This document shows positions 1-37,334 of a stretch of DNA of 37,334 nucleotides, in pieces. Source of the DNA: Lachnospiraceae bacterium (GTDB taxonomy: Bacteria; Bacillota; Clostridia; Lachnospirales; Lachnospiraceae); contig JALEWA010000111.1 in the NCBI GenBank assembly GCA_022788085.1, positions 1 to 37,334 on the forward strand, read 5' to 3'. The stretch's first letter is position 1, and each line of letters begins with the position of its first letter. The translations under genes and the position numbers were made by a program. Under the pieces are notes generated by a model, which was given only the letters and a program-made list of their open reading frames with translations, did no database searches and was not told the origin of the DNA.

Positions 1-362
1 ATTCTGAATTGAAGCAACAAAGGATTATATGGTTTCATGACAAAATCCCAGACACCATATTCCAGACATTTTTGTTCTAAGCCCTCATCCTCATTGGAAG
101 TCGCAACAATAACAGGAATATTATTATATTCCTGATGGTTCCTGAAATTCTCTAAAAATGTAACACCATCCATAACCGGCATGACTACATCTAACACAAT
201 AACTGCTATGTTTTCTGAATGTTTGGCAAGCACATCTAATGCCTCTTTGCCATTTTCAGCAGTAAGTATTTCATAATCTTCTTTTAACACATCCGAAAGA
301 GATTTCTTTATAAATTCTTCATCATCTACAATTAATATCGCATTTTTATTTGCTTTTTTCAT
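1..362 (-). CDS. Response regulator receiver domain protein, partial (C-terminus outside window)
   Basis: Reading from the ATG at 362 towards position 1 gives 120 residues of a CheY-like receiver domain with no stop before the window edge. Visible hallmarks are the acidic pair in ILIVDDEE (about residues 9-16), the phospho-acceptor Asp58 in VIVLDVVMP, a Thr in VATSNED and the invariant Lys in VMKPYN. A GGAAGG ribosome binding site precedes the ATG. The receiver is nearly complete at the edge, so any output domain (HD-GYP, GGDEF, EAL or DNA-binding) lies outside and cannot be named. It has its own near-consensus promoter. Family assignment is firm; the process it controls is unknown. Confidence 0.93.
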   Translation of the reverse strand, partial: MKKANKNAILIVDDEEFIKKSLSDVLKEDYEILTAENGKEALDVLAKHSENIAVIVLDVVMPVMDGVTFLENFRNHQEYNNIPVIVATSNEDEGLEQKCLEYGVWDFVMKPYNPLLLQFR

Positions 363-401
363 ATTACATTCCTTCCACCAGGATAGCATTCTCCTTTTTA
401 T

Positions 402-431
402 ATTATACAGTTTTTGCTTGTTGAATGTCAA
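402..431 (-). promoter_or_regulatory. Sigma-A type promoter of the response regulator gene
   Basis: On the minus strand TTGACA (431-426) and TATAAT (407-402) are both perfect hexamers, separated by 18 bases, about 40 bases upstream of the ATG at 362. The palindrome TGTCTGACA (435-443) sits immediately upstream of the -35 box and is a candidate operator. Confidence 0.75.
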
Positions 432-553
432 TATTGTCTGACATTATATCCTTTTCCTGTAACTATTCAGCACCTTTATAGTTACTCTATTTCGAATAAA
501 TAATATACCCGTATGAGGTATATTGCGAGTACTTATTAGGATCACCAGGGCAT

Positions 554-590
554 AAAAAAACAGAATCTGGTATGAAACCAAATTCTGCTT
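554..590 (-). terminator. Rho-independent terminator of the RND operon
   Basis: The inverted repeat CAGAATCTGGT/ACCAAATTCTG (561-587, one mismatch, 5-base loop) is followed, on the minus strand, by a run of seven T (560-554). It lies just downstream of the stop of the RND pump gene. Confidence 0.85.
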
Positions 591-600
591 TCTTTACAGT

Positions 601-3600
601 TTATTTTTTCTGGGAATTCTTCTTTTCCTGTTTCATTTGACGTTTTTGCAGTTTTCTTTCCTTTGCCTCACGATGTCCATCCTTACTCATCAGTAAATAG
701 AAGCTTGGCAGTAATAGCAGAATCAACAATGTTGATGTGATCAGACCACCTATGATGATAAGAGACATTCCCTTCATCATTGCTGCATTTTCATTATTTG
801 TAAAAATCATTGGTATCATGGAAAGAATTGTAGTCAGCGTCGTCATCAGAATAGGGCGAAGACGAATACATCCGCTTTCCATCAAAGCATCATTCAATGG
901 CATAGTTTCCTTTAGCTGGTTTGCAGTATCTACATACAGAATACCATTATTTACAACGATACCTACAAGCATCAATACACCCATCAGAGAGGTCATATTC
1001 AGGGTAGAATTTGTTATATACAGCAGGAAGAAAGAACCAATCAAACTAAATGGAATACTCAGCATGACCATTAAAGAGAATCTTGGTGATTCAAACTGAA
1101 TTGCCATAACAAGGAAAATCAAAAATACAGCAGTGATAATTGCCATACCGATTGCGGTAAATTCCTCCATCATCATTTCCATCATCATGTTCTCTGTCTG
1201 CTCCACACCCTCCGGGAAGTCTGCGTTTTCCACTGCTTCATAAATAGCATTCTGTGCTGTAAACTTAGCTTCATCTGTGGTATAAGCAGTAATTGCAACC
1301 TGATATTTACCATTGCTTCGAATTAATGTCTCCGGTACATCTGAGAAAACCGGTTCTGCTACATCAGCAACAGTAATCGTTGTTCCTCTTGGTGTTGCTA
1401 TTTCAAGATTCATCAGCTGGCTCATTTCTAAATAACTTCCCTTTGGATACTCCAGCATAACGGAATACTCGTCGGTTCCAATGTTCATCTTCATAGCCTC
1501 TTTACCACTGCTTGCATTGTACATCTCACTTGCTACCTGCACGGCTGTTAACCCTACATCCATACATTTCAATGGATCAATCTTAATCTTTGCCTGCGAT
1601 GCATCTGAAGTGAGATCACTGGATACCTTGATGACTCCCGGTACTTTTAACATCAACTGCTCTACCTGCCTTGCTGCTGTCTTCAAGTTCTCCATACTCT
1701 CACCGCTTAAGTCAATTTCTGTAGAAGAACCAACACTCATCATCGATGTCATTCCGCTTCCTGAAGCTTCCACAATAATACTCATATTGGTATATCCGCT
1801 AAGCTCACGGTTATATTTATCTACCAGTTCGTTAATACTCTTATTACAGCTTTCAGCCGGATATGCAGTAATTGTCGCCTTTGCTCCACTGATGGAAACA
1901 TTGCATCCTTCAAAGTCCGGATCCTCGATAATCATCTGTTCTATTGGCTGAATATTCTCATCTATAACCTCAAGACGTGTACCGCTACGCTGTTCTATAG
2001 TAATACTCATGTTATCAAGACCTGTTGCCGACATAAGCTCCGTATCAAGCTGCCCTGCCAGATAGATAGCAAGCACAAGAAGTCCGACTGCTACCAGCAT
2101 AACCGTCTTCTTTTTCAACATAATATGGCGTAGAATCGTTCTATAGCCTGCATTGACTTTGGCAAGAATCTTATTGATTGGTGTATCCTTTTTTTCTTTC
2201 GGTCTGTATTTCCAAAAGAAAATCGGAATCAAGGTCAATGCAATAATCAAAGAGGATAACATGGCAAAAATAATGGTAAAACCAAGCTCATCAAACAACT
2301 GTCCTGCAAGTCCCTTCAACGTTGCAAGCGGCAGATAAACAACGATTGTAGTAATGGTAGAAGCAACTACGGATGAAGCAACTGTCTTTGTACCGAGGAA
2401 TGCCGCTTCTTTAAAATCAGGATTCTTATCCTTCAAACGGAAACAGCTTTCCAAAACGACAATAGATGAGTCTACCATCATACCAATGGCAATGACAAGT
2501 GCTCCCATAGTAACGATATTCAGGGAAAATCCGGCAAAGCTCATAAATATCAGCGTCGCCATCAAAGCTATCGGCATAGAGCTTCCTACAATCAGGCTGG
2601 CTTTCAAATCTCCAAAGAAGATAAACAATACAAGCATGGAAAACACTACGCCAAGTGCCAAGGTCTCTCCAACAGCACTTAAAGAAGAAATAATACTATC
2701 TGCTGCATCATATGCAACAGCAATCTGTACTGCCGGGTTCTTTGCGGAAGTCTTTTCAATAACCTTTTTCACCTGTTTTGACACATCAACCGTACCGGCA
2801 CTTTGTGTCTTAGCGATGCCAATACTGATGCTGTCATTTCCATTAAAACGGCTGATACTTTCATAATCCTTTGCCGCCATGGAAACTGTTGCAATATCTG
2901 ACAGCTTTATAACACTTCCCCTGCCTGTTACGATTGGAACATTCTGCAAATCTATTAAAGTCTCCGGTTTAGAAGAAGCAGACGAACTAATCTCCTGTGA
3001 CCCCTGATTTACTCCACCAATTGGGATTGTAAAGTCGGTCGTTGCAATGTAGGTAGACACATTCGCCATTGTCACACCGTATTGCTTCATCTTGTCCTGA
3101 TGAAGTTCAATCCGGATATAATCTTCCTGTCCACCTGTTACCGTAACATCTGCAATATCTGCAACACGTTCCAGTTCCGGTTCAAGTTCATCCTTTACAA
3201 ATGCCAAGACATCTGTATCACCGGTTGTCGTTACTGACAAAGTCATGACATCCTGTGCATCCATGTTCATTTCAATGATAACCGGATCTCTTGCATCCTC
3301 CGGTAACTGCAAAGATGCGGTGTCAAGAGCACTTCTCAGGTCAGAATATGCCTCGTCAATGTCCGTACCATAATCATAGGAAAACATAACCATAGACATA
3401 TTCGCTGTTGACTGGGAATCAATCGAATCCACACCTGCAAGTGTTTTACCGGAATCCTCTACCACCTTTGTTACCAGCTCCTGTGTTGTCTCAGGATCAC
3501 CGCCCTGATAAATTGTCAGTACAAAAAGCATAGGCATTTCCATATCCGGTGTCAGTTCCATCTTAAAACCAAATACAGAACTGATTCCGAATACAATCAG

Positions 3601-3663
3601 GGCAAGTACGATTAACAGTACAGAAACCGGTCGTTTTAACGCAAGTTTTGTTAAGGAACTCAT
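601..3663 (-). CDS. RND-family (HAE1/AcrB-like) efflux transporter
   Basis: A 1020-residue inner-membrane pump with the duplicated RND plan: TM1 (about 14-34), a large extracytoplasmic loop, a TM cluster at about 325-485, a second TM near 522-540, a second large loop, and a final TM cluster at about 840-1000, with a basic C-terminal tail. TM4 reads MMVDSSIVVLES, so only one of the two AcrB acidic proton-relay residues is kept (Asp398; the second position is Ser). The TM10 motif is GIVVNNGIL, with Asn where AcrB has its relay Lys; this pattern is usual for many Gram-positive members. The start is supported by GGAGG overlapping the adaptor gene's TAG stop. It forms an operon with the adaptor (12-base gap) and a secreted protein. 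Substrate unknown. Confidence 0.92.
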   Translation of the reverse strand: MSSLTKLALKRPVSVLLIVLALIVFGISSVFGFKMELTPDMEMPMLFVLTIYQGGDPETTQELVTKVVEDSGKTLAGVDSIDSQSTANMSMVMFSYDYGTDIDEAYSDLRSALDTASLQLPEDARDPVIIEMNMDAQDVMTLSVTTTGDTDVLAFVKDELEPELERVADIADVTVTGGQEDYIRIELHQDKMKQYGVTMANVSTYIATTDFTIPIGGVNQGSQEISSSASSKPETLIDLQNVPIVTGRGSVIKLSDIATVSMAAKDYESISRFNGNDSISIGIAKTQSAGTVDVSKQVKKVIEKTSAKNPAVQIAVAYDAADSIISSLSAVGETLALGVVFSMLVLFIFFGDLKASLIVGSSMPIALMATLIFMSFAGFSLNIVTMGALVIAIGMMVDSSIVVLESCFRLKDKNPDFKEAAFLGTKTVASSVVASTITTIVVYLPLATLKGLAGQLFDELGFTIIFAMLSSLIIALTLIPIFFWKYRPKEKKDTPINKILAKVNAGYRTILRHIMLKKKTVMLVAVGLLVLAIYLAGQLDTELMSATGLDNMSITIEQRSGTRLEVIDENIQPIEQMIIEDPDFEGCNVSISGAKATITAYPAESCNKSINELVDKYNRELSGYTNMSIIVEASGSGMTSMMSVGSSTEIDLSGESMENLKTAARQVEQLMLKVPGVIKVSSDLTSDASQAKIKIDPLKCMDVGLTAVQVASEMYNASSGKEAMKMNIGTDEYSVMLEYPKGSYLEMSQLMNLEIATPRGTTITVADVAEPVFSDVPETLIRSNGKYQVAITAYTTDEAKFTAQNAIYEAVENADFPEGVEQTENMMMEMMMEEFTAIGMAIITAVFLIFLVMAIQFESPRFSLMVMLSIPFSLIGSFFLLYITNSTLNMTSLMGVLMLVGIVVNNGILYVDTANQLKETMPLNDALMESGCIRLRPILMTTLTTILSMIPMIFTNNENAAMMKGMSLIIIGGLITSTLLILLLLPSFYLLMSKDGHREAKERKLQKRQMKQEKKNSQKK

Positions 3664-3675
3664 ATACCATTCCTC

Positions 3676-5163
3676 CTATTCCTGCGTCTTATTTGCTGCA
3701 CCATTTTCGCTCTCGCGAATGGAAACTGCAACACCTTCACGCAACTGCGCAGACCATGTAGTAATTACCGTATCATCCTTCGTAATTCCTTCTGTTATCA
3801 CAATATTCTCCACATCATATAGCCCTGTAGTAACATTAGTCTTTTTTGCCTTTCCATCTACTACCGTATACACATATGCCTGAGTTCCATCATAATAAAC
3901 AGCATCATATGGAATAATCAGCGCATTCTTTTCATGATAGGTATCTGTTGTAAGCTTTGCCTTAGTACCGGAAAGCATAGCTGAAGTATCTCCCTTTATG
4001 CCTGCTTTAATCTTAAAAAGACCTGTTGTTGTATCCAGTGCACTGCCGATTTCAATAATCTCACCTTCATATTGCGCTACATCCTTCTCAAGTGAAATCT
4101 TTTGTCCTATCGAAAAGGTATTACGTACATCCTCACTGACATAAAAGGTAGCAACCATGGAATCCTTATTGGATATTACAAAAGCCGGATTGCTTGATGT
4201 AGCAAAATCATGTTCCTTTATATTAACCGTTTCTATTACTCCTGAGATTGCTGCTGTGATTGTATACGCTTTTAGACTCTCCTTGGCTTGTTCGATACCC
4301 AACTCAGCTGCTGAAATACTGTTCTGTGATACCTGCTTCTGCTCTTCGCGAAGCTCTCCATTACTGATACTGGTAGTTGTCGCTGTCTGACTGTAAGACT
4401 CATAAGTACTGTCAATGCTATCCTGAAGATTCTCAATTGCTTCTTCACACTGATCAATTGCCTGCTTGTAGCCATCTACTTTAGCCTGCCATTGAGCATC
4501 CAGTGAAGCTGCCGTCTGATATCGGGTCATTGCCGCCTGGTACTCATTCATTCCCTCCAAAGTTCCCTTATCAATACTTTCGGCATAATCCTTGATTTCT
4601 TCCGGGTCTTCGCGATAATCATATTTCTTCCTGACATCTGCAAGTTCCTTCTGGGCATCCGCAAGCTGTCTCTTATACCGTTCCAGCGAATCCATCGCAT
4701 CCAGAAAACTTTCCTGTTGCGTAGCTACACCATCCTCAATCTTAGAAAGAGAACTGTCCGTCTGTATATCATTTATAATAGTAGCGCCATCTCCATAAGA
4801 AAGGTTATATGCTCTCTTTGCATTATCCAGACTTATCTGCGCTGATTTCATGGATATCTGTGCCATCGTATCATCCAGTACCGCTAGCACATCTCCCGCC
4901 TCCACGACATCTCCTGCCTTCACCTTGACTTCCATAACCTCTGCAGTTGTCTTTGGTATGACATAGATAGAGTCGTCAGGATTAATCGTAGCTATAAATT
5001 CACCACTTAACTTCAAATCTCCAACCGTTGGATTCGCAGCTTCCACAATAGCCACATCCTCCGTAATCTCTTCTGTTTCCTTTGTCTGTCCACAGCCACC
5101 AAGCACTGACATGGATAATACTGTGCATAATAGCAGCGCTATTTTTTTCTGTCTGTTCTTCAT
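3676..5163 (-). CDS. HlyD/AcrA-type efflux adaptor lipoprotein
   Basis: A 495-residue membrane-fusion protein. Residues 1-24 are a lipoprotein signal peptide ending in the lipobox LGGC (Cys24), so it should be anchored to the outer face of the cytoplasmic membrane. A split lipoyl/barrel-sandwich domain (about 60-100 and 300-325) flanks a long, charged coiled-coil hairpin (about 101-298), followed by beta-barrel and membrane-proximal domains (KISLEKDVAQYEGEI, then LIIPYDAVYYDG). The hairpin is long for a monoderm, which has no outer-membrane channel to dock to. AAGGAAGG precedes the ATG. The partner is the adjacent RND pump. Confidence 0.9.
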   Translation of the reverse strand: MKNRQKKIALLLCTVLSMSVLGGCGQTKETEEITEDVAIVEAANPTVGDLKLSGEFIATINPDDSIYVIPKTTAEVMEVKVKAGDVVEAGDVLAVLDDTMAQISMKSAQISLDNAKRAYNLSYGDGATIINDIQTDSSLSKIEDGVATQQESFLDAMDSLERYKRQLADAQKELADVRKKYDYREDPEEIKDYAESIDKGTLEGMNEYQAAMTRYQTAASLDAQWQAKVDGYKQAIDQCEEAIENLQDSIDSTYESYSQTATTTSISNGELREEQKQVSQNSISAAELGIEQAKESLKAYTITAAISGVIETVNIKEHDFATSSNPAFVISNKDSMVATFYVSEDVRNTFSIGQKISLEKDVAQYEGEIIEIGSALDTTTGLFKIKAGIKGDTSAMLSGTKAKLTTDTYHEKNALIIPYDAVYYDGTQAYVYTVVDGKAKKTNVTTGLYDVENIVITEGITKDDTVITTWSAQLREGVAVSIRESENGAANKTQE

Positions 5164-5176
5164 AACTTTTCCTTCC

Positions 5177-5863
5177 TTAGAATCCTTCTATCGAAAAACG
5201 TACCGCATTAACCGGAACGTTAAACTCACTGTGATAAACACGTCCTTTCGCTAACGAACCACAATATAAATGCACCTTAGAAAGAACATTACCTGAAGCA
5301 TCATAGAAATAGCCATAGCAGCCCCATTTTGTAAAGCCGTCATCCTTATAGGAATCACAACGGTAGCTAATCTTTAAAGTATACTTATAATCATTATAAT
5401 CAGCATATTTATGGAACTCATACGGAGCAAATTCATATCCTGTAAGAGTACAGTAATTATTACGATTTGTTCCAAGTTTGGTTGGAATCTCCATCACAAT
5501 TGATGTAGCATTTACTGTTACATAGGCCACCACTGCCGGGTTGTCCATGTGATAAATTGCAATAACGGTAGAGCCGTTCCCTACATAATCAACCTGAAAA
5601 TTCGCAATATTGCTCATAGAAGCCATAGGCGCAACTGTTGCTACCTCGGGATTAGCCGATACACATGAAAGCCTGGAAGCATCAAATCCCTCCTGCATAG
5701 CTGCCACCAATACCGTGGATGAGCCCTCTGTCAAGGTCAGTGTTCCTGCTGACAAAATCAGTCCATTTCCTATATTTTCCTGTGCTGATGCTGTAATCGT
5801 AAAGGAAAGTACTAAGACAAATACAAGAACTGCAGATATCATTTTTTTCATTTTGTGGTTCAT
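5177..5863 (-). CDS. Secreted protein with a Big_2-like immunoglobulin fold
   Basis: A 228-residue protein with an N-terminal Sec signal peptide (hydrophobic core at about residues 9-24, cleavage probably after ITASA). Residues about 38-118 resemble a bacterial Ig-like (Big_2) domain: a LTEGSSTVLVA strand, the typical VSANPEVATVAP turn, and GNGSTVIAIYHM. The C-terminal half (about 125-228) is aromatic-rich, with paired Cys residues, and matches nothing I recognise. It is the first gene of the operon with the adaptor and RND pump (13-base gap), so it may be an extracytoplasmic accessory of the pump or share its induction. The RBS is GAGGAG. Confidence 0.7.
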   Translation of the reverse strand: MNHKMKKMISAVLVFVLVLSFTITASAQENIGNGLILSAGTLTLTEGSSTVLVAAMQEGFDASRLSCVSANPEVATVAPMASMSNIANFQVDYVGNGSTVIAIYHMDNPAVVAYVTVNATSIVMEIPTKLGTNRNNYCTLTGYEFAPYEFHKYADYNDYKYTLKISYRCDSYKDDGFTKWGCYGYFYDASGNVLSKVHLYCGSLAKGRVYHSEFNVPVNAVRFSIEGF

Positions 5864-5884
5864 TTACTTTCTCCTCTCTGGTAA

Positions 5885-5920
5885 AATTCGTTTTTATTAT
5901 AATGAGAAAAAGTACGAATT
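5885..5920 (-). promoter_or_regulatory. Candidate promoter and operator of the Ig-like/adaptor/RND operon
   Basis: Upstream of the operon the minus strand has TATAAT (5901-5896). A convincing -35 box is not visible. The -10 lies between the arms of the inverted repeat AATTCGT (5885-5891) and ACGAATT (5914-5920), which would be a natural place for a repressor. No regulator gene is adjacent. Seven-base arms in AT-rich DNA can be chance. Confidence 0.35.
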
Positions 5921-5941
5921 GGTAGATGTACATGTAAAAAT

Positions 5942-7638
5942 TTATTTTCTTTTTAGGTTTTTGCCTGTCTTCATTGCTTCATACAGTTCCCAATCCGTCA
6001 TATGATTATCTGTTACCAGAAGCAGAAATACCTTCCTGTCCTCTTTGCTATAGCAGTATTCCCGATACCATTTATCGTGTCGCGCATTGTCTCCGAGTTC
6101 ACGCACCATTCCCATAACCTTACGTACCATATATGCTGTATGCTTTACATCTGCAAAGCAGTCATTCAGAGCTCTCCTACACTTTGCGTTTGGTCAACAA
6201 TCAGTTGATGTGCCAGTAACCGTATATTTTCCGTATAAAACTGCTCTCCTGCATGTTCATCCTCATTGACGCCATAAGAAATCATTGCCTTTGGGTATGC
6301 AGCATAACAATCAGCAACTGTGGACATCCCATGAAAATATTCCTCTATAAAGCTCTTGCTTTACTGTTCATCAGACAGGCTGCATCCAAACCACTTTCTT
6401 CTGACAGCATCCAGATAATAAGTATGTGGACGTACATTAGAGCAGTTAATAATCCAGAAATCAATACCACCGCACTTTAACACGGTATCCAGTTCACGGT
6501 TCACAAAGTCAATGGAATTAGGCAACATGGTAATATGATTGGCAGCCTGTAAATCATAAAAGGAAACATGATAATAGATTCCCTGCATGCCACTGTCTTT
6601 TTTATCAGGCATGGAAGAAACTCTAGCCGTATGATTATCACGCCTTCTTGTGACCATCCTGCCATATCCGTTGTCTGCCCTTACCTTTATGACATCCGAA
6701 TCGAGTTCTATGTAACCTTGCTCGTATAGCTCCATGATTTCACCATAAAGATTGGTACAGAATATCGGGTTCTTCACATACTTTCTTACAATCTCACACT
6801 GTTTTCTGATCATGTCACTAATCATTTTCCCACGTTTCCGGGGCGTATCAAACTGACCTGTCGTATCTGTACTCCAAAACGGCATATCGCCCTGACCACG
6901 AAAGCATAGATTCCATACTACCTTGCACTGTCCCTGAAGTGATTCTGTTGCTATTTCCTTTTGCTCCCTTACTGCATCCTCCCAAAGCTTATGAAAGGCT
7001 TCTGGATGCTCCATATAATTAGGTTCTTCATCCGGATATTCCCTTACAAACATTTCTGCGCCAAGCGGTTCTGCATGATGATGGGTAATCCATAGTCCCA
7101 TATCAGCCGCTAGTCTTCTGTTTCTCCTTGACATCTTGTCTGTTCCGGGAATTACCATATTTCCACCACAACGAAGCAGTGCTTCAAAACACATTTTCCA
7201 GCCGTCAATACCATTCTCATTGTATTTCCACTTTAGCATAAGCACTTCGTCATTAAAGAACCAGCCTCGAAAACGAACCACTGGCTTTACGGACCGGATA
7301 ATTCCTTCCTCGATCTCAATGCTGTCCTTTACGTCAATCTCCTGATTCATCCAAAACCAAAAAGGCTTAATACCAAGGAAATGTTCACTCAAATAAAGCA
7401 GACCATAGATAAATCCCAATTCATCTGTTGCTTTTATTTCTATTCTCTGACTCTCTATCTCTATTATGTACTGCTCCGATTCCATATTTTCTCCCATCAC
7501 AAGATAGATATTACCTTGTCCATTTGCAGTACTTCTTAACACCTTTTCCTGATCTCTTTTTAGGATTTCAATGATATTCTGTATCGGAGCTGTTGCAATC
7601 TCTGTCAAAATCTTTGTCTTCCTATTCCACAAAAACAT
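5942..7638 (-). pseudogene. GH115-type glycosidase (alpha-glucuronidase-like), disrupted
   Basis: The first 425 codons (7638-6361) encode a protein resembling the N-terminal and catalytic part of glycoside hydrolase family 115: VVRFRGWFFNDE, ITHHHAEPLGAE and the STDTTGQFDTP region. The frame meets TAA at 6363-6361, but the same frame then continues open for 64 codons with coherent protein sequence (YPKAMISYGVNEDEHAGEQF) until TGA at 6168-6166. Homologous-looking sequence resumes in the -1 frame (RALNDCFADVKHTAY, then the segment ending MKTGKNLKRK at 5942). One nonsense change plus loss of one base thus explains three pieces of a gene of about 570 codons. GGAGG precedes the start. There is no signal peptide, so the ancestral enzyme was probably cytoplasmic. 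Functional expression of the 425-residue part alone is unlikely but possible. Confidence 0.8.
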
Positions 7639-7716
7639 AATTCAGTCCTCCTACTGCTCTTTTTTCCATTGTACTTAGTCACACACATGTTTTCTCTGCT
7701 TTTCTGCTTGAATTCA

Positions 7717-7755
7717 TTGCAAAAATTATCATTTAGGAATAATATGATTTCATAT
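7717..7755 (+). promoter_or_regulatory. Promoter of the amidohydrolase gene with overlapping palindrome
   Basis: TTGCAA (7717-7722) and TAATAT (7740-7745) are 17 bases apart, with a start expected near 7752. The palindrome ATATGA-TT-TCATAT (7742-7755) covers the -10 and start region and could be an operator. RBS AGAGGAG follows, before the ATG at 7776. Confidence 0.5.
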
Positions 7756-7775
7756 GAAAAGAGGAGAAAATAATT

Positions 7776-8621
7776 ATGATTATCGATTTTCACACACATA
7801 CCTTTCCTGCTGAAATTGCAGACCGTGCTGTCACGAAGCTTGCAAACAGCTCAAATATGAAGAATTATCTGTCAGGCAAAGAATCTGACTTGAAACTTAG
7901 CATGGAGGAAGCTCATGTTGACTATTCCGTTCTTCTTCCCGTAGTCACTAAACCATCACAGCAGGAGCATGTAAACAAGGCTGCCATAGAGCATAATGAA
8001 CACTTTCAGGAAACGGGAATCATTTCCTTTGGCGGTATCCACCCGGATAATTCCGATTATCGCGTGATATTAAGAAGCCTTGCGCAAAATGGCATACGTG
8101 GTATCAAAATCCATCCTGTTTTTCAGGAAACCTATATCGATGATATCCGTTTCTTACGCATTCTGGAATGCGCCTGTGAAAATGACTTGATTGTATTGAC
8201 TCATGCCGGCTTTGACATCAGCTTCCCGGGACAGGATTATGTTACGCCAAAGCATATCCTTTCTGCCATAGAGCAGGTAAAGCCGGACAAGCTCGTTCTT
8301 GCACACATGGGAGGCTGGAATTGTTGGGATGAGGTCGAAGAATTGCTTACCTCTCAAAATGTTTGGTTTGACACTTCTTTCTCCTTCTATCCGATTCGGC
8401 CTATGAACGAGGCTATTCCTTATGTCTGGAAGCCTCAACTTACTATGGAGCAATTCAAAAGAATAGTTCTTGCACATGGCACTGACCATATTCTGTATGG
8501 AAGTGACAGCCCGTGGACATCACAGGCAGAAAATATTGCCATGCTTAAGGAATGTGGATTTGATGAAGCTACACTCTCTGCCATTCTTGGTGGTAATGCA
8601 AAGGAACTGTTAAAACTTTAA
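7776..8621 (+). CDS. Amidohydrolase-superfamily TIM-barrel metal hydrolase (Amidohydro_2/TatD-like)
   Basis: A 281-residue cytoplasmic protein. The metal-binding HxH lies at the end of strand 1 (IDFHTHTFP, residues 4-8). Further ligands are likely in GIKIHPVFQ, VLTHAGFD and LVLAHMGGWN, and the conserved Asp in ILYGSDSPWTS near the C-terminus. This layout fits the Amidohydro_2 group of hydrolases and decarboxylases, and the length is normal. It has its own promoter and is followed immediately by a bidirectional terminator, so it is monocistronic. The substrate cannot be inferred from sequence. The divergent neighbour is the GH115 pseudogene. Confidence 0.85.
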   Translation: MIIDFHTHTFPAEIADRAVTKLANSSNMKNYLSGKESDLKLSMEEAHVDYSVLLPVVTKPSQQEHVNKAAIEHNEHFQETGIISFGGIHPDNSDYRVILRSLAQNGIRGIKIHPVFQETYIDDIRFLRILECACENDLIVLTHAGFDISFPGQDYVTPKHILSAIEQVKPDKLVLAHMGGWNCWDEVEELLTSQNVWFDTSFSFYPIRPMNEAIPYVWKPQLTMEQFKRIVLAHGTDHILYGSDSPWTSQAENIAMLKECGFDEATLSAILGGNAKELLKL

Positions 8622-8651
8622 AACGTGGGGATAAAATATCCCCACGTTTTA
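8621..8651. terminator. Bidirectional terminator between convergent genes
   Basis: A perfect 11-base stem, AAACGTGGGGA (8621-8631) and TCCCCACGTTT (8639-8649), with a 7-base loop. A residues 5' and T residues 3' give U-rich tails in both directions. It begins inside the amidohydrolase TAA stop and ends just before the acyl-CoA ligase stop at 8655. Confidence 0.85.
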
Positions 8652-8654
8652 TGA

Positions 8655-10289
8655 TTAACCCATATTCTCTTTTGCTACAAGATTATCTGCACCATACATC
8701 TTACGAAGTCTTGGCTTTTCAATCTTTCCTGTTGCATTTCTTGGAATCTCTGCAAAGATAATTTCCTTTGGACGTTTATAGCGGGGAAGCTCCATGCAGA
8801 ATTCTTCGATATCTTCCTTTGTACAGGTCATACTATCCTTAATCTCAATAATAGCGGCTGTCTTCTCACCTAATCTTCTATCCGGTAAGCCGATTACTGC
8901 CACATCCTTAATCTTTTCGTAACGACGAAGGAAATCTTCAATCTGAACAGGATAAATATTCTCACCACCACTGACGATAACATCCTTCTTACGGTCTACG
9001 AGGAAATAGAAACCATCTTCATCCTGCATCGCCATATCACCGGTATATAACCAGCCATCTTTGATTGTCTCTGCCGTAGCTTCAGGATTGTTATAATAAC
9101 AGGTCATAACGCCAGGTCCCTTTACACAAAGTTCTCCGACATCGCCCCTCTTTACCTGATTACCACTCTCATCGACAATCTTACACTCCCAGCGGTATCC
9201 CGGAACACCGATTGCTCCAACCTTATGAATATTCTCCATACCAAGATGTACACAGCCTGGACCTGTAGATTCAGACAGTCCATAGTTGGTATCATACGCA
9301 TGATTTGGAAAATACTCCTTCCAGCGTTTGATCAGGGAAGGTGGTACAGGCTGCGCTCCGATATGCATCAGTCTCCACTGGTCAAGCTGATAATCCTCCA
9401 GCTTCAAATCTCCTCTGTCTAAGGCATCCAGAATATCCTGTGCCCATGGAACAAGAAGCCATACAATTGTACAGTGTTCCTTTGAGATGGTTTCCAGAAT
9501 GGTCTCCGGCTTTGTTCCTTTTAACAATACGGCTTTACTTCCAGCCACCAGGCTTCCCATCCAGTGGAACTTTGCTCCTGTATGATACAAAGGCGGAATA
9601 CACAGAAATGTATCATCGCGACTCGTTGCATGATGCTTCTGCTCCATTTCCGCAGCTTGTGTAAGGCTTAAGTGTTTATGTAAGATCGCCTTTGGGAATC
9701 CTGTTGTTCCAGAAGAAAAATAAATAGCTCCAAAATCATCATCCGTAATCTCTACATAAGGCGTTTTACTTGAGCAGTCCGCAACAAGCTCATGATAACT
9801 CTCCGCAAAGCTTGGACAGTTATCACCTACATAGATTAACAGACGTCCCTTGCTAAGGCGTTCAGCATTTGCTTCGATACGTCCGATAAAGGAAGAGCTG
9901 AATACAATCATATCGACCTCAGCAAGCTCTGCACAATACAGAATCTCATCTGCATCATATCTGAAGTTAAATGGTACTGCAATTGCACCACTCTTTAATA
10001 CCCCAAAATAAATTGGCAGCCACTCCAGACAATTATACATAATGATAGCTACCTTATCACCCTTCTTGATTCCACGGCTGATTAAAAGATTCGCAAAACG
10101 ATTTGCTTTTTCATTAAAGACACTCCATGTAATTTCTCTACGGTATGGATCAAAACGGTCAGCTTCAATGAGTTCAAATTCCTTCCATGTAATCCTTCTT
10201 GTGTCCTTCTGATCAGGACTAAGCTCTACCAATGCAACTTCATCCGGATAAAGCTTTGCATTACGCTCTAAATATTCCATTACTGGCAT
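8655..10289 (-). CDS. AMP-dependent acyl-CoA synthetase/ligase
   Basis: A 544-residue ANL-superfamily enzyme that should activate a carboxylic acid as acyl-AMP and transfer it to CoA. The P-loop-like motif is YFSSGTTGFPK, followed by PPLYHTGAKFHW, the adenine motif YGLSEST, GWLYTGDMA, the hinge DRKKDVIVSGGENIYPVQIE and the catalytic Lys motif NATGKIEKP. All core motifs are intact. The N-terminal part holds two similar strings (RRITWKEFE and RREITWSVFN, about residues 31-60), a possible small internal duplication. Acyl specificity is unknown; medium-chain or aryl acids are plausible given the two nearby arylacetyl-CoA ligases. GGAAGG supports the ATG used. It is transcribed alone. Confidence 0.88.
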   Translation of the reverse strand: MPVMEYLERNAKLYPDEVALVELSPDQKDTRRITWKEFELIEADRFDPYRREITWSVFNEKANRFANLLISRGIKKGDKVAIIMYNCLEWLPIYFGVLKSGAIAVPFNFRYDADEILYCAELAEVDMIVFSSSFIGRIEANAERLSKGRLLIYVGDNCPSFAESYHELVADCSSKTPYVEITDDDFGAIYFSSGTTGFPKAILHKHLSLTQAAEMEQKHHATSRDDTFLCIPPLYHTGAKFHWMGSLVAGSKAVLLKGTKPETILETISKEHCTIVWLLVPWAQDILDALDRGDLKLEDYQLDQWRLMHIGAQPVPPSLIKRWKEYFPNHAYDTNYGLSESTGPGCVHLGMENIHKVGAIGVPGYRWECKIVDESGNQVKRGDVGELCVKGPGVMTCYYNNPEATAETIKDGWLYTGDMAMQDEDGFYFLVDRKKDVIVSGGENIYPVQIEDFLRRYEKIKDVAVIGLPDRRLGEKTAAIIEIKDSMTCTKEDIEEFCMELPRYKRPKEIIFAEIPRNATGKIEKPRLRKMYGADNLVAKENMG

Positions 10290-10386
10290 AATCTCTTGTT
10301 CCTTCCCACCGGCTGTTTTCCCCCTGCCGGATTTGCCCCAATATTTCGAATTATCGCACTTTATTACGTTAACCCGTCTAATTATT

Positions 10387-10415
10387 AAAGTACCATATCT
10401 CTATAAGAAAGTCAA
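10387..10415 (-). promoter_or_regulatory. Candidate promoter of the acyl-CoA ligase gene
   Basis: On the minus strand TTGACT (10415-10410) is followed after 17 bases by TACTTT (10392-10387), a weak -10. It lies about 100 bases upstream of the start codon in the divergent spacer shared with the MATE gene. Confidence 0.4.
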
Positions 10416-10440
10416 CGAACGCTATCCTGCATTCCACCCC

Positions 10441-10469
10441 TTGAAAAAGTAACAACATAGGAATAAAAT
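10441..10469 (+). promoter_or_regulatory. Promoter of the MATE transporter gene
   Basis: TTGAAA (10441-10446), a 17-base spacer and TAAAAT (10464-10469). The expected start near 10476 would leave the ATG at 10478 without a leader, which favours the ATG at 10511 as the real start codon. Confidence 0.6.
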
Positions 10470-10510
10470 AATTTGGAATGTTTATATACGAAAGGACATG
10501 GTGCTATATC

Positions 10511-11869
10511 ATGGGAAACGAAAAACAGGATCTGACCAGAGGATCTCTCGGAAAACAAATTTTATTATTCAGCCTGCCATTAATCTTATCCAATCTGTTG
10601 CAGGTTCTATTTAATATGGCTGACATTGCAGTTGTTGGACAATTTGCCGGTAGCATTGCTCTTGGAGCCGTTGGTTCGACAACTACTCTTGTTACCCTTT
10701 TTACCGGGGCTTTGATAGGCTTATCCGGTGGAATCAATGTGCTTGTGGCACTTCATATCGGTTCCAGGAATCCAAAGGCAGTAAAGGAAACCTCTCACTC
10801 TGCCGCTTTTTTTAGTTTACTTGCCGGATTGCTTTTTTTATTGATTGGTATCCTTTTCTCTCATTCCATTTTATCCATTATGAATACCAAACAGGAATTA
10901 ATCGGTGATGCCACACTTTATCTTCGCATCTATTTTCTTGGCATGCCTGCCCTTGCCATTTATAATTGGGGAAATGCCGTATTCAGTGCTGCCGGTGATA
11001 CGAAGCGCCCACTGCGTTATCTTACCATCGCCGGCATTCTAAACATTATATTGAATCTGTTCTTTGTCATTGTGTGTAATCTGGGTGTTGTAGGTGTTGC
11101 TCTTGCCAGTGTGATTTCACAATATCTGTCTGCCATTCTGATTCTGCATGCACTTTGTCGCAGTAAGGAATCTTATGGACTTTCACTCAAGGAACTTCAA
11201 ATCAAAAAGGACAAGCTTCTTGCCATTGCACGAATTGGCGTCCCTGCCGCTATGCAGAATATCATTTTCCAATTTGCCAATCTTTTCGTACAAGTAGGTA
11301 TCAATTCCTTTGATGCCATTACGGTAGCCGGTAACTCTGCCGCTGCTAACGCTGACGGACTTGTTTATGATGTCATGGCTGCCTTCTATACTGCTTGCGG
11401 AAGTTTTATTGGACAAAATTATGGTGCCAACAACAAGAAGCGGATTCTGAAAAGCTATTTTATAAGCCTTGCTTATTCCTTTTTTGCAGGACTAATCCTT
11501 GGCGTATCACTGGTTATCGTTGGTCATGGCTTCCTTAGTTTATTTACAAAAGATACTGCTGTTATAGAAGCCGGTATGTATCGACTGACTGTTATGGGAC
11601 TTTCCTATGCAATTTCTTCATTTATGGATTGTAGCATAGCAGCCTCCAGAGGTCTTGGAGAAACAATTATTCCAACCCTTATCGTTATTCTGGGATCTTG
11701 TATCTTCCGCGTTATATGGATTTACACCGTATTTGCTTATTTTCGTACGGTACCTTCCCTGTATCTTCTGTATTCTATTTCATGGACAATTACGGCAATT
11801 GCCGAAATCATATATTTTGCATACTTATACAGAAAATCTATGCAAAAGATGCAAAATAACACAATATAA
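10511..11869 (+). CDS. MATE-family multidrug/organic cation efflux transporter
   Basis: A 452-residue polytopic membrane protein with about 12 hydrophobic segments in two homologous halves. The N-terminus is typical of MATE proteins (DLTRGSLGKQILLFSLPLILSNLLQ, in which the first helix begins), followed by NMADIAVVGQFAG; the second half opens with IARIGVPAAMQN. It should extrude drugs or small organic molecules in exchange for Na+ or H+. I chose the ATG at 10511 over the in-frame ATG at 10478 because the predicted transcription start leaves no leader for the latter; AAAGGA lies 14 bases upstream, which is a long spacing. It sits 66 bases before iorA with no strong terminator between, so read-through into the IOR cassette is possible. 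Confidence 0.87.
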   Translation: MGNEKQDLTRGSLGKQILLFSLPLILSNLLQVLFNMADIAVVGQFAGSIALGAVGSTTTLVTLFTGALIGLSGGINVLVALHIGSRNPKAVKETSHSAAFFSLLAGLLFLLIGILFSHSILSIMNTKQELIGDATLYLRIYFLGMPALAIYNWGNAVFSAAGDTKRPLRYLTIAGILNIILNLFFVIVCNLGVVGVALASVISQYLSAILILHALCRSKESYGLSLKELQIKKDKLLAIARIGVPAAMQNIIFQFANLFVQVGINSFDAITVAGNSAAANADGLVYDVMAAFYTACGSFIGQNYGANNKKRILKSYFISLAYSFFAGLILGVSLVIVGHGFLSLFTKDTAVIEAGMYRLTVMGLSYAISSFMDCSIAASRGLGETIIPTLIVILGSCIFRVIWIYTVFAYFRTVPSLYLLYSISWTITAIAEIIYFAYLYRKSMQKMQNNTI

Positions 11870-11871
11870 TG

Positions 11872-11901
11872 CTGGATTTCCAGTATACATAATGTTATAC
11901 T
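11872..11901 (+). promoter_or_regulatory. Candidate promoter of IOR cassette 1 with palindrome
   Basis: An extended -10, TGT-TATACT (11893-11901), lies 34 bases upstream of the iorA ATG; no good -35 is visible. The small palindrome CTGGA-TT-TCCAG (11872-11883) lies where the -35 would be and could bind an activator or repressor. Confidence 0.35.
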
Positions 11902-11935
11902 CATGAAAATAAAACGCATTTTATGGAGGTTCTCT

Positions 11936-13762
11936 ATGCACAACGAATTTTTAATGGGCAATGAGGCAATTGCCCTAGGTGCCATCGCTGCCGGTGTTAA
12001 TCTGGTATCCGGTTATCCCGGTACTCCTTCTACTGAGGTTCTCGAAACCTTTGCCAAAAAACGTGGAGACGGACAATATGTAGAATGGTCCGTTAATGAA
12101 AAGGTTGCCCTTGAGGTTGCTGCCGGTGCTGCCTACTCCGGTGCCCGAACCATGGTAACCATGAAGCAGGTAGGATTAAATGTTGCATCCGATCCGCTCA
12201 TGAGTCTTGCCTATATTGGAATCAAAGGAGGAATGGTCATCCTTGTAGCGGACGATCCGGGACCCGTATCTTCGCAGACAGAGCAGGATACCAGACACTT
12301 CAGTGCCTTTTCCAAGCTCCCATGTTTCGATCCTTCCTCTGCCCAGGAAGCATATGAAATGGTGCAGGATGCCTTTGCCTATTCCGAAAAATATGGCACA
12401 CCTGTCTTCTTAAGACCGACAACCCGTGTATGCCATGGCTATGCCTCCATCACTGTTAAGGATTCTGAAGAATATGAATTACATACACCGGAAGGATTTA
12501 TCAAGGATTCCAATCGATGGGTTATCTTTCCACGCCTCTCCTATCAAAACCATATAAAAATTGAAGCCCGCAATGAAGAACTGGCTCTTGACTTCTCTAA
12601 TTATGAAAAGAATAAAATTCTTCCGGCTTCTGACGAATATAAGAATTGCAGAAAAGGTATCGCTTCCGGCGGCATCAGCTTTACCTATGCCATGGAAGCT
12701 GCAAAGCAGCTCGGTGAACTTCGTCATCTCAAGGTATCTACACCGCATCCCTTCCCTGAGCAGCTTGCTTTACGCTTCTTAGAAGGTCTTGATGAGGTTC
12801 TGTGTCTGGAAGAGCTGGACCCGGTTATTGAACGCGAGCTTACTTATATTTGTGGAAAACATCATCTTCCGGTAAAAATTATTGGAAAGCTTACCCATGA
12901 TGTTAAAAATGCCGGTGAAAATACAAGAGACAGTGTTTTGCAAAATATTGCCGCATTCTTAGGAAAAGGACTTCCAAAGGCAGCTTCTCCGGAAACACCT
13001 CCTGCCCTTCCTGTACGTCCGCCCGTACTATGCGCCGGGTGTCCGCACCGTGCCTCTTTCTATGCTGTAAAAAAGGCAATGAAGGGTAAGAAGACTATTT
13101 TTTGTGGTGATATCGGCTGCTATACACTAGGAAATGCCATGCCACTTGATATGGTAGATACTTGTCTGTGTATGGGTGCCGGTCTTGGTATTGCACAGGG
13201 AGTTGGCAAGATTGAGCCTGATACGACCTGCTTTGCCTTCGTCGGTGACTCGACCTTTTTCGCTTCTGCAATTACAGGAGTTGTAAATGCAGTTTATAAT
13301 CAGGCTGATATGACTCTCATTATACTGGATAACTCAACAACTGCCATGACAGGTCATCAGCCTCATCCGGGAACCGGTCAGACTATGATGGGGGATATCG
13401 TAGCTAAGATTGATATGGAAGCTGTACTTCGAGGTATCGGACTCACTGTTGTAGAAACCGTTAATCCTCTGGAACATGAAACCGCCGTTTCCTGTGTGCA
13501 GCGTATTGCTTCCCAGCCGGGTGTCAAAGCGATTATCTTTAAGTCGCCTTGCATAGCCATTGTCAAGCCGGAAAAGAGTATGCAGGTAGACCAAAACATC
13601 TGTATCGGCTGTAATAAATGTATCAACGAAATTGGCTGTCCTGCTCTGATTAGGGAAAATGGCAAAGTTACCATTGATGCTTCCTTATGTACCGGATGTA
13701 CACTTTGCAGCCAGCTTTGTCCTATGAAAGCGATTCAAAAGGGAGGTAACATGCATGAATAA
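11936..13762 (+). CDS. iorA: Indolepyruvate:ferredoxin oxidoreductase, alpha subunit (cassette 1)
   Basis: A 608-residue large subunit of IOR, which oxidatively decarboxylates aryl pyruvates to arylacetyl-CoA and reduces ferredoxin. In order: the pyrimidine-binding domain (VSGYPGTPSTEVLE, NEKVALEVAAGAA), a middle domain, the CAGCPHRASFYAVK motif, the TPP-binding region (GDIGCYTLG, then GDSTFFASAITG and ILDNSTTAMTGHQ), and a C-terminal pair of 4Fe-4S motifs (CIGCNKC...GCP and CTGCTLCSQLCP). The start at 11936 is chosen because GGAGG lies at the right distance; an in-frame ATG at 11903 has no such site. Its stop overlaps iorB by 8 bases. It is only moderately similar to the second iorA at 27622-29361. 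Confidence 0.93.
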   Translation: MHNEFLMGNEAIALGAIAAGVNLVSGYPGTPSTEVLETFAKKRGDGQYVEWSVNEKVALEVAAGAAYSGARTMVTMKQVGLNVASDPLMSLAYIGIKGGMVILVADDPGPVSSQTEQDTRHFSAFSKLPCFDPSSAQEAYEMVQDAFAYSEKYGTPVFLRPTTRVCHGYASITVKDSEEYELHTPEGFIKDSNRWVIFPRLSYQNHIKIEARNEELALDFSNYEKNKILPASDEYKNCRKGIASGGISFTYAMEAAKQLGELRHLKVSTPHPFPEQLALRFLEGLDEVLCLEELDPVIERELTYICGKHHLPVKIIGKLTHDVKNAGENTRDSVLQNIAAFLGKGLPKAASPETPPALPVRPPVLCAGCPHRASFYAVKKAMKGKKTIFCGDIGCYTLGNAMPLDMVDTCLCMGAGLGIAQGVGKIEPDTTCFAFVGDSTFFASAITGVVNAVYNQADMTLIILDNSTTAMTGHQPHPGTGQTMMGDIVAKIDMEAVLRGIGLTVVETVNPLEHETAVSCVQRIASQPGVKAIIFKSPCIAIVKPEKSMQVDQNICIGCNKCINEIGCPALIRENGKVTIDASLCTGCTLCSQLCPMKAIQKGGNMHE

Positions 13763-14339
13763 AAATATTGTCTTATGTGGTGTTGGCGGTCAGGGAACCG
13801 TCCTTGCCTCCAAGCTGATTGCTGCAGCAGCCATGGCAAAAAATATTCCTGTTATGAGCGCTGAAACAATTGGAATGGCACAAAGAGGAGGAAGCGTATT
13901 CAGTCATCTTCGTATGGGTGAAAATCTCTACTCTCCCATGATTGCTGAGCATACTGCCGATCTTATCCTTGGATTTGAACCCGGTGAAACAGTCCGTATG
14001 CTTCCCTATTTGAAGGAGGACGGTCAGGTCGTTGTCAGTTCCCGTGCCATTATGCCGGTTACAGCTACCCTTTCCGGAGCTTCTTACTGTGGTGAAGACA
14101 TGTTGACTTACTTAAGAAAGAATATTAAGAATCTTCTAATTGTCGATACCGAAAAAGCATGTATGGAAATTGGCTCCCCTAAGGTCATGAATATCCTCCT
14201 GCTTGGTGCTGCTGTGGAAAGTGGTGCACTTGGTTTAGATGAAGAGGATCTTAAAAATGCGATTCGTTCAAAGCTCCCCGAAAGGTTCCATGAGCTGAAT
14301 TTTACAGCACTTTCCTATGTAAAGAACCATATGAATTAA
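13755..14339 (+). CDS. iorB: Indolepyruvate:ferredoxin oxidoreductase, beta subunit (cassette 1)
   Basis: A 194-residue gamma/beta-type subunit of the 2-oxoacid:ferredoxin oxidoreductase family. It carries the N-terminal GVGGQGTVLASKLIA motif and AETIGMAQRGGSVFSHLRMG, both diagnostic of IorB. It forms the active enzyme with IorA. Translation is probably coupled: the ATG overlaps the end of iorA (ATGAATAA), with GGGAGG upstream inside iorA. Full length for the family, with no defects visible. Confidence 0.93.
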   Translation: MNKNIVLCGVGGQGTVLASKLIAAAAMAKNIPVMSAETIGMAQRGGSVFSHLRMGENLYSPMIAEHTADLILGFEPGETVRMLPYLKEDGQVVVSSRAIMPVTATLSGASYCGEDMLTYLRKNIKNLLIVDTEKACMEIGSPKVMNILLLGAAVESGALGLDEEDLKNAIRSKLPERFHELNFTALSYVKNHMN

Positions 14340-14378
14340 CCCTTTATAGCTAAAGCAACATGAAAGAAGGTATAAACT

Positions 14379-15614
14379 ATGCAGATTTCAGAAAAACAGA
14401 TTCAACAAGTAAACAACCAGATACAACGCTTAGTTGCTGCCGGAAGCTTCTATGGGAAAAAGCTTGCCGAGGCAGGAATCAGCGGCGTAAGCTCCTGCGA
14501 AGACTTTACAAAGCTTCCTTTCTCCGAAAAGAATGACCTGCGTGAAGCTTATCCGCTTGGATTGATGACTGCTCCTGAAGAGGATATCGTAAGAATCCAC
14601 TCTTCCTCCGGCACAACCGGTCTTCCGGTCATTATCCCTTATACAGCTAAGGATGTTGATGACTGGGCAATTATGTTCAAGCGTTGCTATGAAATGGCCG
14701 GCATTACAAAGCTCGATCGTATTCAGGTAACTCCCGGATATGGATTATGGACAGCAGGTATTGGCTTTCAGAATGGTGCTGAGAAGCTTGGTTCTATGGT
14801 AATCCCTATGGGACCCGGTAATACCGATAAACAGCTACAGATGATGATGGATATGAAATCTACCGTTCTTTGTTCCACCTCTTCTTATGCGCTTCTGCTT
14901 GCGGAAGAAATTGAAAAAAGAGGTATTAAAGATAAGATTCATCTGAAAAAAGGTGTCATCGGTTCCGAACGCTGGGGTGAAAAGATGCGTAAGCGTATTT
15001 CTGAAGAACTTGGCATTGAGCTATATGATATCTATGGCTTAACGGAAATCTACGGTCCCGGTATCGGTATCAGTTGTAAATATGACTGCGGTATGCATTA
15101 TTGGGATGATTATATCTATATTGAAATTATCGACCCTGTTACATTGAAGCCGGTTCCTGATGGTGAAATGGGTGAAATCGTAATTACTACCCTTGTGAAA
15201 GAAGGTGCGCCATTGATTCGTTATCGTACCCATGACCTGTCCCGTATCATTCCGGGTGTCTGTGAATGTGGCAGCCCATATCCTCGTCTTGATGTCATTA
15301 TGGGTAGAACAGATGATATGATGAAGATTAAGGGTGTTAATGTATTTCCAAGCCAGATTGAAGAAGTTCTTCGTGAATTCCCTGAAGTTTCCAGTGAATA
15401 CCAGATTCGTATCTCACATCTTGATGGCAAGGATACCATGCGTATCTATGTGGAGACAAATGGAACCGTTGACTTTGCTGACTTAAGCCGGCGCATTGCA
15501 GAAAAGGTAAAGAGCCGCATTGGCTTCACACCACTTGTTAAGGTTGTCGAGCTTGGTGTCCTGCCAAGAAGTGAGAAGAAATCAAAACGTGTCATTGATG
15601 AGCGTTATGAATAA
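14379..15614 (+). CDS. paaK: PaaK-type arylacetate-CoA ligase (cassette 1)
   Basis: A 411-residue AMP-forming ligase of the phenylacetate-CoA ligase family. Motifs are HSSSGTTGLPV (phosphate loop), DIYGLTEIYGPG (adenine motif), LIRYRTHDLSRI (ribose Asp), the Cys motif CECGSPYPR, GRTDDMMKIKGVNVFPSQIEE (hinge), and a C-terminal catalytic Lys in SEKKSKRVIDER. It interconverts an arylacetate and its CoA ester, complementing the IOR encoded just upstream. Compared with the paralogue at 25674-26981 it lacks about 20 N-terminal residues; AAGAAGG before the ATG supports this shorter start. Last gene of the cassette, followed by a strong terminator. Confidence 0.9.
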   Translation: MQISEKQIQQVNNQIQRLVAAGSFYGKKLAEAGISGVSSCEDFTKLPFSEKNDLREAYPLGLMTAPEEDIVRIHSSSGTTGLPVIIPYTAKDVDDWAIMFKRCYEMAGITKLDRIQVTPGYGLWTAGIGFQNGAEKLGSMVIPMGPGNTDKQLQMMMDMKSTVLCSTSSYALLLAEEIEKRGIKDKIHLKKGVIGSERWGEKMRKRISEELGIELYDIYGLTEIYGPGIGISCKYDCGMHYWDDYIYIEIIDPVTLKPVPDGEMGEIVITTLVKEGAPLIRYRTHDLSRIIPGVCECGSPYPRLDVIMGRTDDMMKIKGVNVFPSQIEEVLREFPEVSSEYQIRISHLDGKDTMRIYVETNGTVDFADLSRRIAEKVKSRIGFTPLVKVVELGVLPRSEKKSKRVIDERYE

Positions 15615-15635
15615 GTTTTTTATCCAGTAACCAAT

Positions 15636-15700
15636 ACAGATTCATAATATAGTCCTAAGAAGTAACATATAGACTATATTGTGAATCTGTTTTATTTTAT
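15636..15700 (+). terminator. Terminator of IOR cassette 1
   Basis: A 19-base stem (15636-15654 with 15672-15690, only one G-U pair) is followed by TTTATTTTAT. It separates the IOR cassette from the leuA-like gene. Confidence 0.85.
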
Positions 15701-15719
15701 CCGTAATCTTCGAATATTA

Positions 15720-15794
15720 AATATCATCAATAAAATAGATTAAATATAATCATTCTATTATTCATCTTTCTGTAGTAAAATAATATCATCAATA
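15720..15794 (+). promoter_or_regulatory. Exact direct repeat and candidate promoter upstream of the LeuA-AraC gene
   Basis: AATATCATCAATA occurs at 15720-15732 and again at 15782-15794, 62 bases apart start to start (close to six helical turns). The second copy runs into the palindrome TCAATATTGA. A weak promoter, TTCTAT (15753-15758), 17 bases, TAAAAT (15776-15781), lies between the copies. AraC-family proteins commonly bind direct repeats, and the gene that follows encodes such a domain, so autoregulation is a natural inference. Confidence 0.5.
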
Positions 15795-15831
15795 TTGATA
15801 TATTTTAATATACGTAAAAAGAGGGATGATT

Positions 15832-17820
15832 ATGAAAAATGTGAAAAAATATCAACGTCAATACTTTCTGCCCCCGGTTGACAGCTTCGACTGGGTAAAA
15901 AAGGATTATATAGAAAAGGCTCCTATCTGGTGCTCTGTTGACCTAAGAGATGGCAATCAGGCTCTGATTGAGCCAATGGGCTTGGAAGAAAAGATAGAAT
16001 TCTTTCAATTGTTAGTAAACATCGGTTTTAAAGAAATCGAGGTCGGCTTTCCTGCCGCTTCTGAAACAGAGTTTGATTTTATTCGTGCTTTAATAGAACG
16101 GAATATGATTCCTGATGATGTTACCATTCAGGTATTAACACAGGCAAGAGAACATATTATCCGCAAAACCTTTGAAGCACTGAAAGGTGCTCCACGCGCT
16201 GTCGTTCATTTATACAACTCCACTTCAGTAGCACAAAGGGAACAGGTCTTCAAAAAAGATAAGGAACAGATCAAGAAACTTGCTGTAGATGGTGCTGCCC
16301 TGTTAAAATCACTTGCTGATGAAACAGACGGTAACTTCTCTTTTGAATACAGCCCTGAAAGTTTTCACGGAACAGAGGTTGACTATGCATTAGAAGTCTG
16401 CAATGCTGTACTTGATGTATGGCAGCCTGATTCTGAGCATAAGGCTATCATTAATATTCCGGCTACGGTAGAAACAGCAATGCCGCATGTATTTGCTTCG
16501 CAAATCGAATACATCAGTAAAAACCTGAAATACCGTGACCATGTTGTTCTTAGCATCCACCCACATAATGACCGTGGCTGTGGGGTCAGTGATACGGAAC
16601 TTGGCATTCTTGCAGGAGCCGACCGCGTGGAAGGAACCTTATTTGGAAATGGTGAGCGTACCGGTAATGTCGATATCATCACTGTTGCCATGAACCTCTT
16701 CTCCTACGGTATCGAACCCGAGCTTAATTTTACAGATATGCCTGCCATCCGTGAAACCTATGAACGCCTGACGAAAATGCATGTCTACGAAAGACAGCCT
16801 TATGCCGGTGACTTAGTATTTACTGCCTTTTCCGGTTCTCATCAGGATGCGATTGCAAAAGGTATGGCATGGCGTGATGAAAAGAAGGAAGAATATTGGA
16901 CAGTTCCCTATCTTCCAATCGATCCTATGGACGTTGGAAGAACGTATGATGCTGATGTGATCCGCATCAACAGCCAGTCTGGTAAGGGTGGGATTTCTTA
17001 TATCCTGAAGCAGAATTTCTCAATTTCAATACCTGAAAAGATGCGTGAAGAGGTCGGTTATGCCGTAAAACAGGTATCCGATGAGGAACATAAGGAACTT
17101 TCTCCACAGTGGGTATATGAAATCTTCACGGAAAACTACGTAAATTACACACCAAACTTTACCATTACCGAATGTCATTTCCGTCAGGAAAATGGTATTA
17201 TGGCTGAGGCTACGATTTCCTGTGGTGAGAAAAAGACCATCGTAGATGCAAACGGAAACGGTCGCCTTGATGCGGTAAGCAATATTATCAAGCAATACTT
17301 TGAAATCAGCTATGAGTTATCCGTTTATGAAGAACATGCACTCTCCAAAGGTTCTTCTTCCAAAGCAATGGCATTTGTTGGTATTCTTTGCAATGGCAAA
17401 AGCTATTGGGGGGCTGGCATTGACGAAGATATCATCAAGGCTTCCATTCATGCACTTGTAGTAGCTGTCAATAAGCTTCCTCAGGTACAGAATGATGAAA
17501 ATGTAAAAGATGACCGTCTGATTACGATGCTCAACTACATTCAGACAAATTATCAGACCGTTACCTTAGAAGATATGGCAAATGAGTTCCATCTCTCCAC
17601 ACCATATATCTCTAAATACATCAAGGACAAGTCCGGTAAGACCTTTGGCGAGCATGTAACTCAGATTCGTTTAAAACGTGCAAAGACCTTACTGAAAAAT
17701 GGTAACATGACCGTAGAGAATATCTCCTATGCTATTGGCTATCCCAATGCTGAGCATTTTATCCGAGTCTTTAAGAAGACCTTTAACATGACACCGATTC
17801 AATACAGGAACATGAATTGA
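15832..17820 (+). CDS. leuA: 2-isopropylmalate synthase fused to a C-terminal AraC-type HTH domain
   Basis: A 662-residue fusion. The first part is a complete yeast-type (LeuA2) 2-isopropylmalate synthase, which condenses acetyl-CoA with 2-oxoisovalerate in leucine synthesis. It shows [10 protein letters not shown] (about 37-46), the metal ligands HPHND (243-247), [10 protein letters not shown] (272-281), the [13 protein letters not shown] region, and a C-terminal allosteric leucine domain (about 425-550). Residues 560-662 are a double helix-turn-helix AraC domain: [20 protein letters not shown], then [19 protein letters not shown] and [10 protein letters not shown]. The reading frame is uninterrupted across the seam (17509). 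The start at 15832 is chosen because GAGGG abuts the earlier ATG at 15826. I infer leucine-responsive DNA binding; that is not shown by the sequence. Confidence 0.92.
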
Positions 17821-17867
17821 ACTGTATATTGATTGGTAAGTAATGAAATGGCTTGATATATACCAAT

Positions 17868-18063
17868 CCCGACTAAAGTACTGAAATAATATGTTTAGTC
17901 GGGTAAATAAAGCGAAATTCCCCCTACTATTATTGCAAAAAATGTATTTAGTCGGGATGACTAATATAATCGCCCCGACTAAAGTACTGAAATAACATGT
18001 TTAGTAGGGGAAATAAAGCGAAATCACCCCGACTATTATTGTAATAAGCTATATTTAGTTGGG
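17868..18063. repeat. Two tandem copies of a 106-base unit, each with two stem-loop arms
   Basis: Copy 1 begins at 17868 and copy 2 at 17974. Each contains CCCGACTAAAGTACTGAAAT, then an arm of the TTTAGTCGGG type, a shared stretch TAAATAAAGCGAAAT, then a second pair of arms. Arms: CCCGACTAAA 17868-17877 with TTTAGTCGGG 17894-17903; CCCCCTACTA 17920-17929; TTTAGTCGGG 17947-17956; CCCGACTAAA 17974-17983; TTTAGTAGGGG 18000-18010; CCCGACTA 18028-18035 with TTTAGTTGGG 18054-18063. The arm at 17921-17929 does not match its near partner but is the exact complement of TAGTAGGGG at 18002-18010, suggesting a selected long-range fold. It fills the gap between convergent genes. Function unknown. Confidence 0.85.
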
Positions 18064-18071
18064 AATGCTGT

Positions 18072-18404
18072 TTATTTCGGTCTTACTGTTAATCGCTTAA
18101 TAAAGCCTTCACCATCTACTTCTCTTACCGTGGCAATTGCCATAATGTGATAACCTCCAAAGTTTGCAATGAACTCTGCCTGCTCCTCATTTACTACCTC
18201 TGGGCTCATGATGGAATATTGGCGGAAGCCAAATTTATTACGGAAAAACATGTTAATTGCTTCTCTTCCATAAATATGATACTCTCTCTGATTAGAGGAA
18301 TTTGAACAATAATCACACAAAATTCCATCCTTCGTAAACAACTCTGCAAGTCCTGCAAAGTCCTTATTTCCCATAGCTTCTACATATTTTTCAATTGGTT
18401 TCAT
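18072..18404 (-). CDS. NTF2-like (SnoaL-type) small protein
   Basis: A 110-residue protein with the alpha+beta cone pattern of NTF2-like proteins: an N-terminal helix with MKPIEKYVEAMGNKDFAGLAELFTKDG (helix then the typical F-x-x-D turn), YGREAINMFFRNKF, and C-terminal beta strands (EAEFIANFGGYHIMAIATVREVDG in outline). Such proteins are small isomerases, dehydratases or ligand-binding subunits, and no specific reaction can be assigned. GAGGAGG precedes the ATG. The gene directly upstream (16-base gap) is the tail of a short-chain dehydrogenase, so the two once formed an operon whose promoter and first gene are now lost. Whether it is still expressed is uncertain. Confidence 0.72.
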   Translation of the reverse strand: MKPIEKYVEAMGNKDFAGLAELFTKDGILCDYCSNSSNQREYHIYGREAINMFFRNKFGFRQYSIMSPEVVNEEQAEFIANFGGYHIMAIATVREVDGEGFIKRLTVRPK

Positions 18405-18420
18405 ATCGTCAATCCTCCTC

Positions 18421-18570
18421 TTAATATACTTTCTCAGAATTCAATAATGCATCTGTTCCGCCATCAACAAACATGATGTTCCCATTAATACCCATTGCCT
18501 TTCTGGATACCAGAAATACCATGACCTCTGCAATCTCTACAGGATCCATTAATGTTTCCAAACGAGAACT
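18421..18570 (-). pseudogene. Short-chain dehydrogenase/reductase, C-terminal fragment
   Basis: Reading minus from about 18570 to the TAA at 18423-18421 gives the last 45-50 residues of an [21 protein letters not shown], then [12 protein letters not shown], then a short tail ending NSEKVY. This is the usual SDR C-terminus (PEEIA helix and VDGG). No start codon or upstream Rossmann domain remains; upstream the frame quickly reads into the antisense of the MocR-type gene and reaches a stop near 18620. It is a remnant left by a deletion. Confidence 0.82.
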
Positions 18571-19858
18571 GGCAAAGCACCATAAAATCAGCTTGAAAAC
18601 AGTAGAAAATACTTATGAGCAGCTCTTAACAGAAGGTTATATTTATTCTGAAGAAAAGCGAGGTTATTTTGTTATGCCCTTAGGAAATGACTCCGGTAAC
18701 CGGACTTCTGTTTCTGAGAATCATATGCCTTTCAGTATTTATCAAGGCAATCTGGAAAGCCACGAATATTTTGTTGATTTTACTTCTAATCAGGCAGCTA
18801 TTAAGAAATTCCCCTTTGGGACGTGGGCAAAAATCATGCGTAATGTTCTTTCTGAAAAAGAATCCCTACTTCTAAAAACGGTTCCCTTCCGGGAAATATA
18901 CGAGCTTAGAGAAGCCATCGCCAAATATCTTTATGGTTTTCGCGGAATACAAGTCTCTCCTGATCAGATCATCATCGGTGCCGGAACTGAATATCTCTAT
19001 GGCTGGTTGATTCAATTACTTGGCCGAGAACATATTTATGCAGTAGAAGATCCCGGATACCAGAAAATCACAAAGATCTATCAGGCAAATGATATTTCAT
19101 GGGAATATGTTGATGTAGACGAAAACGGCATGCAGATTGATAAGCTCTATGAAAGCGCTGCAAGCATTGTCCACGTATCTCCAGGTCACCACTTTCCGAC
19201 GGGAAGCATTATGCCAATTGCAAGACGAAGGAAACTAATTGAATGGGCAGAGGAGGCTTATGAGCGATATATTATCGAGGATGATTATGACAGCGAATTC
19301 CGATTCAGCCATATGCCGATTCCTTCACTTCAAAGCATTAACCATAACCATAGAGTCATATATTTGAATACTTTTTCCAAAACACTTGCTCCCTCCATCC
19401 GAATCAGCTATATGGTTCTTCCAAGAAAGCTGATGGAGCGCTATATCAATACCATGAACTTCTACTCCTGTACTGTTTCTGCTTTTGAGCAATATGCTAT
19501 GGCAGAGTTCATGAATAAGGGATATTTCGAACGACATATTCACAGAATGAAGAAATATTATAAAGAAAAAAGAGACCGTCTGCTAAAAGTCTTAGAAAGC
19601 TCTGCTCTAAAAGATTATGTAACAATTGATGAAAAGGATGCCGGAAATCATTTTTTGATGAAGCTTCATACAAGTTTAAGTGATACAGAACTAAAATGGT
19701 ATGCCAGAGAGAGCGGCATACGGCTTGATTGTCTTTCAGAATATTGTGTGAGAGATAAGGAATCCTTCTCCCACACAATCATTGTAAACTATTCTGACCT
19801 TGAAGAAGCCAGTTTTTCCAAAGCATTACAGCTTCTGTCAGAGGTTATTATTACGTAA
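18557..19858 (+). pseudogene. MocR/PdxR-type GntR regulator with aminotransferase domain, 5'-truncated
   Basis: From about 18557 the frame encodes [20 protein letters not shown], the second half of a GntR winged helix, and then a full class I aminotransferase-like domain with the PLP Lys in NTFSKTLAPS and the upstream YIIEDDYDSEFRF motif. This is the MocR architecture. Normal members have about 35 more residues ahead of LPSKREL, including the start and first helix; these are missing. The open frame does extend back to an ATG at 18473, but those residues are antisense of the dehydrogenase tail and no ribosome binding site precedes the ATG. I therefore call it a truncated gene, although a chimeric protein cannot be excluded. 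Confidence 0.8.
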
Positions 19859-19862
19859 CCTA

Positions 19863-19891
19863 TTGCTTTTTCATTTTTCTTGTGTTATAGT
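19863..19891 (+). promoter_or_regulatory. Promoter of the queuosine-salvage transcription unit
   Basis: TTGCTT (19863-19868), a 17-base spacer and TATAGT (19886-19891). The expected start near 19898 is about 40 bases before the riboswitch aptamer. Confidence 0.65.
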
Positions 19892-19935
19892 ATTTTCTCG
19901 GTAAAGAAAGCAGCTTTCAATACATAAATTTTATA

Positions 19936-19975
19936 AGACAGTTCGAAACCATCCTGTCTATAAACAAAACTATGG
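19936..19975 (+). promoter_or_regulatory. preQ1 class I riboswitch aptamer
   Basis: P1 is AGACAG (19936-19941) with CTGTCT (19954-19959). The loop begins TTCGAAACCA, and P1 is followed by the A-rich strand ATAAACAAAACTATGG, the layout of the preQ1-I consensus. The pseudoknot P2 can form between CCAT (19949-19952) and ATGG (19972-19975). The genes downstream (queuosine-precursor transporter and a radical SAM protein) are the expected targets, and an intrinsic terminator follows. Confidence 0.87.
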
Positions 19976-20023
19976 ACCAGAATCTGAACGGTGAGTTTCA
20001 GGTTTACTTTTGGCGTAGTTGAT

Positions 20024-20058
20024 GGGAATCTTATTAAAGATTCCCTTTTTATTTTTAT
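20024..20058 (+). terminator. Riboswitch-controlled intrinsic terminator
   Basis: GGGAATCTT (20024-20032), loop ATTA, AAGATTCCC (20037-20045), then TTTTTATTTTTATT. GAATCT at 19980-19985, just after the aptamer, is complementary to AGATTC in the 3' arm and could form the antiterminator. Ligand-bound aptamer should therefore favour termination before the radical SAM gene. Confidence 0.87.
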
Positions 20059-20086
20059 TCTTAAATGAAAGGACCTTATAACTCAT

Positions 20087-20800
20087 ATGGAAAGTGGTTT
20101 ATTAACGAGATATTCAGAAATAACAGAAAAAAATCCTCGCGAAATCCTTCTTTTACGTGGTTCCGGGTGTAAATGGAGACGTTGCAGTTTTTGCGACTAT
20201 CATCTGGATTTTAGCCTGGATGAAGAAAGTAATTATCAGCTTAATAAAAAGGAACTCGCAAAGGTAACCGGAAAATATGGAAAGCTGGAGGTCATTAATT
20301 CCGGAAGCTTTGTCGATTTAGATGAGAAAACTCTCTTGCTTATACAAAACACTTGTGTAGAAAAGAGAATTAAGGAAATACACTTTGAATGCCATTGGAT
20401 GCATAAAGACAGTGTTCCTGAGCTTCGCAACAGCTTTGCAAAACTTGGTATCACAACGAAAATCAAAATCGGTGTTGAAACCTTTGATTATGATTATCGT
20501 GAAAACATCCTGTTCAAGGGGATTGATGAGAAAAACCCAGCAGTCATTGCCAAAAACTTTGATGAAGTATGTCTGCTGTTTGGTTTAGATGGACAGACCT
20601 ATGCCTCCATGAAGCATGATATTGAGACAGGACTTACCTATTTTGAACGTGTCTGCGTAAATATCATGGTGGAAAATTCTACAAAAATCAAACCAAATGC
20701 AGAAGTCATCAAACTCTTTATGCAGGAATTGTATCCACTTTACAAAGATAATGAACGTATTGACATTTTAATCGAAAACACAGACTTTGGGGTTGGCTGA
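20087..20800 (+). CDS. Radical SAM protein, candidate queuine-salvage lyase (QueL-like)
   Basis: A 237-residue protein with an N-terminal iron-sulfur motif in GSGCKWRRCSFCDYH: spacing C-x4-C-x2-C rather than the canonical C-x3-C-x2-C. The glycine-rich, SAM-binding type strands LEVINSGSFVDLDEK and HFECHW follow, then KIKIGVETFDYDYRE, as in radical SAM barrels. It is the first gene after a preQ1-I riboswitch and overlaps the start region of a queuosine-precursor transporter gene, so a role in salvaging queuosine or queuine is likely. QueL, a radical SAM queuine lyase known from Clostridioides difficile, is the best candidate; I assign it from context and size, not from alignment. RBS AAAGGA is upstream. 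Confidence 0.75.
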   Translation: MESGLLTRYSEITEKNPREILLLRGSGCKWRRCSFCDYHLDFSLDEESNYQLNKKELAKVTGKYGKLEVINSGSFVDLDEKTLLLIQNTCVEKRIKEIHFECHWMHKDSVPELRNSFAKLGITTKIKIGVETFDYDYRENILFKGIDEKNPAVIAKNFDEVCLLFGLDGQTYASMKHDIETGLTYFERVCVNIMVENSTKIKPNAEVIKLFMQELYPLYKDNERIDILIENTDFGVG

Positions 20801-20835
20801 TGCTTTCCTCCGATCACAGAAAGGACATATATATA

Positions 20836-21540
20836 ATGAGCAATGAATTACTTTTAATCATATCCCTCCTATTAATCTATACATCTGTTGTATTATTTTA
20901 TCGTTTTCTCGGGAAATCCGGTCTATACTGCTGGACAGTACTTGCGACCATCGCTGCAAATATAGAAGCACTGATTGTCGTAGACGCCTTTGGCATGGAA
21001 CAGACTCTTGGAAATATCCTGTTTGCCTCTACCTTCCTTGTAACTGACATTCTCAGCGAGACAGAAGGAAAAAAATCAGCGCAAAAGGCTGTTATTGTAG
21101 GTATTGTGACTTCTATTATCTTTATTCTGATTTCACAATCCTGGATGCTGTATACACCAAATGCCAACGACTGGGCATCCCCGTCAATTGCTTCTGTATT
21201 CAGCAATACCCCAAGGCTTATGCTCAGCAGTATCATCGTATATGCCATTGTTCAGGCATTCGATGTGTTTGCTTACCATACCATTTGGTCAAAAACAACA
21301 AAGCTTTGTAATGATTCCAAAAAGTTTTTATGGCTGCGTAATAATGGTTCTACGTTAATTTCACAATTTTTTAATACTTTACTCTTCACTTATGCTGCCT
21401 TCTATGGTGTATATGAAACAGGAACTTTATGGAATATTGTGTTCTCCTCTTATGTGATTTTTATCTTCACAAGCCTCTTAGACACACCTGCTGTCTATTT
21501 TGCAAGAAAGCTTGCACCCAAGGCTAAAACGAATAACTAA
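20836..21540 (+). CDS. yhhQ: Queuosine precursor transporter (YhhQ/VUT family)
   Basis: A 234-residue membrane protein with about six hydrophobic segments, matching the vitamin-uptake-like (VUT, formerly DUF165) family: NILFASTFLVTDILSE near residues 65-80 is the family signature, together with the helix containing IVQAFDVFAYHTIW and the C-terminal DTPAVYFARK. It imports queuosine precursors such as preQ1, preQ0 or queuine. I prefer the ATG at 20836 because AAAGGA sits 10 bases upstream and the protein then starts at its first membrane helix; the frame also has an ATG at 20800 overlapping the previous stop. It is co-transcribed with the radical SAM gene under preQ1 riboswitch control. Confidence 0.9.
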   Translation: MSNELLLIISLLLIYTSVVLFYRFLGKSGLYCWTVLATIAANIEALIVVDAFGMEQTLGNILFASTFLVTDILSETEGKKSAQKAVIVGIVTSIIFILISQSWMLYTPNANDWASPSIASVFSNTPRLMLSSIIVYAIVQAFDVFAYHTIWSKTTKLCNDSKKFLWLRNNGSTLISQFFNTLLFTYAAFYGVYETGTLWNIVFSSYVIFIFTSLLDTPAVYFARKLAPKAKTNN

Positions 21541-21587
21541 AAAACTGATGCCACTATGTAACATCAGCTTCCTATAACCGTAAAAAC

Positions 21588-21622
21588 AACTTCGGGCTCC
21601 ACTAGAAAGGAAGTCCGAAGTT
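21588..21622. terminator. Shared terminator between convergent yhhQ and EAL genes
   Basis: AACTTCGGGCT (21588-21598) pairs with AGTCCGAAGTT (21612-21622), with one G-U pair. On the minus strand it is followed by TTGTTTTTA, a good U-tract for the EAL gene; on the plus strand the tail ATTTCATT is weaker. A smaller hairpin, CTGATG/CATCAG (21545-21567), precedes it on the plus side. Confidence 0.75.
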
Positions 21623-21640
21623 ATTTCATTGTTATCTGCA

Positions 21641-23539
21641 TTATTTTGGTGATAAGAATTCTGTTAATTGTTCCATTGGAATTGGTTTGGAATATTTATA
21701 GCCTTGAAGGAAATGAGCCTGCATATCCTGGCATATCCTCTCATCCTCTGCATTCTCAATACCTTCAAAAAGAACCTGATACTCTGATTTCCTAAAGATT
21801 TCAGAAAAACTTCCTACTAAGTACCTGGACTCCAAATTTTTTCCTGCAAGTAGTGTCAGTGATCGGTCAAACTTGATAACATCTATTGGCAAATCTATGA
21901 TTCGCTCGAAATTGGAATATCCTGTTCCAAAGTCATCCAAATAGAACTTCATTCCAAAACCATGCAATTCATTCATAACCTTTTTCATTTTTTCAAAGTC
22001 TGTTTCATTCCTACTCTCTGTCAATTCTATTGCAATCCTGCCATATTTCACATTATTAGCATCGATAATTTCTAATACATCCTTAGAGAAATTCTTATCA
22101 CGTAATTCCTGTACCGAAAAATTGATTGAAATCCGCTCCAGATAATAACCTTTTTTATCCAAAGAATTCATTTCTTTACATGCCTTATTAAGAATAATCT
22201 TGCTTAGTGTATGTATATAATCTTTTTTCTCTGCCAAAGGAATAAACTGATCTGGAAATACAATACCTATATCAGGGAGTTTCAATCGCATCAGCACCTC
22301 CGCTGAAGTAAAAACATTCTCCTCTATATTAAGAATCGGCTGGCAATAGGTAAGTACTCTTTCATCCTCCATATCACCTTTTTCACATATATCCTTCAAT
22401 TCCTTCATGATATATAATGTCTTTCCGAATGCCGCAATATCCTTATCTTTGCAGAAATAGACTGTGTTGATGTCCATCCTTCCCTCCAGGAATTCATCCA
22501 ACGCAAGATACTCATATGCTCCATGTAGTGAATGATCTGACTTAATAATCACAATTCGGTAATCAATCTGATACTGCTCATACAGTTCATTAAAATCTTC
22601 TATAAGAACCGGTATCTGCTGTTCTGCTTCCTTATTCTTATCATCCTCATAGATTAATGCCATTTTATTGTCCCTAAGCCGGAAGGTACATGGATTCTTA
22701 AAATACCTCTCATTAAAATGGTAAAATTCTACGGTAAGCTCATGCATTTTCTCAGGAGTAGGATCCTTTAGATATAAATACAGCATGGTAAACCTTTTCT
22801 TCTTCATATCCCTGATATATGCATCAAAGGCTCTAAAATCCAGAGTTCCAGTCTCATAATCATATGCATTATAATGAAAAAGGAAAAGTACCACCAAAAT
22901 TGGAAGAGAAAAGGTAATGCATACAAGCGAGGTATCTTGGGATGAGTCTTGTACTGCCATCATCAAAAAAGAAATCAGTATAACATTTCTAAGACAATTA
23001 TACATCTTAGTAATGAACTTCTTTTTATTGAGTATCATTGACCCCCAAATCAATATCACGTAGTATACATAGAAAAAACGGAATAAGTCCAAATAATAAT
23101 TTTGATGAACCTGTAGATTTTCATCTATATAAAAACCCCAACGGATGAAAGGACTTGCTATCTCTCCTACAATAAATACAACAGCTCCAAACCAGCTCAA
23201 AATATCTACAATACACTCTATTCTCCCATTCATATTTAGGAAATTCTTAATGTACGTAATATAAACCACAAATGTCAATATCAATGATATATATGTAAGA
23301 TTTCGAAAAAAATAAATAGCAACTATATTATTTTCTGTGATTCTTTCTATCAACCTATGATAGGATATACTTGAAATTGCAGCTGTACATACAAGAGCAT
23401 TACCAATATTAAAAGTAACTAAATTTTTTTGTTTTATTGTATAAGTAGATCCAAGAAGCAACCAACACACAACACAGACAGCAATCGCACTGATATCAGT
23501 AGCTGATGTGTAATTTTGATAAAATAATACATCTTCCAT
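21641..23539 (-). CDS. Membrane-bound EAL-domain c-di-GMP phosphodiesterase
   Basis: A 632-residue protein. The N-terminal third (to about residue 235) has seven or eight hydrophobic segments and is probably a membrane sensor. A middle region (about 240-390) has a degenerate GGDEF-like layout without a GGDEF motif. The C-terminal EAL domain (about 395-632) keeps the catalytic set: AEVLMRL (Glu), INFSVQEL (Asn), IELTES (Glu), LDDFGTGYS (Asp-Asp), DVIKFDRSL (Lys), FEGIEN (Glu) and QGYKYSKP (Gln). It should hydrolyse c-di-GMP. The start at 23539 is chosen because AAGGAG lies 8 bases upstream; a longer frame begins at 23557, but that ATG lies upstream of this site. Confidence 0.9.
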   Translation of the reverse strand: MEDVLFYQNYTSATDISAIAVCVVCWLLLGSTYTIKQKNLVTFNIGNALVCTAAISSISYHRLIERITENNIVAIYFFRNLTYISLILTFVVYITYIKNFLNMNGRIECIVDILSWFGAVVFIVGEIASPFIRWGFYIDENLQVHQNYYLDLFRFFYVYYVILIWGSMILNKKKFITKMYNCLRNVILISFLMMAVQDSSQDTSLVCITFSLPILVVLFLFHYNAYDYETGTLDFRAFDAYIRDMKKKRFTMLYLYLKDPTPEKMHELTVEFYHFNERYFKNPCTFRLRDNKMALIYEDDKNKEAEQQIPVLIEDFNELYEQYQIDYRIVIIKSDHSLHGAYEYLALDEFLEGRMDINTVYFCKDKDIAAFGKTLYIMKELKDICEKGDMEDERVLTYCQPILNIEENVFTSAEVLMRLKLPDIGIVFPDQFIPLAEKKDYIHTLSKIILNKACKEMNSLDKKGYYLERISINFSVQELRDKNFSKDVLEIIDANNVKYGRIAIELTESRNETDFEKMKKVMNELHGFGMKFYLDDFGTGYSNFERIIDLPIDVIKFDRSLTLLAGKNLESRYLVGSFSEIFRKSEYQVLFEGIENAEDERICQDMQAHFLQGYKYSKPIPMEQLTEFLSPK

Positions 23540-23581
23540 TTGTCCATCTCCTTGCATATAATCATTATCCTCTAATGTCCA

Positions 23582-23609
23582 ATTATGTCAGACAATGGTC
23601 ATAGTTCAA
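23582..23609 (-). promoter_or_regulatory. Candidate promoter of the EAL gene with a TGTCAGACA palindrome
   Basis: On the minus strand TTGAAC (23609-23604), 16 bases, CATAAT (23587-23582). The palindrome TGTCAGACA (23586-23594) lies in the spacer and -10 region. The same 12-mer ATGTCAGACAAT also lies beside the -35 box of the response regulator promoter at 433-444. Confidence 0.45.
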
Positions 23610-23742
23610 AATGTCAGTATGAATGTTCTTTTCTGCTTTCTATTATATCACTTCTTTGTAATTTACAGTTAATATTTTTGTATTTTCACTTTATCAATAT
23701 TATTATTCGTAACTATTCAGTTTCTTCATATTTGTGAGTAAA

Positions 23743-25038
23743 CTACTCCTTTACAACCATATTAGGCCACCTATTCTCAACAAACTCATCATCATACTGT
23801 TCATCCAGGAATTCTTCCATCATATTCCCTGGCTCAGGATTTGTTTGTCGTGCCGTGTATCTGATCATTGCCGCTGCAGTCAGAACACCATTACAGACCA
23901 TAAAGAGAATCACAAGCCATGTTATTATTTTCCCGGTAAGTGGTGGTAATTTCTCAATATTTCTGCTCATTGCCGGATATGCAATCTTTACCCATCCTAC
24001 CGACAGAATTCCCCAGAACATACAGAAGAGAACATTGGTACGCCCACCGATATTTAGCGGCATATGACTGTAATCCCAAAATACGGTTCCGAATACTAAT
24101 TCTGTGAATACACTACACATATACTCATAAACACCACCGATAAAAAAGCCTGCAAAGAATACATGCCTGTCTTCTTTCCCAGCCAGCTTTTGTAATGTAA
24201 TGGTTAATAATACTGCCCCAAATCCCCATACAAAACTAAATGGTCCATACAATACACTGGAACGGTTCATCCATGTACCGCCGACAATTCTACAGTAAAC
24301 AGTTTCAATGATATCTCCCATAAAGGCTGATGTGAGAAATACCCAGATTAATTTATCAAAACAGACTCCCTTTGCAAAAACAATACCTGCTCTTTCTTCC
24401 TCATCCATTTCACGAATGCCCGGATATGCTCTCTGCAAACGCCCCCAAATTGCATCAGTAATGCGATTTCCCAGATTTCTTCTAGCCATATTAAGCTTAT
24501 TCTTCTTTAAAAGCTTTACGTTTCCTGAATGAACTGCGAGAAATACACTCACATAATCAAGAACTAATAGCAATATTGCTATGTAGACAATCACCTTCAC
24601 GACCATATCCGGTATCAGATAAATCAGTCCAAGCATCAGTGGATGAATCACGAGATATATAAGATAATACCCACCTGCAATCAGTAAGGAAATGATCAGA
24701 CCACGCCCACTACCGGAAAAGACTCTATTCGCATCATCCTGCCAAAGCTGTTCATGGCTGATACGCTTTAAGATCAATCTTGATAAATTTTCTACTACCG
24801 CAACTACAACCACTGTAACAATGAAGGAAAAGACATAACTACCTTTTAAAGTCGGAAGCGTAACCATAAGCAAGGCAAATGTTATTCCATAGGTCATACA
24901 AAATGGCATGTTGATAAAACCGATATTGCAAAAACGTTTCTCCTTAACCGCAAGATAGCATACCTCTATGACCCATCCCAAAAAGGAATATAGAAGTATA
25001 TATAAAATAATGTCAAAATAACTATATTGAATAACCAT
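23743..25038 (-). CDS. CmpB-like multi-pass membrane protein (putative ABC transporter permease family), duplicated
   Basis: A 431-residue protein of the PF06541 type, annotated in many Firmicutes as a putative ABC transporter permease. The family unit appears twice. The first copy (about 9-160) has FLGWVIEVCYLAVKEKRFCN and GFINMPFCMTYGI. The second (about 245-395) has SAFMGDIIETVYCRIVGGTW, SVLYGPFSFVWGFGAVL and the typical FWDYSHMPLNIGGRTNVLFC. No ATPase gene is nearby and the biochemical role of the family is not established. A hydrophilic acidic tail (about 405-431) follows the last helix. AAGGAAGG precedes the start. No clear terminator separates it from the EAL gene downstream. Confidence 0.82.
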   Translation of the reverse strand: MVIQYSYFDIILYILLYSFLGWVIEVCYLAVKEKRFCNIGFINMPFCMTYGITFALLMVTLPTLKGSYVFSFIVTVVVVAVVENLSRLILKRISHEQLWQDDANRVFSGSGRGLIISLLIAGGYYLIYLVIHPLMLGLIYLIPDMVVKVIVYIAILLLVLDYVSVFLAVHSGNVKLLKKNKLNMARRNLGNRITDAIWGRLQRAYPGIREMDEEERAGIVFAKGVCFDKLIWVFLTSAFMGDIIETVYCRIVGGTWMNRSSVLYGPFSFVWGFGAVLLTITLQKLAGKEDRHVFFAGFFIGGVYEYMCSVFTELVFGTVFWDYSHMPLNIGGRTNVLFCMFWGILSVGWVKIAYPAMSRNIEKLPPLTGKIITWLVILFMVCNGVLTAAAMIRYTARQTNPEPGNMMEEFLDEQYDDEFVENRWPNMVVKE

Positions 25039-25073
25039 TCTTGATTTCCTTCCTTTTTACATACTATCTTTAC

Positions 25074-25121
25074 CAAAAACCAAGAGGATATGAAAATAAT
25101 ATCATCTATTTTCATACCCTC
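25074..25121 (-). terminator. Terminator of the AIM24-IOR-ACT operon
   Basis: A 15-base stem (25107-25121 with 25084-25098, one mismatch) ends on the minus strand with TTGGTTTTTGG. It lies directly after the ACT gene stop. Confidence 0.8.
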
Positions 25122-25127
25122 CTGCAT

Positions 25128-25559
25128 TTACAAGCGATTAATTTCCTCCTCGCCTGCAATATGAATATTATTTTCTTTTAATACCTTTCTTGCTTTATCC
25201 ATTTCTTCTACACGTATAATCATATAGGCAAGATTTTCCTTTTTTGCAAAGAATGCATAGCCATAATCAAGTCCGATGCCTTCCTTTGCTAATACATCTA
25301 CGATTCTTGCTATACTTCCCGGCTGATCATCACCTGCTACTGCAAGCACATCTGTAATGGAATATACATGTCCATTTTCACGCAACGCATTTCCAGCCGC
25401 AAATACGTCATCTACGATTAATCGCAGGATTCCGAAATCAGATCCATCCGCAATGGAAAGTGCCCGGATATTTACTCCTGCCTTTGCAAGCACATCTGTT
25501 ATTGCAGCTAATCCACCAACCTTATTTTCAATAAATACAGAAATCTGTTTTACTGTCAT
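25128..25559 (-). CDS. Tandem ACT-domain protein linked to the arylacetate-CoA ligase
   Basis: A 143-residue protein with two ACT domains. The first (about 1-68) has VFIENKVGGLAAITDVLAKAGVNIRAL; the second (about 70-143) has VAGDDQPGSIARIVDVLAKEGIGLDY. ACT domains bind amino acids, and stand-alone double-ACT proteins are often encoded next to PaaK-type ligases in anaerobes. A role as an aromatic amino acid sensor for the cassette is a reasonable inference. The start at 25559 is supported by GGGAAGG upstream; the frame extends back to 25622, but that part overlaps intercistronic hairpins. Last gene of the operon. Cassette 1 has no equivalent gene. Confidence 0.87.
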   Translation of the reverse strand: MTVKQISVFIENKVGGLAAITDVLAKAGVNIRALSIADGSDFGILRLIVDDVFAAGNALRENGHVYSITDVLAVAGDDQPGSIARIVDVLAKEGIGLDYGYAFFAKKENLAYMIIRVEEMDKARKVLKENNIHIAGEEEINRL

Positions 25560-25611
25560 ACAACTCACCTTCCCTTTACATTCTAATCTCCATGTTTTTT
25601 CAAATTCTGCG

Positions 25612-25671
25612 AATTTGTGCAAGGCACAAATTTGCCGTGTGCAAAAACTTCCGTCTATGGTTTTTGCACAC
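25612..25671 (-). promoter_or_regulatory. Two intercistronic hairpins between paaK and the ACT gene
   Basis: In transcript order, a 12-base perfect stem GTGTGCAAAAAC/GTTTTTGCACAC (25660-25671 with 25637-25648) and a 9-base stem GCACAAATT/AATTTGTGC (25624-25632 with 25612-25620, 3-base loop). Neither is followed by a U-tract, so they look like mRNA processing or stability elements rather than terminators. Confidence 0.6.
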
Positions 25672-25673
25672 TA

Positions 25674-26981
25674 CTATCCATATAATTTACGCTTATCGAT
25701 GACTCTGACTGCCTTACCTTCACTTCTTGTGATGGATTTCGGCTCTACCAGATGAACCTTTGCCTGTATACCAAGCATAGCCTTAAGGGAAGCAACAAGC
25801 TGCTTTTCTTTCTCTGAAATCTTTCCAAGACTATCAGAGAACATCTCCTGAGACATTTCTACATTAATATCAAAGGTATCTGTATTGTTCACACGGTCAA
25901 CGATAATCTGATAATTTGGTGTCATACCTTCATTCAACAATACTGTTTCAATCTGTGACGGGAATACATTAACACCACGGATAATCAGCATATCATCACT
26001 TCTGCCTAATGGCTTTGTCATCTTAATATGTGTTCTTCCGCAAGAGCATTTCTTTCTGGAAAGAATACATAAATCCTTGGTACGGTAACGAAGTAATGGG
26101 AAAGCTTCCTTGGTAATACTGGTAAATACTAATTCACCCTTTTCTCCCTCCGGAAGCACCTCTCCTGTTTCCGGATTGATGATTTCTGCAATAAAATGGT
26201 CTTCGTTGATGTGCATTCCTGACTGCTCCTCACATTCAAATGCAACACCGGGACCACTTGTCTCAGTCAGGCCGTAAATATCATATGCCTTGATTCCCAG
26301 CTTGTTCTCAATATCATGACGCATCTCTTCTGTCCATGCTTCCGCACCAAAGATACCAGCCTTCAGCTTTATCTGATCCCTTACGCCTCTTTCTTCGATA
26401 GACTCACCAAGATAAGCCGCATAAGAAGGTGTACAGCAAAGGATAGTAGATTCCAAGTCTACCATGAACTGTATCTGTCTCTCTGTATTACCGGAAGACA
26501 TAGGAATCGTAAGAGATCCTACTTTGTGAGAACCGCCATTTAAACCCGCTCCTCCTGTGAAAAGGCCATAACCATAGGCTACCTGCACAACATCTTCATC
26601 TGTTCCCCCTGCTGCTGTAATCGCACGGGCACAGCAATCCTCCCATAAATCAATATCATGTTGTGTATAAAAAGCTACGACTCTTCTTCCTGTTGTTCCA
26701 CTTGTAGACTGAATACGAACACAATCCTTTAAAGGCTTTGCAAGAAGTCCGTATGGATATGCCTCCCTCAGATCATCCTTTGTCAAAAAAGGAAGCTTAT
26801 GTAGATCTTCAATTCCCTTAATATCGTCCGGTGTAACACCCTTCTCTTCCATCTTTTTGCGATAATAAGGAACATTCTCCCATACATGCTTTACCTGTTT
26901 TACCAGACGCTCACTTTGGAGTGCCTTAAGCTGTTCTACCGGCATTGTTTCAATCTCCGGCTGATAATACCTTTTTGCCAT
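25674..26981 (-). CDS. paaK: PaaK-type arylacetate-CoA ligase (cassette 2)
   Basis: A 435-residue, full-length phenylacetate-CoA ligase family enzyme. Motifs are QSTSGTTGRRV (phosphate loop), the GYGLFTGGAGLN substrate region, DIYGLTETSGPG (adenine motif), LLRYRTKDLCIL, the Cys cluster KKCSCGRTH, GRSDDMLIIRGVNVFPSQIE (hinge), and a C-terminal Lys in SEGKAVRVIDKR. It activates arylacetates or works in reverse on the arylacetyl-CoA made by the IOR encoded just upstream. The start has AAGGTAAGG upstream. Residues 1-20 are present here but absent from the cassette 1 paralogue. Confidence 0.92.
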   Translation of the reverse strand: MAKRYYQPEIETMPVEQLKALQSERLVKQVKHVWENVPYYRKKMEEKGVTPDDIKGIEDLHKLPFLTKDDLREAYPYGLLAKPLKDCVRIQSTSGTTGRRVVAFYTQHDIDLWEDCCARAITAAGGTDEDVVQVAYGYGLFTGGAGLNGGSHKVGSLTIPMSSGNTERQIQFMVDLESTILCCTPSYAAYLGESIEERGVRDQIKLKAGIFGAEAWTEEMRHDIENKLGIKAYDIYGLTETSGPGVAFECEEQSGMHINEDHFIAEIINPETGEVLPEGEKGELVFTSITKEAFPLLRYRTKDLCILSRKKCSCGRTHIKMTKPLGRSDDMLIIRGVNVFPSQIETVLLNEGMTPNYQIIVDRVNNTDTFDINVEMSQEMFSDSLGKISEKEKQLVASLKAMLGIQAKVHLVEPKSITRSEGKAVRVIDKRKLYG

Positions 26982-27059
26982 TTTGTAACCCTTACCTTTC
27001 TCCCTTTTCTATATTACCACAGAGCATAATCACTTATGCCCTGCATAACAAACCATACT

Positions 27060-27629
27060 TTAGGCATTACGCCCCAATGCAAATGCCTTTTTATTCAATT
27101 CCAGGAACTTTGGAGGTACACATGCTTCCAGCGCTTCCATCCATGCTTCCTGTGTTGCATCAAAATATTTTGATAACCGTCCCATCAATACCAGATTTAC
27201 AGCCTTGCTGGATCCTGCCTGCATTGCCAAATCCAATGCGTCAATCGCATCAACATCTGCCCCTGCTGCCTGCATCTTCTCCACAAGGTTCTCAGGATAC
27301 TGCGCTGCACCAATAATGACTGGCATTGGATCAATTTCCTGTGTGGACATGATAATTTTTCCGCCCTTTTTCAGATATGGCACCCATCTGGCTGCCTCTA
27401 GCTTTTCAAAGGAAATGATGAAATCTGCAGTACCCTTGTCAATGATTGGCGAATACACCTTTTCACCATATCTTACGTAAGTAACGACACTTCCACCTCT
27501 CTGACTCATTCCATGTACCTCAGAAACCTTTACATCATACCCCTGTGAAAGTAAAAGCTTTCCTAACATCTTACTTGCCAGCAGAGAGCCCTGTCCGCCG
27601 ACACCAACAATCATAATATTCTTAGTCAT
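27060..27629 (-). CDS. iorB: Indolepyruvate:ferredoxin oxidoreductase, beta subunit (cassette 2)
   Basis: A 189-residue IorB with GVGGQGSLLASKMLGKL and EVHGMSQRGGSVVTYVRYG, the same two family motifs as in cassette 1. The start at 27629 is chosen because GGAGGG lies 8 bases upstream and because the homology begins there; the frame extends back to 27680 inside iorA. The ATG overlaps the iorA stop as ATGACTAA, an 8-base overlap identical in geometry to cassette 1, indicating coupled translation and a fixed subunit ratio. Confidence 0.92.
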   Translation of the reverse strand: MTKNIMIVGVGGQGSLLASKMLGKLLLSQGYDVKVSEVHGMSQRGGSVVTYVRYGEKVYSPIIDKGTADFIISFEKLEAARWVPYLKKGGKIIMSTQEIDPMPVIIGAAQYPENLVEKMQAAGADVDAIDALDLAMQAGSSKAVNLVLMGRLSKYFDATQEAWMEALEACVPPKFLELNKKAFALGRNA

Positions 27630-29361
27630 TCTCATTGCCCTCCAATGCTCCAAATGCACATAACTGCTGACATACGCCACAGCCTACACAAAGAGTAGAA
27701 TCAATGGTTGCCTTCTTATCCTTCATACTGATTGCAGGACAACCAAGCTTCATACATTTTGTACAACCCTTACACTTTTCAGGATTGCATTTAATTGCAG
27801 GCTTTGCCTTTACTGTCTTTAAAAGTGCACATGGACGTCTGCTGATAATGATAGATGGCTCATTTACTGCCAGTTCTTCCTTAACCGCCTGATCAGTTTC
27901 TTCCAGGTTATATGGATCTACGACACGAACACGGTTAATGCCCATAGCTCTGCAAAGAGCCTCTAAATCTATTTTTCCGGCTGGATCTCCCTTAATATTG
28001 TAACCGGTAGTCGGATTCTGCTGATGACCTGTCATTCCTGTAATAGAATTATCTAAAATAATAACTGTCGAATTACTCTGGTTATATGCAATATTGGCAA
28101 GACCTGTCATACCGGAATGCATAAAAGTAGAATCACCAATTACAGCAACCGTCTTATTCTCACTCTCTGCACCAAGTGCTTTGTTAAATCCATGAATGGA
28201 GCTTACAGAAGCACCCATGCAGGCTGTTACTTCCATTGCACTAAGTGGGGCAACAGCACCCAGCGTATAGCATCCAATATCACCTAATACCGTACATTTA
28301 TTCTTAGATAATGTATAGAATAAACCACGATGAGGACAACCTGCACACATAACAGGAGGGCGAACCGGTATTGTTTCATCCAATGTGATTCCTTCCGGTA
28401 CTTCCTTTCCTAAAATTCCCGCAATCTGATTCTGTGAGAACTCATCCTCTAACGGCAATAAATCCTTGCCATTTACTTCGATTCCAATACTGTTACAATA
28501 TTCTTCAATAAATGGATCAAGCTCTTCTATTACGATAAGCTTTTCTACCCTGGATGCAAATTCCTGAATCATCTTCTTTGGAAGCGGCCATACCATACCA
28601 AGCTTTAAGATGCTTGCTTCCTCGCCATAAACTTCTTTTGCATACTGATAGCAGGTAGAAGATGTAATAATACCAAGCTTTGTTCCACCCATCTCGATTC
28701 TATTAAGTGGTGAGTTTTCCGCATACTCTGCCAGATCCCTTAATCTCTGTTCAACAACAGGATGCTTTTTCTTCGCATTACCGGGCATCATGACATTCTT
28801 TGCAATGTTCTTCTCATACGGTTTTACCGGTAACTCCACACGTTCAGAGGTCTCTACCACACTCTGGGAATGTGCAATCCTTGTACATGTCTTAATAAAT
28901 ACCGGTGTATCAAATTTCTCTGAGATTTCATAAGCAATCTTTGTATATTCCAGACATTCTGCAGAATCTGCCGGCTCCAGCATAGGAAGCTTTGCAGCTT
29001 TTGCATAATGACGTGAATCCTGTTCATTCTGGGAAGAATGCATACCCGGATCATCTGCTACTACGATCACCATTCCGGCATTAACCCCTATGTAGGAAAT
29101 GGTAAACAGAGGATCTGCTGCCACATTGAGTCCTACATGCTTCATACCACAAAAGCTTCTCTTGCCTGCAAGACTTGCGCCGAATGCAACCTCCATGGCA
29201 ACCTTTTCATTTGGTGCCCATTCACAGTACACCTCATCATATTTTGCTATCTCCTCCGTAACCTCAGTACTTGGTGTTCCGGGATAGCTGGAAACGACAC
29301 CACAACCAGCCTCATAAAGTCCTCTTGCGATTGCGGTGTTACCCAACATTAACTGTTTCAT
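27622..29361 (-). CDS. iorA: Indolepyruvate:ferredoxin oxidoreductase, alpha subunit (cassette 2)
   Basis: A 579-residue IorA. The order is as in cassette 1: VSSYPGTPSTEVTE, NEKVAMEVAFGAS, CAGCPHRGLFYTL, GDIGCYTLGAVAPL, GDSTFMHSGMTG and ILDNSITGMTGHQ for thiamine diphosphate, then two 4Fe-4S motifs (CKGCTKCMKLGCP and CVGCGVCQQLC). It is about 30 residues shorter than the cassette 1 protein and clearly diverged, so the two are old paralogues rather than a recent copy. AGGAAAGG precedes the ATG. The preceding AIM24-family gene ends only 17 bases upstream, so iorA is probably transcribed from the AIM24 promoter. Confidence 0.93.
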   Translation of the reverse strand: MKQLMLGNTAIARGLYEAGCGVVSSYPGTPSTEVTEEIAKYDEVYCEWAPNEKVAMEVAFGASLAGKRSFCGMKHVGLNVAADPLFTISYIGVNAGMVIVVADDPGMHSSQNEQDSRHYAKAAKLPMLEPADSAECLEYTKIAYEISEKFDTPVFIKTCTRIAHSQSVVETSERVELPVKPYEKNIAKNVMMPGNAKKKHPVVEQRLRDLAEYAENSPLNRIEMGGTKLGIITSSTCYQYAKEVYGEEASILKLGMVWPLPKKMIQEFASRVEKLIVIEELDPFIEEYCNSIGIEVNGKDLLPLEDEFSQNQIAGILGKEVPEGITLDETIPVRPPVMCAGCPHRGLFYTLSKNKCTVLGDIGCYTLGAVAPLSAMEVTACMGASVSSIHGFNKALGAESENKTVAVIGDSTFMHSGMTGLANIAYNQSNSTVIILDNSITGMTGHQQNPTTGYNIKGDPAGKIDLEALCRAMGINRVRVVDPYNLEETDQAVKEELAVNEPSIIISRRPCALLKTVKAKPAIKCNPEKCKGCTKCMKLGCPAISMKDKKATIDSTLCVGCGVCQQLCAFGALEGNEND

Positions 29362-29378
29362 TTTTATTCATCCTTTCC

Positions 29379-30263
29379 TTAGTTAAAGATATCCAATACA
29401 TCAGAAATTACATCAAATGCCTTTCCTGCCTTTTCAAGTGTTCCCTGATTCGTCTTACTCTGGCTCTGACCTGTTGAACTGCTGGAAGCAGCCGGATTAA
29501 TATTATAATCTGCAGCAGTTGGTGCAAGCAGAATCTTACCACTTCCACGGTATACATTGACAAGTCCTTCTCCGGATACTGCAGAGCCAAGCAGGCTTTT
29601 TCCTGACTTCTCAACGGTAAAATCCAAAGAACCTGACCATGCAACTGCCATATTGCCATCAATCTTCATGACATCGTTATCCAATACGACCTCAATCAAT
29701 TCTTCATAAGGGACATAGCACTCTAAAGCTGCAATTCCCTTTCCTGATAAGGAGAGATTAAACAATCCCTCACCACCTAAGACAGCTGAGGAAAGATTTG
29801 ATCTTGCCACAACTTTTTGCTGTAAAGAACTTTCACACGCAAGAAACAGTCCGTCGTCAAGTACAACCGTTCCCCACTCAGCTACATCAATCAGAACGAT
29901 ATAGCGATATGTAGGCTCCAACATCATTCTTCCTGTCCCCTGATAAATCGGTTTTACTGCACTTTCCTTCGTAACTGCGGAGCTTACCATCTTTCCAAGG
30001 AAATCACCAACACCCTTCACATTAGATGCCATATTCACATTTCCACTCATCCACTGCATAGCTCCTGCCTGAACAATATAGCTGCTATTACTCAAATCAA
30101 GCATAAGCTGTCTCTTTCTGACATTCATTTTAGATGCAAAGTAATGGTTTACGGCAGAGCTCGACGAAATACTAAGATCCTTTTCATGCTCTAGTACATG
30201 GAAATTGCCCATAGAAGCTATTTCCTTTAAATTCTTATTACTAAATATGCTGCTATCTACCAT
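29379..30263 (-). CDS. AIM24-family protein, second of a tandem pair
   Basis: A 294-residue protein of the AIM24 (PF01987) family, whose beta-rich fold is seen in bacteria, archaea and mitochondria and whose molecular role is not settled. Visible features are QAGAMQWMSGNVNM, GRMMLEPTYRYIVLIDVAEWG, VLDDGLFLACESS, GGEGLFNLSLSGKG and the glycine-rich SGEGLVNVYRGSGKILLAPT. A C-terminal Ser/Thr/Gln-rich tail (about 258-294) is absent from its upstream neighbour. The two proteins are very similar over residues 1-250, a tandem duplication. It is 12 bases from its neighbour and 17 bases from iorA, so all are in one operon. Confidence 0.88.
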   Translation of the reverse strand: MVDSSIFSNKNLKEIASMGNFHVLEHEKDLSISSSSAVNHYFASKMNVRKRQLMLDLSNSSYIVQAGAMQWMSGNVNMASNVKGVGDFLGKMVSSAVTKESAVKPIYQGTGRMMLEPTYRYIVLIDVAEWGTVVLDDGLFLACESSLQQKVVARSNLSSAVLGGEGLFNLSLSGKGIAALECYVPYEELIEVVLDNDVMKIDGNMAVAWSGSLDFTVEKSGKSLLGSAVSGEGLVNVYRGSGKILLAPTAADYNINPAASSSSTGQSQSKTNQGTLEKAGKAFDVISDVLDIFN

Positions 30264-30275
30264 TCTCTCTTCCCC

Positions 30276-31031
30276 CTATGCTGTTGGAGCCATCAGGATC
30301 TTACCGGTTCCACGATATACATTGACAAGTCCTTCTCCTGATACCGCAGAGCCAAGAAGACTCTTTCCTGATTTTTCAACTGTAAAGTTTAGTGAGCCTG
30401 ACCACGCAATTGCCATATTGCCATCAATCTTCACAACATCATCCTCAAGGTTAAAAACAATTAATTCTTCTTTTGGTACAGGGCTTTCCAATGCAGCAAT
30501 ACCCTTTCCAATTAAGGACAAATTGAACAATCCTTCACCACCCATAACTGCAGAGGAAAGATTTGTTCTAGCAACTGTTTTCTGCTGAAGAGTATCTTCA
30601 CAGGCAAGAAACAGTCCATCGTCAAGTACGATACTTCCCCATTCTGAAACATCCACCAATAATATATGTCTATAGGTAGGCTCAAGCATCATAACACCAT
30701 TTCCTCTATATATAGGCTTGACAGCTGTTTCTTTTGTTACCGCTGCACTTGCCATCTTTCCAAGGAAATTACCAACACCCTTAACACCTGTTTCCATATT
30801 CACATTACCAAGCATCCACTGCATAGCTCCTGCCTGTGTAATGCAGCCGCTTCCACCAAGCTCGACAAAAACCTGACGTTTTCTGACATTCATCTCAGAT
30901 GAAAAATATGCAGTAACAGCGTTTGCAGGATTTACACTTAAATCCTTTTCGTGCTCGAACACACGGAATGGCCCCATCTGCTCAATTACCTTCATATTAT
31001 TATTGTTTAAAAAATTATTAATTTGAAACAT
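30276..31031 (-). CDS. AIM24-family protein, first of a tandem pair
   Basis: A 251-residue AIM24 (PF01987) protein with the same block order as its paralogue: VFEHEKDLSVN, QAGAMQWMLGNVNM, GVMMLEPTYRHILLVDVSEWG, VLDDGLFLACEDT, GGEGLFNLSLIGKG and SGEGLVNVYRGTGKILMAPT, ending there without the low-complexity tail. No signal peptide or membrane helix is evident. It is the first gene of the operon AIM24-AIM24-iorA-iorB-paaK-ACT and has a recognisable promoter. A link between this family and aromatic pyruvate oxidation is not something I know to be described. RBS GAGGG. Confidence 0.88.
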   Translation of the reverse strand: MFQINNFLNNNNMKVIEQMGPFRVFEHEKDLSVNPANAVTAYFSSEMNVRKRQVFVELGGSGCITQAGAMQWMLGNVNMETGVKGVGNFLGKMASAAVTKETAVKPIYRGNGVMMLEPTYRHILLVDVSEWGSIVLDDGLFLACEDTLQQKTVARTNLSSAVMGGEGLFNLSLIGKGIAALESPVPKEELIVFNLEDDVVKIDGNMAIAWSGSLNFTVEKSGKSLLGSAVSGEGLVNVYRGTGKILMAPTA

Positions 31032-31073
31032 CGCTTTTCCCTCTCTTTTATATAAGTCAACATAACATGAATA

Positions 31074-31102
31074 ATTATACTACATTATGCACGATATGAG
31101 AA
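31074..31102 (-). promoter_or_regulatory. Promoter of the AIM24-IOR operon
   Basis: On the minus strand TTCTCA (31102-31097), 17 bases, TATAAT (31079-31074), about 40 bases upstream of the first AIM24 start codon. No other good promoter is seen before iorA of this cassette. Confidence 0.6.
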
Positions 31103-31125
31103 GATGTATTTTAAATTGTTCTGTC

Positions 31126-31190
31126 TAAAAAGCACAAAATGACAGGGAAATCATAGATAATCCCTGTCATTTTGTGCTTATCTTTTTTCT
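31126..31190. terminator. Strong terminator between the chemoreceptor region and the AIM24 operon
   Basis: A perfect 18-base stem (31131-31148 with 31161-31178) with a 12-base loop. On the minus strand it is followed by TTTTTAG; on the plus strand by TATCTTTTTTC. It starts at the stop codon of the chemoreceptor fragment and insulates the AIM24 promoter. Confidence 0.85.
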
Positions 31191-31680
31191 ATTTCCTTCA
31201 CTATTGGTTCAATCTGCGCAAACATATTGTCCATATCCTCAAACATAGAGCTCTTGGTTGTCCCCAGTTCATTTGCCTTCTTAATCTGTTCAAGAACCCT
31301 GTTACACTGGGCTTCTGTTTTGCCAAAAGAATGGCTCATAATATCAAGCTCATTCATAGAAGAACTGACTACCTCACCAATTTGCCTTTGCACTTCCTCT
31401 GCTCCACCGGCTGCATTAGAAATCTGATCAAACGTAGAATAGGTAGCCTCTACATTTTCCATGCTCTTTCCCAATGCTTCCTTCGAATTCGCAATACTTT
31501 GATTCATTTTCTGAGTGTCTTGTTCTACATCCTGAATACTTGTTCCTACCTTACCTGCAAGCTGCTTAATCCCATCTGCAAGCTTTCTGACCTGTTCTGC
31601 TACTACTGCAAAACCACGTCCCTGTTCTCCGGCTCTTGCAACCTCAATGGAAGCATTAATTCTACCTGTTATCTTCTTCC
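31178..31680 (-). pseudogene. Chemoreceptor (MCP) C-terminal fragment
   Basis: From about 31680 the minus strand reads GRINASIEVARAGEQGRGFA, then VVAEQVRKLADG, the conserved tip and descending arm of an MCP signalling domain, and stays open to the TAA at 31180-31178. The sensor, HAMP and ascending arm are missing, and there is no start codon with a ribosome site at the front. An ATG at 31507 would give only 109 residues of coiled coil. The fragment begins directly after the stop of the intact chemoreceptor, in the -1 frame relative to it. It is best explained as the remnant of a second, tandem MCP gene. Confidence 0.82.
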
Positions 31681-31683
31681 TGA

Positions 31684-33471
31684 CTATCTTATTCTTCCTG
31701 TACGTTTTGCTTCTTCATAATTATGTTGTGCGATTCTTATGAATTCCTCATCATTTTGTTTTTCAGGTGGTATATATGCTTTTCCGGGCTCTCTCTGTCG
31801 CAGATTAAACCTGCTCATTGCATCTCTTAATTTGTCCGCATTTTCATCTAACAGGTCACAGGAAGCCGCTGTTTCTTCACTGATTGCTGCATTTGCATCA
31901 ACCGCATCAGAAATGCTCTTTATATCATTCTCAAGCATATCCATCTGTTTTTTCTGAAGCTGACCGGCATCACTCATTTCATCATTAAACTTGTAAATTG
32001 CATCAATACTCTCCACAATTTTACCAAAGGTTTCTGAAGTCTCGTTGGTAATGACATTACCAATATTTGCCTTATTAATGGTATCCTCTATTAGCTGTCT
32101 GCTTTCTACTACGGCATTTGCACTTTGTGCTGCGAGACTTCCTACCTCGCTGGCAACTACAGCAAAACCTTTACCGGCTTCACCTGCTCTTGCAGCTTCA
32201 ATTGATGCATTCAGAGCAAGTAAGTTGGTCTGGTCTGCAATATCCTCAATGGTCTTAATCACTGCATAGATTTTATTGGAGGATTCTGAGATGTCCTCCA
32301 TTGCTTTAAGCAGCTGATCCATTTTTTCATTGCTGACTGCAACTTCTTCCTTAATTTCACCTGAAAGTTCCTTTGATTTTTCGATTTTTTCCACATTATT
32401 ATTAATCAGGTTTATCGTTTCCGTAACTGCTTCCCTAAAATCTGAAATACTTTGTATCTGCTGGGTACAGCTATTTGCAAGGGAATTGCTTGCATTGGCG
32501 ATGTCATCCGCACCATTGGCAACCATTTGCGCAATCTGTGTAATCTCATTGAACATAAGGTCATTGGTCTGAACCATTTTGTAAAGACTCTTGGAAAGGC
32601 TGTCCTTAGAAGAACGGATATTAACGAAAGCCGTCATATCACCTTCTGCAACTCGCTGTACAACATGAATGTTTTCCTTGATTCCCTTTGCCATAACCTG
32701 AAAAGCATCTATCATTTGATTGATTTCTTTAATATTTGTAGTTGTATCACTAAATTCCAACTCGTCAGAGCCTAATGACAGCTCTGCTGCCCAATCTGCT
32801 ACTGCATTAACTGGCTCTGCAATATCCTCAGCCAGCTTCTTTGAGGCTTTTCTAATTCTTCTTGGAGTGACAATTGAAAGAATCGTATTCACGATAAGTG
32901 CCAGAATAATCTGCACCTTAGCGCCCTTATAATTCAATGCTTCACGATCTGTATAGTAAGCTTTTACGATATCGATATTACTGGAAAATTCTTCATATGT
33001 CGTAGTTAATTTATGAATCACTTCCCTTGCCTTTTCCGGATCAGTCTGGAAGGATACACCTGCATTCTCATTGTATATTCTATGAATCTCATCATGTAAG
33101 CTCATAGCATTATTAAAAGCCTCTACCGCTTCATTATCCTTAATCTTAAATCCCTTATATGATGCTTCCCATTGAGCAAATGCACATTTATCTGTATCCG
33201 TCTCCTGCTTCATTTGACTACCCTCTGTAATGGAAATGACTGCGTCTGAAACCCATTCATTCTGATAAGATCTGGCATCTTCAATTCCTGAGGAGCTTTC
33301 TGCCAGACCTTTTATACATCTGGCAAAAAATCCGGATAATAAAAAGGCACATGCTGAAAAGACAACTAAGCCTAGCATAATCTTAATTAATAACTTATTA
33401 TTCGCTTCTATACTTTCGGCAATGGTAGTAGTTGTACTATTACTATTATTTTTGTTCTTATTTTCTTCCAT
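31684..33471 (-). CDS. Methyl-accepting chemotaxis protein
   Basis: A 595-residue chemoreceptor. TM1 is about 27-49, an extracytoplasmic four-helix-type sensor about 50-184, TM2 about 185-202, a HAMP-like region about 205-300, then a long cytoplasmic signalling coiled coil whose tip reads [28 protein letters not shown] in two conserved blocks. The sensor contains Cys96 and Trp101 (CAFAQW) and His126-x3-His130 (LHDEIH), an arrangement reminiscent of the CZB zinc-binding chemoreceptor domain, so zinc or a redox-linked ligand is possible. GGAGG precedes the ATG. The N-terminal 20 residues are Asn/Thr-rich. No chemotaxis kinase genes are in the window. Confidence 0.9.
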
Positions 33472-33512
33472 GGTTTTTCCTCCATATTATTTATTATTGT
33501 TCTCATGTTTCA

Positions 33513-33541
33513 ATTATATATCGAATTGGCTGAATACACAA
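33513..33541 (-). promoter_or_regulatory. Promoter of the chemoreceptor gene
   Basis: On the minus strand TTGTGT (33541-33536), 17 bases, TATAAT (33518-33513), about 40 bases upstream of the ATG. This is a sigma-A pattern; a flagellar sigma-D promoter was looked for and not found. Confidence 0.5.
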
Positions 33542-33654
33542 GCTATCTTATTTAATATTCTGCTTATTAGTGCAATACATTATAATAATTTATATATTTT
33601 GTTTTTTATAAAAAAGCGTTTGCTTCCACTACGTTACAGCAATTTCCTATCACA

Positions 33655-33690
33655 CAAAAAAATGCCAGCAACATTTGTTACTGGCATTTT
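33655..33690 (-). terminator. Terminator of the oleate hydratase gene
   Basis: AAATGCCAGCAAC (33660-33672) pairs with GTTACTGGCATTT (33677-33689) with one mismatch. On the minus strand it is followed by a T-run (33660-33655). It lies just after the hydratase stop. Confidence 0.8.
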
Positions 33691-33699
33691 TAAACGATA

Positions 33700-35676
33700 C
33701 TAAATCATTCCATCCTTTAATACATCATGGTCACGTAGGACTTTTTCTATTACTGTTCCCCTCACCAAGCGGAGTATTGGCTTTTTCAAAGCATTAAGTG
33801 GTCCCGGTAATTCTATTTCCAATGGGGACTTTCCATCCATAAGCTTTACTGTACTATCCAGTAATTCACGGATATCATATACACTGCCCCATACTTCCGG
33901 TACACCTCTGTCTACTCCAAGTAAGCCATAAACAGCCTCCATAGCGGTTCTTACAGAATATTCTGTCGTAAAGACAGTGTCTCTTGGTGTTTCCGTAAAC
34001 TGTCCTAAGAATGCAAAGTTCACGCATCCATCAGGAATCACATCCGGACGGTCGCCTTTGGTTCTTGGCATAAAGAATGCCGTAATATATGGCATCATGG
34101 TCGGTACACATACTGCACTGTTTTCTGCTAATTCTGAAATCTGCTCTACAGGTACACCTAAGTGATACAGCCACTCTTCTGTGATTTCCTTACCGGTACA
34201 TTCCTTCATCGGCTTCTTCACATAGTTGCCCGGAACATCTGTAAACAATCCATATACCCAGACACATACCTTGTCCTTATCCTGTGTTTTGAACTGTCCT
34301 TGCCTGTTGATGGTCCAGCTTAACAGCCAGCTTGAATCCTGACAGCTTACAATACCACCGGTTACTACCTTGCCGCTTTTTGGATCTCTCTTACAAATAT
34401 TAGTGATATAAGGAATAATCTTGTCATCAAGAGTTGTAATGGTTGCAGATTCCCAGTTTGTCTTTGTCACATCAGAACAGAATTTCTCCGGATGTCCAAA
34501 AGCAGGATCCTGCTTTGCAATGTTCTTCCATAAGCTCCAGCAGCCACTTGTTCTTACTTCTGCATCCCCATTTGGTGCATGATTCTGGTCACCATAGATG
34601 GTTCCTTCTGTACAGCTTCCGTTTGTAACAAATACAAGGTCATTTTCCGTAAGCATGATTCCTTTTTCTACTCCCTTTACCTTGCATTCAATTGCCTTTG
34701 CTATCTTTTTATCATTCTCGATTTCAAAAATGACATTTGTTACCTCTGTATTGAACTGGAAGTCGACACCAGCCTCCTCCAGGTATTTCTGCATCGGAAG
34801 AATCAATGACTCATACTGGTTGTACTTTGTAAATTTCAATGCGCTGAAATCAGGTAATCCTGCAATATGATGGATAAATCTCTGGAAATACAATTTCATT
34901 TCCAAAGCACTATGCCAATTTTCAAATGCAAACATGGTTCTCCAATATAACCAGAAGGTAGAATTAAATACTTCATCATCAAATACATCTTCTATTGTCT
35001 TATCATACAAATCCTCATCCTTTGTCATAAACAGCTTCATAATCTCCATACAGCCCTTCTGACTCAGATTGAATTTGCCATCTGTATGTGCATCCTTACC
35101 ACGATTAACAGTTGCACGACACAGCGAATAATTAGGATCCTCTTTATTCAGCCAATAATATTCATCCAATACGGATACTCCCAGTGTTTCAATGGATGGG
35201 ATGCTGCGGAACAAATCCCATAAGCATTCAAAATGGTTTTCCATCTCACGGCCACCACGCATTACATATCCTCTTGTCGGATCAAAGATACCATCACAGG
35301 CACCTCCGGCAATGTCCATTGCTTCCAGGATATGAATATGTGAGCCAGGCATCTGACCGTCTCTTACTAAGAAGCAGGCTGCTGCCAAGGAAGCCAGTCC
35401 ACTACCTACGATGTAAGCATTTTTGTCATCAACGCCTTCCGGCTTTTTTGGTCTTGCAAAAGCCTCGTAATTACCGTTTGAATAGTAAATACCTTTACTG
35501 TTCTTCTGATTTTTTCCACGCTCAGTATTACGATATTCCCTTTTGGCTGCCTCATTGACTGCTTTTTTCTCTTCCTGCTTTTCTGTTTTTTTGTAATTTT
35601 TTGCAGCGATGGCTGCTACACCTGCACTTGCAGCTAATGCTGCTACACCAATTCCAATGTTCTTTTTCTTTCCCAT
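33700..35676 (-). CDS. ohyA: Oleate hydratase with an N-terminal membrane-anchor extension
   Basis: A 658-residue FAD enzyme that hydrates unsaturated fatty acids to 10-hydroxy acids, a detoxification of free fatty acids. From residue 63 it matches the family start (YYSNGNYEAFARPKKPEGV), with the FAD motif GSGLASLAAA (about 91-100), RGGREMENHFECLWD (Glu144 corresponds to the catalytic Glu82 of the Staphylococcus aureus enzyme), FENWHSALEMKLYFQRFIHH, and TETPRDTVFTTEYSVRTAMEAV. The first 62 residues are extra: a hydrophobic stretch (about 7-25, GIGVAALAASAGVAAIAA) then a strongly charged linker. This looks like a signal anchor, placing the enzyme at the membrane. The start has AAAGGTGG upstream; an internal start near residue 63 has no ATG. 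A TetR gene precedes it. Confidence 0.93.
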   Translation of the reverse strand: MGKKKNIGIGVAALAASAGVAAIAAKNYKKTEKQEEKKAVNEAAKREYRNTERGKNQKNSKGIYYSNGNYEAFARPKKPEGVDDKNAYIVGSGLASLAAACFLVRDGQMPGSHIHILEAMDIAGGACDGIFDPTRGYVMRGGREMENHFECLWDLFRSIPSIETLGVSVLDEYYWLNKEDPNYSLCRATVNRGKDAHTDGKFNLSQKGCMEIMKLFMTKDEDLYDKTIEDVFDDEVFNSTFWLYWRTMFAFENWHSALEMKLYFQRFIHHIAGLPDFSALKFTKYNQYESLILPMQKYLEEAGVDFQFNTEVTNVIFEIENDKKIAKAIECKVKGVEKGIMLTENDLVFVTNGSCTEGTIYGDQNHAPNGDAEVRTSGCWSLWKNIAKQDPAFGHPEKFCSDVTKTNWESATITTLDDKIIPYITNICKRDPKSGKVVTGGIVSCQDSSWLLSWTINRQGQFKTQDKDKVCVWVYGLFTDVPGNYVKKPMKECTGKEITEEWLYHLGVPVEQISELAENSAVCVPTMMPYITAFFMPRTKGDRPDVIPDGCVNFAFLGQFTETPRDTVFTTEYSVRTAMEAVYGLLGVDRGVPEVWGSVYDIRELLDSTVKLMDGKSPLEIELPGPLNALKKPILRLVRGTVIEKVLRDHDVLKDGMI

Positions 35677-35747
35677 ATTGATATACCACCTTTCCCTTTT
35701 GGTTCATGTCTATATCATATTCTTCCAAAAAACATATTTCTATTTAC

Positions 35748-35790
35748 AAAATGGGCAAAATGATAAAAAACTTATCACTTTGCCCGTTTT
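35748..35790 (-). terminator. Hairpin between the TetR gene and ohyA
   Basis: A 19-base stem (35772-35790 with 35748-35766, two mismatches) with a 5-base loop, about 10 bases after the TetR stop. The U-tract on the minus strand is poor (ATTTTGTAAAT), so it may terminate only partly, leaving read-through into ohyA. It could also be an operator region for the regulator. Confidence 0.55.
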
Positions 35791-35799
35791 GATAAAAAA

Positions 35800-36363
35800 T
35801 TATTTCTTTTCCTGTTCAAAATTATGAATGGAATTGGTAATATTTCCGTGTAGAGTAATACAGATTTTCTGCACTATCTCCTCATAGTCTTCTTTCATTC
35901 CATGATCAATCCATTCCAACATAATCCCTACAAAGCCATATTTGTAGAAACCTGCAATAAATGCCTTATCTTCCTCTGCCAGACCAGTCCCGGCACTCTT
36001 TTCCTCTACAACATCTGCCAGCAGACTATAGGTAAGTTTATAGAGATAGCTTTCTATCTTTTCTCTGCTCACTGAACGGTAAACATTGAGGATAAATGGT
36101 TTATTTTCCAAGACTGCCTCAAATATCTGCTCTAATCCCTCCTGCCATGTGTCATAGGTCTTCTTGTCCCGTAATGCCTTTTTCCCATCCTCAACACATA
36201 CCCATTCTACCAAATCATAAATATCCTTAAAATGATAATAGAACGACATTCGGCTGATATTACAATCTGTCGTTAAATCATTAATCGTTATTTTATCTAA
36301 TGGTTTATGTAATAAAAGCTTTTTTAGAGAATCCTCTAATGCGAGCTTCGTTGAATTAGGCAT
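35800..36363 (-). CDS. TetR/AcrR-family transcriptional regulator
   Basis: A 187-residue regulator. The N-terminal helix-turn-helix reads KITINDLTTDCNISRMSFYYHFKDIYDLV, the TetR recognition pattern. The C-terminal ligand-binding helices (about 65-187) contain GFYKYGFVGIMLEWIDHGMKEDYEEIV, typical of the DhaS-like subgroup (TetR_C_7/8). The start at 36363 is chosen because GGAGG lies 7 bases upstream; the frame continues back to 36393. It is encoded immediately before oleate hydratase on the same strand, so fatty-acid-responsive control of ohyA is likely by context. Confidence 0.88.
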   Translation of the reverse strand: MPNSTKLALEDSLKKLLLHKPLDKITINDLTTDCNISRMSFYYHFKDIYDLVEWVCVEDGKKALRDKKTYDTWQEGLEQIFEAVLENKPFILNVYRSVSREKIESYLYKLTYSLLADVVEEKSAGTGLAEEDKAFIAGFYKYGFVGIMLEWIDHGMKEDYEEIVQKICITLHGNITNSIHNFEQEKK

Positions 36364-36464
36364 ATCATAACCTCCTGACTGTTCATAGTTCATTTCTTAT
36401 TTACTCAAACTTCGCACTTGAATAAGCGCCTATGCACCTTGAAAATTCAATAATAACTGGCATA

Positions 36465-37334
36465 AAAATAGCATGAAACCAAAGGTTTTGGTATAATTGA
36501 GTTGACAATAAACAATTACAAACCGGAGGCTCATGCTATGAATAAAAGTATAACACAAGACAACCAGAATGATAAGCAGATTTCAGAATCTATCAAAAGA
36601 TTTTTTATCAGGTTTCATGTTTCTTCTGCTTTGAAAGCTTCCAATGCTTATAAACAAAAGGGGATTCCCGTAATTGAGATTTTCCAGTATCTTTTTCTTC
36701 TGATATTTTCTAACAGAAGTATGTACATGTGCTTTATTACAGGTAAAAATACACCATCATTTGCAAAAGACACTGTATATCGGTTTATGAAAATGCTGCA
36801 GATTAACTGGATTCGTTTTACAACAATTCTTGCCACACGTATCATCAAAGAAGCAATCATACCTCTGGATTCTGAAGAACGTGTTAATGTTCTGACCATA
36901 GATGATACCATGTTTGAACGTAATCGTTCAAAAAAAGTGGAACTTCTTGCAAAAGCATACGACCATGCAAAACATGCTTACAAATTTGGATTCCGCATGC
37001 TGACACTGGGATGGTCAGATGGAAGCACTTTTCTGCCTGTAAACAGCATTCTGCTGTCCTCTGAAAACAAGAAGAACCGTATCAATGAAGCCAATATCGT
37101 GGATAAGAGAACTGTTGGTTATAAACGCCGGCAGCCCTCCATGGAAAAAGGTACGACTGCAATGCTGGAACTTTTGAAAGCTACTAAAACTGCAGCAATT
37201 CCCGCAAAATACGTACTCTTCGACAGTTGGTTCTCATCACCGAGTACTCTTCATGCCGTAAAAGAAATCGGCTATGACGTAATAGGAATGGTAAAGAAAA
37301 CACCTAAAATGTTCTTCCGTTATAATAACGAAGA
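36465..37334 (+). mobile_element. Left part of an IS4-superfamily-like insertion sequence (right end outside window)
   Basis: The transposase gene at 36538 and its leader form the left part of an insertion sequence. The exact left boundary cannot be fixed because the right terminal repeat is not in the window; it must lie between the TetR promoter region (about 36395) and 36500. The segment at 36466-36493 contains the symmetric CCAAA-GGT-TTTGG, which may belong to the end. Confidence 0.6.
36538..37334 (+). CDS. DDE transposase, IS4-superfamily-like, partial (3' end outside window)
   Basis: An open frame of 265 codons with no stop before the edge. It starts at ATG 36538, 8 bases after GGAGG. 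The catalytic pattern is LTIDDTMFERNRSKK (first Asp, about residues 119-133), the FGFRMLTLGWSDGSTFLPV strand, and VLFDSWFSSPSTL (second Asp, about 224-236). The glutamate region is beyond the window. It is transcribed divergently from the TetR gene. The frame is intact as far as seen, so the element could be active. Confidence 0.87.
   Translation, partial: MNKSITQDNQNDKQISESIKRFFIRFHVSSALKASNAYKQKGIPVIEIFQYLFLLIFSNRSMYMCFITGKNTPSFAKDTVYRFMKMLQINWIRFTTILATRIIKEAIIPLDSEERVNVLTIDDTMFERNRSKKVELLAKAYDHAKHAYKFGFRMLTLGWSDGSTFLPVNSILLSSENKKNRINEANIVDKRTVGYKRRQPSMEKGTTAMLELLKATKTAAIPAKYVLFDSWFSSPSTLHAVKEIGYDVIGMVKKTPKMFFRYNNE

Follow-up and report, generated by a model that had tools for sequence, protein, structure and literature searches.

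The fused gene and its protein domains

The window, that is, the whole stretch of 37,334 nucleotides analyzed here (Lachnospiraceae bacterium, GenBank assembly GCA_022788085.1, contig JALEWA010000111.1), contains a single open frame at 15832-17820 on the plus strand, whose translation gives 662 residues with no interruption. The gene, its predicted ribosome-binding site, and the parts of the encoded protein are located as follows.

15832..17820, plus strand: LeuA-AraC fusion gene, 662 codons plus stop
15820..15825, plus strand: predicted ribosome-binding site AGAGGG, read from the sequence
15922..16755, plus strand: catalytic HMGL-like domain, residues 31-308 (Pfam PF00682, 2e-70)
16810..17010, plus strand: IPMS_D2 domain, residues 327-393 (Pfam PF22615, 1.9e-34)
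17098..17478, plus strand: LeuA_dimer allosteric/dimerization domain, residues 423-549 (Pfam PF08502, 4.7e-22)
17479..17511, plus strand: variable linker, about residues 550-560, with the lowest conservation in 110 fused proteins
17512..17817, plus strand: AraC-type DNA-binding domain with both helix-turn-helix (HTH) units, residues 561-662 (PF12833, PF00165)

A second in-frame ATG at 15826 is an alternative start, but we prefer 15832 because the spacing from AGAGGG fits it better. The preliminary description of this DNA had claimed that a complete 2-isopropylmalate synthase and a double-HTH AraC domain share one frame, and comparison with Pfam and NCBIfam confirmed this composition. All four Pfam matches exceed their cut-offs, and the NCBIfam model of 2-isopropylmalate synthase (NF002991) covers residues 4-548 (1.1e-242, 806.7 bits against a cut-off of 455). 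The catalytic motifs are intact, as had also been claimed, and are invariant or almost so in 33 aligned proteins. Both HTH units of the AraC part are complete: the Pfam HTH_18 match (residues 582-660, 1.4e-20) covers model positions 1-79 of 80, and an AlphaFold model made with 33 sequences has seven helices at residues 561-661 (pLDDT of 79-89 in this block and 70 for the last two residues). The AlphaFold monomer overall had a mean pLDDT of 77.6 and a pTM of 0.52; it is too poor around residues 320-384 for the placement of the domains to be discussed.

The best sequence and fold match to the enzyme part is LeuA of M. tuberculosis (1SR9; leucine bound, 3FIG), which is of the same long type (NF002991) and has the same catalytic, IPMS_D2, and LeuA_dimer domains as residues 4-549 of the fusion. 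A fold search with the whole chain ranked this enzyme first, with leucine-bound 3FIG among the matches. The solved M. tuberculosis chain stops after LeuA_dimer, whereas the fusion continues into the AraC domain. In the alignment, GNG 475-477 and Y499/A503 of the fusion (YxEHA motif included) correspond to residues 531-533, 554, and 558 of M. tuberculosis LeuA, which are part of the leucine site. Because these motifs are conserved, it is plausible that the fusion reports the leucine level, as the preliminary description had suggested, with leucine as the signal that would control its DNA binding.

Closely downstream of the fusion gene lies a MocR/PdxR-like regulator (18473-19858, plus strand). 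Two oppositely oriented clusters in the window (11903-15614, plus strand; 25674-29361, minus strand) contain genes for indolepyruvate ferredoxin oxidoreductase (alpha and beta) and a phenylacetate-CoA-ligase-like protein, and two adjoining similar frames of 294 and 251 amino acids (29379-31031, minus strand) look like a tandem duplication. We rejected gene neighborhood as a guide to function: it is variable around the 87 loci with enough flanking sequence, where the commonest neighbor is a D-Ala-D-Ala carboxypeptidase (14/87) and scpA and scpB lie near 12-13 of the loci.

Distribution, history, and selection

The fusion is not confined to this genome, a possibility raised in the preliminary description. 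Full-length fusions were found in 31 of 38 genomes of the genus and, in an even draw of the family, in at least 95 of 396 genomes (among the matches listed). Within the genus, G025 has the fusion in two contig pieces, three genomes have only an unfused type at 52% identity, and three have no match at 1e-100. Many relatives in the family draw, at 66-72% identity, end near residue 550. A class sample contained the fusion in 14 of 393 genomes (11 of the 14 from the same family), and a phylum sample queried with the C-terminal 116 residues gave a fusion-length frame in 4 of 398 (among the matches listed). No relative of the C-terminal part was found in viral contigs. We also considered other C-terminal fusions hinted at by long open frames at six loci and rejected them at four of the six, which were extended only N-terminally; the verdict covers these four and leaves aside L258 and L260.

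Can two separate genes have been joined by assembly or sequencing? Most fusion sequences do come from metagenome assemblies. However, many separate assemblies contain fusions built in the same way, at identities of 66-92%, and named isolates are among them (carriers include Lachnobacterium bovis DSM 14045, Agathobacter ruminis JK623, Mediterraneibacter massiliensis, and Claveliimonas monacensis). This excludes both an error of sequencing and a peculiarity of a single genome. The same junction occurs at 111 distinct loci, isolates included, and we regard an artifact as already refuted, its probability being practically nil.

Our collection of 142 distinct enzyme parts comprised 111 that are fused, 26 without the HTH part, and 5 with the HTH part directly behind in another frame. 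In a FastTree phylogeny, the HTH-bearing rows fell into one clade of 129 rows (support of 97), within which 13 unfused rows were nested. In a quick IQ-TREE analysis of 77 rows, seven changes were required, three of which are forced by well-supported branches. One gain of the HTH part followed by several losses would be the simplest reading of these trees, in which many deep branches are weak.

The losses in several lineages might indicate that the AraC part is a functionless passenger, left by an accidental fusion and now decaying. Against this, dN/dS of the HTH part was 0 to 0.07, enzyme-like, in the 12 of 17 close pairs for which it could be computed (several dS values of these pairs exceed 1 and are rough), and a candidate operator, described below, is tied to the AraC domain. 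The mean frequency of the commonest residue in 110 fused proteins was 0.85 for residues 1-414, 0.75 for 415-549, 0.47 for 550-565, and 0.74 for 566-662, and HTH positions of the DNA-contact type are conserved among the fused proteins. Judged by these substitution patterns, the HTH part is under purifying selection, and a decaying passenger is extremely improbable.

Is the fusion also the enzyme of its host? Exactly one LeuA_dimer gene, either the fusion or a split form, was present in 29 of 30 genomes (28 fused and 2 frame-split), a count that rests on the LeuA_dimer domain and covers only forms of the enzyme that have it. The fusion was the sole such gene in 27 of the 28 fused genomes, the exception being the source genome, which has two. 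A leuB gene above the cut-off was found in all 30 genomes, including all 28 fused ones, and a leuC-like gene was found in 33 of 35 genomes (above the curated cut-off in 20; not found in G013 and G014). Since it is the sole LeuA_dimer gene in 27 of 28 genomes and leuB is present in all 28, LeuA-AraC should also be a working 2-isopropylmalate synthase. The second LeuA of the source genome is unfused and 52% identical (contig C225; locus L172, 4998-6674). It adjoins glmM-, rmlD-, and gmd-like genes rather than leucine genes, and a T-box was not found at this locus. The leuC and leuB-ilvD genes of the source genome are on contigs other than that of the fusion.

In four of the frame-split forms, a run of A residues lies at the junction of enzyme and HTH part, with the HTH part in the -1 frame; the run is A9 in L066, L067, and L075 and A8 in L122 (genome G100). 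Their positions, each in its own locus, are as follows.

L066, 51-2029: frame-split locus
L067, 5717-7695: frame-split locus
L075, 8001-9979: frame-split locus
L122, about 4960-5010, minus strand: frame-split junction

In the same stretch of the 111 fused loci, the longest A run is 6, at one locus. L066 and L075 have diverged to a dS of 0.68 in the enzyme and 0.80 in the HTH frame, yet they share an unaltered A9 run and a conserved HTH frame (dN of 0.065). L114 (G087), which is also split, has no long run. Three assemblies show the A9 form, which makes an assembly error unlikely there; such an error may lie behind the split forms of single genomes. The A8/A9 runs that split enzyme and regulator suggest slippage, perhaps programmed, and the split forms would fit transcriptional slippage, ribosomal frameshifting, or a separately translated small regulator. 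L067 also has a stop codon inside the enzyme frame (an assembly error or a broken copy), which is not present in its near relative L066.

A candidate operator upstream of leuA

The conserved candidate operator upstream of the fusion gene is new in this analysis. It consists of two direct half-sites TAAAnnnnATCA at a spacing of 23 nt, followed at a fixed distance by a -10 box. An upstream alignment of 16 fused loci revealed a conserved block in which half-sites TAAAnnnnnTCA are exactly 23 nt apart in 14 of the 16. The corresponding elements in the window are listed here.

15718..15729, plus strand: distal half-site TAAATATCATCA of the candidate operator (upstream alignment)
15741..15752, plus strand: proximal half-site TAAATATAATCA, 23 nt downstream of the distal one (upstream alignment)
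15776..15781, plus strand: predicted -10 box TAAAAT at the conserved offset, without TGn in front (layout alignment)
15776..15807, no strand assigned: inverted half-site pair (TAAAATAATATCA ... TTGATATATTTTA) over and downstream of the -10 box, kept in close relatives

We scanned 1 kb upstream of leuA with a 47-nt matrix built from 13 half-site pairs of 13 loci, leaving out 2 of the 142 rows (L026 and L066) whose upstream DNA was short. Scores above the threshold of 12 were obtained at 88 of 110 fused loci, many of which are close relatives of one another (75 of 97 outside the training set), at 4 of 4 scannable frame-split loci, and at 0 of 26 unfused loci; the best of 5,000 random 1-kb pieces from the same loci reached 11.8. 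Several of the 22 fused loci below the threshold show a single half-site. No operator was found at the 13 unfused loci that fall within the fused clade. The 77-row tree provided three independent contrasts on supported branches, too few for significance alone, and the operator followed the HTH part in 2.6 of them on average and never in the opposite direction.

Genome-wide occurrences pointed the same way. The 35-nt pair pattern, allowing no mismatch, matched 14 times in 20 fused genomes, and the reversed pattern matched 4 times; 12 of the 14 matches are upstream of leuA, one (G050) ends 172 nt before a leuB match, and one is elsewhere, on contig C42 of the source genome. A 27-nt pattern, allowing up to one mismatch, was scanned over 74 fusion-bearing genomes (72 fused and 2 frame-split) and gave 70 matches in 63 of them, compared with 4 for its reversed form. 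Leucine genes lie downstream of 65 of the 70 matches: leuA for 60 in 59 genomes (mostly within 900 nt; about 1.3 kb in G018), leuB for one (G322), and leuCD for four, all of one genus (G209, G421, G719, and G616; for the last two the assignment rests on 91-94% identity to that genus's leuC). The same scan gave no leuCD match in two more genomes of that genus, G775 and G748. The other five matches are elsewhere (G180, G001, G013, G142, and G286). In 74 same-family genomes without the fusion among the matches listed, we found one match to the pattern and three to its reverse. Comparison with the reversed pattern and with these genomes without a listed fusion indicates that matches away from leucine genes are at background, whereas those at leucine genes go with the fusion.

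With the matrix, scores above 12 were found in 1 of 20 stretches upstream of leuB (G322) and in 1 of 30 upstream of leuC-like genes (G209); 20 of these 30 loci pass the curated leuC cut-off, and at L207 and L218 the stretch scanned is offset from the true start. A common leu regulon across the fused genomes is not supported, as operators at leuC or leuB were found only in particular genera. In the source genome the matrix scan (threshold of 12) found no operator before leuC or leuB. Because the operator was found only at leuA there, LeuA-AraC is most likely an autoregulator in this genome.

Could another regulator occupy the operator, with the HTH part of LeuA serving a different role, such as oligomerization? 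The source genome encodes many further AraC-type proteins, and binding of the operator by LeuA-AraC is a prediction. A separate regulator, however, would need to have been gained and lost in step with the fusion: the site is absent from 73 of the 74 same-family genomes without a listed fusion and from the 13 nested unfused loci noted above. The conserved contact-type positions of the HTH part also argue against this alternative, which we consider quite unlikely.

Many unfused relatives control leuA by a T-box leader (Rfam RF00230), an RNA attenuator of the same gene, in contrast to the protein operator of the fusion. A T-box was found upstream of leuA at 12 of 18 unfused same-family loci and at 9 of 41 distinct fused loci (two-sided Fisher test, P = 0.0024, uncorrected for kinship). 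All nine of these fused loci have the T-box between the operator and leuA; the matrix identified eight of the operators, and the ninth (G018, L018) was identified by the 27-nt pattern only. A plain replacement of the T-box by the fusion is only partly true, since 9 of 41 fused loci keep a T-box plus the operator. No T-box was found at the leuA gene of the window, where, as in L001, there was no Rfam match at all, or in 20 leuB regions. At two unfused loci (L131, 6742-6905; L115, 2458-2616), leuA is separated from the T-box by the Rfam Clostridiales-1 RNA, which is perhaps part of a leucine leader.

The layout of the promoter was compared at 80 of 92 above-threshold loci, those with a forward operator and enough sequence. 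A -10-like hexamer occurs at a single fixed offset in 73 of the 80 (background, 3.0%) and is preceded by TGn in 66 of those 73 (background, 0.2%). The proximal half-site ends at the -35 position, and the -35 hexamer itself is poor; a plain promoter scan of 15700-15830 gave no match on the plus strand. The -10 box of leuB in G050 is at the same offset as at the leuA loci (G050 alone is counted by the strict test). By reading, TATATT or TAAAAT stands one nucleotide further at the leuCD sites and at leuB of G322, and no -10 box stands at the equivalent place in operator-like sites away from leucine genes. AraC-type class II activators have a layout like that of the fused leuA promoters, and AraC itself uses direct half-sites about two helical turns apart beside the -35 region, as at fused leuA. 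By this analogy, the promoter layout fits an AraC-type activator.

The opposite sign of regulation was also considered. As an autorepressor, LeuA-AraC would bind more when the enzyme is abundant or leucine is high and would shut the promoter through the inverted sites at 15776-15807. Additional inverted half-sites that overlap and follow the -10 box do occur in the close relatives of the window, but in the 80-locus alignment the positions behind the -10 box are unconserved and the direct pair upstream is conserved, which is the activator layout. We therefore regard autorepression as unlikely; the extra inverted pair in the window and its close relatives may add repression to activation.

A proposed trigger enzyme for leucine synthesis

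These data establish that the enzyme-regulator fusion is real and conserved, and a predicted operator accompanies it. The preliminary description had proposed that the protein may be both catalyst and regulator, and comparison of genomes supports this proposal well: the fusion is nearly always the sole LeuA_dimer gene of its host, the candidate operator is tied to it, and in two genera this operator also precedes leuCD or leuB. With its own DNA-binding domain and a matching site before leuA, and sometimes before other leucine genes, one protein in many gut bacteria appears to act both in leucine synthesis and in the control of the genes behind it. From the sequence evidence, LeuA-AraC very likely binds DNA and likely activates transcription, and it is probably a new trigger enzyme that activates the promoter of its own gene as well as, in some genera, leuCD or leuB.

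How would such a protein work? In the mechanism we propose, a biosynthetic 2-isopropylmalate synthase would have gained an AraC DNA-binding domain behind its allosteric domain. The LeuA dimer would set two AraC domains onto the two half-sites, and the proximal domain would reach the -35 region and recruit RNA polymerase (class II activation), switching on leuA and, in some genera, leuCD or leuB. More tentatively, the sensor may be the leucine-binding domain beside the DNA-binding domain, in which case leucine would both inhibit the enzyme and switch the activator off; substrate or product might be the signal in place of leucine. AraC has a sugar-binding dimerization domain. The fusion shares with the AraC/XylS transcription factors their complete double-HTH domain, and in place of that sugar-binding part it has a whole dimeric enzyme with an allosteric domain of its own.

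Trigger enzymes are metabolic enzymes that affect expression of their own pathway, as we propose for LeuA-AraC; E. coli proline dehydrogenase and aconitase are DNA- or RNA-binding examples named in PMC3178575. Yeast Leu3 (PMC7351879) couples leucine synthesis to transcription of leucine genes via 2-isopropylmalate, the product of the same enzyme as in the fusion. Leu3 has no enzyme activity and is a zinc-type regulator encoded apart from the enzyme, whereas the fusion would unite both functions. Our search of open-access full text found no trigger enzyme with an AraC domain or built from 2-isopropylmalate synthase and no printed account of a LeuA-AraC fusion.

A broader reading, which we offer only tentatively, is that in Lachnospiraceae one domain fusion may have turned the first enzyme of leucine synthesis into the leucine-responsive activator of the pathway, adding to and often replacing the T-box, with slippage at the A8/A9 runs possibly setting, in some lineages, the amounts of enzyme produced with the regulator and without it. 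Thanks to the operator, the natural losses of the domain, and the frame-split forms, the link between catalysis and gene control can be tested directly, and assays have an exact target in the 12-nt half-site and its 23-nt spacing. The fusion is also a case in which one can trace how a protein switch came to a gene that is under T-box RNA control in many relatives. If our reading is true, the allosteric domain of one polypeptide would serve both feedback inhibition and the transcription of amino acid synthesis genes in a major gut family.
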